Assembly: GCA_903840415.1 (NCBI GenBank)
Contig: CAIMFY010000018.1
Span: forward strand, 1-52,927
Source of the DNA: an uncultured Opitutia bacterium
GTDB taxonomy: Bacteria > Verrucomicrobiota > Verrucomicrobiia > Opitutales > Opitutaceae
Length of the DNA: 52,927 nt
Reading direction: 5' to 3'
Positions within the stretch are counted from its first letter, which is position 1; each line of letters begins with the position of its first letter. Shown here one piece after another: positions 1-52,927 of the stretch. Under the pieces are notes generated by a model. The model was not told where the DNA came from. It was given only the letters and a program-made list of their open reading frames with translations, and did not search any database. The translations under genes and the position numbers were made by a program.

Positions 1-114
1 CCGGGCTCGTGCCTGTCGCGCTGGCGGGGCGATGCCGCGAACTGACGCGGTGCTCATTGTGTCCGGTGCAAACCCGGAGATTAACGGCCGCACTCGCTGT
101 TCGCGCGGCCTCAT
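1..114 (-). CDS. possible partial ORF leaving the left edge
   Basis: An ATG at 114 opens a minus-strand frame that stays open to the window edge, with a second in-frame ATG at 57. The visible N-terminus is rich in Arg, Ala and Pro and shows no motif I recognise. It would lie downstream of gmk on the same strand, where another metabolic or RNA-polymerase-associated gene could sit, but nothing visible identifies it. It could equally be non-coding. Confidence 0.2.
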   Translation of the reverse strand, partial: MRPREQRVRPLISGFAPDTMSTASVRGIAPPARQARAR

Positions 115-254
115 TGGCTCTTTATCTCAAACCGCCTTCACGGGCTCGCTGTGATAAAAGCCTATGGTTTTTCGAACGGTAGAGCGACCGGCGCAGCGCC
201 GGGTCGGACTTCGGATCGTCGCGAGGAAGCTCGCGGGCAAAATCGGACAGCGGT

Positions 255-866
255 TTAGTTACCGGCAGCAGCGCGAACGCGCGCTTGATCAACGATGGCA
301 AGCAAGGCGGCGAAGTCTTCGTCGCGGGTGCGGCTTTCGATCACGGAGTCGAATTTATGCGCCTCGCGCAGTTCGCGTTCGGCCGTCTTCATGCGCCCGG
401 CAATCTCGTTTTCGTTGTCCTTCGCCCGCGTGCGCATCCGTGCGATCAGCCGCTCACGATCGACAACGATGAACACTGTCGTCATCGCGCGAGCGAGCAC
501 CGGGTCGCTCTTCGCGGCGCGGCGAAAACTTTCCACGCCCTGCACGTCGACGCTGATGATAAGACTTTGCCCGCGTCCCAGCGGCTCGAGCACACTGGAC
601 TTCAGCGTGCCATAGAGCCGGTCGTGTTTGTCGCCGTGCACCAGCGCCCATTCCAGAAAATCACCGGCGTCGGTTCGACGTTTGAATTCTTCCGGCGAGA
701 AAAAGTGATAGTGCACGCCGTTGATTTCGCCGTCGCGCGGCGAACGAGTCGTGGTGGTGACGACGCGGCCAAACGCCGGCACTTCGGTGACGAGCCGGTC
801 GCACAGCGTGCTTTTTCCCGAGCCGGCGGGGCCGGCAATCACGAGCAGCACGGGTGGCGGAGGCAT
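255..866 (-). CDS. gmk: guanylate kinase
   Basis: Cytosolic enzyme that phosphorylates GMP to GDP with ATP. The P-loop GPAGSGKST lies near residue 10, and the GMP-binding stretch with RSPRDGEINGVHYHFF follows around residues 38-55, which is the family signature. The later segment with the Asp-Val-Gln-Gly motif and the Arg-rich lid (RERLIARMRTRAKDNENEI) also fits. At 203 residues it has the usual length. The frame is open further upstream, but the ATG at 866 gives the family N-terminus and leaves a 4-bp gap after the membrane-protein gene, so the two are probably co-transcribed. The TAA stop is at 255-257. Confidence 0.95.
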   Translation of the reverse strand: MPPPPVLLVIAGPAGSGKSTLCDRLVTEVPAFGRVVTTTTRSPRDGEINGVHYHFFSPEEFKRRTDAGDFLEWALVHGDKHDRLYGTLKSSVLEPLGRGQSLIISVDVQGVESFRRAAKSDPVLARAMTTVFIVVDRERLIARMRTRAKDNENEIAGRMKTAERELREAHKFDSVIESRTRDEDFAALLAIVDQARVRAAAGN

Positions 867-870
867 CGGC

Positions 871-1407
871 TCAGTAGGTGAAGGCCACGCCGCAAAGCAG
901 CAATCCGTATCCTGCGAGTGCGCCGCCGACGGTGCGCGCGCGCCCTGGCCGCGCAAACAGCCACGCGATGAAATCGCGCAGCCGGTAGGGTTGCGCACCG
1001 AGCCAAATGGCCAGTGCGATGGCGACGTAGACAGCGGCGACCATCAGTTTTCGTTGCTGCGGCTCCTCCATGTAGGCGGCGTCGAGCAGTGGCATCGCAC
1101 CCATCAGGACCAGCACACACGCCCCGCGCACCGCGAGAAAATCCGGCACGCACGAAAACGACAGCACGGCGATCACGGCAAAAGCAAAAAAAAGCAAAAC
1201 GTGGTAATCGCCGAAATCCGCCGCCGAAAGATGCCAGATCGCATTGAGAAACCACGCGGCCCCGGCGCTAAAAAAGACATAAGCCGCCACCGTGGAGCGA
1301 GGAAAAGCTTTCAGCGCCGCGGCGTAACCAGAGTGATTAAGCAACAGCGGCCCGCCGAGCGCGAGGAGCAGCAGGCCAGGAATCAGAGTGGCGACAGTCA
1401 GGGACAT
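871..1407 (-). CDS. multi-pass membrane protein of unknown function
   Basis: A 178-residue protein made almost entirely of hydrophobic segments, about six in number. The first begins at residue 3, and the last ends near the C-terminus after a short basic stretch (RPGRARTV). I do not recognise the family and see no catalytic motif. It lies between miaB and gmk on the same strand, 82 bp after miaB and 4 bp before gmk, so it is probably part of one transcript with gmk. The leader before the ATG is pyrimidine-rich and lacks a Shine-Dalgarno sequence. Confidence 0.75.
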   Translation of the reverse strand: MSLTVATLIPGLLLLALGGPLLLNHSGYAAALKAFPRSTVAAYVFFSAGAAWFLNAIWHLSAADFGDYHVLLFFAFAVIAVLSFSCVPDFLAVRGACVLVLMGAMPLLDAAYMEEPQQRKLMVAAVYVAIALAIWLGAQPYRLRDFIAWLFARPGRARTVGGALAGYGLLLCGVAFTY

Positions 1408-1417
1408 TGGAAAGAGC

Positions 1418-1484
1418 GAGAGTTGAGGGTTGAGGGTTTAGTGTCCAGCCGCGGATGCGCGAGGCGTTGATTCTCTCAACTCTC
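1418..1484. repeat. inverted repeat between miaB and the membrane-protein gene
   Basis: A perfect 10-bp pair of arms lies at 1418-1427 (gagagttgag) and 1475-1484 (ctcaactctc). The outer sequence carries further GAGGGTTGA/CTCAACC-like repeats, so the gap between the genes is dominated by purine-rich GAGTTGA units facing their complements. It has no T-tract and the loop is long, so it is not a classical terminator. It may be a dispersed intergenic repeat or an mRNA-stabilising hairpin. Confidence 0.4.
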
Positions 1485-1489
1485 AGCGC

Positions 1490-2893
1490 TCAACCATTGA
1501 CTCCGGCGAGCTCCAGCGCGCCGTAAAGGGTGCTGACGCTCGCGCGTTCGATTTTAAGAGGCACGAGTTGACCCGTGAGGCGCGGCTCGGCTTCGAAGAT
1601 GCACACGCGGTTGCCCCGCGTGCGGCCGGTGAAGCGCTCGCCGGTTTTGTCAGGGCCGTCGACAAGCACCTCTTCGACCCGCCCGATGAGCTTGGCCGTG
1701 CGGCGCAGGGAATTTTGCTGGAGGACGTCGAGCAGGATTTGATTGCGGCGTTCTTTCACCTCGTCGGGCACTTGTTGCGCCAGCGTGGCGGCAGGCGTGC
1801 CGGTGCGGATCGAATACTTGAAAATGTAGGCCATATCGAAGTCGCACGCAGCGAACAGGTCGCGCGTCTGCTCGAAATCCGCGTCGGTTTCGCCAGGAAA
1901 TCCCACAATCACGTCAGTGGAAAAATACATGTCGGGCCGCACCGCTCGCAGCGCCTCGACGATTTCGCGGTAGCGATCGCGGGTGTAGGGCCGGTTCATC
2001 GCGCGGAGAATGCGATCGCTGCCGGACTGCATCGGCAGGTGCACGTAGCCGCAAAGTTTTTCGAGCCGGCCATAGGCGGCCACGAGATCGTCCCGGAAGC
2101 CGCGCGGGTGCGGTGAGGTGAAGCGGATGCGCGCAATGCCATCGATGGCGTGGACGCGCTCCAGCAACTGCACAAACGGCGTCACGCCGTCGGTATGAGC
2201 ATAATCGCGGCGGCCGTAGCTCGTGACAATTTGCCCGAGCAGTGTGATTTCGCGCACGCCGCGTTCGGCGAGCGCGCGGCACTCGGCGACGATTTCGTCC
2301 ATTGGACGCGAGCGTTCGTCGCCCCGCGTTTTCGGGACGATGCAGAAGGAGCAATCCATGTTGCAGCCCTGCTGGATCGAAACGAACGCCGTGACCTGCC
2401 GCTCCGCCAGCGCGTGATCCTTGATCGTGTTTTGCGAGCCGGTTTCCTCGCCGATATCGACCAGCGTCTCGCCGATGGGCGCACCGGCCTCGCGGGCGGC
2501 GCGGAGATTGTCGAGGTAGCCGGGGACTTGGTGGAACTTCTGCGTGCCGATGATGAGATCGACATCGGGCAACTGATCGAGCAGCGCGGCACCGCGATTT
2601 TGGGCCATGCAGCCGAGAATCCCGAGGACGAAGTCGGGTTGGGATTTTTTGCGGTGCTGAAGATTGGCCGCCTTGCCGATGGCTTTTTGCTCGGCGGCGT
2701 CGCGCACGCTGCAGGTGTTGAGCAGGAGGATGTCGCAGTCGTCCTCGTCGGGCACGATCCGGTAGCCGCGGGCGCGGAGCATCGCCGCGACAGCCTCGCT
2801 GTCGCGTTCGTTCATCTGGCACCCGTAGGTCTTGATGTGGACGCGGTTCAATTTCGGAAGGGTCTTGGTTACTGTCCGTGTCCGCCGGGTCAA
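1490..2893 (-). CDS. miaB: tRNA-2-methylthio-N6-dimethylallyladenosine synthase MiaB
   Basis: Radical-SAM methylthiotransferase that adds the methylthio group to i6A37 of tRNAs. The N-terminal UPF0004 domain carries its three cluster cysteines at about residues 25 (TYGCQMN), 61 (LLNTCSVR) and 95 (GILGCMAQ). The radical-SAM CxxxCxxC is at 177-184 (CNMDCSFC), followed by KTRGDERSRP. A TRAM-like tail ends the protein. The frame is open much further upstream, but that part is antisense to the next gene. I chose a TTG at 2893 because GGGAGG precedes it by about 10 nt and because it gives 467 residues, near the family norm. A TTG at about residue 15 (LNRVHIK) is the alternative. It diverges from the phosphoesterase gene across 66 bp. 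Confidence 0.95.
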   Translation of the reverse strand: MTRRTRTVTKTLPKLNRVHIKTYGCQMNERDSEAVAAMLRARGYRIVPDEDDCDILLLNTCSVRDAAEQKAIGKAANLQHRKKSQPDFVLGILGCMAQNRGAALLDQLPDVDLIIGTQKFHQVPGYLDNLRAAREAGAPIGETLVDIGEETGSQNTIKDHALAERQVTAFVSIQQGCNMDCSFCIVPKTRGDERSRPMDEIVAECRALAERGVREITLLGQIVTSYGRRDYAHTDGVTPFVQLLERVHAIDGIARIRFTSPHPRGFRDDLVAAYGRLEKLCGYVHLPMQSGSDRILRAMNRPYTRDRYREIVEALRAVRPDMYFSTDVIVGFPGETDADFEQTRDLFAACDFDMAYIFKYSIRTGTPAATLAQQVPDEVKERRNQILLDVLQQNSLRRTAKLIGRVEEVLVDGPDKTGERFTGRTRGNRVCIFEAEPRLTGQLVPLKIERASVSTLYGALELAGVNG

Positions 2894-2959
2894 CGCGGTA
2901 AAACCTCCCCACCCAAGCTTGCGACGGCGTCTGAGCGCGCCACGCTGCGATGCAACGTT

Positions 2960-4303
2960 ATGCGCCCGTTTTTTGCCGCCCTTCTTTTTCTGCTCGCTGG
3001 AATCGGGCGCGCCGCCGAGGTCGAAGCGATTGTGTTCGTCGCGGGCGATATGCACTCGGCCTATGATCGTATGGCGCAGTTTGTCGCGCGCATCGATCGG
3101 GTGCGGGCGGAAAATCCCGGCGTGCCGCTCGCGATCTTGATCGATGGCGACACGTTTGAACTGGGCAACGCTGTCGCCCGTCGCAGCGAGGGCGCGGTGG
3201 AGTTTGCGCTCTTCGCTGCGCTCGCGCAACGGGCGCCGACCGTGCTCAACCTCGGCAACCACGAGCCGGAATTCTTCGACCTGACGGAAACCGTCTCCCG
3301 CGTGCGCGCTACCGGCGTCGCCGTGGTGGGCGGCAACGTGCGCGATCGCGCGACCGGAAAAGTTTTCGCCGATGCGTCGGTGCGCGTGAAACTCGGCGCG
3401 CGCGAAGCCACGGTGGTCGGCATCACCACGGATCGGCTCGCGACGTTTCGCGTGGCGGTGCGACCGACGCTTGATCTTTCGGATCCGGTGGTTTGGGCGA
3501 AACAGAATCTTCCTGCTCTGCTGCAGAATCAGCCGCTGCCAATTTTGCTGACGCATGTGGGAGTGAAGGCCGACCGCGCGATTCTGCCGCTGGTGCCGGA
3601 TGGCACGCTCTTCGCCGGCGCTCACGATCACCTGCGTTTCGTGCATCACGAGGGCCGGACGGTTTATTTTCATTCGGGCAGTTGGACGGAATTTGTTTCG
3701 ATCGCGCGGCTGCGGCCGACGGCAGCGGGGCCGAATTGGGAGGTCGAACAAGTGCGCCTCGCCGCCGATGATCCGGTGGACGAAGAACTCGCCCAGCTCA
3801 TTCGTGCTACGCTGGCGCAGCAACTCACTTCGGCGGAGACCGTGGTCGTTGGTCACACGGCGCGTGCGCTCGGACCAACGGATGCGGCGACGTTTGTCGT
3901 CGAGGCGGCGCGCCAGGCTACCGGGGTCGATGCCGCCGCCATCGGCGGAACGACGTTTGGTGCCGGACTGCCGGCGGGCGACGTTTCACGTTTTGCGCTC
4001 GATGCGTGCGTGCGGTTCGACGGCGCACTCTTTGTAGGCGAAGTGACGGGCGCGCAGTTGCAGAAAATTTTGGCACACGCGAATCAGGGCCCCGACACGC
4101 CGTTCGCAGCGTGCGAAGGTGAAAACCTGATCGCCGTCGCGCCGACGTCGATCAATCCCGAGAAACGCTACCGCCTCGTCACGACGGACTGGGGCGCGCG
4201 CAACGCCAAGAACTATTTTGGCGATGCGGCGCCGGCGTTTGCCGAGCGTCCGGAGTTGAAATTGAAAGCCGCCGTGATCGCCGCACTTGCGCCGGCGAAA
4301 TAA
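2960..4303 (+). CDS. secreted 5'-nucleotidase/UshA-like metallophosphoesterase
   Basis: Predicted exported phosphohydrolase acting on nucleotides or related phosphate esters outside the cytoplasm. The N-terminus (MRPFFAALLFLLAGIGRAAE) reads as a cleavable signal peptide. Metal-binding motifs follow in calcineurin-like order: AGDMH near residue 31, DGDTFE, LGNHEPEF, LLTHVG and GAHDHLRF. A second domain after about residue 280 (ETVVVGHTARALG) resembles the 5'-nucleotidase C-terminal domain. At 447 residues it is shorter than UshA. The first motif is GDMH rather than the more usual DxHG. Start is the ATG at 2960. The next gene's proposed GTG lies 1 bp after this stop. The exact substrate cannot be read from sequence. 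Confidence 0.85.
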   Translation: MRPFFAALLFLLAGIGRAAEVEAIVFVAGDMHSAYDRMAQFVARIDRVRAENPGVPLAILIDGDTFELGNAVARRSEGAVEFALFAALAQRAPTVLNLGNHEPEFFDLTETVSRVRATGVAVVGGNVRDRATGKVFADASVRVKLGAREATVVGITTDRLATFRVAVRPTLDLSDPVVWAKQNLPALLQNQPLPILLTHVGVKADRAILPLVPDGTLFAGAHDHLRFVHHEGRTVYFHSGSWTEFVSIARLRPTAAGPNWEVEQVRLAADDPVDEELAQLIRATLAQQLTSAETVVVGHTARALGPTDAATFVVEAARQATGVDAAAIGGTTFGAGLPAGDVSRFALDACVRFDGALFVGEVTGAQLQKILAHANQGPDTPFAACEGENLIAVAPTSINPEKRYRLVTTDWGARNAKNYFGDAAPAFAERPELKLKAAVIAALAPAK

Positions 4304-4304
4304 C

Positions 4305-5234
4305 GTGAAACCGCGCGGGCTTCGCCTGATGGTCTGTTTCTCCGCGCTACCTGCGATCGCGCAGCAGCCCTCCGCACCTCCAGCGGTCGACGATCTCTAT
4401 CAGATCGGCAAACAGCTTTTCGACCAACTCGCGCCGCCGGAGATCAAAGCGCAATATGAAATTCCCTCGAAGGAGCAGTGGGATGAGTTTGCTGCGCGAC
4501 TTCAGCGCGCCCTGGAAAACGACGATCTGACTGCACTCGCCGCCTATGAGCCCGAAGCGCGCGCGGCGCTCATGGCGTTGCGGACGTTGCCGGGTTACGA
4601 GGATTACGCCGATTGGCTGGAGCAGCGGCTTGATGAAATTTCAGTTGCGCGCGATGTCACGACGCCACCGGGTCCGACAGCGAAACCGCTTCCGCCAGCT
4701 GCGCGGGGAATGCTGCCCTACTACGAGCTTTGGGTCGCGCGAGTGCGGACGCGGCCTGCACCGGCGCGGGCGGCGGAGATTATGCCACGGTTGCGTGCGG
4801 CGTTTGTCGCAGAAGGTGTGCCGCCGGAGCTCGCGTGGCTGGCAGAGGCGGAGTCGTCGCTGAATCCCGCCGCGCGCAGTCCGGCCGGCGCGAAGGGGTT
4901 GTTTCAATTCATGCCAAGCACGGCGCGAGGTCTCGGCCTCAGCACGTTTCTTCCGGACGATCGCACCGATCCGGAAAAATCCGCGCACGCCGCCGCGCGC
5001 TACTTGCGGATGTTGCACGGAAAATTCGGCGACTGGCCGCTCGCGCTGGCGGCCTACAACGCCGGCGAGGGCCGCGTCGGCCGCGAGTTGGCGGCGCGTC
5101 ACGCGCATGATTTCGCCAGTATCGCGGGTTCGTTGCCGGCGGAGACGCGCATGTATGTCCCGAAAGTCTGTGCGCTAGTCGCGGTGCGCGCAGGCGTGCC
5201 GCCAGAGAAAATTCCGTGGCCCCGGAGCGATTAG
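4305..5234 (+). CDS. lytic transglycosylase (SLT domain)
   Basis: Predicted periplasmic muramidase that cleaves peptidoglycan glycan strands with anhydro-muropeptide formation. A weak signal peptide (about residues 1-20, ending AIAQQ) is followed by a helical region. A C-terminal SLT domain then begins near residue 165: the putative catalytic Glu is about residue 183 in ESSLNP, followed by GLFQFMPSTA (199-208) and AAYNAGEGRV (249-258), the family's canonical triad of motifs. I chose the GTG at 4305, just after the previous stop. A TTG at 4287 or an ATG at 4329 are alternatives. The 3' end runs close to the next gene, whose frame is open across this stop. Confidence 0.9.
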   Translation: MKPRGLRLMVCFSALPAIAQQPSAPPAVDDLYQIGKQLFDQLAPPEIKAQYEIPSKEQWDEFAARLQRALENDDLTALAAYEPEARAALMALRTLPGYEDYADWLEQRLDEISVARDVTTPPGPTAKPLPPAARGMLPYYELWVARVRTRPAPARAAEIMPRLRAAFVAEGVPPELAWLAEAESSLNPAARSPAGAKGLFQFMPSTARGLGLSTFLPDDRTDPEKSAHAAARYLRMLHGKFGDWPLALAAYNAGEGRVGRELAARHAHDFASIAGSLPAETRMYVPKVCALVAVRAGVPPEKIPWPRSD

Positions 5235-5290
5235 CGCGGGCGTCTGGCAAATCTGTTCGCCAGCGGCAGCCGGAGCGTTTTGCTCGCGGG

Positions 5291-6634
5291 ATGGGATTTT
5301 TCGATCGATTTTCTGGCAAGAAGACCGCTTCCGCCCCGGGCGAAAATCCGGCGCCGGCCACCGCACCTGTGACGCCGGCCGACGCGGTGCCACGGCTGGC
5401 GGCGGCGCGCGCGAAGCTCGAGGCGAAGGATTTGCCGGGCGCGCTCGCGATTTATGAGGAACTGCTGGCGGTCGCTGGCGATCGGGCTGATGTGCTCGTC
5501 GCCATTTCCGGTGATCTCGGGGCGCGGGGCCACGTGGCGCAGATTATCGAGTTCGTGGCGCCGCGTTACGATGCGGAGCGGCACGGGCCGGCGACGGGCA
5601 TCAACTTGCTCCAGGCTTACCTCGTCACGCGCAACGCCGATGCGGCGCAGCACGTGCTCGACATCCTCTTCGCCCTCAACCGGCCCGAGCTCGAACAGCG
5701 GCTGCACGGTTTCTCCAATGCGATCGCGGAGATGATTCATGAGCGTCACGCGCCACTCGATCCGGGGGCGGTAGCTCAAATCGCCGAGGTGACGAAGATC
5801 GGTCTCATCACGATCAGTAAACCGATTTGGAGTTACGGACTTGAGGCGCTGGCGGCGCAGGTATTGCCGACGAAGGAAGGGCGGCTGAGAAAAATTGCCT
5901 TTGCGCAACTGGCGCTGCCCGGTGCTTACGCCGATCTCGCGGCGGCGATGGCCCAGCCAGAAGACGAACTTTGCCGGTTGTCGCGGGCGCTGCCGGTGTG
6001 GTTGGCGGAGACGTTTTATTTTTCGACGGCCTACGCCCCGGTTGCGGCCGTCGGCGTGATGCACCGGCCCGGCCTGCCGGCGCAGGCGATGATTTTTGCG
6101 GCGGAATGGTCGGCGGAAAACCTGCGTCAACTTGTGGAAACGAGCGAGGGGCTGGACTACATTTTCACCGGCGCGCTGCATGTGGCGGGCGAGGAGCTTG
6201 AACTCATTCTGCGTGTCTGGGAGGTGAAGAAATTGCGCGAGCGAAAGACGTTTACGGCGAAATGGACGCGCGCGACGGCCGACGTCGAGCTGGCGAAGCT
6301 GCACGAGCAAGTGCGCGCGTTCATGGAGTGGAAGCCCGCCGGAGCGGGGCTGGGTTACACGGTGCCGCCGCAGCCCCGGGCGTGGCTCGACACCCTCGGA
6401 GCCTCGCTGGGCGCATTTCTCGTGGATAAAAATATCCTGCCCAAGGAATCGTTCGCGATGCCGGAGGCCGTGCTCGCGGCGGAGGCGGCGCGGGCGGCGG
6501 CGGGCGAAACGGCCTCGCTGGCCTATCTCACGTTGCGCGCGCGACTGACGAAAGCCATGGGCGTGCCGGCCCCGGCGAATGTCGCACTGGTGGAATCGGC
6601 CCTTGTAACGCAGGCTTCCAACCTGCCGTCCTAA
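5291..6634 (+). CDS. TPR-like protein of unknown function
   Basis: A 447-residue soluble protein starting MGFFDRFSGKK, followed by a Pro/Ala linker (about 15-35). A helical section resembling tetratricopeptide repeats follows (AARAKLEAKDLPGALAIYEELL, continuing to about residue 150). The rest is mixed alpha/beta with no motif I recognise. No signal peptide or membrane segment is visible. It sits 56 bp after the lytic transglycosylase on the same strand. The frame is open upstream to 5216, overlapping that gene, but the ATG at 5291 gives a more normal N-terminus. Function unknown. Confidence 0.75.
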   Translation: MGFFDRFSGKKTASAPGENPAPATAPVTPADAVPRLAAARAKLEAKDLPGALAIYEELLAVAGDRADVLVAISGDLGARGHVAQIIEFVAPRYDAERHGPATGINLLQAYLVTRNADAAQHVLDILFALNRPELEQRLHGFSNAIAEMIHERHAPLDPGAVAQIAEVTKIGLITISKPIWSYGLEALAAQVLPTKEGRLRKIAFAQLALPGAYADLAAAMAQPEDELCRLSRALPVWLAETFYFSTAYAPVAAVGVMHRPGLPAQAMIFAAEWSAENLRQLVETSEGLDYIFTGALHVAGEELELILRVWEVKKLRERKTFTAKWTRATADVELAKLHEQVRAFMEWKPAGAGLGYTVPPQPRAWLDTLGASLGAFLVDKNILPKESFAMPEAVLAAEAARAAAGETASLAYLTLRARLTKAMGVPAPANVALVESALVTQASNLPS

Positions 6635-6667
6635 ATCAGTGTCGGCGGGAAGCCGGCGCCATTTTTC

Positions 6668-7723
6668 ATGCACTTGCCGACTTCCGATCTGCGCATTCGC
6701 TCGCAAAAACCGCTCGTCGCTCCGGCGACGCTCGAAGCGGATTATCCGTTGTCGGATGCGGGGGCGGAATTTGTGGCGCAAGCGCGGCGGGAGATCGCGC
6801 GTATTATGACCGGCGCCGACGATCGGTTGCTCGTGGTGGTGGGACCATGCTCGATCCACGATCCGGAGGCCGCGGTCGAGTATGCGGACCGGTTGCGCGA
6901 GGCGGCGGTGTTGCACGCGGACGCGCTGCTCGTCGCGATGCGCGTGTATTTCGAAAAACCGCGGACGGTCGTTGGCTGGAAGGGTTTCATCAACGACCCC
7001 GGGCTTGATGGCACGTTTCAGATCAACGATGGGCTGCGGCGCGCGCGAAAACTATTGATCGAAATCAATGCCCGCAACCTGCCGATCGCGACGGAGTTTT
7101 TGGACACGACCATCGGCCAGTATTTCGCGGATCTGGTGTCGTGGGGCGCGATCGGTGCACGGACGGTGGAGAGTCAGGTGCACCGCGAACTGGCATCGGG
7201 CTTGTCGATGCCGGTGGGTTTCAAGAATCGCACCGATGGCGACGTGCAGGTAGCGATCGATGCGATTCGCACGGCGCGCGCGCCGCACTGGTTTCCTTCG
7301 CTCACGCGCGAAGGCGTGCCGGCGATCCTTGGGACGACGGGGAACGAGCATGCGCATCTCGTGCTGCGCGGCGGTTCGGGCGGACCGAATTTTTCGGCGA
7401 CCCACATCCGTGCGGCGGCGGCGTTGTTGAAGAAAAATTCCCTGCCGCCGCATCTCATGGTGGATTGTTCGCATGCGAACAGCGGCAAGGATGCGGCCCA
7501 CCAGCCTGCTGTCGCCGCCGATCTCGCGGCGCAGATTGCCGGTGGCGATCGCGCGATCGCGGCGGTGATGATTGAGAGCAATCTGCTCGGCGGCGCGCAG
7601 GATTTTCAGACGCGACCGCTGGTGCATGGACGGAGCGTGACGGACGCTTGCCTCCCGTGGGAGCAAACGCTGCCGGTGCTTGCAACGCTTGCGGAGGCCG
7701 TAAAGGCGCGGCGAAAGAAATGA
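6668..7723 (+). CDS. aroG: 3-deoxy-7-phosphoheptulonate (DAHP) synthase, class I
   Basis: Condenses phosphoenolpyruvate and erythrose 4-phosphate in the first step of the shikimate pathway. Family signatures seen are VVGPCSIHDPEAA near residue 58, MRVYFEKPRTVVGWKGFINDP (about 93-113), the KNRTDG segment, GGSGGPNF, and MVDCSHANSGK. These are the AroF/AroG/AroH-type phosphate-binding and metal-binding regions. Length (351) matches the family. The feedback amino acid cannot be judged reliably by eye, so the symbol stands for the family rather than a Phe-sensitive isozyme. Its TGA abuts the rlmN stop with no intervening base. Confidence 0.93.
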   Translation: MHLPTSDLRIRSQKPLVAPATLEADYPLSDAGAEFVAQARREIARIMTGADDRLLVVVGPCSIHDPEAAVEYADRLREAAVLHADALLVAMRVYFEKPRTVVGWKGFINDPGLDGTFQINDGLRRARKLLIEINARNLPIATEFLDTTIGQYFADLVSWGAIGARTVESQVHRELASGLSMPVGFKNRTDGDVQVAIDAIRTARAPHWFPSLTREGVPAILGTTGNEHAHLVLRGGSGGPNFSATHIRAAAALLKKNSLPPHLMVDCSHANSGKDAAHQPAVAADLAAQIAGGDRAIAAVMIESNLLGGAQDFQTRPLVHGRSVTDACLPWEQTLPVLATLAEAVKARRKK

Positions 7724-8773
7724 TCAGCCGGCGATTGCGAGTTGTCCGCAGCCGGCGGCGATATCGAGACCGCGGCGCTGGCGGACGGTGCTCGGGAGTT
7801 TGAATTCGCTGGCGAGGATGTGTTGGAAAATTTTCGCGGCTGCGCTGTGGGTGGGTGTGCCGGCGTAACCGTGGGTCGGGTTGAGCGGAATCAGGTTTAC
7901 CTGCGCGGGGAGGCCACGGAGCAGTTCGCCGACGGCGCGGGCGTCCTCGGCGGAGTCGTTCTTCCCTTCGATCAGCGTCCACTCGTAGAAAATCCGCCGG
8001 CCCGTCGTCTCGCTGTAGGTGCGGCAGGCGGCCATGAGCTCGTCGAGCGGCCACTTCGTGGCGACCGGCACGAGCGCGGCGCGTCCGGCTTGCGTGGCGG
8101 CATGGAGAGAGACCGCGAGATTCAGCGGACGCTTTTCGCGGGCGAGGCGGAGAATGCCGGGCACGACTCCCACGGTGCTCAATGTGATGCGCTCGGCGCC
8201 GAGCGCGAGGCCGGCCTCGTCGCGCAGGATATCGATCGCGTGCATCACGGCATCGTAGTTGTGGAGCGGCTCGCCCATGCCCATGAGCACGACATTGCGG
8301 AGGCGGTGTGGTTCGCGCGCCAAGCGCAGCGCCCGGGCGACGTGCACGGCTTGCGCAACGATTTCGCCCGGCGAGAGGTGGCGCGTGTAGCCCATCTGGC
8401 CGGTGGCGCAAAACACGCACCCCATCGCACAGCCGACTTGCGAGCTGACGCAGGCGGTCACCCGGCCAGTGAAGCGCATCAGGACGGTCTCGACCGCTTC
8501 GCCGTCGGCGAGGGTGAGCAGATATTTGCGGGTGAAGCCGTCGCTCGAATCCGCCTCGCGAGCGACGGGCAGCGAACCGATGCGAGTTTCCTGGCTGAGG
8601 CGGGTGCGGACTTTTTCCGGCAACTCCGGCATCGCGGCGAACGAATCGGCGAGCGCGAGGTAAAGGTAATTCCACAGCCGGGCCGCATGGACCGGCGAGA
8701 ATCCCCAGCGCCCGAACAGAGCGCGCAATTCATCGCGGGTGAAGTTGTGGAGGTCGAGGCGGATGGCGGACAT
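7724..8773 (-). CDS. rlmN: dual-specificity 23S rRNA/tRNA adenine-C2 methyltransferase RlmN
   Basis: Radical-SAM enzyme that methylates C2 of A2503 in 23S rRNA and A37 of some tRNAs. The CxxxCxxC cluster motif is at residues 115-122 (CAMGCVFC), followed by ATGQMGYTRHL. GMGEPLHNYD, LSTVGVVPG and NLAVSLHA follow in the usual order. The C-terminal methyl-carrying Cys is about residue 342 in AAGCGQLA. Length 349 is typical. The ATG at 8773 was chosen because it yields the normal N-terminus (MSAIRLDL); an in-frame start 33 nt upstream is also possible. The leader is CT-rich with no Shine-Dalgarno sequence. Confidence 0.95.
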   Translation of the reverse strand: MSAIRLDLHNFTRDELRALFGRWGFSPVHAARLWNYLYLALADSFAAMPELPEKVRTRLSQETRIGSLPVAREADSSDGFTRKYLLTLADGEAVETVLMRFTGRVTACVSSQVGCAMGCVFCATGQMGYTRHLSPGEIVAQAVHVARALRLAREPHRLRNVVLMGMGEPLHNYDAVMHAIDILRDEAGLALGAERITLSTVGVVPGILRLAREKRPLNLAVSLHAATQAGRAALVPVATKWPLDELMAACRTYSETTGRRIFYEWTLIEGKNDSAEDARAVGELLRGLPAQVNLIPLNPTHGYAGTPTHSAAAKIFQHILASEFKLPSTVRQRRGLDIAAGCGQLAIAG

Positions 8774-8851
8774 GAGGAAAACGCGCGCCACCCTACCGCG
8801 AGCCAAGGCCGCGGCAATCTCGCTCCGCAGCCGGCGATCGATCGGGGTAGC

Positions 8852-9121
8852 TTACAAACCCGGCACGGAGTAGTCGTTGCCCACGTCTTCGAACGGGTGC
8901 GCCGTGTGGCCCGATCCGCTCATGACCGGGTGATGATAATGACGCAGATCGCGCACATCGACGATCTCCTGGCCGATTTGCTGGGGACGGGCTTTGAGCT
9001 CGGCCATCAGGCGGCGCAGGGCGGCGTAAGCGATATCCTCGCTGTCAACTCCGAGAGACTCAGCGTCCTGCCGCAAGGCAACCTGCTCCGTGGGGTCCAA
9101 GTGAATTTTGATTCCATCCAT
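8852..9121 (-). CDS. small conserved-looking protein of unknown function
   Basis: An 89-residue acidic soluble protein starting MDGIKIHLDPTEQVALRQDA. The middle is predicted helical (DIAYAALRRLMAELKAR), and the C-terminus is His/Gly-rich (RHYHHPVMSGSGHTAHPFED). Unlike most genes here it has a textbook ribosome-binding site: GGAGG ends 4 nt before the ATG. It also has a good sigma70-type promoter about 40 bp upstream. It is a single-gene unit between rlmN and the glycosidase. The helical part vaguely recalls ribbon-helix-helix antitoxins, but no partner toxin is present. Function unknown. Confidence 0.75.
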   Translation of the reverse strand: MDGIKIHLDPTEQVALRQDAESLGVDSEDIAYAALRRLMAELKARPQQIGQEIVDVRDLRHYHHPVMSGSGHTAHPFEDVGNDYSVPGL

Positions 9122-9129
9122 AAAGCCTC
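9115..9129 (-). promoter_or_regulatory. strong Shine-Dalgarno site of the 89-residue gene
   Basis: On the minus strand GGAGGCTTTATG places a perfect GGAGG 4 nt before the start codon at 9121. It is notable because most other start codons in the window lack such a site. Confidence 0.75.
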
Positions 9130-9161
9130 CTTCGTTCGAGTTTGGGGTTTCCGACGGACTC

Positions 9162-9194
9162 ATCATAGCTCGATTCGGAGTGGTCACAAGTGAC
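9162..9194 (-). promoter_or_regulatory. sigma70-like promoter with palindrome over the -35 element
   Basis: On the minus strand TTGTGA (9189-9184) and TATGAT (9167-9162) are separated by 16 bp, and lie about 40 bp upstream of the 89-residue gene. The -35 lies inside a short palindrome, GTCAC-aa-GTGAC at 9183-9194 on the plus strand. This could be an operator, although 5-bp arms can arise by chance. Confidence 0.5.
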
Positions 9195-9302
9195 TCGCGC
9201 ACGGCAATTGCAATCAGACGCCGGTCTAATGACCGCGACAATTTTTTTGGGATGCACCAAACGACGCTGACCCGATGGCCAACCCGCCGCCGGGTGCCTC
9301 GT

Positions 9303-10715
9303 TCAGAAAAACGTATAGTATTTTTCCTCTGCCAGGCGCGAGACGAGCAGCGCGAGTTCCAGCGCGTGGTAGTCGCCCCACATCGACGATTCACCGCACG
9401 GCACCTTCTGGCCGGGCGGGATGTAGTCCCAGCCGTTGGGCCGGTGGTAAACGCTGTGGAGCAACAGACCCTGGTGCTTCGGATCGGTCGCGAGATATGG
9501 CTCCGCGAAGAGCGTGTTGGCGATCGTCAGGCCGGCTTGGAAATATTTCTTACCGGCCACCTTTTCGCCGTGCGTCGTCAGGTAAGTGCCGAGGCGCAGG
9601 AGACCTTGCGCTGCAATCGCGGCGGCGGAGCTATCGACGGGCTCGTGGGCGTTAAACGGATCGGCGTCGCGTTTGGCGTAGTCGCCGAGTTGGTGGCTGT
9701 TGAGCGCCATCGAATCCCAGTAGGGCACGCCGTCGCGCGCCGAGTAACCGTCGATGTAGTAGTCGCTCGCGACGCGCGCGGTCTCGAGGAAGAGATCTGT
9801 TACGGCGCGGCGGCCGCCGACGGCGTCGAGGTCGGCGCCGGGGACGGTGTCGAGAAATTCGAGCTGTTCAGCGTAGCCGCAGATGATCCAGGCGGCGCCG
9901 CGCGTCCAGGTGGTAAACGGCGAGTAGCCTTGCTGGGAACTCGGGCAGCGGAATTGGCCGTCGTTGCGATTGAAGATCGATTCGTGCGCGACGCGGCCAC
10001 GCACATCGTAGCGGTCGCGACCTTGACCGAAAAAGACGTTGAAACACGCTGTTGTCGCGGCGTGTTCGACGGCGCGGTGGAGGAGGTTGATGGGCTGGTC
10101 GCCCTCGCCCATCAGCGCATGACCGAGTTGGTGCGCGACGACGAGCGAGCGCATCGAGCGGATCGTGTCGGCGAAGAGCGACTGCGGGCCATTAAACGAA
10201 TAGACATAGCCGCTCGGCGTGACGCCCGCGGCACCGGCGACCGGCGACCACGGGGCGCGATAAGCCGTCGGGACGTGGCGCGCGGCTTGCACCGCTCCGG
10301 AAACCTTGAGCGCGAGTTCCGTGAAGTGGAGTTCATCGCGGCTACCCGTGGTGCGGCCCTCGAGGATGAGGCGGCGCAGATTTCCGTAGGTGGAGACGTT
10401 GTTGAAACCGTGATCATGGACGCCGGTGTGCGAGACGTGCGACGCCATGAACTTCACCGTCTTCTCGCGGCCGAGCTTGAGCGAGGCGAGGTCGCCGGTG
10501 GCGTCGAAGTGCAGGAACGCGAGGCCGAATTGAAAGCCCTGCGTCCATTCGGTCCAGCCACGCGAAGTGTAGCGCCCTTTTACCGTGAAGACCGGCGTGC
10601 CGTTGGTGGGATCCCATGCGGCGTCGAGGGCGCGGATTTTCTGTCCCGCGAGTTCGAAAACGCGGTGGGTTTTCAGGCGCAGCTTTTGCGGGGTCAGCTT
10701 AGCGTTAATCTTCAT
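9303..10715 (-). CDS. GH88-like unsaturated glucuronyl hydrolase
   Basis: Predicted glycoside hydrolase with the alpha/alpha-barrel of family 88, which removes unsaturated uronic acid from oligosaccharides released by polysaccharide lyases. Visible signatures are TWTRGAAWIICGYA (about 270-285), PVDSSAAAIAAQGLLRLG (about 370-388), and HQGLLLHSVYHRPNG...GESSMWGDYHALELAL at the C-terminus. At 470 residues it is longer than the typical ~380, with about 80 extra N-terminal residues. No clear signal peptide is seen, so cytoplasmic action is likely. The residue before TW is Thr in GYSPFTTW, where many family members have an acidic residue, so the catalytic pair should be checked by alignment. ATG at 10715 was chosen; its leader is pyrimidine-rich. 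Confidence 0.82.
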   Translation of the reverse strand: MKINAKLTPQKLRLKTHRVFELAGQKIRALDAAWDPTNGTPVFTVKGRYTSRGWTEWTQGFQFGLAFLHFDATGDLASLKLGREKTVKFMASHVSHTGVHDHGFNNVSTYGNLRRLILEGRTTGSRDELHFTELALKVSGAVQAARHVPTAYRAPWSPVAGAAGVTPSGYVYSFNGPQSLFADTIRSMRSLVVAHQLGHALMGEGDQPINLLHRAVEHAATTACFNVFFGQGRDRYDVRGRVAHESIFNRNDGQFRCPSSQQGYSPFTTWTRGAAWIICGYAEQLEFLDTVPGADLDAVGGRRAVTDLFLETARVASDYYIDGYSARDGVPYWDSMALNSHQLGDYAKRDADPFNAHEPVDSSAAAIAAQGLLRLGTYLTTHGEKVAGKKYFQAGLTIANTLFAEPYLATDPKHQGLLLHSVYHRPNGWDYIPPGQKVPCGESSMWGDYHALELALLVSRLAEEKYYTFF

Positions 10716-10737
10716 GGAAGGAAAAGGAGAAGGAACC

Positions 10738-10824
10738 ATGAAACCGATGAAACACACGCAAGAATTTCCACGGCCGCTCCGCGGTTGCGCCGCGCGCTTG
10801 GGATCGGATAGGAAGGAGACATGA
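10738..10824 (+). CDS. possible 28-residue leader peptide of marC
   Basis: A short frame starts at ATG 10738, preceded by GGAGAAGGAACC, a good ribosome-binding site. It encodes 28 residues beginning MKPMKHTQEF and ending SDRKET. Its TGA overlaps the marC ATG as ATGA, and the marC Shine-Dalgarno (GGAAGGAG) lies within its last codons. This arrangement would couple translation of marC to the leader. It could also be a chance frame; no homology is known to me. Confidence 0.4.
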   Translation: MKPMKHTQEFPRPLRGCAARLGSDRKET

Positions 10825-11402
10825 CTGTGCTCGTGAAACAATTTCTCCTAGCGTTCATTCCACTTTTCGTCGCGATCGATCCGATTGGGCTGGCGGCGAT
10901 TTTCTTTGGACTTGGTCAGGGTGTGCCTCCGGCGCGACGCCAGCAAATCGCGCGGCAGGCGACGCTCACCGGTGGCGGGGTAGCGGTGGCTTTCCTGTTT
11001 CTTGGTCAGTCGATCTTCCGCGCGGTCGGAATCACGGTGAGCGACTTTCAAATCGCGGGCGGATTAATCCTCTTCATTCTGGCCGCGCGTGATCTCGTGC
11101 TGGCGACGCCCGAGACCGAAAAAATGACGGACGACTTCGGTGTCGTGCCGCTCGGCATGCCGCTGATTGCCGGGCCGGCCCTGATTACGACGCTGCTGGT
11201 CCTCGCCCAGACGGTCGGCTGGCTCGCGGCGTTCGCGGGTCTGGTGGTGAACCTTTTGCTGGTCATCCTGAGCTTCGCCTACAGCGAATGGCTCAGCCGA
11301 AAGATCGGCACGACGGGATTACGCGCGATTTCCAAAATCGTCTCGATGCTGCTCGCGGCAATCGCGGTGAACATGATTCGCCGCGGCGTGCTCGGGGGCT
11401 GA
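10821..11402 (+). CDS. MarC family integral membrane protein
   Basis: A 193-residue protein of the MarC/UPF0056 family, inner-membrane proteins of unsettled function once linked to antibiotic resistance. About six hydrophobic helices are visible. The family motif AFIPLFVAIDPIGLAAIFFGL is near the N-terminus, and the VPLGMPLIAGPALITTLLVLA segment starts near residue 109. A good ribosome-binding site (GGAAGGAGAC) precedes the ATG. The stop lies 1 bp from the end of the convergent M20 peptidase gene. It diverges from the glycosidase. Confidence 0.9.
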   Translation: MTVLVKQFLLAFIPLFVAIDPIGLAAIFFGLGQGVPPARRQQIARQATLTGGGVAVAFLFLGQSIFRAVGITVSDFQIAGGLILFILAARDLVLATPETEKMTDDFGVVPLGMPLIAGPALITTLLVLAQTVGWLAAFAGLVVNLLLVILSFAYSEWLSRKIGTTGLRAISKIVSMLLAAIAVNMIRRGVLGG

Positions 11403-11403
11403 C

Positions 11404-12651
11404 TCAACCGCCGAACGTCGTCAGCAACTCGGCGTAGATTTTGGCGCTGGCGACGAGTTCGCTGACTTTCGCGGCTTCATCGACGGCGTGTTCCTTCCGT
11501 CCGCCGGGACCGTAGCCGAGGGTCGGAATCTTGAGGATGCTGGCGAAAAAATGCATGTCGTTGAAGCCGGTCGAGACGTTGAAGACCGCCGGCTCGCGGC
11601 GGACGTTGGTGACGCAGCCGGCCATCGCGGCGAAGAACGGATGCGTGGGCGGCGTGAAGCACGCGTAATTTTCGGAAATTTTCGTGACGGAGATACAGCA
11701 GTTCGGAATCCGGCGCGCCGCCGCGGCGAGGAAAGCCCGGAGGTCCCGCTCAGCACCGACGTGGCTTTCGATCGCGAGCACGCGGCGGTCGAGCGAGAAG
11801 CTGGCGTGCGCGGGCACGGTGTTGATCTTGGCGCCGGCGCCGCAGCTGAAGATGCCGCCGACGTTGAGGGTGGGCGAAGCGATGCGGCCATTGGGAGTCT
11901 GCCAGCGGCGGCGGGTCAGCTGACGCTGGTAGACTTCGAGATCGCGGACGAGCGCGGCCATTTTCTCGAGGGCGTTGATTCCAAGATCGGGGCGCGAGCC
12001 GTGGGCGGCGCGGCCGTGGACGGTGACCTCGAGCCAGATGCAGCCGTTGTGGCCGCAGCAGACTTGGTTCAACTCGCCGCCTTCCATCACGACGGCGAAG
12101 TCGGGGCGAATCGGCGCGTGTTCGACGAGCCAGCCAGTGCCGAGCGCGGAATCGGTTTCCTCGTCGGCGGTGAACGAAACTTCGACGTTGAGGCGCGGCG
12201 TCGTGCGCGTGGCGCGGAGCGACTGGAGCGTCAGCAGCAGGCTCGCGATCGAGCCTTTCATGTCGGAGGTGCCACGGCCGAAAATCCACCCGCCGTCGAT
12301 TTTGCCACTGAACGGATTGCCGTGCTTCCATCGGCCGGAGACGGGGACGACGTCGTAGTGAGCGTTGAAGTGGACGGTTTTCTTCGCGCCGGGAGCGACA
12401 AGTTTTCCGAGGACGTTGTAGCGCGGAAATGCGTGCTGTTCCGGCGGCAGGGATTTTTTTAGCAACGCGCGGGGCAGGGTGAAGCGTTTCGATTTCAGAC
12501 CCAGCGCGGTGAGTTCGCGCGTCAGCCAAGCCGTGATGGGATCGTAATTTTCTCCGGGTGGATTGACGGTCGAGATGCCGACCAAGTGCCGCAGCTGGCG
12601 GACGAGGTCGGCGGAGTGGTGGTCAATGTAAGCAGCGGGGGTCACAGGCAA
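11404..12651 (-). CDS. M20 family metallopeptidase/deacylase (ArgE/DapE/ACY1-like)
   Basis: Predicted zinc-dependent amidohydrolase that releases an acyl group or amino acid from a small amide. Metal-binding motifs in order: HYDVVPVSG near residue 98 (His plus Asp), GTSDMKG near 128 (bridging Asp), DEETDS near 162 (catalytic Glu), and MEGGEL near 190. The dimerisation domain begins after WLEVTVHGRAAHGSRPD, and HAVDEA near the C-terminus supplies the last ligand. Length 415 is normal. The substrate cannot be read from sequence. The start is uncertain: TTG at 12651 or GTG at 12645, with no clear Shine-Dalgarno. Confidence 0.88.
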   Translation of the reverse strand: MPVTPAAYIDHHSADLVRQLRHLVGISTVNPPGENYDPITAWLTRELTALGLKSKRFTLPRALLKKSLPPEQHAFPRYNVLGKLVAPGAKKTVHFNAHYDVVPVSGRWKHGNPFSGKIDGGWIFGRGTSDMKGSIASLLLTLQSLRATRTTPRLNVEVSFTADEETDSALGTGWLVEHAPIRPDFAVVMEGGELNQVCCGHNGCIWLEVTVHGRAAHGSRPDLGINALEKMAALVRDLEVYQRQLTRRRWQTPNGRIASPTLNVGGIFSCGAGAKINTVPAHASFSLDRRVLAIESHVGAERDLRAFLAAAARRIPNCCISVTKISENYACFTPPTHPFFAAMAGCVTNVRREPAVFNVSTGFNDMHFFASILKIPTLGYGPGGRKEHAVDEAAKVSELVASAKIYAELLTTFGG

Positions 12652-12774
12652 AGAGGTTGGAAGCGGTTAGCCTCGGAGAAACCGGGTAAAAACGGAAGCG
12701 CGGAAACGCGCGGAAGGTGCGACTCCGCGAGATGACTTTTGACAGCGCTCGCCGGGGCCGACAGTTTTGCGGCC

Positions 12775-13410
12775 ATGTCACTGGCTGACCTCCGAAAAGA
12801 CTACGCGCTCGCCGGACTGCTCGAAAAAGATCTCGCGCGGGATCCGTTCCGGCAGTTCGAGAAGTGGTTTCAGGAGGCGGAGGCGGCCAAGCTCATCGAG
12901 CCCAACGCGATGACGCTGGCGACGGCGACCCGTGATGGCCGGCCGGCGGCGCGCACAGTATTGCTCAAGGGACTCGATGGGCGCGGTTTCGTTTTTTACT
13001 CGAACTACGACAGTCGGAAAGGTCGTGAACTCGAAGCCAACCCTCGTGCCACTCTGATCTTTCCTTGGATCGCGCTGGAGCGGCAGGTGACGGTCGAGGG
13101 CACGGTGACCAAGGTGGCGCGCGAGGAGTCGGAGTCGTATTTTCACTCGCGGCCGCAGGCGAGCCAGCTCACGGCGTGGGCGTCGGCGCAGAGTGCGGTG
13201 ATCGCGGGGCGCAAGGAATTGGAAGATGCGTTCAAGGCGATGGAAAAGAAATTTGCCGGGCAACCGGTGCCGCTTCCGCCGCATTGGGGCGGCTGGCGGC
13301 TCGCACCGGAGACGGTGGAATTCTGGCAGGGCCGGCGCAGCCGGCTGCACGATCGACTCCGCTATCGTCGCGTGGCGGATGGCTGGACCATTGAGCGCCT
13401 CGCGCCGTGA
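12775..13410 (+). CDS. pdxH: pyridoxamine 5'-phosphate oxidase
   Basis: FMN enzyme that oxidises pyridoxine or pyridoxamine 5'-phosphate to pyridoxal 5'-phosphate. FMN-binding motifs are [20 protein letters not shown] (from about residue 57), [11 protein letters not shown] and ERQVTVEG (about 102-109). The C-terminal dimerisation signature [18 protein letters not shown] is followed by [10 protein letters not shown]. Length 211 is typical. ATG at 12775 gives the family N-terminus. Its TGA overlaps the GTG of the next gene (GTGA), so the histidine kinase is probably translationally coupled to it. A second, more divergent copy lies at 44934-45524. Confidence 0.94.
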
Positions 13411-14966
13411 GCGGGAGAAAAAAAATTCGCCGGGCCGCCCCAACACCGCGGGCGATTTCACCAGCGCTGCTGGCGGCGGCGTTGCGTGCGCAGAGCGAGG
13501 GCGTGTTTATCGCGGACCGGCGACTTGGTCTGAAGGGGCTGAAAATTCTCTTCGCCAACGACAGTTTTTGCGCGATTACGGGACGGGCAGCGAGCGCGCT
13601 GCTGGGCCGGTTTCACGGTGAGTTGCACGATGAGCCACCGGACGTCAGGGATCTCCGCGCCTGGCTACGGAAGGCGCGGCCGGGGCAGTCGCTGGCCGGC
13701 GAAGGTTTTCTGCGGCGCGCCGACGGCACCACGATTGGCGTGGCGTGGAGTTACGATGCGCTGTGCGACGATCGAGGTCGGGTAACGCATGTCGTCGCGA
13801 CGTATCGCGATCAGACGGAAAAGCGCCGACTGCAAGAGGCGTTGGTGCACGCGCAGCGACTCGATGCGGTTGGTCGGCTGGCGGGCGGCGTGGCCCACGA
13901 TTTCAACAACTTGCTCTCGGTCATCAACGGTTACTGCGAGATGCTGGCTGCGCACGTCACGGCGAATCCGCAGGCGCTTCGCGAGGTCGCGGAGATTCAC
14001 GCGGCGGGACGGAAGGCCGCGGCGCTCACGCAGCAACTGCTCGCGTTCAGCCGCCGCCAGCCGTTCGACGCGCGGGTGCTCAACCTGAATGATTTGGTGC
14101 GCGACAACGGCGAAATCCTCGCGCGGCTCCTCGGTGAGACAGGAAAAATCGAATTCGTTCTGGCGCCGGATCTCGCGAACGTGCGCACGGATGCGGCGCA
14201 GTTTCAGCAGGTGCTGCTCAACCTCGTGCTCAACGCCCGCGATGCGCTGCGCGAGAAAGGCCGCGTGACGATCGCGACTGCGAACCAAGAGATCCGCGGC
14301 GGGCTCCACCGCCGGGCGATGGACACTCCGCCGGGTCACTACGTCATGTTTAGCGTGTCCGACAACGGCACCGGCATGGACGCTGAGACGCAGAAACATC
14401 TATTCGAGCCGTTCTTCACCACGAAGCCGCAGGGCAAGGGCACAGGGCTTGGCCTCGCGCTGGTTTATGGCGTCGTGCAGCAGAGCAGCGGATTCATCAC
14501 GGTGAAGAGCGCGCTGTTGGTCGGATCGACGTTTGAGATTTTGCTGCCGGTGACGCGCGCCCCCGTCGATCTCGCGCCGCCGGTGGTGCCGCCGTTGCCG
14601 GCGACGCGTGGGACAGAAACCGTGCTGCTTGCCGAGGCGGACGAGGTGTTGCGAAAAATGGTCGCGGGCATTCTTACGGCCGATGGCTACCGGGTGTTTG
14701 CGGAAAAATCCGTCGCGGCAGCGGTGCATCAAGCCCGGACTCTGCAGCGCAAACCGCAGATTTTGATCGCTGGTTTTTCCGGCGAAGACGGCCGAAAGGC
14801 GCGCCAACTTCAGGCGCAGGAACCCGCGTTGTGCGTGCTGCGAACAGGCTGTCAGGATGACGACACGCCGCTGGACTGGGTGGCGCCCGAGCGGCAAGCC
14901 GCGCTCGTGAAGCCCTACGCGTTGAGCGAACTGCTGAAAAGCGTGCGGCGGTTGCTCGACGCGTGA
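13407..14966 (+). CDS. PAS-containing hybrid histidine kinase with degenerate receiver
   Basis: A 519-residue cytoplasmic sensor kinase without membrane segments. A PAS domain occupies about 25-138 ([14 protein letters not shown]). A HisKA domain with phospho-acceptor His164 ([17 protein letters not shown]) follows. The ATPase domain has the N box [18 protein letters not shown] and [17 protein letters not shown] receiver-like domain (about 400-519) lacks the phospho-acceptor: the position that should read like L-x-D-V is LIAGF, and the first acidic pair is EAD. The Lys near the end (VKPY) is kept. So phosphotransfer to this domain is unlikely. It overlaps pdxH by 4 bp. No separate response regulator is adjacent. 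Confidence 0.9.
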
Positions 14967-14994
14967 GGCGCGCGCTGGGCGAGGGTTTGAACCG

Positions 14995-15927
14995 ATGAAC
15001 GTGTTTCTCACCGGAGCGTCTGGGCTGGTCGGCGCCGCGGTGGCGCGCGCGGCGGCGCGGCGCGGGCATCGAGTCGTGGGTGTGGTGGGGAGCTACGCCG
15101 GTCAAATTGAGGGCGTCGCGACGAAGCTCGCCCTCGATCTCACGGACGAGGCGGCGATCAGCGCGGCGGTGCTGGAGGCGTTTCCCGATGCGATTTTCAA
15201 CTGCGCCGCGGTCTCCGTGCCCGAAGCGTGCGAGACCGATCCGGCGCGGGCGCAGGTGCTCAATGTCGCGTTGCCGGCGGCGCTCGCGCGGCTGGCGCAC
15301 CACCTGAGCGCGCGCTTTGTGCACGTGTCGTCGGAGCAAGTTTTCAATGGCACGCGCGCGACACCTTACGCGGTCGGCGATGTCCCCTCCCCCATCAATC
15401 TCTACGGCCGGCAAAAACTCGAAAGCGAACGCGCCGTGCAGGCCGCGGCGGCAAAGTTTGCCGCGACGATTCGCGCGCCACTGCTGATGGGCGACAGCCT
15501 CGGTGGCAGGCGCAGCACGCATGAGCGGCTGTTCGCGGACTGGATGGCGGGCCGGCCGGCAAAACTCTACACCGACGAATGGCGTCAGCCATGCACGGCG
15601 GAAAACCTCGCCGAAGTCATCGTGGAATTGGGCGAGCGACGCGAACTGTGCGGGGTGTTTCACTGGGCGGGCGCGGAGTTGCTCTCGCGGCACGCGCTCG
15701 GACTGCGCATCCGCGAACATTTCAAACTGACCGATCGCCAGGCGCCGATCCTGCCGCTCACCCGCGCGGAGACGCCCGCGGTCGCGAAACAGCGCCAGCC
15801 TTGTCTCGCGCTCGATCTTGCGCCGCTCGCTGGAAAACTGAAAACCCGGCCGCAAACAATCGCCGAACAGCTCGACGATTTGAAAGTGCCACCACCGTGC
15901 CGTTCATGGTATTTTGCCCAGCAATGA
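14995..15927 (+). CDS. RmlD-like NAD(P)-dependent sugar-nucleotide reductase/epimerase
   Basis: A 310-residue extended short-chain dehydrogenase with N-terminal TGASGLVG for dinucleotide binding. NCAAVSVPEACETDP is typical of the dTDP-4-dehydrorhamnose reductase subgroup. FVHVSSEQVFNG and the active-site pair YGRQKLESE (Tyr and Lys) follow. The other rhamnose genes (rmlA, rmlB, rmlC) are not in the window, so a role in dTDP-rhamnose synthesis is not supported by context, and a generic reductase is as likely. Its TGA overlaps the ATG of the ligase gene (ATGA), suggesting translational coupling. Confidence 0.82.
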   Translation: MNVFLTGASGLVGAAVARAAARRGHRVVGVVGSYAGQIEGVATKLALDLTDEAAISAAVLEAFPDAIFNCAAVSVPEACETDPARAQVLNVALPAALARLAHHLSARFVHVSSEQVFNGTRATPYAVGDVPSPINLYGRQKLESERAVQAAAAKFAATIRAPLLMGDSLGGRRSTHERLFADWMAGRPAKLYTDEWRQPCTAENLAEVIVELGERRELCGVFHWAGAELLSRHALGLRIREHFKLTDRQAPILPLTRAETPAVAKQRQPCLALDLAPLAGKLKTRPQTIAEQLDDLKVPPPCRSWYFAQQ

Positions 15928-16634
15928 GTTCGATTCTTGAAGTGCTGCCGACCCGCACCAGTGGCGCGGCGGAAAACATGGCGACGGATTTTCTGCTGCT
16001 CCAACGATATCCCCGGGCCGACGTCGCACGGTTTCGCCACTACGGCTGGCGCCAGCCAGCCTTCACGTTTGGCTACGCGCAGAAATTTTCCTTCGTGCGC
16101 ACCCAATGGCCCGCCGACGGCCACTTTGATGTTTGCCGCCGCGCCACTGGTGGCGGTGTGGTCGATCATCGCGACGACTGGACGTATGCGCTGGTGATTC
16201 CGCGCGGGCATCGGCTGGAGGATTTACGGGCCACGCAAAGCTACCGTGAGATTCACGAGGCCCTCGCAGAGGCTTTGCGCGTCCAAGGCGTGATCGCCGT
16301 GACCAAGCAGGCGCACGATCCAGCTGAGGAGCCGGCCGGGGTGTGTTTCCTGCGGGCGGAAATTTACGATGTCGTTCACGAATCCACCGGCGAGAAAATC
16401 GCCGGGGCGGCACAGAAGCGCAATAAGCACGGCCTGCTGTTTCAGGGCTCGATCTGGCGGCCAGCGTGCGGCGCCGTGATCGACTGGGATAGGTTTCACG
16501 AGGACTTCGTCGCGCAGATCGCTGCGGCGCTCGGCGGCGAAACAGTGGCGACGCCGTGGCCGGAGTTTGGCGACGACGAACTTGGCGCGCTCGCCGAACA
16601 CTATTCCTCGCCGGAGTGGAACGAGTTTCGGTAG
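15924..16634 (+). CDS. lipoate/octanoate protein ligase family protein
   Basis: A 236-residue member of the biotin/lipoate A/B transferase family, which attaches lipoyl or octanoyl groups to E2 and H proteins. Signatures are RRATGGGVVDHRDDWTYALV (about 71-90) and KIAGAAQKRNKHGLLFQGSI, including the Lys expected to bind the activated acyl group. It lacks the C-terminal accessory domain of E. coli LplA (about 337 residues). It may therefore be a LipM-type octanoyl transferase or need a partner, but this is inference. The ATG at 15924 overlaps the upstream stop. The 3' end faces the EF-hand gene 5 bp away. Confidence 0.82.
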   Translation: MSSILEVLPTRTSGAAENMATDFLLLQRYPRADVARFRHYGWRQPAFTFGYAQKFSFVRTQWPADGHFDVCRRATGGGVVDHRDDWTYALVIPRGHRLEDLRATQSYREIHEALAEALRVQGVIAVTKQAHDPAEEPAGVCFLRAEIYDVVHESTGEKIAGAAQKRNKHGLLFQGSIWRPACGAVIDWDRFHEDFVAQIAAALGGETVATPWPEFGDDELGALAEHYSSPEWNEFR

Positions 16635-16639
16635 GTCGA

Positions 16640-18799
16640 CTATCTTATCTCAATCATCTTCGCTGGCTCCCAGAAATAGTGTCCGCGTTGGTTTCGGTCC
16701 CAGCGGATCCAGAGGGCAGCGGCCGCGAGGATGAACAGAAAGACGAGGAAGATCGCGCGGCGTTTTTGTTTCACGGCTTCCTTGTCTTCATAGGGATCCT
16801 CGAGTGAGCGGTGCGAGCCGGGCGGGAGCGCGGCGACTTCCGTGAGCGCGGTGCCGAACGGAATGTTAATTTTCACGCGACCGTTCACCGCCCAGCCGTT
16901 GCCCTCGAGGATTGGGCCGAGCGTGCGTTGGCGGAGCTTGAGCCACGCGATGACCATCGACGGCAGCGAAATAACGAGCATCAGCCCGATGAGGATCGGC
17001 GGGAGTTTCCAAAACGGAATGTCGACGAACTTGGAAAACACCATCGAGACGAACGTGCCGATCGAGCCAATGGCGACGCCGATGCCGGTGATGAGTGCGA
17101 GGTCGAATTTCTTCGATGGGGCGGGCGACACCCGGTCGACATTGGCGGTTCTTTCTGCAGCCGTCGCGAGTTTGCCGCTGGTTTCGGCGTCCGCGGCAGC
17201 GGCGCGCTTGGCGACCTGTTCCTCGATCAGGCGGAGGAATTTTTTGTAAGGCGACCAAAACGCTTGATGAATGCTGATCGGATTGTCGGCGATGCTGGTG
17301 ATCACGGCGTCCCAGTCGCGGCCAGCGCGGTCGTAGAACACGCCGTGGCGGCCGACAAAAAGGTAGTCGCTGTCGCCTTGCGTGAAGCACGCGGCAATCG
17401 TCTGCGGCGGGGCTCCGGCGCGAGTGCAGGTGCAGTAGGCGATGTAAGCCTTGCTCATGGCGGCGAGCGGATTTGGGCCCTCGACCCGCAGACAGAGCTC
17501 GGTCGAGCGGCCGTCGAGATAGAGTGTGCCAGCCTGGAAAACGGCGTAGCGATCGCGCGAGTAGAAATCGGCGAAGTTGACGAAATTATGCAGCAGCGCG
17601 CGAAGATCGCGGTGGTAACGCACCAGCCGTTCGACGTCCGAGATGGCCTTGAATTCTGGCGCGAGCGCCTGGTCGAGAGCGACGAGTTTCGCGAGTTCGG
17701 CACGGCCGGAACCGGCGAGGATTTCCTTGATGCGCGCCAGGCCGAGTTTTTCCACGGCGGTGCCGGCCTTGCCGCCGAGCCAGGTTTCGTAGGCGGATAA
17801 TTTTGCGTTCAGCGTGGTCCACTCGTCGACCGTGAGGTTGGTTTTGGCCGCGCCGAAAATCGGGGCGACGGCGTTGGCGTGCAGCGTGGCCAGCGCGCCG
17901 GCCCAGGCGGGGTTGACGTTTTCGAGCAGCGGGAGCGGCTTGCCGGCTTCGACGCGAGCGAGAGGAAATCCGGCGAGCTCCTCGGCGGAAATTTTCAGAT
18001 CTTTTGCCGCGATGGCGAGATAGTCGGTCTCGCTGCGATTGAGCGCCGCGAGAGCGCGGGCATCGAAAGCGGCGAGTTGGGTGCGGGCGAAGAAGTCCTC
18101 GACTTTCGAGCGGACTGCCTTGATGGCCGTGCAGGCGGCGTCGGTGGCAGCGCCGAGGAGGGCGATGTCTTTAGTGGCGCTTTTTTCGACCCACATGGCG
18201 TAGGCGGCGAGATCGCCGAAAAAGGCATCGATCGTTTCGGCGGTCACACCGATGGAGCCGGTGCGGTCGACGGTGCCACCGGTGCAGGCAACGATATCCT
18301 TGATGAGGGCTTGCACGGCCGGGTCTTCAGTCGCCTCGGGAGGAATCACGCCGTCGCCATTGAGCGCGCTGGCCGAAAAAATCTTTGCGGTGTTGGTGGC
18401 GTCGCTGACGGAGAGTGCGGTTGCCTCCTTCTTGCCAAGGTTGGTGAGGATTTGTTTGGCCGAGGCTAGGAGGAGTTTTCCGTCGGGCGTGGTCGCGGCG
18501 ACGGCGGCGAGCGGAAGTGCTTCGTCTCCCCGCAGCAAGGTGGCTGGATCGGTCAGGCGGGCGGCGGCCCACTTGATGGCGGCGAGGAGTTCTGGGACTC
18601 GGATGCGGCCGTCTCCGTCGGCGTCGATGAGCACGAGAGTTTTCTCGTCGAGTTCGAGTCCCTTGACCGGGCAGCTGAGTGCGACCCAAAGTTTCTGGTC
18701 GAGCTGTTCGAGTGCGAGCAAGTCCTCGGCGGTAGTGAGCGCTACTTGATCAAGACCACCGGTGCGGAAAAAATTCCAAGCGTGGATCGATGATGGCAT
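16640..18799 (-). CDS. large membrane-anchored protein with EF-hand motif
   Basis: A 719-residue protein I cannot assign to a known family. Residues 59-70 (DADGDGRIRVPE) form an exact 12-residue EF-hand calcium loop, with Asp at 1, 3 and 5 and Glu at 12. A weaker second site is LNGDGVIPPEAT near residue 150. The middle is long and largely helical. Near the C-terminus lie three hydrophobic segments: about 570-595 (DLALITGIGVAIGSIGTF), 605-630 and 690-712 (AIFLVFLFILAAAALWI). The tail is short and charged. The N-terminus has no signal peptide, so the large domain is probably cytoplasmic, but topology is uncertain. It stands alone between a terminator and the convergent ligase gene. Confidence 0.8.
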   Translation of the reverse strand: MPSSIHAWNFFRTGGLDQVALTTAEDLLALEQLDQKLWVALSCPVKGLELDEKTLVLIDADGDGRIRVPELLAAIKWAAARLTDPATLLRGDEALPLAAVAATTPDGKLLLASAKQILTNLGKKEATALSVSDATNTAKIFSASALNGDGVIPPEATEDPAVQALIKDIVACTGGTVDRTGSIGVTAETIDAFFGDLAAYAMWVEKSATKDIALLGAATDAACTAIKAVRSKVEDFFARTQLAAFDARALAALNRSETDYLAIAAKDLKISAEELAGFPLARVEAGKPLPLLENVNPAWAGALATLHANAVAPIFGAAKTNLTVDEWTTLNAKLSAYETWLGGKAGTAVEKLGLARIKEILAGSGRAELAKLVALDQALAPEFKAISDVERLVRYHRDLRALLHNFVNFADFYSRDRYAVFQAGTLYLDGRSTELCLRVEGPNPLAAMSKAYIAYCTCTRAGAPPQTIAACFTQGDSDYLFVGRHGVFYDRAGRDWDAVITSIADNPISIHQAFWSPYKKFLRLIEEQVAKRAAAADAETSGKLATAAERTANVDRVSPAPSKKFDLALITGIGVAIGSIGTFVSMVFSKFVDIPFWKLPPILIGLMLVISLPSMVIAWLKLRQRTLGPILEGNGWAVNGRVKINIPFGTALTEVAALPPGSHRSLEDPYEDKEAVKQKRRAIFLVFLFILAAAALWIRWDRNQRGHYFWEPAKMIEIR

Positions 18800-18843
18800 T
18801 CAGGGAATCGAATGAAACAGCGGCGCCGGAGCAACCTCGTGCT

Positions 18844-18867
18844 AAAAAATCCGGTATTCGCACCGGA
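18844..18867 (-). terminator. rho-independent terminator of the acyltransferase transcript
   Basis: Perfect 6-bp stem TCCGGT/ACCGGA (18850-18855 with 18862-18867), loop of 6 nt. On the minus strand it is followed by six T residues (complement of 18844-18849). It lies 22 bp past the acyltransferase stop codon. Confidence 0.7.
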
Positions 18868-18888
18868 CGGCGGTGAGCGTTGTCCCTC

Positions 18889-20205
18889 TCAACCGGGACT
18901 TAGGGCTGGGAGCGGCTCGACGTATTTCCGGCGGAAAACAAAGAATTGTTTCTCGATCAGATGATAGCTTGGGAGGGCGATCAGCACGGCCATCGGCACG
19001 CAAATGAAGAGTCCGAGCAACACCGCATCCACGTCGCGAGAACCGGTGAGGACGGTCGCGCCGAAACTTTTTACCGCCCAATACATCGCATAGCTGTGGA
19101 ACACGTAGATGGAGAAACTCAACTTCCCCAACCGGCTGAAGGTCTCATCCCACCACCGCGGAAAAACTATCCGGCACGAAAGATAGCTGAGTAGAAGATA
19201 TGCCCAAACCACGCCCTCCACCGTATCCCAAATGATCCAGAGGGCGGATTTTTCTCCGCGATGAAAACCGCCCCAGACCGCCAGCCACTGCAGGCACCCG
19301 AACATGGCAACAATCGCCAGGCCCAGATGCACGGGCGAAGCGAGTCGCGCCCCCCGGCGGAAATACCATGCCGCCGCCAGCAGACCCAGGGCGAACTGAT
19401 CAAAGCGGCCCAGCATCGACCACTGACTGAGGTCGCGCACCGTGCCCCGATCGAAAAAATAAAAGCCGCGCACCATCAAGCCCAGCGCCATCAGACCCAG
19501 CAGATATTTCGCACCATGGCGGGTAATAAACACCATCAGGAACGGAAAAATCAGGTAGAACTGAAATTCCAAGCCGATCGTCCAGAGTTGGCCGAAGCCA
19601 GGCAGGGTTGGCAGCGCGTCCACGTTTAACATCGGGAACAGCAACAATCCGGTGTCCAAGGGACTGAACTGGCCGTGATTTGCGCCCACAACGATCACGA
19701 TGCCCAAGAGGTAAAGCGGGTAGATTCGCACCAGGCGCGAAAAGATGAAGTTGCCGTAGTGGATGATTTTTCCCTGACCGATCACGCCAAAGATAAAACC
19801 GCTGAGCACAAAAAAGAGATCCACGCCGGAGGATCCCTCACCGAAGAGACTGAGCAGCGGATTATTGCTCATCGCCTCCAACGGCACGATTCCGTGGTAA
19901 AAATGATACATGACCACGAGGATGGCGGCGAAGAAACGCAGGTGATCGAGCCGCCCGATGTAGCCGACATTCTTGCTCTCGTTGGCGGCTTCGGGCGCGA
20001 GTTGCAGCAGGGCCCGGAAGCCGGCCACCAGCAAGGCGGCCACGGGAAGATAGGCGAGCCACTGCAGGATCGCCGCTGCCACCGGCGCGTGGGACCAGTG
20101 CAGAAACGGCACATCGTGCACCAGCAACCCTGCGCCCCAGATGCAGCCCGCCACCGGCCAAGCCCACGCGGATTTCTTTTCAAGTCGGCCGAAAGCAGAG
20201 ATCAT
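18889..20205 (-). CDS. acyltransferase family 3 (OafA/YrhL-like) membrane protein
   Basis: A roughly 438-residue integral membrane acyltransferase of the type that acetylates or acylates cell-surface glycans. The family motif RLDHLRFFAAILVVMYHFYH carries the conserved His of the acyl-transfer site. VDLFFVLSGFIFG and the later Arg-containing FSRLVRIYPLYL also match. About ten or more hydrophobic segments are visible, with two extra before the motif. ATG at 20205 was chosen; an in-frame GTG at 20235 would add ten residues. It follows the RlmD-like gene on the same strand after a short gap. No glycan-synthesis cluster is adjacent, so the substrate is unknown. Confidence 0.88.
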   Translation of the reverse strand: MISAFGRLEKKSAWAWPVAGCIWGAGLLVHDVPFLHWSHAPVAAAILQWLAYLPVAALLVAGFRALLQLAPEAANESKNVGYIGRLDHLRFFAAILVVMYHFYHGIVPLEAMSNNPLLSLFGEGSSGVDLFFVLSGFIFGVIGQGKIIHYGNFIFSRLVRIYPLYLLGIVIVVGANHGQFSPLDTGLLLFPMLNVDALPTLPGFGQLWTIGLEFQFYLIFPFLMVFITRHGAKYLLGLMALGLMVRGFYFFDRGTVRDLSQWSMLGRFDQFALGLLAAAWYFRRGARLASPVHLGLAIVAMFGCLQWLAVWGGFHRGEKSALWIIWDTVEGVVWAYLLLSYLSCRIVFPRWWDETFSRLGKLSFSIYVFHSYAMYWAVKSFGATVLTGSRDVDAVLLGLFICVPMAVLIALPSYHLIEKQFFVFRRKYVEPLPALSPG

Positions 20206-20256
20206 TTTGGGGTAATGGATGATTTTCCCAGTCACGCGCAGGGTGTGGGGCGCGAC

Positions 20257-21510
20257 CTAGGCTTGGCAACGCAACGTGATCACGCATTCCAAATGTCGAG
20301 TTTGGGGAAAGAGATCAAAAGGCTGGACCGCGGTTAGCGCGTAGCCCGCGGCGATGAAGCCCTTCAGGTCGCGCATCTGCGTAGCGGGATCGCATGAGAC
20401 GTAGACGACCGTGCGGGGGCGGAAAGCGAAGAGCTGCCGGAGAAAAACTTCGTCGCAACCCTTGCGCGGCGGATCGATGACGACGGCGGTGTCGGCGGCG
20501 ACGAACGCCGGGTCGAGTCCGGCGAAGATCGTGGCGGCGTCGGCGGCGAGGAAGGTGGCGTTGGCGATGTGGTTGGCGGCGGCATTTTCGCGGGCGAAAC
20601 GCACGCTGCTTTCGCTGATCTCGACACCAGCGACCCGCTCGAACGCGGACGCCGCCGAGAGCGCGAAGAGTCCGCTGCCACAATACGCATCGACCAGAAA
20701 CCGCGCGCCGCTCGCTGCGGCTTGCGTCCGCACGTAGCTCGTGAACGCGGGCAGGATAAATGGATTGTTCTGGAAGAAATCGCGCGCGAGGAAGTGCAGC
20801 TTCAGATCGCCGACAGTTTCGGTGACGACGGCATCATAATCGGTCGTGACCGCGCCGCCGGCGTCGCGCAGTAAAAGCGTGGCACTGCGTTGGTATTCCC
20901 CGGCGGCGGCGCGAGTGTGAACCCGCGCGCGGACTTCGGTGAGCTTTTCGTTGATCGCCTCGGTGGCGATCGGGCAGCGCGGGACGTCGACGATGTCGAA
21001 GCGCGTGCCTTGTCGGAGAAATCCGATCGGTGGCGCGACCGCCGGATCGCGCGGCGGATTGAAGTGAGGCGTGATTTTCGAGCGGTAGCCGAGCTCGCGG
21101 GGCGATGCCACGACCGGTGAAACCGGAAATTCGACGCCGGCCAGGTGCTGAAGAAGCTCGGCGACCTGCTGCTGTTTCCATGCGAGTTGTTCGGCGTAGG
21201 CGAGGTGCTGATATTGGCAACCGCCGCAGCGGGCAAACAGCGGACAAGTCGGCGCAACGCGGTGCGGCGAGGGCGAGAGCACCGCGACCAGATCGGCCTC
21301 GGAGAAATTTTTGTGGTTGCGGAAAATGCGGACGCGGACGCGTTCGCCCGGCAGCGTAAACGGCACCATGACGACCCACTTCGCTTCGGTTTCGCCGGGC
21401 AGCGCCACGCGGCCGAGCCCGCTGCCGAGATTTGTGAGCGTAGCGATCTCCAGTTCGATCTCCGCGTGGTAGGCGAAGGGTTGGTCGTTGAACTTGTTCT
21501 TTTTGCCCAC
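20257..21510 (-). CDS. rlmD: RlmD/RumA-type RNA (uracil-C5) methyltransferase
   Basis: SAM-dependent methyltransferase that forms 5-methyluridine, most probably in 23S rRNA. An N-terminal TRAM-like domain (about 12-75) precedes iron-sulfur ligands CPLFARCGGC (Cys89, 95, 98), with a further Cys in RCPIATEAIN. The SAM site is DAYCGSGLFAL, followed by VIDPPRKGCDE, and the catalytic Cys is in VSCDPAT. The frame is open far upstream, but that part is antisense to the SpoU gene. The only plausible start near the TRAM domain is the GTG at 21510, which lies inside the left arm of an inverted repeat. TrmA-like tRNA specificity cannot be excluded. Confidence 0.9.
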   Translation of the reverse strand: MGKKNKFNDQPFAYHAEIELEIATLTNLGSGLGRVALPGETEAKWVVMVPFTLPGERVRVRIFRNHKNFSEADLVAVLSPSPHRVAPTCPLFARCGGCQYQHLAYAEQLAWKQQQVAELLQHLAGVEFPVSPVVASPRELGYRSKITPHFNPPRDPAVAPPIGFLRQGTRFDIVDVPRCPIATEAINEKLTEVRARVHTRAAAGEYQRSATLLLRDAGGAVTTDYDAVVTETVGDLKLHFLARDFFQNNPFILPAFTSYVRTQAAASGARFLVDAYCGSGLFALSAASAFERVAGVEISESSVRFARENAAANHIANATFLAADAATIFAGLDPAFVAADTAVVIDPPRKGCDEVFLRQLFAFRPRTVVYVSCDPATQMRDLKGFIAAGYALTAVQPFDLFPQTRHLECVITLRCQA

Positions 21511-21600
21511 GGAACACACGGAATACACGGAACTGGTCGAGACCAAGAAAAAGGATTTTGTATTTTTCCCATTTCCGTGTGTTCCGTGTGTTCTGTGGGC
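21505..21600. repeat. imperfect 28-bp inverted repeat bearing two divergent GTG starts
   Basis: Arms at 21505-21532 and 21573-21600 pair at 26 of 28 positions around a 40-bp AT-rich loop. Each arm is built of a 9-bp tandem unit resembling ccgtgtgtt. The loop holds a small palindrome (tggtc-ga-gacca). The outer end of each arm supplies GTG GGC, the apparent first two codons of the rlmD-like gene (21510, minus) and the spoU-like gene (21595, plus). Similar 9-bp-period elements seem familiar to me from intergenic regions of related bacteria, but I could not check this. Confidence 0.85.
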
Positions 21601-22404
21601 CCTCCTCCGGAACGTATCTCCAGTCTCCAGAATCCGCGCGTGAAGCAGCTCGTGAAGCTGCGCGACCGGCGTCCACGTGACGAGGCGGGGGTGTTTCTCG
21701 TCGAAGGTTACCGCGAAATCCGGCGCGCGCTGGAGAAACGCGTGGCCTTGACCGAAATCTATTTTTCGACCGAATGGTTCCTCGGTGAAAACGAGCCGGC
21801 ACTGATCGAGCAGGCACGCGCGGCGGGGGCGGCTGTGTTTGAACTGACGAAGGATGCCTTTGCGAAGGTCGCGTATCGCGAGCGGCCGGATGGTTTGCTC
21901 GCCGTGGCGCCGCAGTGGAAGCGCGCGCTCACGGACCTTGATTTGCCGGCGGAGCCGTTTCTGCTCGTGGTCGAGGCCATCGAGAAACCAGGTAACCTTG
22001 GCACGATTTTGCGGAGTGCGGACGCGGCGGGGTGCGATGCCGTGATCGTGTGCGATCCGGTGACCGACATTTTCAATCCGAACGTCGTTCGCGCCTCGAC
22101 GGGCGTACTGTTTTCCGTGCCGCTCGTGGTCGAGGAGAGCACGCGGGTGCGGGCGTGGTTGAAGGAAAAAGGCGTGCGCGCGATTGCGACGACTCCGGCG
22201 GCGGAAAAAACTTACACCGACGCTGATCTGCGCGGCCCACTGGCGGTGGTGATGGGGAGCGAGCAATACGGGTTGAGCGAATTCTGGCTGAAGAACTGCG
22301 ACTTGCCGGTGCGGATTCCGATGGCGGGACAGGCCGACTCGCTGAATGTCGCGATGGCGACCATCATCACCTTGTTCGAGGCGGTGCGGCAGCGGCACGC
22401 TTGA
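21595..22404 (+). CDS. TrmH/SpoU family RNA 2'-O-methyltransferase
   Basis: A 269-residue SPOUT methyltransferase acting on ribose 2'-OH of rRNA or tRNA. The N-terminal substrate-binding domain begins ISSLQNPRVKQLVKLRDR and contains GVFLVEGYREIRRAL. The knotted catalytic domain carries the three family motifs: EKPGNLGTILRSADAAG (motif 1 with Asn and Arg), VMGSEQYGLS (motif 2) and VRIPMAGQADSLNVAMA (motif 3). The target nucleotide cannot be read. The likely start is the GTG at 21595, inside the right arm of the inverted repeat. The 3' end overlaps the convergent oleD-like gene by 38 bp. Confidence 0.9.
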   Translation: MGPPPERISSLQNPRVKQLVKLRDRRPRDEAGVFLVEGYREIRRALEKRVALTEIYFSTEWFLGENEPALIEQARAAGAAVFELTKDAFAKVAYRERPDGLLAVAPQWKRALTDLDLPAEPFLLVVEAIEKPGNLGTILRSADAAGCDAVIVCDPVTDIFNPNVVRASTGVLFSVPLVVEESTRVRAWLKEKGVRAIATTPAAEKTYTDADLRGPLAVVMGSEQYGLSEFWLKNCDLPVRIPMAGQADSLNVAMATIITLFEAVRQRHA

Positions 22405-23383
22405 GATGCGCCACGAGTTCAGCGGTGCCGGCAGCCATTGAGACGCGCGGCGTATAACCGAGATCGCGGCGCGCGGCGGAAAGGTCGAACCAATGATCTT
22501 TGGCGAGTTCGGCGGCGATGAAGCGCGTCATCGGCGGCTCAGTTGAGAGAGGTAGGAGGCGCCAGAGTGCTTCACAGACGACGCCAACAGTGGACGCGGT
22601 GCGGAGGGAAATTTTTTTCGTGATGGGCGGCTCGCCGAGCGCACGGAGGAGATCGTTGATCCAGTCCCAGAGGAAAATCGGTTCGCCGTTGGTGATAAAG
22701 TAGGCGCGACCTGGCGCTGGTGAATCGGACCGCGCGAGCGCGGCTTCGGCGAGGAGGTGGGCATCGACAGCGTTTTCGATGTGAACCATGTCGACACGGT
22801 TTCGGCCCGTGCCGACGAGGCGAAGCCGGCCGGCGCGGGCGCGCTCAAGCACTCGCGGCACGAGGTGAGGATCGCCGATGCCCCAAATGAGGTGCGGACG
22901 CAGCGCCACAGTGCGGAGTTTTTCGGAGTTGGAGGCGAGGACTTCACGTTCGGCGATCGCTTTTGTGAGGGGATAAGGGCTGGGGCAGTCGGTCGTCAGC
23001 GGCAGCGATTCATCGGCGCCGGCAAGATCGCCGCCGTGATAGACGACGCTCGGCGTGCTCGTGTAGACGAGGCGTCGCACGGCGTGCGTGCGGCAGCCGG
23101 CGAGGAGGGCTCGGGTGCCGAGGACGTTGGTGCGAAAGAAATCGTCGTAGCGACCCCACACACCGACTTTCGCGGCGGTATGGAATACCGTTTCGATTCC
23201 GGCGCAGGAGTTGGAAATTGCGGCGGCATCGTCGAGCGAGGCACGGATGAAACGGACGCCGCGCTTTTCGAGATCGGGCGCGGGTTGGCGGGCGAGGACG
23301 GTGACGCGGCGGCCAGCGGCGAGCAGGCGCTCCACAATGTGTCGGCCAAGAAACCCGGTGCCGCCAGTGACGAGGACGCTCAT
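22367..23383 (-). CDS. oleD: OleD-like NAD(P)-dependent 2-alkyl-3-oxoalkanoate reductase
   Basis: A 338-residue extended SDR of the 3-beta-hydroxysteroid dehydrogenase-like group. Motifs: TGGTGFLGRHIVERLL (dinucleotide binding), FHTAAKVGVWGRYDDFFRTNVLGT, VYTSTPSVVYHGGDL, the catalytic YPLTKAIAE, and ALRPHLIWGIGDPHLVPR. In the family OleD reduces the beta-keto acid made by OleA during head-to-head olefin synthesis. The assignment rests mainly on the adjacent OleC-like gene, whose stop overlaps this start (ATGA). OleA and OleB are absent from the window, so the pathway is not complete here. The 3' end overlaps the spoU-like gene. Confidence 0.82.
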   Translation of the reverse strand: MSVLVTGGTGFLGRHIVERLLAAGRRVTVLARQPAPDLEKRGVRFIRASLDDAAAISNSCAGIETVFHTAAKVGVWGRYDDFFRTNVLGTRALLAGCRTHAVRRLVYTSTPSVVYHGGDLAGADESLPLTTDCPSPYPLTKAIAEREVLASNSEKLRTVALRPHLIWGIGDPHLVPRVLERARAGRLRLVGTGRNRVDMVHIENAVDAHLLAEAALARSDSPAPGRAYFITNGEPIFLWDWINDLLRALGEPPITKKISLRTASTVGVVCEALWRLLPLSTEPPMTRFIAAELAKDHWFDLSAARRDLGYTPRVSMAAGTAELVAHLKRAAAAPPRTR

Positions 23384-25029
23384 CGTTTAGGATCGCTCTC
23401 GTAGCCTTTCGCGGTGACGGCCCATTGCGCGAGTGTGAGGCGGTGGATTTTGGCGTTGTGACGGACGTCGACGGGAAAGTGTGGGTGAAAATAGAACGTT
23501 TTGATCGAGGCGGTCTCGGTGTGCTTGAGCGCGAGTGCCCGGAGTTCGCGGGCGAGAGTGCGGCAGGCGCGCGAGTCGGGCAGATTCAACTCCATGACGA
23601 GGGCTGGGCGTTGCTGGCCGCGCGGTCCGAGGCCGATGAGTGCGCAGCGGGTGGTGAGCGGGTGGGCGCGAAAAACACGTTCACAGGGTTCGGTGTGGAG
23701 TGTGCCCGAGGCGGTTTCGACGCGTTCGGCCTTGCGGCCGCAGAACCAGAGACAGCCGTCGGCGTCGAGGTAACCGCAATCGCCCATCCGGTGCCAAACC
23801 TCGGTGCCGTCGACAATTTTAGCTGCAGCGGTGGCGTCAGGAAGCGCGTCGTAGGTCTTCGTGACAACGGGGCCGCGGACGATAATTTCGCCGATCTCGC
23901 CGGGAGGAAGTTCGCGGGCTTCGGCAAGAGTGGCGATCGGGGCGTCGGCGAGGGCGATGATCTTGATTTTGATTTCGCGCACCGGTTGGCCCACGCAGGC
24001 GCCGCGGCCGGAGGCCGACGCCATGTCGTCCGCGGAAACCGACGCGATCGGCAGCGCCTCGGTCGCACCATAGGGGCTATGCAGTTGGCCGCGGCTCAGA
24101 AAAGCGCGGGAGTTGCGCCATAACATCGCGGGAACGGGCGCGCCGGCGCAGAGCACGCGGCGCAGCGACGGCAAAGTGATATTTTGGCGGAGGCAGTGGT
24201 CAGAGATCTTGAGCCAGAGCGTGGGTGAACCGAAAGAGTTGGTGACGTTTTCCTGTCGGATCGCCTGGACGATCTTCGCGGGATCGACTTCGGCGGGGCG
24301 GCGCGGATCGATTTCTGGGACGATCGTCGTCATCCCGAGCGCCGGGTTGAAGAGCGCGAAGATCGGCAGGAGCGGAAGATCGATTTCGCCGGGTTTGATG
24401 GCGTAGGTGTCGCGGATGAGGCGGACTTGGGCTTCGAACATCCCGTGTTGATAGCAGACGCCTTTCGGCGCGCCAGTGGAGCCGGAGGTAAAAAGTATCG
24501 CGGCCAGTTCATCGGCGGCGCAAGCGGCAGTCTCGAATTTCGGCTCTTGGGTTTTCGATTTTGGATTAGTCAGCCGGGCCGTGAGCGAGTTGCTGGCGGC
24601 GACGCGAACTTCGATCGTCGAAAACGCGGACTGGAAAACATGACTGACGAGGCGCGCGAATGGAATGCCCACGAGGGCGCGAGGGCGAGAGCGGGTGACA
24701 CAGGCGAGAAACGATTTCAGGCCCATGCCCGGATCGATCACCACGGGAACGGCGCCGAGGCGAAAGAGGGCGAAGACCGAGGCGATGAGCGGCAGGCCTT
24801 GGCGCACCATGACGAGGGTGCGGTCGCCGCGTTGGACGCCAGCGGTGGCGAGGCGGGCGGACCAGGCGGCGACTTCGGCGTCGAGTTCAGCGAACGAGAG
24901 TGCGAGATAATCAATGTCGCCGGCACGCGTGCGGCCACGCGGAATTTTCAGCGCTGATGTGCCAGGCAGCGCGGCGGCCATGAGCGCAAGGTGGCGGGCG
25001 ATGTTGGCGTTGGTGGCAGGAGTGGACAC
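23380..25029 (-). CDS. oleC: OleC-like AMP-dependent synthetase (beta-lactone synthetase)
   Basis: A 549-residue adenylate-forming enzyme. The ATP-binding P-loop is ILFTSGSTGAPKGVCY (about 195-210), with YGATEALP and RMGDCGYLDADGCLWFCGRKAERV later. OleC features I recognise are NIARHLALMAAALPG at the start, FALFRLGAVPVVIDPGMGLKSFLACV, and LPLLPIFALFNPALGMTTIVPEID. In characterised systems OleC converts the beta-hydroxy acid from OleD into a beta-lactone, which OleB decarboxylates to an olefin. The start is a GTG at 25029. The gene is followed by oleD with a 4-bp overlap. A generic fatty-acid ligase is the alternative. Confidence 0.85.
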   Translation of the reverse strand: MSTPATNANIARHLALMAAALPGTSALKIPRGRTRAGDIDYLALSFAELDAEVAAWSARLATAGVQRGDRTLVMVRQGLPLIASVFALFRLGAVPVVIDPGMGLKSFLACVTRSRPRALVGIPFARLVSHVFQSAFSTIEVRVAASNSLTARLTNPKSKTQEPKFETAACAADELAAILFTSGSTGAPKGVCYQHGMFEAQVRLIRDTYAIKPGEIDLPLLPIFALFNPALGMTTIVPEIDPRRPAEVDPAKIVQAIRQENVTNSFGSPTLWLKISDHCLRQNITLPSLRRVLCAGAPVPAMLWRNSRAFLSRGQLHSPYGATEALPIASVSADDMASASGRGACVGQPVREIKIKIIALADAPIATLAEARELPPGEIGEIIVRGPVVTKTYDALPDATAAAKIVDGTEVWHRMGDCGYLDADGCLWFCGRKAERVETASGTLHTEPCERVFRAHPLTTRCALIGLGPRGQQRPALVMELNLPDSRACRTLARELRALALKHTETASIKTFYFHPHFPVDVRHNAKIHRLTLAQWAVTAKGYESDPKR

Positions 25030-25082
25030 GGAGGGCGCGACGCCTTGGAGGCTCGCGCATTGGCGCGGCGGGGCAAAGAAAA

Positions 25083-25108
25083 ACCCCGCAGGGCGGAGCC
25101 GGCGGGGT
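25083..25108 (-). terminator. rho-independent terminator after the lipoprotein gene
   Basis: Stem ACCCCGC/GCGGGGT (25083-25089 with 25102-25108). On the minus strand it is followed by TTTTTCTTTG. It lies between the lipoprotein stop (25163) and the oleC start (25029), so oleC-oleD must have their own promoter or rely on read-through. Confidence 0.7.
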
Positions 25109-25162
25109 AAAAATTTGGACGAAATCCAGCGGTCACAGCCGCCGCGGCCGGAAGACAGGAAA

Positions 25163-25423
25163 TCAATAGTCGTGCAGCGAGATCAGGCCCCAGAGGAGCG
25201 TCGTTTTCTTGCCGGTGGGATTGCCGGTGCTGGCAAGTTTGGAAGTGTCGGCATCGAGCACTGCGGCGGGAGTGGTGGGCTGGAACGAGTCGGTTGCGAC
25301 GGTGACGGCGCCGCCGAGGATGGTGGTTTCACGGCCGCCGCTGGCGGTGACGCGGGTGGCGCAACCGGTGGCGAAAAAAACCGAGGCGCAGAGGCCCGCG
25401 GCGAGGAGGAGCTTCGTTTTCAT
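25163..25423 (-). CDS. small predicted lipoprotein
   Basis: An 86-residue secreted protein. Residues 1-20 (MKTKLLLAAGLCASVFFATG) form a signal peptide ending at a lipobox-like ATGC, so Cys21 is the likely lipidated residue. The mature part, about 65 residues, is Thr/Ser/Gly-rich (TRVTASGGRETTILGGAVTV) and ends TLLWGLISLHDY. I do not recognise the family. ATG at 25423 was chosen over an upstream in-frame start at 25450 because it puts the positive charges directly before the hydrophobic core. It has its own terminator downstream. Confidence 0.7.
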   Translation of the reverse strand: MKTKLLLAAGLCASVFFATGCATRVTASGGRETTILGGAVTVATDSFQPTTPAAVLDADTSKLASTGNPTGKKTTLLWGLISLHDY

Positions 25424-25486
25424 GGGGATGGGGTAAGGAGGCTGGCCCAAGATGGGAAGTTTCTCAAGCGCGGCGGCACGCGGCGA

Positions 25487-26665
25487 TCAAAGATTCTTCA
25501 GCGCGGGTTCGTGTTGGAGGAGTGCGGCTTGCCATGGGAGCAGAAGTTCGCCGATTTTTTTCGGGGCGCGGGCGACTTGGGCGAGTTGGGAGCGATTCGC
25601 GATGAGGGTTGGCTCAATGCCGAGTTTTTGGGCGACGCGATCGCGGTCGGTCTTGATGCGATCCTGAAGTTCGATTTCGGCTTGAGTGAGCGAGACGTGA
25701 TTGGGGTCGCGGCCGGGGCGGCGCGGGAGTGTCTTCGGATCGCGAGCGAGACCAGCGCGGATCGCGGCCGCGAGCGATGGGAAGAGACGGTCGTGACGGC
25801 GGCCGAGGTTGAGGTTGGCGAACAATTCGGATTCACCGGCGCCCTGCTCGGCGGCTTCGGCCAGTTTCACGAGGAGGGAGTTGCCGCAGACTTTGAAGGG
25901 CGGAGTGTCGAGGCGCTGGGCCTGCGATTCGCGCCAGTGCCAGACGGCGTGGAGCACGCCGAGGCCGGCGCCACGGAGGCGTTCGCTGCGGCCGATGCGC
26001 CAATCGTTTTCGGTGGCGGGGGAAAAACCGGAGGAACCGGATTCGATCTGAGCGCGGCACTGTTGTTCGAGCCAGGTGGCGCGGTCGAGCTTGGTGAGTT
26101 CGCGCAGCAGGATGTCGCGGAGCGCGGGCAGGTGCCAGACGTCGAGCGCAGCGTAGTTGAGGAGCTTCGGTGTGATGGGGCGCTGCGACCAGTTGGCCTT
26201 TTGGCCGGACTTGTCCACGGCGACTCCGAAGTGGTCCTCAAGGAGTGAACCGAGACCGATCCGCTGGCGACCGAGGAGCTGCGCGGCGAGCATCGTGTCG
26301 AAAATGCTTTTTGGACGGAAGCCGCAGAGGTCATGCAACAGGCGGATGTCGAAATCGCTGCCGTGCATGAGGAGGTGCTTTTTTGCGAGGATGCGCCAGA
26401 GTGGTTCGAGTTTCAGGCCGGGGGCCAGCACGTCGACGAGATAGACGTCAGTGCCGACCAGGAACTGCAAGAGGCAGACGCGCGTCTTGTAGTGATACAT
26501 GTTGTCCGCCTCGGTATCGAGGGAGACTTCGTCGACGCGTTCGAGCGCGGCCAGCAGCGGCACGAGCGAGCCGGGTTGGTCGAGCAACTGAAAACTAGGA
26601 AGACGAGAGGTCACTTTCACGCCAAGCAAACGGCGCAGGCGCGGCGGAATGAAGCGTGAAATCAT
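25487..26665 (-). CDS. rnd: ribonuclease D-like 3'-5' exonuclease
   Basis: DEDDy-type exoribonuclease involved in 3' trimming of tRNA and other stable RNAs. Exonuclease motifs: SLDTEADNM (Asp and Glu, motif I), HGSDFDIRLLHDL (motif II) and LNYAALDVWHL (motif III, Tyr and Asp). WSQRPITPKLL just before motif III is characteristic of RNase D. The C-terminal half (after about residue 225) is consistent with one or two HRDC domains. Length 392 is normal. ATG at 26665 (MISRFIPP) was chosen; a TTG at 26710 is in frame. It diverges from queC. Confidence 0.9.
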   Translation of the reverse strand: MISRFIPPRLRRLLGVKVTSRLPSFQLLDQPGSLVPLLAALERVDEVSLDTEADNMYHYKTRVCLLQFLVGTDVYLVDVLAPGLKLEPLWRILAKKHLLMHGSDFDIRLLHDLCGFRPKSIFDTMLAAQLLGRQRIGLGSLLEDHFGVAVDKSGQKANWSQRPITPKLLNYAALDVWHLPALRDILLRELTKLDRATWLEQQCRAQIESGSSGFSPATENDWRIGRSERLRGAGLGVLHAVWHWRESQAQRLDTPPFKVCGNSLLVKLAEAAEQGAGESELFANLNLGRRHDRLFPSLAAAIRAGLARDPKTLPRRPGRDPNHVSLTQAEIELQDRIKTDRDRVAQKLGIEPTLIANRSQLAQVARAPKKIGELLLPWQAALLQHEPALKNL

Positions 26666-26728
26666 GCGGTGTAGACGGGAAGTTGTTCCATGCCGACGGG
26701 AAGGCTTCAACCAACAAAGGAAGTTTTT

Positions 26729-26753
26729 CGCCCGGTCCCCTTTCTACCGGGCG
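26729..26753. other. perfect 8-bp hairpin between rnd and queC
   Basis: CGCCCGGT at 26729-26736 pairs exactly with ACCGGGCG at 26746-26753 around a 9-nt pyrimidine loop, about 57 bp before the queC ATG. No T-tract follows on either strand, so it is not a standard terminator. It could be a 5'-UTR structure of queC. I see no match to the preQ1 riboswitch core. Confidence 0.4.
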
Positions 26754-26810
26754 CGCCAGCGGGATTTCTTTTGGTGTCTTTTGCGCCACTTTGCGGCTAA
26801 TTCTAGGGTC

Positions 26811-27500
26811 ATGAAAGTAGTCGTGCTGTGTTCTGGTGGGATGGACTCCGTGACCGCGCTCCATTGGGCGCGGAGGGAGCATGCGGTGGTGGCGGCGATG
26901 AGTTTCGACTATGGAGCGAAGCACAATCACCGCGAAATTCCGTTTGCGGCCGCACACGCGGCGGCGCTGGGCGTGCGGCATGAAACCGTGAGGCTGGATT
27001 TTGTGGAGCGGATGTTTGCGTCGGATCTGCTGAAGAGTGGCGGCGCGATTCCCGACGGGCACTACGAGGAAAAGATCATGAAGCAGACCGTGGTGCCGTT
27101 TCGGAACGCAATCATGCTGTCAATCGCGTGCGGCTATGCGGAGAGCGTCGGAGCGGAGGGTCTGGTGATCGCGGCGCACGGTGGTGACCACGCGATCTAT
27201 CCGGATTGCCGCGAGGACTTCATGCGCGCGATGGGCGACGCGATGCGGCTCGGCACCTACGCCGGCGTGCAGCTGCTGCGGCCCTTCATCACGATGACCA
27301 AGGGCGGGATCGCGGCGGCGGGCGCGAAGCTCGGCGTGGATTTCACCCGCACGTGGTCGTGCTACAAGGGTGGTGGAGTTCACTGTGGCACGTGCGGCAC
27401 GTGCGTGGAACGCCGCGAGGCTTTCCAGCAGGCGGGCGTGGTCGATCCCACCCTCTATGCTTCGCACGATCCGTTGCCGCCAAAACCGATGGTGGGCTGA
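26811..27500 (+). CDS. queC: 7-cyano-7-deazaguanine synthase
   Basis: Converts 7-carboxy-7-deazaguanine to preQ0 with ATP and ammonia, in queuosine biosynthesis. The PP-loop is CSGGMDSVTAL near residue 7. SFDYGAKHNHREI and PFRNAIMLSIACGYAE are family motifs. The zinc site is near the end: WSCYKGGGVHCGTCGTCVERREAF, with four Cys. Length 229 is typical. The frame is open upstream to 26649, but the ATG at 26811 gives the normal N-terminus. queE follows after 2 bp. queD and queF are not in the window. Confidence 0.95.
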   Translation: MKVVVLCSGGMDSVTALHWARREHAVVAAMSFDYGAKHNHREIPFAAAHAAALGVRHETVRLDFVERMFASDLLKSGGAIPDGHYEEKIMKQTVVPFRNAIMLSIACGYAESVGAEGLVIAAHGGDHAIYPDCREDFMRAMGDAMRLGTYAGVQLLRPFITMTKGGIAAAGAKLGVDFTRTWSCYKGGGVHCGTCGTCVERREAFQQAGVVDPTLYASHDPLPPKPMVG

Positions 27501-27502
27501 CC

Positions 27503-28198
27503 ATGCTCATTTCCGAACTTTTCTACTCGTTACAGGGCGAGGGCGAGCTCACGGGCGTGCCGTCGGTTTTCGTGAGGACCAGCGGCTGCAATTTGCGCTG
27601 CGCGTGGTGCGACACGCCGTATGCCTCGTGGAACCCGGAGGGCGAAACCCGCACCGTCGCGCAAATTGTGGCCGAGGTGGAGTCGCACGGCAACGCCCGG
27701 CACGTGGTGCTCACGGGCGGCGAACCGATGATCGCGAAGGAGATTCACGGGCTGGCGGCCGAGCTGAAGAACGCGGGCCGGCACATCACCATCGAGACGG
27801 CCGCGACCGTGAAGCCGGACGGGATCGCGTGCGACCTGGCATCGCTGTCGCCGAAGTTGCTCAACTCGGCGCCCGATCCGGTCGAGCACGCGGCGTGGCG
27901 GAAGAAGCACGAGGCAACCCGCTGGCAGCCCGACGTCGTGCGCGCCTGGGTCGACGCTTATCCGTATCAATTCAAGTTCGTCGTAGCGCGTCCGGAGGAT
28001 GTGGACGAACTCGAGCACATGCTCGCGGCGCTGCACCGGGAAATTCCGCGGCACAAGGTGCTGCTGATGCCGGAGGCTGTCACGCTCGAGAAGATGCGCG
28101 CCCGCGCCGGGTGGCTCGGCGAACTCTGCAAGGCGCGCGGTTATCGCTACGCACACCGGCTGCATATCGAGCTCTACGGTAACAAACGTGGCACGTGA
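27503..28198 (+). CDS. queE: 7-carboxy-7-deazaguanine synthase (radical SAM)
   Basis: Radical-SAM enzyme that turns 6-carboxytetrahydropterin into 7-carboxy-7-deazaguanine, the step before QueC. MLISELFYSLQGEGELTGVPSVFVR opens the protein. The cluster cysteines are C29, C33 and C36 (CNLRCAWC) in the standard CxxxCxxC spacing, followed by DTPYASW. VVLTGGEPMIA and the late motif HIELYGNKRGT complete the match. Length 231 is in range. It starts 2 bp after queC, and its TGA overlaps the GTG of the ExoD-like gene, so the three probably form one transcript. Confidence 0.94.
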   Translation: MLISELFYSLQGEGELTGVPSVFVRTSGCNLRCAWCDTPYASWNPEGETRTVAQIVAEVESHGNARHVVLTGGEPMIAKEIHGLAAELKNAGRHITIETAATVKPDGIACDLASLSPKLLNSAPDPVEHAAWRKKHEATRWQPDVVRAWVDAYPYQFKFVVARPEDVDELEHMLAALHREIPRHKVLLMPEAVTLEKMRARAGWLGELCKARGYRYAHRLHIELYGNKRGT

Positions 28199-28842
28199 AC
28201 GCGCCCCACTCCACTCCCCTGCTCTCGCCGGCGCGTCCGTTGTCGGTTGAGCTGGCGCAGTTGCGGGATGCGTTTGCAGGGCGGGCGGCCACGCTGCGGG
28301 AAGTGGTCGCGGTTCTGGCGGGGCGGGCTTACGAGCTGTTGATGATTCTGTTTGTGCTGCCGTTTCTGCTGCCGGTGTCGTTGCCGGGACTCTCAACGCC
28401 GCTCGGCCTGGCGGTCGCGGTGATCGCGGCGCAGCTCGCCCTCGGGCGTTTGCCGTGGCTGCCGCGCTGGCTGCTCGACAAGCAGTTGCCTCCGGAATTT
28501 TTGACGAAGGTGGTCGCTGTCACCGAGGGTATGGTTCGCATTCTCGAGCGCGTCCTGCGTCCGCGCTGGCTCGCGGTCACCGGTGCACGTTGGTTGTGCG
28601 GTGTACATCTCACTGTGGTTTTGGTGGCGGCGCTGCTGCTCGCGTTGCCATTGCCGATTCCCTTCACCAACACGCTGCCCGGCTGGACGATTCTGTTGGT
28701 GGCGGCCGGTTTGATGGAGCGCGACGGACTAGTGGTGCTGGCAGGCTACGTCGCGATGGTGGCGACCGCCGTGCTTTTTTTTGCGGTTGGCGAGGCGATT
28801 CGCGAATCGCTGTCGGTCGTCTGGCACTGGGTTGCCCGTTGA
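28195..28842 (+). CDS. ExoD family membrane protein
   Basis: A 215-residue protein resembling ExoD, a membrane protein linked to exopolysaccharide production in rhizobia whose biochemical role is unclear. After a basic N-terminal region (AGRAATLREVVAVLAGRAYELL) come several hydrophobic segments: LMILFVLPFLLPVSLPGLSTP, GLAVAVIAAQLALG, LTVVLVAALLLALPLPIPFTNTLPG and the final AMVATAVLFFAVGEAI. The PFTNTLPGW stretch is typical of the family. It begins with GTG overlapping the queE stop by 4 bp, so it is likely coupled, though no functional link to queuosine is evident. Confidence 0.82.
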   Translation: MNAPHSTPLLSPARPLSVELAQLRDAFAGRAATLREVVAVLAGRAYELLMILFVLPFLLPVSLPGLSTPLGLAVAVIAAQLALGRLPWLPRWLLDKQLPPEFLTKVVAVTEGMVRILERVLRPRWLAVTGARWLCGVHLTVVLVAALLLALPLPIPFTNTLPGWTILLVAAGLMERDGLVVLAGYVAMVATAVLFFAVGEAIRESLSVVWHWVAR

Positions 28843-28908
28843 CGGGGTAATTTGCCCGTTCGCCAAGGTGCGCTCGATCAAGCTGCGAGCCTAGCCCAAG
28901 GTGCGGGC

Positions 28909-29310
28909 ATGAACTCCCCTGCCCCCTTCAGCGGTGTTTCCAAAATCGGCCAGATCGCGATCACGGTCGGCGAGGTGGCGAAGGCGACGGTATTTTACCG
29001 CGATGTGCTCGGGCTGAAATTTCTTTTCCCGGCCGGACCGACGATGGCGTTTCTCGCGGCCGGCAGCGTGCGCATCATGCTGACGACGCCGCAAGGCGCG
29101 GGCACCGTCGGCAGGAACTCGATTCTCTATTTCAAGGTGGCCGACATCGCGGTGGCGCATGCGGCCATCGTCGCGCGCGGGGCCGAGGCCGCGAGTCAGC
29201 CACGGCTGATTGCGCAGATGCCGGACCACGAACTGTGGATGGCGGCGGTGAGCGATCCGGAGGGCAGAGTCGTGGAGTTGATGAGCGAGGTGCGTTCGCC
29301 GGAGGCGTAA
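28909..29310 (+). CDS. VOC/glyoxalase-fold protein
   Basis: A 133-residue single-domain protein of the vicinal-oxygen-chelate superfamily, two beta-alpha-beta-beta-beta modules. IGQIAITVGEVAKATVFYRDVLGLKFLF begins the first module, and ILYFKVADIAVAHAAIVARGAE the second. HELWMAAVSDPEGRVVELM supplies the terminal Glu ligand. The position where many members have a His (QIAITV) carries Ile-Ala, so only part of the usual metal site is present. Substrate unknown. ATG at 28909 was chosen over an in-frame start at 28852. Confidence 0.85.
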   Translation: MNSPAPFSGVSKIGQIAITVGEVAKATVFYRDVLGLKFLFPAGPTMAFLAAGSVRIMLTTPQGAGTVGRNSILYFKVADIAVAHAAIVARGAEAASQPRLIAQMPDHELWMAAVSDPEGRVVELMSEVRSPEA

Positions 29311-29368
29311 CAGCACCGCATCATTCAGGGGACACAGCGGCGCGGTTGCTTGCGGGCGCGCGCGACGT

Positions 29369-30676
29369 ATGCAGCTTTTGCGCTGCTTCATGCTCAAAGC
29401 CGCCGCCAGCCCGCAGAAAAAAATTCACTACGGGTGGATCGTCGCTGGGGTAACGTTTGTCACGCTGCTCGCGGCCGCCGGGGCACGGGCGACCGCGGGC
29501 GTGATTTTGCTGCCGTTCGGCAATGAGTTTCAGTGGAGCCGCGCGAAGGTGTCGTCGATTGTCTCGATTAATATTTTTCTCTACGGACTGATTGGACCGT
29601 TTGCGGCGGCGCTTTACCAGCGCTTCGGCCTGCGGCGGACGATGATCGCGGGGATGCTGCTGCTAAGCGTGGGCTATGGCTTGTCCACGCGAGCGACGCA
29701 TTACTGGCAATTCGTGGTGCTGTGGGGTTTTGTGGTCGGCGCCGGTTCGGGGCTCGCGGCGACCGTGCTCGGCGCGGCCGTGGCGAACCGGTGGTTCACG
29801 GCGCGGCGCGGGCTCGTGATGGGGGTGCTCACGGCGAGCACAGCGACGGGGCAGTTGATTTTTCTGCCGGCGCTTGCGACGGCGGTGACGGCGAGCGGCT
29901 GGCGGGCGGCGCCACTTATCGTGGCGGCGGCGACCCTGCTAGTGACGCCGGTGATTTGGTTTTTCATGCGCGACGATCCGCGCGACGTGGGGTTGCGTCC
30001 GTTTGGCGAAAGCGGTGCGCCTGATTCGGCGAACTCGGCCGCGGTCGCGGGCAACCCGGCAAAGCGCGCGCTGGCGGTGCTTGTGGAGGCGGTGCGCGTG
30101 CGCGATTTCTGGTTGCTCGCGGGATCTTTTTTTGTGTGCGGGGCGAGCACGAACGGGCTCATCGGCACTCATCTCGTGGCGGCGGCATTTGACTGCGGCA
30201 TCCCCGAGGTGCGAGCCGCGAGCCTGCTCGCGCTGATGGGCCTCTTCGACCTTTTGGGCACGACCGCGTCGGGCTGGCTGAGCGATCGCTACAACTGCCG
30301 CTACCTGCTCTTCGGTTATTACGGGCTGCGCGGGTTGTCGCTGATGTTTCTGCCGCAGGCGTTGCTCGGACCGACGGCGGGACTCGGGATGTTTGCGGTG
30401 TTTTACGGACTCGACTGGATCGCGACGGTGCCGCCGACCGTGCGGTTGACGGCGGACGTGTTTGGCCGCGAGAAGGCGAGCATCGTGTTTGGCTGGGTGG
30501 TGGCGAGCCACCAAGTCGGCGCGGCCTTCGCCGCCTACGGAGCCGGCGTGCTGCGAACTAATCTGGGGAGCTACGCGTGGGCGTTCATCAGCGCGGGTGC
30601 GCTGTGCCTGATCGCGGCGGTCGCGGTGCTACCGATTGCGCGGCGCCGCGGGGCACCGGCCCCGGCAGGCGCGTGA
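29369..30676 (+). CDS. major facilitator superfamily transporter
   Basis: A 435-residue transporter with about twelve hydrophobic helices in two halves. The N-terminal KKIHYGWIVAGVTFVTLLAAAGARATAG resembles the oxalate/formate or monocarboxylate antiporter subgroup. LYQRFGLRRTMIAGMLLL carries the loop 2-3 MFS signature, and ASGWLSDRYNCRYLL the repeated motif in the second half. The cytoplasmic linker lies around residues 205-235. The substrate cannot be read from the sequence. The start may be ATG at 29369 or ATG at 29390. The stop lies 1 bp from the end of the convergent nagB. Confidence 0.9.
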   Translation: MQLLRCFMLKAAASPQKKIHYGWIVAGVTFVTLLAAAGARATAGVILLPFGNEFQWSRAKVSSIVSINIFLYGLIGPFAAALYQRFGLRRTMIAGMLLLSVGYGLSTRATHYWQFVVLWGFVVGAGSGLAATVLGAAVANRWFTARRGLVMGVLTASTATGQLIFLPALATAVTASGWRAAPLIVAAATLLVTPVIWFFMRDDPRDVGLRPFGESGAPDSANSAAVAGNPAKRALAVLVEAVRVRDFWLLAGSFFVCGASTNGLIGTHLVAAAFDCGIPEVRAASLLALMGLFDLLGTTASGWLSDRYNCRYLLFGYYGLRGLSLMFLPQALLGPTAGLGMFAVFYGLDWIATVPPTVRLTADVFGREKASIVFGWVVASHQVGAAFAAYGAGVLRTNLGSYAWAFISAGALCLIAAVAVLPIARRRGAPAPAGA

Positions 30677-30677
30677 A

Positions 30678-31463
30678 TCAGTCGTATTTCTGCCAAGCCA
30701 GCTTGTGACGGTCAATCCACCGGTAATGATCGGCGTAGTGAAGGCCAGCGGCGGAATTCTCGTCGAGAATCACCGTGGCGCGCGGATGGAGTTGCAACGC
30801 GGAGCCGGGACAGATGCCGGCGAGCGGACCCTCCACCATTTGCTCGACCGCCCGGACTTTGGCCGGGCCAAACGCGACGAGCAAAACGCGTCGTGCGTCG
30901 AGGATCGTACCGATGCCCATTGTGAGGGCGTGACGCGGCATTTTCTCGAGCGAGCCAAAGACATCGCTGTTATCGCGGAGGGTTTGCTCGGAAAGGATTT
31001 TTACCCACGTGCGCGAACGGAGTGAACCAGTCGGTTCGTTAAACCCGATGTGGCCGTTGCGGCCGAGCCCGAGGAGCTGAATGTCGATCCCTCCGATATC
31101 AATGATCTTTTGTTCGTAGGCGCGGCACTCGGCGTGGAGATCGGCGGCCGTGCCGTCGGGGACGTGCGTGCGCTTCTGGTCGATGTTGATGTGGCGGAAT
31201 AAACTTTCCCGCATGAAATACCGGTAGGACTGATCGTGTGTCGCCGGCAGCCCGACATATTCGTCGAGGTTGAACGTCGTGACGCGGCTGAAATCGAGGC
31301 CTTCTTCACGGTGCTGCCGGATGAGCTCCTGATAAAGGCGCAGCGGAGTGCGGCCAGTGGCGAGACCGAGGACGGCATCGGGTTTTTCGCGGACGACGCG
31401 CGCAATGATTTTTGCGCCAAGCACACAGCCGATGTCGGAGTTATCACGGATGAGGACTTCCAT
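30678..31463 (-). CDS. nagB: glucosamine-6-phosphate deaminase
   Basis: Converts glucosamine 6-phosphate to fructose 6-phosphate and ammonia, feeding amino sugars into glycolysis. Motifs: GLATGRTPLRLYQELI near residue 32, TFNLDEYVGLPATHDQSYR (with the active-site Asp), GLGRNGHIGFNEPTGS, and ALTMGIGTILDARRVLLVAFG. Length 261 matches the monofunctional enzyme. ATG at 31463 gives the family N-terminus (MEVLIRD). The leader reads ACCTCCC, the complement of a Shine-Dalgarno. nagA and N-acetylglucosamine transport genes are not adjacent. Confidence 0.94.
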   Translation of the reverse strand: MEVLIRDNSDIGCVLGAKIIARVVREKPDAVLGLATGRTPLRLYQELIRQHREEGLDFSRVTTFNLDEYVGLPATHDQSYRYFMRESLFRHINIDQKRTHVPDGTAADLHAECRAYEQKIIDIGGIDIQLLGLGRNGHIGFNEPTGSLRSRTWVKILSEQTLRDNSDVFGSLEKMPRHALTMGIGTILDARRVLLVAFGPAKVRAVEQMVEGPLAGICPGSALQLHPRATVILDENSAAGLHYADHYRWIDRHKLAWQKYD

Positions 31464-31513
31464 GGGAGGTAAATTTGGCTGCGAATCGCGTGGATGACAC
31501 GAACGAAAAATTC

Positions 31514-31684
31514 TCAGCCCGATGGGTGGAGAGGACCGCGTTTCGTTTTGATGGCTGGGGCCGGGCAAGCGCAGGCGCCGCCACAACCAGTTTTTTTTCG
31601 GCTAGCGAACGCCCGGAGCACCAGCCAGATCGCGGTGAGGCCGACGATGGTGAGAGCGATGATCGTTTGAATCTCTGGCGACAT
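31514..31684 (-). CDS. FeoB-associated Cys-rich membrane protein
   Basis: A 56-residue protein that begins 1 bp after the feoB stop. Residues 6-24 (QTIIALTIVGLTAIWLVL) form one transmembrane helix. Basic residues follow, then a cysteine cluster at 34, 38 and 40 (GCGGACAC). Small proteins of this build, with one helix followed by a Cys cluster, are found directly after feoB in many bacteria and probably act with it, like FeoC, though their role is not settled. The tail is basic. The call rests on position plus architecture. It is short and easily missed. Confidence 0.8.
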   Translation of the reverse strand: MSPEIQTIIALTIVGLTAIWLVLRAFASRKKTGCGGACACPAPAIKTKRGPLHPSG

Positions 31685-31685
31685 T

Positions 31686-33833
31686 TTAAAAACCGAGCGC
31701 GCGCCCGGTTTGATAGAGGATGAAGCAGAGTATCCACGCGGTGCCCGTCATGTAGGCGATCTGGAAAAGCGGCCAGCGCCACGAATTCGTTTCGCGTTTC
31801 ACGATGGCGACGGTGCTCATGCACTGCATGGCGAAAACGTAATAGACCATCAGCGTGAAGCAAACGAGCGGAGTGAAGAGCGCGGCGCCGTCGGGCCACG
31901 TCGCGGCGCGCAGGGCGGCGCGGAGGGGCGTGACCTCCGCGCGTTTGCCGCCCGCGAAGTGTTGCACGTTGAAGACGACCGCGGTCGAGCTGACAAAAAC
32001 TTCGCGCGCGGCGAATGAAGTCACGAGACCGATGCCGATGCGCCAATCGAAACCGAGGGGCTTAATCGCGGGCTCGAGGATTTTGCCGGCGCGGCCGGCG
32101 AGACTGTAAGCGATCTTCGCGTCGGGCGTGGCGGCCGGATCAGGGTTTTTCGGATAAGCGGTGAGAAACCAAAGCACGATGGAAATACCGAGGATGATCG
32201 TGCCGGCATTTTTCAGGAAGAGCCACCCGCGCTCGATCATCTGGCGGAGGATTTCGCGCAGGTGCGGTCGCTGGTAAGGCGGCAGCTCCATGATCATGAG
32301 CGGCGGTGCACTTTGGAAGAGGGTGCGTTTGAACAGCCAGGCGAAACCGAAGGCGCCGAGCGTGCCGAGGGCATACATGAGCAGCATGATCGCGGCCTTG
32401 GTCGTCGTTGGCACGGCGGTGCTCGGCAGGAGGGTGGCGATCATCAGTAGGTAGACCGGGAGTCGCGCCGAGCAACTCATCAGCGGCGCAACAAGGATTG
32501 TGACGAGTCGGTCCTTCGCATTTTCGATGGTGCGCGTGGCCATGATGCCGGGAATGGCACAGGCATAGGAGCCGAGGAGCGGGATGAAAGACTTGCCGTG
32601 AAGGCCGACCTTACTCATCGGGCGGTCCATCAAGAACGCGGCTCGGGCCATGTAGCCGGTGCTTTCGAGCAGGCCGACGAAGAAAAAAAGGATGAGAATC
32701 TGCGGCAGGAAAACCACGATGCCGCCGACGCCTGCGATCACGCCGTCGGTGAGCAAGTCGCGCAGGTCGCCTGCGGACATCGCGCCCTTCACCCAGCTGC
32801 TGAGCGCAGCCATGTGGGCATCGATCCAGTTCATCGGATATTCGGCGAGCGTGAAGATGGAGAAAAACAGCGTGGCCATGACTGCGCCGAAAAAGAGCCA
32901 GCCCCAAAGCGAGTGCACGAGCGCCGCGTCAATGCGATCGGAGAGCGATGGGCCTTGCGCGCCGGTGCGGCGAATCACATCGGCGCAGAGCCGGTTGATG
33001 GCGTCGTAGCGGCTGCGGATGAGCGTGGCCGACCAGTCGGTCCCCTCGCCTTCCCAGCGCTGGCGCCAGTGCGCGAGGATTTCGTGGGTGCGATCGGAGA
33101 GTGGCGTGGAGCCGGCGACTCGCACGGTGTCGAAATCGGTGAGGAGCAGCAGCGCCTCGGCGCGGGCGACGAGTGGCGGACGGTTGTCGTTTTGGACCAG
33201 CGAGGCTTGCAGATCGGCGACGGCGGGAGCGATGGGCGCGGGAACATCCCAGCGGTGGCGTGCGAGCGGGAGTTCAGCGCGACTCATGGCAAGTCGCAGT
33301 TCGACCAGGCCTTTGCCGCGAATGGCTTCACAGGGAATCACTGGCACCCCGAGCGACTCCTCGAGTTTCTTCGGATCGATCCGGTGGCCGGCGGCATGGG
33401 CGACGTCCATCATGTTGAGCACGACGATAACCGGCCGGCCGAGATCGAGAATTTGGTGAGCGAGGTAGAGGTTGCGCTCGAGGTTGGAGGCATCGACGAC
33501 GCAGATGATGCGGTCGGGCTGCGGAGTGTCGGTGCGGCGACCGAGCAGCACATCGCGGAGGACGGCCTCGTCGGGTGAACGCGCCGCGAGCGAATAGGCG
33601 CCGGGGAGATCGATCACTTTCATCGGCCGGCCATGCTGGGAAAACGCCTCGCCGATTTTTTTTTCGATGGTGACGCCGGGATAGTTGCCGACTTTCTGGC
33701 GCAGGCCGGTGAGCGCGTTAAAAAGTGTGGTCTTTCCGCAATTGGGGTTGCCGACCATCGCATAGACTGGTGAGCGATCGGGGCCGGCGACGCGCTTCTT
33801 CCCCGGCAGAGAAATGTGCGGAGGCAGCGTCAC
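31686..33833 (-). CDS. feoB: ferrous iron transporter FeoB
   Basis: Inner-membrane Fe(II) importer with an N-terminal G domain. G motifs: GNPNCGKTTLFNAL (G1, about residue 28), VGNYPGVTIEKK (G2), DLPGAYSLAA (G3) and VVLNMMDVAHA (G4). A helical spacer precedes a C-terminal membrane region with two Gate-like segments and the motifs FIPLLGSYACAIPGIMATRTI and FAAREVFVSSTAVVF. Length 715 is typical. The start is a GTG at 33833, 12 bp after feoA. The order feoA-feoB-small Cys-rich protein indicates one operon. Confidence 0.95.
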   Translation of the reverse strand: MTLPPHISLPGKKRVAGPDRSPVYAMVGNPNCGKTTLFNALTGLRQKVGNYPGVTIEKKIGEAFSQHGRPMKVIDLPGAYSLAARSPDEAVLRDVLLGRRTDTPQPDRIICVVDASNLERNLYLAHQILDLGRPVIVVLNMMDVAHAAGHRIDPKKLEESLGVPVIPCEAIRGKGLVELRLAMSRAELPLARHRWDVPAPIAPAVADLQASLVQNDNRPPLVARAEALLLLTDFDTVRVAGSTPLSDRTHEILAHWRQRWEGEGTDWSATLIRSRYDAINRLCADVIRRTGAQGPSLSDRIDAALVHSLWGWLFFGAVMATLFFSIFTLAEYPMNWIDAHMAALSSWVKGAMSAGDLRDLLTDGVIAGVGGIVVFLPQILILFFFVGLLESTGYMARAAFLMDRPMSKVGLHGKSFIPLLGSYACAIPGIMATRTIENAKDRLVTILVAPLMSCSARLPVYLLMIATLLPSTAVPTTTKAAIMLLMYALGTLGAFGFAWLFKRTLFQSAPPLMIMELPPYQRPHLREILRQMIERGWLFLKNAGTIILGISIVLWFLTAYPKNPDPAATPDAKIAYSLAGRAGKILEPAIKPLGFDWRIGIGLVTSFAAREVFVSSTAVVFNVQHFAGGKRAEVTPLRAALRAATWPDGAALFTPLVCFTLMVYYVFAMQCMSTVAIVKRETNSWRWPLFQIAYMTGTAWILCFILYQTGRALGF

Positions 33834-33845
33834 GCGAGCGGCGTG

Positions 33846-34103
33846 TCAGCGGGCGCCGAGGGGCAGCAGTTCCACGAGCACGGACTTCGCGGCATCGTGA
33901 TTGAGGGCGAGGCGCGTGCCGTTGACGTGGCAGAGGCTGGTGGTGGTGCCGGAAATCTTGGTGACGAGCGCCGCCTCACCGAAACCCATTTCGCGGAGCC
34001 GCTGGGCGAAACTTTCGTCGCCAGTGATTTCGCAGATCCGGCCGGTGGCGCCAGCGGCGAGCTGGCACAGCGGCAGACGGAGGTTGAACGGCGAGCGGCT
34101 CAT
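33846..34103 (-). CDS. feoA: FeoA family ferrous iron transport accessory protein
   Basis: An 85-residue cytoplasmic SH3-like protein thought to assist FeoB. Signatures: LPLCQLAAGATGRICEITGDESFAQRLREMGF, then VTKISGTTTSLCHVNGTRLALNHDAAKSVLV, the usual two-part FeoA pattern. First gene of the feo operon. A 15-bp palindrome lies 19 bp upstream of the start and could be a metal-regulator site. Confidence 0.92.
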   Translation of the reverse strand: MSRSPFNLRLPLCQLAAGATGRICEITGDESFAQRLREMGFGEAALVTKISGTTTSLCHVNGTRLALNHDAAKSVLVELLPLGAR

Positions 34104-34121
34104 GGGCGGGGTGGGAAGACT

Positions 34122-34136
34122 AACCGAGACTCGGTT
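34122..34136. promoter_or_regulatory. palindromic candidate operator upstream of feoA
   Basis: AACCGAG-a-CTCGGTT, a perfect 7-bp inverted repeat with a 1-bp centre, lies 18 bp before the feoA ATG. TTGA adjoins it on the upstream side in feoA orientation. Position and symmetry fit a dimeric repressor of an iron or manganese regulator type. The sequence does not match the classical Fur box, so the regulator is unknown. Confidence 0.5.
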
Positions 34137-34152
34137 TCAATGAATCCGCAAG

Positions 34153-34174
34153 AAAAAGGCCCGACCGCAGGCCT
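34153..34174 (-). terminator. rho-independent terminator of the atp operon
   Basis: Stem AGGCC/GGCCT (34157-34161 with 34170-34174), 8-nt loop, followed on the minus strand by five T residues (complement of 34153-34157). It lies about 24 bp past the atpC stop. The stem is only 5 bp, but placement and T-tract fit. Confidence 0.6.
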
Positions 34175-34197
34175 GCGAACGAGCCGCACAAATTCTT

Positions 34198-34605
34198 CTA
34201 ACGCCGGCGGCGTTTGACGGAGAGTTGCACGCCGGCAAAACGAACCATTTCTTGCAGGTATTCGAATTCGGCCGGATCGGCGCTGGCGGCAGAACGGAGT
34301 TGGTCTTCGGCGCGTTTCAGCGCGGCCTCAACCACGCCCTCGTCGATCTTGTCCTCGGTGATGGCGCGCTCGGCGAGCACGCGGACGTGATCGCTTTCGA
34401 CCTCGGCGAAACCGCCGCCAACGGCGAGAAAATGGACCTCATTGCCCTTCGTTACGCGGAGTTCGCCGTCAGCGATCTGGGTGAGCAGCGGAATGTGGCC
34501 CGGCAGAATGCCGACTTCACCCTCGACCGTCGGGATGACGACGGAGTCGATCGTGTCGGAATAGACGCGAGCTTCGGGCGTAACGATTTCGAGCGTGAGG
34601 GCCAT
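34198..34605 (-). CDS. atpC: ATP synthase F1 subunit epsilon
   Basis: Central-stalk subunit that couples rotation and can inhibit ATP hydrolysis. The N-terminal beta-sandwich starts MALTLEIVTPEARVYSDTIDSVVIPTVEGEVGILPGHIPLLTQI, which is the family signature (the EGEVGILPGHIPLL motif). FLAVGGGFAEVESDHVRVLAE follows, and the C-terminal helices run from about residue 90. Length 135 is standard. Last gene of the atp operon, 5 bp after atpD and followed by a terminator. Confidence 0.96.
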   Translation of the reverse strand: MALTLEIVTPEARVYSDTIDSVVIPTVEGEVGILPGHIPLLTQIADGELRVTKGNEVHFLAVGGGFAEVESDHVRVLAERAITEDKIDEGVVEAALKRAEDQLRSAASADPAEFEYLQEMVRFAGVQLSVKRRRR

Positions 34606-34610
34606 CGCGG

Positions 34611-36952
<2,342 letters not shown>

Positions 36953-36983
36953 CGAAGAAAAGGTTCGCTACGATTTGATCAAC

Positions 36984-38510
36984 TCAGGCCGTGAAGGTGA
37001 TCTTCCACTCGTCGCACGCGGTCTTGAGCTCGGCCTCGAGCTCCGCATCGAGCGCCGCCTTCGTGCGGATTTTCGTGAGCAAGGCATCCTTCCGCGTGGC
37101 GAAAAACTCCTTCATCGAAGCCGAGGCGGCGACGATCTTCTTCGCGTCGATGACGTCGAAATAATTTTTCTGCATCGCCCACAGGATGGCGACCTGTAGT
37201 TCGATCGGCACCGGGCTGAACGCGGGCTGCTTGAAGAGTTCGACGATGCGAGCGCCGCGCTCGAGTTGGGCTTTCGTCTTCGCATCGAGGTCGGATCCGA
37301 ATTGGGCGAAGGCGGCGAGCTCGCGGAACTGGGCGAGTTCGCCCTTGAGTTTGCCACCGACTTGTTTGGTCGCCTTGATTTGCGCGGCGGAACCGACGCG
37401 CGAGACGGAGAGGCCGACGGACACCGCGGGGCGGATACCTTGATTGAAGAGATCGGTCTCGAGGAAGATCTGGCCGTCGGTGATCGAGATGACATTTGTC
37501 GGGATGTAGGCGGAAACGTCGCCGGCCTGCGTCTCGATGATCGGGAGGCCGGTGAGAGAGCCCTTGCCGTCGAGACGCGCGCTGCGCTCAAGAAGGCGCG
37601 AGTGAAGGTAGAACACGTCGCCGGGATACGCTTCGCGACCGGACGGGCGTTTCAGGATGAGCGAAATCTGACGGTAGGCGACGGCGTGCTTCGAAAGATC
37701 GTCGTAAACGATCAGCGCATCCATGCCGTTTTCCATAAACCACTCCCCCATCGCGGCACCTGAGAACGGGGCGAGATATTGGTTGGCGGGATTGTCGGCC
37801 GCGGGTGCGGCGACGATGATGGTGTATTCGAGCGCGCCGGCGGACTCAAGGGCGGCCATCGTGCGGACGATGTTCGAATTCTTCTGACCAACCGCGACGT
37901 AGATGGAGTAAACCGGGCGGAACTTCGGGTCGCCGCTCGCGAGCCCAACTTTATTAATTTTTGCCTGATTGATGATCGTGTCGATCGTAATGGTCGTCTT
38001 GCCGGTGCCGCGGTCGCCGATGATGAGTTCGCGCTGGCCGCGACCGATCGGAATCATGGAATCGATCGCCATGATGCCCGTGAGGAGCGGCTGCGAAACG
38101 GATTTGCGGACGATGATGCCTGGGGCGATTTTTTCGACGGGATTGGTTTCCGTGGCGGCGATCGGGCCCTTGCCGTCCACGGGATTGCCGAGTGCATCGA
38201 CCGCGCGGCCGAGGAGCGCTTTGCCGACGGGCACAGAGAGAAGGCGGCCGGTGGTCTGGACTTCGTCACCCTCTTTGAGCTTTGAGATGTCACCGAGGAT
38301 GACGCAGCCGACTTCATCCGCCTCAAGGTTGAGCGCGATGCCGATGGCGCCCCCGGGGAACTGCACCATCTCATTATACATCACGTCGGAGAGGCCGTCG
38401 ATCTTGGCGACGCCGTCGGCGATGGTGCGGATGTGGCCGGTGTTTTTCTTGATGGCCTTGCTGGAAAGCTTGGCAATCTGCTGTTCAATTTGGTCGAGGA
38501 CGGTGCTCAT
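36984..38510 (-). CDS. atpA: ATP synthase F1 subunit alpha
   Basis: Non-catalytic nucleotide-binding subunit of the F1 hexamer. P-loop [15 protein letters not shown] (about residues 168-182), VYVAVGQK-type segment ([14 protein letters not shown]), [47 protein letters not shown], and the Arg-containing [15 protein letters not shown]. Length 508. It sits between atpH and atpG. Confidence 0.98.
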
Positions 38511-38543
38511 CGGAGAATGATTATTGGGAGAAGCGGGAAAATA

Positions 38544-38939
38544 TTAGACGGCGGCCGCCAAGGCAGCGAGTTGGCTGGCAATGGAAGATTCGTAGGTGTC
38601 GTCGCCGACGCGGATGCGGAGGCCGGCGAGCAACGTATCGTTTTTGCGGGCGAGCGCAGTGACGGGGCGCGAATATTTTTTCGTCATCGCAGCGGCGATG
38701 GCGGCGAGCGTGGCGTTGTTGATGGCGCCGGCGTGCTCGACGACGGCTTGGCCACGCGCAACCTCAGCGGCGACGAGGCGGTGGTAGGCCTTGAGCACGG
38801 CCATCGCATGAGCGGGGCGGTGCTTCTCGATGTATTCGAGAACGCCGGCGACCCGGTCGGTCGACAGTTTGCCGTCGACCGCGCTCAGTTTGAAAAACTG
38901 ACGGGCGAGTTGCTGAACTTGTTTAGTGCCGGAGGCCAT
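38544..38939 (-). CDS. atpH: ATP synthase F1 subunit delta (short form)
   Basis: Peripheral-stalk connector between F1 and the b subunits. Position between atpF and atpA and the C-terminal pattern (VTALARKNDTLLAGLRIRVGDDTYESSIASQLAAL) identify it: V-x-x-x-D-x-x-L-x-G-x-x-I/R-x-G-D-x-x-Y/D-x-S-x-x-x-x-L is the delta signature. At 131 residues it is well below the usual ~175-180. The N-terminal helical domain appears reduced, and no frameshift is visible. Confidence 0.9.
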   Translation of the reverse strand: MASGTKQVQQLARQFFKLSAVDGKLSTDRVAGVLEYIEKHRPAHAMAVLKAYHRLVAAEVARGQAVVEHAGAINNATLAAIAAAMTKKYSRPVTALARKNDTLLAGLRIRVGDDTYESSIASQLAALAAAV

Positions 38940-38968
38940 CGCAGGTCGCGTGAAATATTAATTCGGGC

Positions 38969-39556
38969 TCAGACGTTCGAGAGTTCGCGCGCAGCCGAGT
39001 CGTTGTAAGCGGCGCGGTCGGCGTCAGAGAGTTTCTTGGCGAGGACGCGCTCGGTCGTGACGACGACGAGGCGGGCGATTTCGGTGCGAGCATCGGCGAG
39101 CATCTTCTTGTGCTCGAGTTCGACCGCCTGCTGGGCTTTCACGAGGACGTCGTTGGCTTTCGCGGTGGCTTCCTGCGTCTGGCGATCGAGGTAATCCTTG
39201 GCGGACTTGCGCGCATCGTCGATGATGCGCGAAGCTTCGACCGAGGCTTTTTTGAGAATGGCGGCGGTCTCCTGCTGGGTTGATTCAAGCTTGGCCTTCA
39301 TCTCCTCGGCGTATTTCAGGCCGGCGGCGATTTTCTGTTGGCGATCGTCGAGCGTCGCGAGGACGGGCTTAAATGCGAAATACCAGAGGATAACCGCGAC
39401 GATCGAGAAGTTGACCACCTGCGCGAGGAAGAACGGCAGGCTGATGCCGAAGTCCTGAAAGATCTTGGTGATGCCGGTGGCAGGTTCACTATGAGTCGAG
39501 GCCGCCTCAGCCGCATGGCTGGCAACTTGGGCGAGAAAGAGCAGGGAATGAGACAT
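38969..39556 (-). CDS. atpF: ATP synthase Fo subunit b
   Basis: Peripheral-stalk subunit of 195 residues. A single membrane helix spans about 37-60 ([22 protein letters not shown]), followed by a long charged coiled coil (residues ~65-160, including [28 protein letters not shown]). About 35 residues precede the helix ([21 protein letters not shown]), longer than in E. coli and resembling a signal-peptide-like extension. One copy only; no b' gene is present. Confidence 0.93.
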
Positions 39557-39619
39557 GGCGGTGAGCGATGAAAGGAACCGCGCCGGCGACTGACACCGGC
39601 GCGGAATAATCGAAACAGG

Positions 39620-39826
39620 TTACTTGATGAACAGCGCGTAGAAGGCGACGGCTTCCGCGAGTGCCATGCCGATAATTCCCTGCACGAGGATTTTCGTGGA
39701 AGCGCCGGGATTGCGGCCGACGGCTTCAGCGGCTTTGAAGCCGACGAGGCCTACGCCAATGGCGGCGCCGAGGCAACCGAGGCCACCTTGGATGCTACCG
39801 GTGATTTCAGCGATGAGGTTGATCAT
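39620..39826 (-). CDS. atpE: ATP synthase Fo subunit c (proton type)
   Basis: Proteolipid of the rotor ring, 68 residues, two hydrophobic helices joined by the polar loop AAEAVGRNPGA. The ion-binding acid is Glu58 in ALAEAVAFYAL. The residues that coordinate Na+ in sodium-type rings are not seen: a Val stands where the Gln is expected, and Ala follows the Glu instead of Ser/Thr. Proton coupling is therefore inferred. Confidence 0.95.
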   Translation of the reverse strand: MINLIAEITGSIQGGLGCLGAAIGVGLVGFKAAEAVGRNPGASTKILVQGIIGMALAEAVAFYALFIK

Positions 39827-39898
39827 GTGATGTGTCTTTCTTTTGTTGGTTGGATTACCGCCGTCCGCACGCGTGGCACGGTCCCGGCGGGAAAGGGG

Positions 39899-40789
39899 TT
39901 AATGGGCGGCTTCTTTGTGGTCGTCTTGACCGTGTTCGTGGTGGTCATCGCCGTGATTGCAAATTAGGCCGATGTAAACGCTGACGAGGAGCGTAAAGAC
40001 GAACGCTTGGACGAAGCCGATCAGCAATTCTAAGAAATAGAACGGAGTCGGCAGACCCCACTTTTGCATGCCGCTCATCGCGTGCATTAGACTCTCGCCG
40101 CCGAACACGTTGCCAAAGAGACGCAGCGAAAGTGAAATGGGGCGGAAGGCGATGGAGATGACCTCGATGATTCCGACCAAGAAAAAGATAATGAAGAGCG
40201 GATAATAGATCACGGACGGGACTTCCTTCTTGTCCGCTTTGTTGCCGAAGATGTCTTTCAGCACAAAAGCCGGACCCGCGTACCGCATAATAAAGTAAAA
40301 CCAGCAAACGATAGCCACGACGGCGATGGCTCCCGTGCCGTTGAGATCTGCGTTGGCGGGCCGAACCAGTTCCATCCATCCACCCGTTTCGTGATTGGCC
40401 ATATAGATGGTGCCGACACCGGGAAAGAGACCACTCCAGTTTTGGATCAGGATGAAAGTGAAAATCGCAATCAGGAGAGGAAAGGTGGGCTTCGCGACCT
40501 TCGGGCCTACGATGGGTGACGTCAGGTCAAGGATGCCTTGCACCATGTTCTCAACGATAGCCTGACCGCGTGACGGAATCAGTTTCGGGCGCTTGATTGC
40601 CAGGCGAATCGCAATGATCAACGCGAGCGCGACGACCCAGCTTGTAACCATGCTGTTCGTCACCGGCAATGGGCCGACACGAAAAAGCGCTTCGGCGGCC
40701 GACGAAACGCCAACAGCCTCACTCGCGAAAACCGAGGGAACGGTAGCGAGGGTTAGAAAAAAGGAAGCGAGTTTTGTGACTCGTGACAT
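39899..40789 (-). CDS. atpB: ATP synthase Fo subunit a
   Basis: Stator channel subunit of 296 residues with several membrane helices. The essential Arg lies in PISLSLRLFGNVFGGESLMH, and IELLIGFVQAFVFTLLVSVYIG-type sequence (LELLIGFVQAFVFTLLVSVY) follows near the end. The N-terminus has a hydrophobic signal-like segment (LASFFLTLATVPSVFASEAVG), and the C-terminus a His/Asp-rich tail (HGDDHHEHGQDDHKEAAH). First gene of the operon; atpI is not present upstream. Confidence 0.96.
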   Translation of the reverse strand: MSRVTKLASFFLTLATVPSVFASEAVGVSSAAEALFRVGPLPVTNSMVTSWVVALALIIAIRLAIKRPKLIPSRGQAIVENMVQGILDLTSPIVGPKVAKPTFPLLIAIFTFILIQNWSGLFPGVGTIYMANHETGGWMELVRPANADLNGTGAIAVVAIVCWFYFIMRYAGPAFVLKDIFGNKADKKEVPSVIYYPLFIIFFLVGIIEVISIAFRPISLSLRLFGNVFGGESLMHAMSGMQKWGLPTPFYFLELLIGFVQAFVFTLLVSVYIGLICNHGDDHHEHGQDDHKEAAH

Positions 40790-40825
40790 GGATTCGTGAA
40801 GCGATAACGAAGAGAGAAAGGGAAG

Positions 40826-40856
40826 ATAGAAAGGGCAACCCCCTACCCTCCGTCAA
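40826..40856 (-). promoter_or_regulatory. candidate promoter of the atp operon
   Basis: On the minus strand TTGACG (40856-40851) precedes a weak -10 candidate TTCTAT (40831-40826) with a 19-bp spacer. This is the only -35-like hexamer in the gap between trmB and atpB. The -10 is poor and the spacing long, so it is a guess. The leader down to the atpB ATG is CT-rich. Confidence 0.3.
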
Positions 40857-40899
40857 CCCCCGAAATCGACGGGATGGTTGGTGAGGACAGGAACTAATC

Positions 40900-41532
40900 T
40901 CAAGCGCCAGTTACACTGGTGAAACTTATATCCCCCGGCAGTCGCGGTTGTGCGACAAGCGAACGGAAGTACTTTGCGCGACTTTGGAAAACGGTCTCAT
41001 GCTCGAATGGCCACGGGGCATCGATTAATTGCCATCCGCTGTGGCGCTCAATTGTATCGTGAGCGTCCTCGAAATAAGGATTATAGTCTGTCCGGAAGAA
41101 GATTCGTGTGGCGTCATCGGCGTGTCGGCGAATCTTTTCGAGAAAGTCGGGCTGAATGAGACGGTGTTTGTGGTGCCGCTTTTTCGGCCACGGATCTGGG
41201 AAGAGAATGAAGATGTCGCGAAAGATCGCCGCGGCGGGTAATATATCGAGGAAGAGGTTGGCGTCCGCATGAAGAAAATGGAGGTGGGCAACACTGGCGC
41301 GCTCCAGCTTTCGCATGGCGCGCTCAATGCGATCGCTTTCAATGTCGATGCCGACGCACACTGTGGCCGGATGCGCTTGGGCGTAGGCGACTAGGAAGTG
41401 ACCGTGCCCGCATCCAAACTCGCAAACGAATTTGCAAGGTTGTGGAAAGATCGTTGCGAGAGAATTCCCGAGCGAAGACTTTCGCTCTTCTATGACTGTT
41501 AAGTAGCGACGCGTTTGAACGTTTGTTTCCAC
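40900..41532 (-). CDS. trmB: tRNA (guanine-N7-)-methyltransferase
   Basis: Forms m7G46 in tRNA variable loops using SAM. Motifs: VCEFGCGHGHFLVAYAQ (SAM site), GIDIESDRIERAM, and IFILFPDPWPKKRHHKHRLIQPDFLEKI, which is the strongly conserved TrmB signature (PDPW-KKRH-KRR-like). DATRIFFRTDYNPYFEDA follows. Length 210 is typical. It lies 33 bp after mnmG on the same strand, probably in the same transcript. Confidence 0.95.
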   Translation of the reverse strand: METNVQTRRYLTVIEERKSSLGNSLATIFPQPCKFVCEFGCGHGHFLVAYAQAHPATVCVGIDIESDRIERAMRKLERASVAHLHFLHADANLFLDILPAAAIFRDIFILFPDPWPKKRHHKHRLIQPDFLEKIRRHADDATRIFFRTDYNPYFEDAHDTIERHSGWQLIDAPWPFEHETVFQSRAKYFRSLVAQPRLPGDISFTSVTGA

Positions 41533-41565
41533 GGTGTGAGGTAGAGGAAAGATCGAGCCGAAATA

Positions 41566-43431
41566 TTATTGAGCCCGGAGACCCCTGCCCGACTCCACCC
41601 AAACCATCAAAATACTGATATCGGCCGGACTCACTCCACTTATGCGACTAGCCTGGCCAAGGGTCATGGGTTTGATCTCGGAAAGTTTTTGAGCACTTTC
41701 TTTTCTAAGTCCACTAATAGACATGTAGTTAAAATCACTGTTTAGTTTAATTTTTTCGATCTGAGAGAGTTTTTCGACCTGACGATGTTCGCGCATAAGA
41801 TAACCCTGATAACTAACGCGATAAAGTGTTTCGTCGCGGATAGGTTTCGATTCTTTTTTAAATTCTTCTGGTAAAGATGTTTGAATTCCTTCCCGTCTTA
41901 TAATTTCACCCCAAGTGCTTCCATTATTGCGATTCTGTTCAAGACGATCGACCCACTGCAAAATGCGGTTTTGTTTCGAGCGAATTTTATCGATCCGGTT
42001 ATAAGTTAAAAGACCTTGATCTACAGCGTGTTCAATCAATCTAAGTTCAGCGCTTCCGTGATTAAAAAGCAGACGATGCTCGGCGCGACTCGTGAACATT
42101 CGATAAGGCTCATTGGTTCCTTTGGAAACGAGATCGTCGATCAGCACGCCAATGTAACCTTCGTGCCTTTTAATGATAAGAGGAGCCGCATTCCTTACCT
42201 TGTTGGCGGCGTTGACACCTGCCACTAGACCTTGGGCTGCCGCCTCTTCGTAACCGGAGGTTCCGTTGATCTGGCCAGCAAAGAATAGGTTCTCCACTTT
42301 CTTCGATTCCAACGATGGAAACAACTGCGTCGGCGGCGCGAAATCGTATTCGACGGCATACGCCGGACGTAGGATTTCTGCGCTTTCTAGTCCTGGAACG
42401 CTGCGAATCATTTTATGCTGAGTGACGAATGGCAGACTTGTTGACAAGCCATTCACATAGAATTCATTGGTTGTTCGGCCCTCTGGTTCGAGAAAAAGCA
42501 GATGTCTTGGCTTATCTGAAAATCGAACAAATTTGTCTTCGATACTTGGGCAATACCTTGGACCAACGCCCTCTATGTGTCCCCCGTAAAGCGCCGACAG
42601 GTGCAGGTTGCTTCTGACAATGTCCGCTGTCTCGGGCGTCGTATAGGTCATCCAACAAGAAACTTGTTCACAACCAGGACGCCAGCCGAGGCGGTTTTCA
42701 TCTGTACGTTCTACGTGGAACAAATCGCCGCTCTGTCTGGTGTCATGGAATGCGAAAAACGTCGGAACGGTGTCGCCCTTTTGCTCCGCCATCTTGTTGA
42801 AGTTCAGGGTCCGGCCTAGTAGTCGAGGAGGTGTGCCCGTTTTTAGTCGACGTAGTTCAATACCGGCGTCGAGCAGGCTTTGCGACAGTGTCTTGGCGGC
42901 GAAGTCACCCAGTCGTCCGCCTTCGTTTTTGTTTTGCCCGATATGCATAAGACCGCGCAAAAACGTTCCGGTCGTAACAACTAATGTGCGACAGTAAAAA
43001 TCAAGATCAAGATTCGTTTTACATCCTACAACTTTGCCTTGATCGAAGATGAGCTTGGTAACGGTAGCCTGAAAAATCTGAAGGTTTGGTTGGAGCTCCA
43101 GTGTGTGCTTCAGACGAAATTGATAGGCCTTCTTGTCGCATTGCGCACGAGGGGATTGCACGGCTAAGCCTTTTGTTTCGTTTAGTAAACGAAACTGGAT
43201 CCCTGTCAGGTCCGCATTGATTGCCATTTCTCCGCCTAGTGCATCGATCTCTCTAACTATCTGGCCTTTGGCTTGACCACCAATGGCTGGATTGCAGCTC
43301 ATTTGAGCAATGGTGTCTATATTACCCGTGAGAAGGAGGGTGGACGCGCCTACACGTGACGCTGCTAAAGCCGCCTCAACACCAGCGTGTCCTGCTCCAC
43401 AGACAATTACGTCAAACTGAAACATGTTCAA
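41566..43431 (-). CDS. mnmG: tRNA uridine-5-carboxymethylaminomethyl modification enzyme MnmG
   Basis: FAD protein that, with MnmE, modifies the wobble uridine of several tRNAs. [29 protein letters not shown] is the FAD-binding motif, followed by [26 protein letters not shown]. Cys-containing motifs ([20 protein letters not shown]) and the C-terminal domain ending in a helical tail are present. Length 621 is usual. By eye the coding sequence, especially its 3' third, is much more AT-rich than the neighbours and uses TTA, AGA and AAA codons freely. It lies 29 bp after mnmE. Confidence 0.96.
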
Positions 43432-43460
43432 CAGTGATTAATTGAGAATTCCTGGCTTGT

Positions 43461-44819
43461 CTATTTTCCGATACAAAACGTCGAAAATAATCGATCGAGC
43501 ATTTCTTCGTTATTAACTTTTCCAACGATTTCACCATATGCAGCTAAAATTTGCCTTAAGTCGCTAGCCAATAATTCCATAGGTGTGTTAACATCTAATT
43601 TTATTAGTGCAGCATTCAAACAATCGCGTGAAATTTTAAGGGCGGAGGAATGGCGAGCATTTATCGCGACGGATTCTTCATCGTTGCCGTCGCGAAAGCG
43701 ATCGGCGTGCGCGCTAATCGCTTCCACTAAAGTTTCGATGCCCGATCCCGTGAGTGCAGAGACGCTAATCCCATGCGGGACATACGGGAATTGTCTGACA
43801 GTGGAATTATTATGTATTAAATCGTTCTTATTTAATATTATAAGCGACTTGTCTCGCGCCGCATCATTATTTAGTTCGTGCGGAACAGACGCACACAAGT
43901 CGTTGCTGTCCAAGACTACTAGCAGTAAGTCTGCCTCCTCGATGCACTCTACGGTTTTCTCCATTCCCAGTTTTTCAAGTGGGGCGGGTGACGGGTTCAA
44001 ACCTGCAGTATCTATGATACGCAGGCAATGAGGTCCAACCAGTATTCGCTCTTCGATAAAATCACGGGTCGTTCCCGGCTCGGGGCTAACCAAAGCCCGT
44101 TCACGGCCGACGAGACGGTTTAACAGGCTGCTCTTTCCGACGTTGGGCGCTCCCACGATCACGGTTTTAATCCCGTCTCGCAGCAACTCGCCGTAATGGC
44201 TCGTGGCAAGCAGGCGATCGGTGTCGCTCGCTAGGCTGGATAGTTCACGTAAAAAAAATCCGCGATCCTCGGGTGGTAAATCCTCTTCGGGAAAATCGAT
44301 GTAAGCTTCGACCCGCACAATCACGCCGAGCAAGCGGTCCACAAGCGCGCCCATTTGCTTGCCGAGGGAACCGCGAAGTTGCCGATTGGCGGCAGCCAGT
44401 GCGCGCTCGCTCCGAGCACTAATCAAATCCATGACGGCTTCAGCCTGGCTCAGATCCATTCGGCCGTTGAGAAACGCGCGTTTTGTAAACTCGCCCGGCT
44501 CGGCCAACCGGCAGCCACGCGCAATTAGATCTTCAAGGATCTTTTGCGCGATGAATGGGTTTCCGTGGCACGAAATCTCGAGCGAATCTTCGCCGGTGTA
44601 GGAATGAGGACCTCGAAAAAACGTGAACAATACGTCGTCGATTAAACCGCCGCCGCGTTCGTGATAATCACCGTGCTGCGCGACGCGGGGCGGGGGAGTC
44701 GTTCCAAATATATTCTGGGCAACCTTTGCCCCGTCGCCTCCGCTGACGCGCAGCAACGCGATCGCCGACGTCCCCATGGGTGTCGCGAGCGCGGCGATAG
44801 TGTCTTGGAAACGCGACAT
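43461..44819 (-). CDS. mnmE: tRNA modification GTPase MnmE
   Basis: Partner of MnmG. The N-terminal folate-binding domain starts DTIAALATPMGTSAIALLRVSG. The G domain has VGAPNVGKSSLLNRLVGRERALVSPEPGTTRDFIEE and DTAG, then NKND. The C-terminus is the canonical FCIGK, whose Cys is conserved. Length 452. ATG at 44819 was chosen although the frame is open upstream. The 3' half is AT-rich like mnmG while the 5' half is GC-rich, so the shift falls inside the gene. It diverges from the second pdxH-like gene. Confidence 0.95.
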   Translation of the reverse strand: MSRFQDTIAALATPMGTSAIALLRVSGGDGAKVAQNIFGTTPPPRVAQHGDYHERGGGLIDDVLFTFFRGPHSYTGEDSLEISCHGNPFIAQKILEDLIARGCRLAEPGEFTKRAFLNGRMDLSQAEAVMDLISARSERALAAANRQLRGSLGKQMGALVDRLLGVIVRVEAYIDFPEEDLPPEDRGFFLRELSSLASDTDRLLATSHYGELLRDGIKTVIVGAPNVGKSSLLNRLVGRERALVSPEPGTTRDFIEERILVGPHCLRIIDTAGLNPSPAPLEKLGMEKTVECIEEADLLLVVLDSNDLCASVPHELNNDAARDKSLIILNKNDLIHNNSTVRQFPYVPHGISVSALTGSGIETLVEAISAHADRFRDGNDEESVAINARHSSALKISRDCLNAALIKLDVNTPMELLASDLRQILAAYGEIVGKVNNEEMLDRLFSTFCIGK

Positions 44820-44933
44820 TTTTTGCGGATAACGACGTTTCGCGCTCGCGTGCTGCAAGTCAAACGCCGCCGCACAAACCTTGCGCACCCTGCAACAAAT
44901 CGCAGGTAGCATTCATTCGGCGATTCACTCAAT

Positions 44934-45524
44934 ATGTATGGAATGGCCGTGCTCGATCCGATTGTCCAATTCCACGAGTGGTTTGCCGAGGCGCAGGCGA
45001 CGGAACCCCACGACCCAACGGCGATGTCACTTGCCACGGTTAGTCCCGATGGGAGGCCATCGGTGCGCATGGTTCTGCTCAAACACGCGGACAGCCGTGG
45101 CTTTGTTTTCTACACTAATCTTCAAAGCCCAAAGTCAGTCGCGCTCCGATCAAATCACCGAGGCGCGCTCTGCCTCCACTGGCCGAAACTTGAACGGCAG
45201 GTTCGGATTGACGGGGTGGTGGAGTCAGTAAAGGGCGAGGAAGCGGACGCGTATTTTGCGACGCGCCCGCGGCTCAGCCAACTCGGCGCGTGGGCCTCTC
45301 GCCAATCGCAACCCATGGCCGGCCGATTTGAACTCGAACGAGAGGTGGCTCTGGTCGCTGCGCGTTTTGCAGTCGGCGCGGTTCCGCGACCGCCGCACTG
45401 GTCTGGTTGGCGCGTCGTGCCAGAACAAATCGAATTCTGGCACCAGCGTGCGTTTCGTCACCACGATCGGCAGCGGTTCACCCGCGACGGTGAGTTGTGG
45501 CGCGACGAGTGGCTGTTCCCTTAA
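44934..45524 (+). CDS. second PdxH-like FMN oxidase
   Basis: A 196-residue protein of the pyridoxamine-phosphate oxidase family. [31 protein letters not shown] and [30 protein letters not shown] are the FMN-binding region. The C-terminal [28 protein letters not shown] matches the dimerisation domain. It is clearly homologous to, but divergent from, pdxH at 12775-13410. It lacks about 15 N-terminal residues relative to that copy. True oxidase activity is likely from motif conservation but redundant function is unusual. Start ATG at 44934 (or ATG at 44943). Confidence 0.85.
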
Positions 45525-45528
45525 CTCC

Positions 45529-46800
45529 TTAACGTCCGCCGATCGATAGCGGTGTAATGCGCGTCCCGTCAGAGACTTTGTCGCCTGGGTAGACGACGAT
45601 TTGTTCGCTTTCGCGCAGGCCTTCGAGCACTTCGCTTTCGATTCCGTTGCTGCGGCCGACGCGAACCGTGCGCAATCGAGCGCGCCCGCCATCAACTGCA
45701 AACGCCTGCCAAGCTCCGCCGCGTTGAAACAATCCACCCGCAGGCGCACGCAGCGCCGTCGCGTTCTCCCAGATGACGACGCGCGCTTCGACCCGATAGC
45801 TGTCGCCGAGGGTGGGGCGCTTCTCGACTGGATCGGTGAAGTCGGCGACGACGTAGACACGCTGCTCCTCCACACCTAGCGCGGAAATTTTTGTGAAGGC
45901 CGATGGCTCGACGAGTCGCACCCGGGCCTGCAACGGCTCCGACCCGCCCCATTGCTCAAGCATCACGCGCGCGCCCGGCTTGATCGCCACGCCGTCGCGC
46001 GACAGCACCTCGATGCGCGCTTCGAGATCGGTGGGATCGCCGATTTCGAGAAGTGAAAATCCGGCTGGCACCACCCGGGCACTTTCTTGAAACACGCGCA
46101 GGATTCGTCCGTTCACCGGCGAGGTGATGACGAGCGGCTCGGCGCCGCTACCGGCTGGTTCGGAACCCGCCAAATGAGGCTGCCCGCGCGTAAGCAAGGC
46201 GCGGGCTTGCTGCAATTCGAACTCCGCGACCTTCAGCGCGAATTCCGCCGCGCGCGCGTCTTGAGCGGTCGTGTCGGCCCGCATCAGTGCGGCGTCAAAC
46301 TCCTGTGGTGACAAAACTTTCTTCGCGTAGAGTTCGTTCAGCCGCTGGAAGTCGGCGGTGAACATTTTTGCTGCTGCCGTCGCGCGCTCTTTTTGCGCGA
46401 GTGCCGCATCGCGCGCGGCTTCCGCACCGCGAACGCGCGCTTCGGCCTGGGCCTGGCTCCGCGCATCCAGAAAATCCGCACCGCTCGTCTCGAGCACGGC
46501 GAGCACCGTCTTGCCGGCTTCGACGGCCGCGCCCGCTTTCCAATCGATGCGCCGGAGTTGCCCGGCAACAGGTGCCGACACCAGAAACCGGTTTTTCACC
46601 CGCGTCATGCCCTCCTCGTCGACCGTGACGACGAGTGGTCCGCGCGCCACCGTCGCGACTTCGACCGACACGGCGCGCGGCCACAACCCGACGACGATCA
46701 GGGCGATGAGGATACCGGTGCCGAGCCACGGCAGCCGACGTCGCCACGCGGTCGCGCCGTTTTTCTTCGCAGCGGATGAGGGAGGAGGAGTTGGGTTCAT
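45529..46800 (-). CDS. periplasmic adaptor (HlyD/MacA family)
   Basis: A 423-residue membrane-fusion protein of a tripartite exporter. An N-terminal membrane anchor lies at about 24-42 (WLGTGILIALIVVGLW). The lipoyl half-motif FLVSAPVAGQLRRIDWKAGAAVEAGKTVLAVLE follows. A coiled-coil hairpin rich in Ala/Arg/Gln runs about 105-205. The second lipoyl half and beta-barrel (ITSPVNGRILRVFQESARVVPAGFSLLEIGD) end near 350. It is the first of three genes in the order adaptor-permease-ATPase on one strand. The stop is 4 bp from the convergent pdxH-like gene. Confidence 0.88.
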   Translation of the reverse strand: MNPTPPPSSAAKKNGATAWRRRLPWLGTGILIALIVVGLWPRAVSVEVATVARGPLVVTVDEEGMTRVKNRFLVSAPVAGQLRRIDWKAGAAVEAGKTVLAVLETSGADFLDARSQAQAEARVRGAEAARDAALAQKERATAAAKMFTADFQRLNELYAKKVLSPQEFDAALMRADTTAQDARAAEFALKVAEFELQQARALLTRGQPHLAGSEPAGSGAEPLVITSPVNGRILRVFQESARVVPAGFSLLEIGDPTDLEARIEVLSRDGVAIKPGARVMLEQWGGSEPLQARVRLVEPSAFTKISALGVEEQRVYVVADFTDPVEKRPTLGDSYRVEARVVIWENATALRAPAGGLFQRGGAWQAFAVDGGRARLRTVRVGRSNGIESEVLEGLRESEQIVVYPGDKVSDGTRITPLSIGGR

Positions 46801-46816
46801 CGAAAAAATCCGGGGC

Positions 46817-49183
46817 TCAGTCGAGGGCCTTCAGCGCGCTGACCAAGTCGATGTCTGCCAGTTTGCGGGCGGCGAACAGGGCCGACAATGCCGAAGCCAC
46901 CGCGACCACCAACACCGCAAACGCGTAGTTGGCCGGCGTGAGCACCAGCGGGAGGCGCACCGTCTCGGTGTTGACGCTCGAGATGATGCCGCGAGCAAAA
47001 CCGGAGCCGAGCACCAGGCCGATCGGGAGCGCGACGATCGTAAGCAGCACGAGTTCACCGACCAGCACCGCGCCGACTTCGCCGCGGGTGAAACCCAGCA
47101 CGCGCAGGGTGGCGAGTTCGCGGGCCCGCTCCGAGAGCGAAATCCGCGCGCTGTTGTAGATGATGCCGAAGGCCACGATCGTCGCGAACATCATATACAT
47201 TTTTTGCAGGAGGCCGATGCTTTCGCCGGTGGTCTTGCGAAAGCCCTCGCGGATCGAATCCTTGATTACACAGCCGGCGGCGCGCGGAGTGTTTTTGACA
47301 GCGTGGAGGAAATCGTTCCAGCGATCCGACGAGACGACGATGTGCGCGCCGCTGATCCGGTCGCCTTCGAGGAGCAGGCGGTTGAGCGCGTGGCGCTCCA
47401 TGTAGGCGGCGGTGCCGGCGAAATCCTGTGCGAGTGCGACGATGGGCACGGTGAGTTCACGCTCTTCGCCCTCGAGCACTTTCGCGACCACCGTATCGCC
47501 GACGCGCACGTCCAGAATCTCAGCCAGCTTGGTCGAAATCACGAGGCCGCGCTCGGGCAACGTGAGTTGGGTAGGTTCCGCGTCGATTACGCGGCTGAGC
47601 GTGCCGCGTTCGGGCAGACCTTGCAGCAGGAGGCGCCGCGTGATCGGGCCGGCGCGCAGTTCCACAGTGACAAAGCGAAATGGTTCCGCGAGCACGACGC
47701 CGGGCAGGTGGCGAAAATCCGCGATCGCGCGGCCGGCCTGCGGCTCGACGAGCGAGAGCGTCACGGTCTGCCGTTGCACGATGTCCCATTGAAAATCGAG
47801 CACGTAGTCGATGCCGTCGCGAAATGTGTTCGGCACGATTAGGATGGCGGTGGCGAGCGCGAGCGCGAGACACGTGAGGCCGCTCCGCACGGGGCGGCGC
47901 TCGATGTTGCGCAACGCCATCCGGAGCGAAGCGCTGCACCAGCGGGCCGCGCCAAATCTCTCCGCGAGTGCGGGCCGATAACTGGCCGGCGCCTCAGGCC
48001 GCATCGCCTCGGCCGGCGGCAACCGGACGGCGCGGCGCACGGCGCCGGCCACGCCGACAAACGCCGCGAGCGCGCTCACCGCCGCCGCCGCCACGAGCAC
48101 CCGCGTATCGAGCATGAAATCGAGCTGCGGAAACCGGAAGAAGAGATGATACATGATCACGAGTTTTCCCCCGAGAAAGATGCCGCCGGCCGTGCCGAGC
48201 CCGATGCCGAGAACGACGATCGCGAGCGCGAATTTGAAATAGTGCGCCCCGACCTGCGCGTTGCTGAACCCACACGCCTTGAGCATCGCGATTTGTTCGC
48301 GCTGGAGCGTAACTTGGCGGCTCATCACCGAATTCACCATGAACGCGGCGACACCCAGAAACACGACGGGGAACGCGATCGACAGGCCTTGGAGGACGCG
48401 AATCTCGTCGTCGACCCGGCGGTGCGAGGGATGGTTGTCGCGACCGTAGGCGCCGCGGCCGCCATACGGCGCCAGCACGCGATCGACGGCCGCCACGACG
48501 TCGCCTTCCGAGGCGCCGGGAGCGAGCGAGAGGGCGACGTTGTTGAACGCGCCGTAAAGTTGAAACGCCGTCGCCAGCTCGCGGTAGGGCATCCAGAAAA
48601 CACCGTAGGTTTTGTTGTCGGGCAAAGCGGCGCCGGGCGGCGACTCAAAAATAAATTCCGGTGACAGCGCGATGCCAGTGATTGTGAACGTCTGTTTCGC
48701 GCCATTGAGGATCGCAGAAATCTTGGCGCCGGGCTTCAGGCCGTGCGCTTCGGCGAACGCCTCGCCGGCGGCGATTTCGCCGCGAGTCGTCCGGCCCAGC
48801 GGCAGGCGACCGGCGCGGAGGTAGGGGAGATTGAGCACGATTGGAGCGCGCTCGGGCAGCGAGTTGATGAAGCCGACGGCGGGCTCGGGCAGGCCGGGCA
48901 CATCGAGCGCGGCGCGAATCGCGATGCCCGTCTGCACGGTCGCGACGCCGGGAATCGCGGCGAGTTGATCGCGCACGGCGTTGGGGGCGCGCTTGAGCTG
49001 CGCGAACACATGGGCGAAACGATTTTGCTCGTAATACGCGTCGCGCGTCGAGGTGAGCGAGAGGATCAGCGAGCGCGTCATGATCATCATCGCGAGGCCG
49101 CACGCCATCACGAGCGCGACAGCGATCGCCTGCGACTTCAGGGCGCGGAGATCGCGGAGGAGTTTGACGTCGAGGAGGCTCAT
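46817..49183 (-). CDS. ABC transporter permease, FtsX/MacB type with two FtsX domains
   Basis: A roughly 788-residue membrane protein. An N-terminal helix (about 18-40) is followed by a large periplasmic domain. A first FtsX-type three-helix core follows (VVFLGVAAFMVNSV..., ALAIVVLGIGLGTAGGIFLGG, and a third near 365-385). After an internal helix (LTCLALALATAILIV) a second periplasmic domain and a second FtsX core at the C-terminus (MYMMFATIVAFGIIYNSARISLSERARELATLRVLGF) complete it. The sequence around ERARELATLRVLGFTRGEV is the typical FtsX coupling motif. The start may be ATG at 49183 or 49195. Substrate unknown; lipid, lipoprotein or antibiotic export are family possibilities. Confidence 0.87.
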   Translation of the reverse strand: MSLLDVKLLRDLRALKSQAIAVALVMACGLAMMIMTRSLILSLTSTRDAYYEQNRFAHVFAQLKRAPNAVRDQLAAIPGVATVQTGIAIRAALDVPGLPEPAVGFINSLPERAPIVLNLPYLRAGRLPLGRTTRGEIAAGEAFAEAHGLKPGAKISAILNGAKQTFTITGIALSPEFIFESPPGAALPDNKTYGVFWMPYRELATAFQLYGAFNNVALSLAPGASEGDVVAAVDRVLAPYGGRGAYGRDNHPSHRRVDDEIRVLQGLSIAFPVVFLGVAAFMVNSVMSRQVTLQREQIAMLKACGFSNAQVGAHYFKFALAIVVLGIGLGTAGGIFLGGKLVIMYHLFFRFPQLDFMLDTRVLVAAAAVSALAAFVGVAGAVRRAVRLPPAEAMRPEAPASYRPALAERFGAARWCSASLRMALRNIERRPVRSGLTCLALALATAILIVPNTFRDGIDYVLDFQWDIVQRQTVTLSLVEPQAGRAIADFRHLPGVVLAEPFRFVTVELRAGPITRRLLLQGLPERGTLSRVIDAEPTQLTLPERGLVISTKLAEILDVRVGDTVVAKVLEGEERELTVPIVALAQDFAGTAAYMERHALNRLLLEGDRISGAHIVVSSDRWNDFLHAVKNTPRAAGCVIKDSIREGFRKTTGESIGLLQKMYMMFATIVAFGIIYNSARISLSERARELATLRVLGFTRGEVGAVLVGELVLLTIVALPIGLVLGSGFARGIISSVNTETVRLPLVLTPANYAFAVLVVAVASALSALFAARKLADIDLVSALKALD

Positions 49184-49201
49184 CGCGCGTGGCATCGCGT
49201 T

Positions 49202-49954
49202 TCACCAAGCGAGATCGCGCACTAAACCGCGCTGAGTGTTGGTGCGGGCGTGGATGATGCGGCCGTCGGAAAGCGTGAAGACGCGATCGGCCATGTCGGC
49301 GAGAATCGCGTTGTGCGTGATGATGACGGTGAGCGTGCCGAGTTCGCGGTTGATGTGCTCGATCGCTTCGAGGACGGTGATGCCGGTGTGTACGTCGAGG
49401 GCGCCAGTCGGCTCGTCGCAGAGGAGGACGGCGGGCCGTTTGGCAATGGCGCGAGCGATCGCGACGCGTTGCTGCTCGCCGCCGGAGAGCTGCGCCGGAA
49501 AATGATCGAGGCGCTCGCCGAGGCCGACGAGGTGGAGTGCGTCTTCAGGCGCCATCGGGTCGGCGCAGATTTCCGTGATGAGGGCGACGTTTTCGCGCGC
49601 GGTCAGGCTGGGAATGAGATTATAGGCTTGGAAGACGAAACCGACGGCATCGCGGCGGAACTGCGTGAGCGCCTTTTCGTCGGCGCGCCCGAGATCCCAA
49701 CCACGATAGTGGAGCGTGCCGCTCGTCGGGGAGTCGAGGCCGCCAAGTTGGTTGAGGAGCGTGGATTTTCCGCTGCCCGAAGCGCCGAGCAGGACGATAA
49801 GTTCGCTCGCCAACAAATCGAGATCGACGCCGCGCAGCGCGGTGACGGCGGCCTCGCCCTCACCGTAAACGCGGAGCAAATCGCGCACGTGAAACACGGA
49901 CTCGCGCCCCGCCTGATCGGCGGGGGAAGAAACTGCGGCAGCGGTGGCGGGCAT
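49202..49954 (-). CDS. ABC transporter ATPase (LolD/MacB-like)
   Basis: A 250-residue ATPase that powers the permease beside it. Walker [19 protein letters not shown] (about residue 57), Q-loop [17 protein letters not shown], signature [15 protein letters not shown], Walker [13 protein letters not shown], and the H-loop VIITHN. These match the LolD/MacB/DevA group that pairs with FtsX-type permeases. It lies upstream of the permease (7-18 bp apart depending on the start) and completes an adaptor-permease-ATPase operon. Confidence 0.93.
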
Positions 49955-50068
49955 GGAGGAATCGAGTCAGCCAAGAAATCGATTCGCGGTCGCTGCGGCA
50001 ACGCGCAAAAGAAAATCGATGGCCACGGTCGTTTGAAGCGCACCGGACGCCGCAAACATTTCAGAGGT

Positions 50069-51439
50069 TTACAGGCCTGGCAGTGCAGCGCGAGCGGCCT
50101 CGATGGCTTTTACGCGGTCAGCGGCGCGGCGCTCGGCGAGGGGGATTTGTTTCGCGTCGGACTTCGCGAGATAATCGCGGATGCGTGTGGTCTGCCCGGA
50201 ATCGAGATCGAAATGTTGCGCGACGATGAGCCACGCGAGCGCTTCGGTGTAGTCGGCTTTGGTGCCGGTGCCGTTGGCGTAGAGTGCGCCGAGATTGTAA
50301 ATGGCGGTGCGCACGCCGCCGCGGGCGGCTTGGAGAGTGAAGGCGAATGCCTTCGCGTCGTCGCGCGCGGTCTGCAGGCCTTTCGTGTAGAGTTCGGCCA
50401 GCAGGGCGGCGGCATCGGCGCTGTCGGCTTCGGCGCCGCGTTCGAGGATGGCGACCGCGTGCGACACATCGACGGAGACCTGCTGGCCGTTGAGATAAAT
50501 CTGACCGAGCGCAGCGAGCGCATCGGGGTGGCCTCGGTCGGCGGCGGTCTGGAGCGCGGTCACACCGGGCCAAGTCAACGCGCGGCCGGTGGGCAGGACG
50601 AGTTTGATGGGTGATTCCGGGAGCGGGCCGTCGGCCAGGCCGCTGATCGGAGGCAACGCGGGCATCGACGGTTGGGGGAGAGTGGGGGACGCGGCCGGCT
50701 CAAGCGCAATTTTCTCCAGGGGCTTTCCTTCGGGTTTGGCGAGCGGCGGTGGGACCAACTTCTCGACAGCCGGCGTCATGCTCTGGTTTGCGCTGGTGGG
50801 AGAAACATAGACGAGCGGCGCGGGTGGCGGGAGGAATTTCACGACGCTGCCTTGCGCGAGTTCACGCTCGAGCTCGGGCGCGCGTTTTTCGCCCGCGGCG
50901 ATCCACTCCGGGTGGCGAAGCGAGCGCACATGGGCACGGAGTTCATCCTCGGTGGTGCCGGCGGTGCCATGTTGTTTTGCGAGGATGAGCCAGCCGAGGC
51001 CCTCGGCGTAGTCGCGCGGCACGCCGCGTCCCGTGGAATACGCGACCCCAAGATTGCGAAACGCCTCGGGCGTGCCGCCGGCCGCCGCGGCGCGGAAGTA
51101 GGCGAGTGCGCGCGTCTGATCTTGGGAGACGGAGTCGCCGTGTTCGAGCAACATGCCGAGGCGGAACGCGGCGCTCGGTTGTCCGGCGCGGGCCGCCTGT
51201 TCGAGGAGAGTGAGCGCGCGTGGGACGTCCTGCGGAAAATCGGCATCGCCGCGCAGCAGCGCTTCGCCGAGTTGGGCGCAGGCTTTGGGATTGCCGCTTT
51301 TGGCGGCGGCTTGGAGTTCAGCGGCGTTGGACCACGCGTTGCCGCCAGTACGCGAGAGCAGGACAGGCTTGGAGTCCTGCGCAAAAATCGAAGCGACGAA
51401 CGCGAATCCAAGAGCGAGTCGCCGGGCGAGAATTCTCAT
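50069..51439 (-). CDS. secreted Sel1-repeat protein
   Basis: A 456-residue protein with a signal peptide (MRILARRLALGFAFVASIFAQ) and two blocks of Sel1-like repeats (A-x-x-x-Y/W-x-x-A-A/x-x-G motifs). The first is about 40-190 (AACAQLGEALLRGDADFPQDVPRAL..., RLGMLLEHGDSVSQDQTRALAYFRAAAAGGTPEAF), the second about 300-420. A proline-rich linker (about 205-295, LPPPAPLVYVSP, VPPPLAKPEG, TLPQPSMPALPP) joins them. Sel1 repeats usually mediate protein contacts; no enzyme domain is visible. It lies 47 bp downstream of recA on the same strand, possibly co-transcribed. Confidence 0.85.
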   Translation of the reverse strand: MRILARRLALGFAFVASIFAQDSKPVLLSRTGGNAWSNAAELQAAAKSGNPKACAQLGEALLRGDADFPQDVPRALTLLEQAARAGQPSAAFRLGMLLEHGDSVSQDQTRALAYFRAAAAGGTPEAFRNLGVAYSTGRGVPRDYAEGLGWLILAKQHGTAGTTEDELRAHVRSLRHPEWIAAGEKRAPELERELAQGSVVKFLPPPAPLVYVSPTSANQSMTPAVEKLVPPPLAKPEGKPLEKIALEPAASPTLPQPSMPALPPISGLADGPLPESPIKLVLPTGRALTWPGVTALQTAADRGHPDALAALGQIYLNGQQVSVDVSHAVAILERGAEADSADAAALLAELYTKGLQTARDDAKAFAFTLQAARGGVRTAIYNLGALYANGTGTKADYTEALAWLIVAQHFDLDSGQTTRIRDYLAKSDAKQIPLAERRAADRVKAIEAARAALPGL

Positions 51440-51486
51440 TCCGCTTAGAACACCACCGCCGCGGGAAGTTCGTCGAGTCTAACCGA

Positions 51487-52563
51487 TCACGCTTCCGGTT
51501 CGCCGCCGGTCACGGGTTCGCCGACCTTGATGGTAACTTTTTCGAGAATCGCCTGGGAGATTTTTTCGGCGAGCTCGGGCTTTTCCTTGAGCGCGAGCTT
51601 GGCGGCGTCGCGACCCTGGCCGACGAGCGCGCCTTCGTAGGCGATCCAAGCGCCTTTCTTTTCGAGAATCTTGTGCTCGAGGCCGAGATCGAGGAGCGAG
51701 CCGATCTTCGAGATGCCCTCATCATACATGATATCGAACTCCACCTCGGTGAACGGCGGGGCGATCTTGTTCTTCACGATTTTGATCTTCGTGCGGTTGC
51801 CGATGACTTTGCCCTCGGGCGTCTTGATCTGGTCCTTACGGCGGATGTCGATACGGACGGACGAGAAGAACTTTAGCGCGCGGCCACCGGACGTCGTCTC
51901 GGGGCTGCCAAACATCACGCCGATCTTTTCGCGAATCTGGTTGGTGAAGATGCACACGCAGTTCGTCTTGCTGACGACAGCGGTGAGCCGGCGCATGGCC
52001 TGCGACATCAGGCGGGCCTGGCTGCCCATGGTCATGTCGCCCATCTGACCGTCTAGTTCGGCCTTCGTGATCAACGCGGCGACGGAATCGAGGACGATGA
52101 CGTCGATCGAGTTGGAGCGAATGAGCGTCTCCATGATGTTGAGCGCGTCTTCGCCGGAGTCGGGCTGGGAAACGAGAAGATCATCCAACTTCACGCCGAC
52201 GACGCGCGCATATTTCGGGTCGAGCGCGTGCTCGACGTCGATGAAGGCGGCGAGGCCGCCTTTTTTCTGTGCCTCGGCGATGACGCTGAGACAAAAGGTG
52301 GTCTTGCCGGACGATTCCGGACCGTAGATTTCGATGATGCGACCCTTGGGCAGGCCGCCGACACCGAGCGCGAGATCGATGGCGAGCGAGCCGGTCGAAA
52401 GAGTTTCGACCTTCATCTTCTGGTTGCTGCCGAGGCGCATGATTGAGCCTTCGCCGAACTGCTTCGTAATGGCGGAGAGTGCGAGGTCGATGTTCTTGTC
52501 GCGGGCGTGGGTGGCGACGGAAGGAGCGGCGGCGGTGACTTTGGCGGGGGCGACTTTGGACAT
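51487..52563 (-). CDS. recA: recombinase A
   Basis: DNA strand-exchange ATPase of homologous recombination and the SOS response. P-loop [12 protein letters not shown] near residue 73, [23 protein letters not shown]-type Walker B ([15 protein letters not shown]), and loop 1/2 region [31 protein letters not shown]. Length 358 is standard. The frame is open upstream to 52683, but the ATG at 52563 gives the family-like N-terminus (SKVAPAK...[24 protein letters not shown]). A LexA-type palindrome lies about 115 bp upstream. Confidence 0.97.
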
Positions 52564-52927
52564 GGTGATGAGTGTCTGAGGGCTTTGGTTGTGGTTAAAA
52601 AAGAGAGTGATCGGCAGCGGGCGAGTCGGGATTTGCGAGGCAAAAACGATGCTGGCCGAGCGAGAGATAGGTGACGTGTTCATTTGAACACGTCAAGCTT
52701 TTGTGGTGCCCACGATCGACACTTTAGGCGCTGGCGCGAAATCAACCGCGCTGGAGTCAACCGCGCAGCGCACCGTCAGGTCTGAATTGAATGGCGCTTA
52801 ATTGGAACACGTTGGTTTCCAGCGATTGCGATGGGGAGATTCTTTGTACAGATGACGGGGTTTGTTGAGCAAGGCATAAGCTTTAGGTCGTCGTTTCACG
52901 GCCCGCGGCTCACGGCGGTGTGGGCGC
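52564..52927. other. intergenic stretch upstream of recA to the window edge
   Basis: Contains the recA leader and LexA-type operator (52673-52696). A direct repeat TCAACCGCGC occurs at 52742-52751 and 52757-52766 (15-bp period). A plus-strand frame opens at ATG 52831 and is still open at the edge. No strong homology was seen in that frame (MGRFFVQMTGF...), so I do not call it a gene. Confidence 0.6.
52673..52696 (-). promoter_or_regulatory. LexA-type operator overlapping the recA promoter
   Basis: A perfect palindrome with 10-bp arms and a 2-bp centre (GACGTGTTCA-tt-TGAACACGTC, 52673-52694) contains TGTTC-ATTT-GAACA at 52677-52690. This matches the form TGTTC-N4-GAACA reported, as I recall, for Verrucomicrobia LexA. 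On the minus strand TTGACG at 52696-52691 is a plausible -35 directly overlapping it. The palindrome fills the spacer, and a weak -10 (around CACCTA/CCTATC) follows. Repression by LexA is inferred. Confidence 0.75.

Follow-up and report, generated by a model that had tools for sequence, protein, structure and literature searches.

The LexA repressor of the Verrucomicrobia reportedly recognizes a palindrome with the consensus TGTTC-N4-GAACA, a motif which is said to have been defined by Erill et al. in 2016. Insertion sequences have also been connected with the SOS response. According to PMC13393415, there are reports of SOS control for IS10, a dispute over Tn5 and a demonstration for ISCR elements, and the transposases of ISCR1, ISCR2 and ISCR8 are under LexA, with binding and induction shown in E. 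coli. Irradiation-induced transposition of a Deinococcus element is the subject of PMC2806898. SOS control of insertion sequences can be regarded as already known; for tnpB elements no report of LexA control was found in the literature searched (titles and abstract openings, with most subscription journals outside the scope). A literature search with the same limit on journals returned no report of an IS5-type DDE transposase paired with TnpB.

The window analyzed here, a whole stretch of 52,927 nucleotides, is contig C18 of a 4.91-Mb genome in 124 contigs. Its nearest recA matches among named genomes were Opitutae and Opitutaceae metagenome-assembled genomes with no more than 96% identity, the genome itself and very near ones having possibly been excluded from the comparison. 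Like the described verrucomicrobial system, this Opitutaceae-related genome carries the core palindrome at both recA and lexA. The following features of the window are relevant:

1-180, plus strand: right terminus of a copy of element A, a mobile element described below; positions 1-50 are a 94% match to element A
51487-52563, minus strand: recA (TIGR02012, 505.7 bits, cut-off 325.3)
52668-52673, minus strand: CACCTA, the -10 position of recA at 17-nt spacing, a weak match by eye
52672-52695, no strand: perfect palindrome of 24 bp, TGACGTGTTCA-TT-TGAACACGTCA, read directly and recomputed
52677-52690, no strand: core LexA-type operator TGTTC-N4-GAACA, TGTTCATTTGAACA, an exact match, the motif also being found at lexA1 and in relatives
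52691-52696, minus strand: TTGACG, the likely -35 hexamer of recA, read and recomputed, adjoining the core

The palindrome upstream of recA

As the start of recA we took the ATG that begins MSKVAP, although the reading frame stays open as far as 52683. Approximately 117 nt upstream of the gene lies the palindrome, which when recomputed from the window proved to have 11-bp arms around a 2-bp centre, TT. An earlier note on this DNA had placed it at 52673-52696 with a length of 22 bp; the palindrome is real, its span being 52672-52695, one base to the left, and its length 24 bp. The TGTTC-N4-GAACA described within it is exact. Based upon 60 first-order Markov simulations, a mean of 0.03 exact cores per window is expected. 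With up to one mismatch allowed, 1.22 sites were expected by shuffling and one was found, which is the exact one. Palindromes of any sequence with 11-bp arms occurred with a mean of 0.22, and at least one was present in 20% of simulations, for which reason the palindrome was rejected as a rarity in itself. Since such palindromes are not rare and the exact core is, it is the specific core and where it lies that carry the weight of the evidence, and not how far the symmetry extends. Elsewhere in the window (43175-43195) a palindrome with 10-bp arms, GTTTCGTTTA-G-TAAACGAAAC, was observed, at approximately the chance level (0.85 expected).

TTGACG begins 133 nt upstream of the recA ATG (minus strand, 52696-52691). 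It had been described as overlapped by the palindrome, which holds for the extended palindrome, with five of six bases in common, but not for the core, which it only abuts. A consensus promoter scan upstream of recA gave no promoter-like site, and so no support for CACCTA as the -10 sequence. The suggestion that the extended symmetry indicates high-affinity binding was dropped, as the -35 hexamer accounts for one arm of the extension and the other arm is for the most part poorly conserved. Seven recA loci of relatives have an exact core with an adjoining TTGACG (L040, L057, L060, L061, L064, L097 and L098), and CGTC is present on the far side of the box in only two of them, L040 and L057. A sister genome, G241 (L191), also has CGTC, with box surroundings identical to those of L040.

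LexA proteins and conservation of the box

The LexA model matched three places in the genome: lexA1 on contig C17 (matched at 89203-89799, 141 bits), lexA2 on contig C122 (125.8 bits) and a partial match on contig C113 (60.6 bits). The first two are over the NCBIfam LexA cut-off and the third is under it. The lexA gene upon which the earlier reading of the palindrome depended is therefore present, in the form of two LexA proteins. A domain search identified LexA HTH and S24 peptidase domains in the lexA1 protein, which aligns along its length to solved LexA chains and retains an Ala-Gly pair, a Ser and a Lys at the positions known in LexA for the cleavage site and catalysis. The lexA1 box, TGTTCACTTGCACA, is located two bases upstream of the ATG and agrees with the recA box at nine of ten core bases, one of its half-sites being altered to GCACA.

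lexA2, which also has an HTH domain, is the first gene of a cassette (L034 2-5336, G000:C122) with a palindrome of its own, GTCCAGTTGGAC. Its other genes are an ImuA-like one, which reached 51.7 bits against a cut-off of 150, a Y-family polymerase-like one, whose best score of 65.6 bits also falls short of the cut-off, and one that is DnaE-type by eye. A search for the motif before lexA, imuA/B and dnaE2 had been suggested; it is present at lexA1, and the imu/DnaE cassette starts with lexA2 and a different palindrome. Since the cassette has its own palindrome, two LexA motifs are probably in use in this genome.

Conservation was examined at recA in 80 loci of named relatives, kept from 571 confirmed ones and searched over the 450 bp that precede the matched start, with the core pattern read backwards as control. 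The exact core was found at eight loci, a core with up to one mismatch at 11 and with up to two at 15, compared to 0, 0 and 4 for the control. TTGACG directly precedes the box in seven of the eight exact loci, four of which (L060, L061, L064, L097) hardly differ in the sequence surrounding the box and do not count as independent. The exact core is missing from 72 of the 80 loci, including two (L041 and L043) with 96%-identical RecA.

Relatives of lexA1 were present in 83 of 150 family genomes (E <= 1e-30), and boxes were read in the best 30 lexA matches only, the genome itself included. Exact boxes were found in 16 of these, boxes with up to one mismatch in 22 and with up to two in 26, and the backwards control gave none at any level. 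Of the 26, 21 have a TTGC that precedes the box by 18-20 nt (by exactly 19 in 13), and in 14 the gap between box and ATG is two bases. Three lexA boxes were changed symmetrically on both sides, once to TGCTC-N4-GAGCA and twice to TGTCC-N4-GGACA (L162, L164, L160); double changes which preserve the symmetry fit the expectation for a dimer site. Judged by these three boxes, the motif seems to drift within the family. The operator appears to be anchored at lexA, and with the exact core absent from 72 of 80 recA loci the control of recA would be patchy among relatives. As a taxonomic marker, for which it had been recommended, the box is consequently weak at recA and better at lexA, where more than half of the 30 loci read are exact.

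A strict form of the motif, TGTKCANNTGMACA, was found at 22 sites in this genome and at none when read backwards. These comprise recA, lexA1, one coding match (contig C123), one copy of a second mobile element, element B (contig C101), and 18 copies of element A; hence 19 of the 22 are at mobile elements. The element B copy on contig C13 has an exact TGTTC-N4-GAACA whose centre differs from the strict form. Sites with one mismatch were not accepted as a regulon, many of them being due to chance (54 versus 22 backwards) and several lying within coding frames. In eight relatives, chosen for a lexA with a box or for the presence of element B, 18 strict sites in total and no backwards ones were found; these were at lexA in all eight, at recA once, at a radical SAM gene in three cases, at element B in two and in argH-like coding sequence in two. 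The coding matches in argH, assigned by eye (G188, G346 and contig C123 here), were not taken as targets.

The radical SAM gene is of the PA0069 type, and in three of the eight relatives (L199, L200 and L195; genomes G241, G239 and G172) the strict box immediately precedes the start of the gene. Two of the three proteins were checked and scored 459.5 and 463.5 bits (cut-off 360), and the box in sister genome G241 has one half-site GCACA. This gene is likely to be an SOS gene in the family of these bacteria. The remaining two of the 18 sites are exact boxes, one before a gene at G239:C70:307955 (L206), where TTGACG adjoins as at recA, and one before another gene at G329:C242:457 (L209).

The palindrome upstream of recA is very likely the operator of the main LexA repressor, LexA1, and very probably an ordinary operator of the Verrucomicrobia type. 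The SOS operator proposed in the earlier note is thus well supported, by the exact core, by its place, by the like operator at lexA and by conservation; the points against it are the 72 relatives without an exact core, the GCACA half-site at lexA1, the presence of a second LexA and the poor -10. On the plus strand the palindrome scores as terminator-like (stem 10, loop 4, followed by AGCTTTTGTG), and two terminator-like sites were found in 300 bases compared to 0.2 in shuffles, which would suit a palindrome that functions at the RNA level, as a hairpin or intrinsic terminator, instead of binding a protein. However, it is the core bases, not pairing alone, that are common to the lexA box and to the recA boxes of relatives, the box stays beside TTGACG in seven of eight exact loci, and the plus-strand frames upstream of the palindrome are antisense to recA. 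A function as RNA is considered extremely improbable. That the box serves LexA2, the repressor of the imu cassette, or another repressor is hardly more probable: LexA2 scores over the LexA cut-off and has an HTH domain, but the cassette palindrome is unlike the recA box, to which the lexA1 box corresponds at nine of ten core bases.

In terms of LexA1 control, a dimer on 52677-52690, between the TTGACG -35 and the -10, would keep recA low. RecA filaments on single-stranded DNA would then bring about LexA self-cleavage, freeing recA and lexA. Operator binding, LexA cleavage and induction are expected here from established SOS biology.

Boxes at two transposon families

The first mobile element, element A, was represented by 20 left ends found by DNA search, and in all 20 a box precedes the tnpB-like gene, abutting its start codon approximately 100 bp inside the left end. 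A serine-recombinase transposase gene was absent before tnpB in the copies of this genome, and the element was therefore named IS607-like and tnpB-only. The leaders are 76-79% identical (seven matches, 139-145 bp). The strict form of the box is found in 18 of the 20 copies and the exact consensus in two. In 13 copies the box reads TGTGC-N4-GCACA, altered on both sides, a form which is absent from the 26 lexA boxes and from the recA loci of relatives examined. Pairs 1-14, 2-13, 3-12 and 6-9 of the box are invariant (n=20), pair 5-10 is disrupted in a single copy, and at pair 4-11 there is G-C in 13 copies, T-A in two and a mismatch in five. The lexA promoter layout, TTGC-N15-box-CT-ATG, recurs in 18 of 20 copies, TTGC preceding the box by exactly 19 nt, and 16 to 19 of the 22 bases from the box start agree with lexA1.

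Most element A copies run off contig ends and a long gene is present only on contig C64. Its product diverges from relatives after approximately residue 380 and gave no match to TNB/RuvC-type domain models. Protein relatives were found in five other genomes of 200 in the family, as four long matches (58-70% identity) and one fragment. The TnpB of one of them, L178, scored 35.9 with TIGR01766 (cut-off 32), 21.2 with PF07282 (cut-off 26.3) and 43 with NF040570 (cut-off 100). Each of the four long relatives is preceded by a serine-recombinase frame, and that of L178, the only one to which the family model was applied, scores as an IS607 transposase (183 bits, cut-off 110). None of the four IS607-type relatives (L178, L179, L180 and L181) has a box, the best match within 330 bp having four mismatches. 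Both ends of element A have GG, an IS607-like feature. The contig of the window begins inside an element A repeat (1-180), and the similarity among eight right ends continues as far as ...TTCGAACGGT, window position 180. No Rfam match up to E 0.1 was obtained for the right end at four loci, and it was not accepted as a known RNA; window 1-180 folded no better than its shuffles (z -1.13), of which 23 in 200 equalled or surpassed it.

Element B is 2.5 kb in length and encodes a DDE transposase divergent from a 491-aa TnpB relative, with the box located between the two start codons. The transposase is IS5-type (NF033579, 220.8 bits, cut-off 140), and the ends match, also in the IS5 manner (GGCCCTGTTGCATAA / TTATGCAACAAAGCC, by eye, from the copies on contigs C13 and C101 only). 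Its TnpB scored 28.5 with PF07282 (cut-off 26.3), 41.7 with TIGR01766 (cut-off 32) and 63.9 with NF040570 (cut-off 100). This protein was found in four of 252 family genomes, in one of them by a fragment, and beyond the family in none of 387 sampled phylum genomes, the single match being this genome itself. Copies with a box are present in three genomes (C13 and C101 here, G329:C45 and G241:C69). In all six pairwise comparisons of these four copies, nine or ten of the ten core bases agree. Between genomes the 60-bp flanks, compared ungapped and mostly coding, are identical at 27-43 of 60 positions, and between the C13 and C101 copies at 52 and 59 of 60. A TnpB copy in G241 without a transposase (L187) and two TnpB fragments (L188, L190) showed no box with up to two mismatches outside coding sequence, and a fragment on contig C38 (L189) has a box only in the two-mismatch form.

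A specific operator sequence is common to lexA1, recA and two element families. Elements A and B are probably under LexA control by the host repressor, and the claim is put no more strongly because the TGTGC-N4-GCACA form of 13 element A copies is unseen at the lexA and recA boxes examined. The competing view, to which we give perhaps one chance in three, is that the element boxes are not LexA operators and have a role in transposition, in the translation of tnpB or in binding a different repressor, whether carried by the element or not, the likeness being due to descent or chance. The doubly changed form and the scarcity of exact boxes (two of 20) are in its favour, as are L187 and L189, with no box and a two-mismatch box respectively. 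In addition the box touches start codons in both elements, so a hairpin could act on translation. Against this, the box is common to two unrelated element families, lexA and recA, and element A repeats the layout of lexA. No box is present in the four IS607-type relatives of element A that were examined. One half-site is GCACA in the boxes of lexA1 and of the G241 radical SAM gene as well, and the element B core is kept over three genomes while the flanks drift.

If LexA does control the elements, the recA/lexA operator would have been taken up in this genome by two families of transposons that carry tnpB-type genes. If TTGC is the -35 at lexA1 and element A, the -10 would be covered by the box, and transcripts would begin at the ATG or right beside it. 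More tentatively, and somewhat short of an even chance, two unrelated transposon families may have put their tnpB-type genes, and in one case also a DDE transposase, under the host SOS repressor, one of the families with the layout of the lexA promoter, and may profit from RecA-active cells. tnpB-type genes are presumably of the RNA-guided nuclease type. If the proposal is true, DNA damage would release nuclease and transposase just when RecA is active, the time at which the empty site could best be cut and the element restored to it by recombinational copying. If LexA binds, the tnpB-type genes of 22 transposon copies (20 of element A and two of element B) would be tied to the DNA-damage state, a simple and testable example of how transposons can employ a repressor gene's promoter layout. 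The boxes at the mobile elements matter more than the recA site, which is as expected for the phylum.

Comparison with known systems

Compared to the LexA motif described for Verrucomicrobia, the recA site shows no essential difference, whereas the lexA1 box differs in its GCACA half-site and most strict sites of this genome are in mobile elements. The elements resemble ISCR in that an insertion-sequence gene has, at its promoter, a box of the type recognized by the host LexA. The ISCR transposase is HUH/IS91-type, in contrast to the tnpB-type genes and the IS5-type DDE transposase found here, and the box here is, by its sequence, of the Verrucomicrobia type. With regard to IS607, the closest long tnpB-like proteins (58-70% identity, four genomes) follow a serine-recombinase transposase gene, whereas element A has a leader of approximately 100 bp with a box and no transposase gene before tnpB. 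Element B is like IS5 in its transposase type and matching ends, and differs from it in the addition of a divergently oriented 491-aa TnpB relative and of a box common to both genes.
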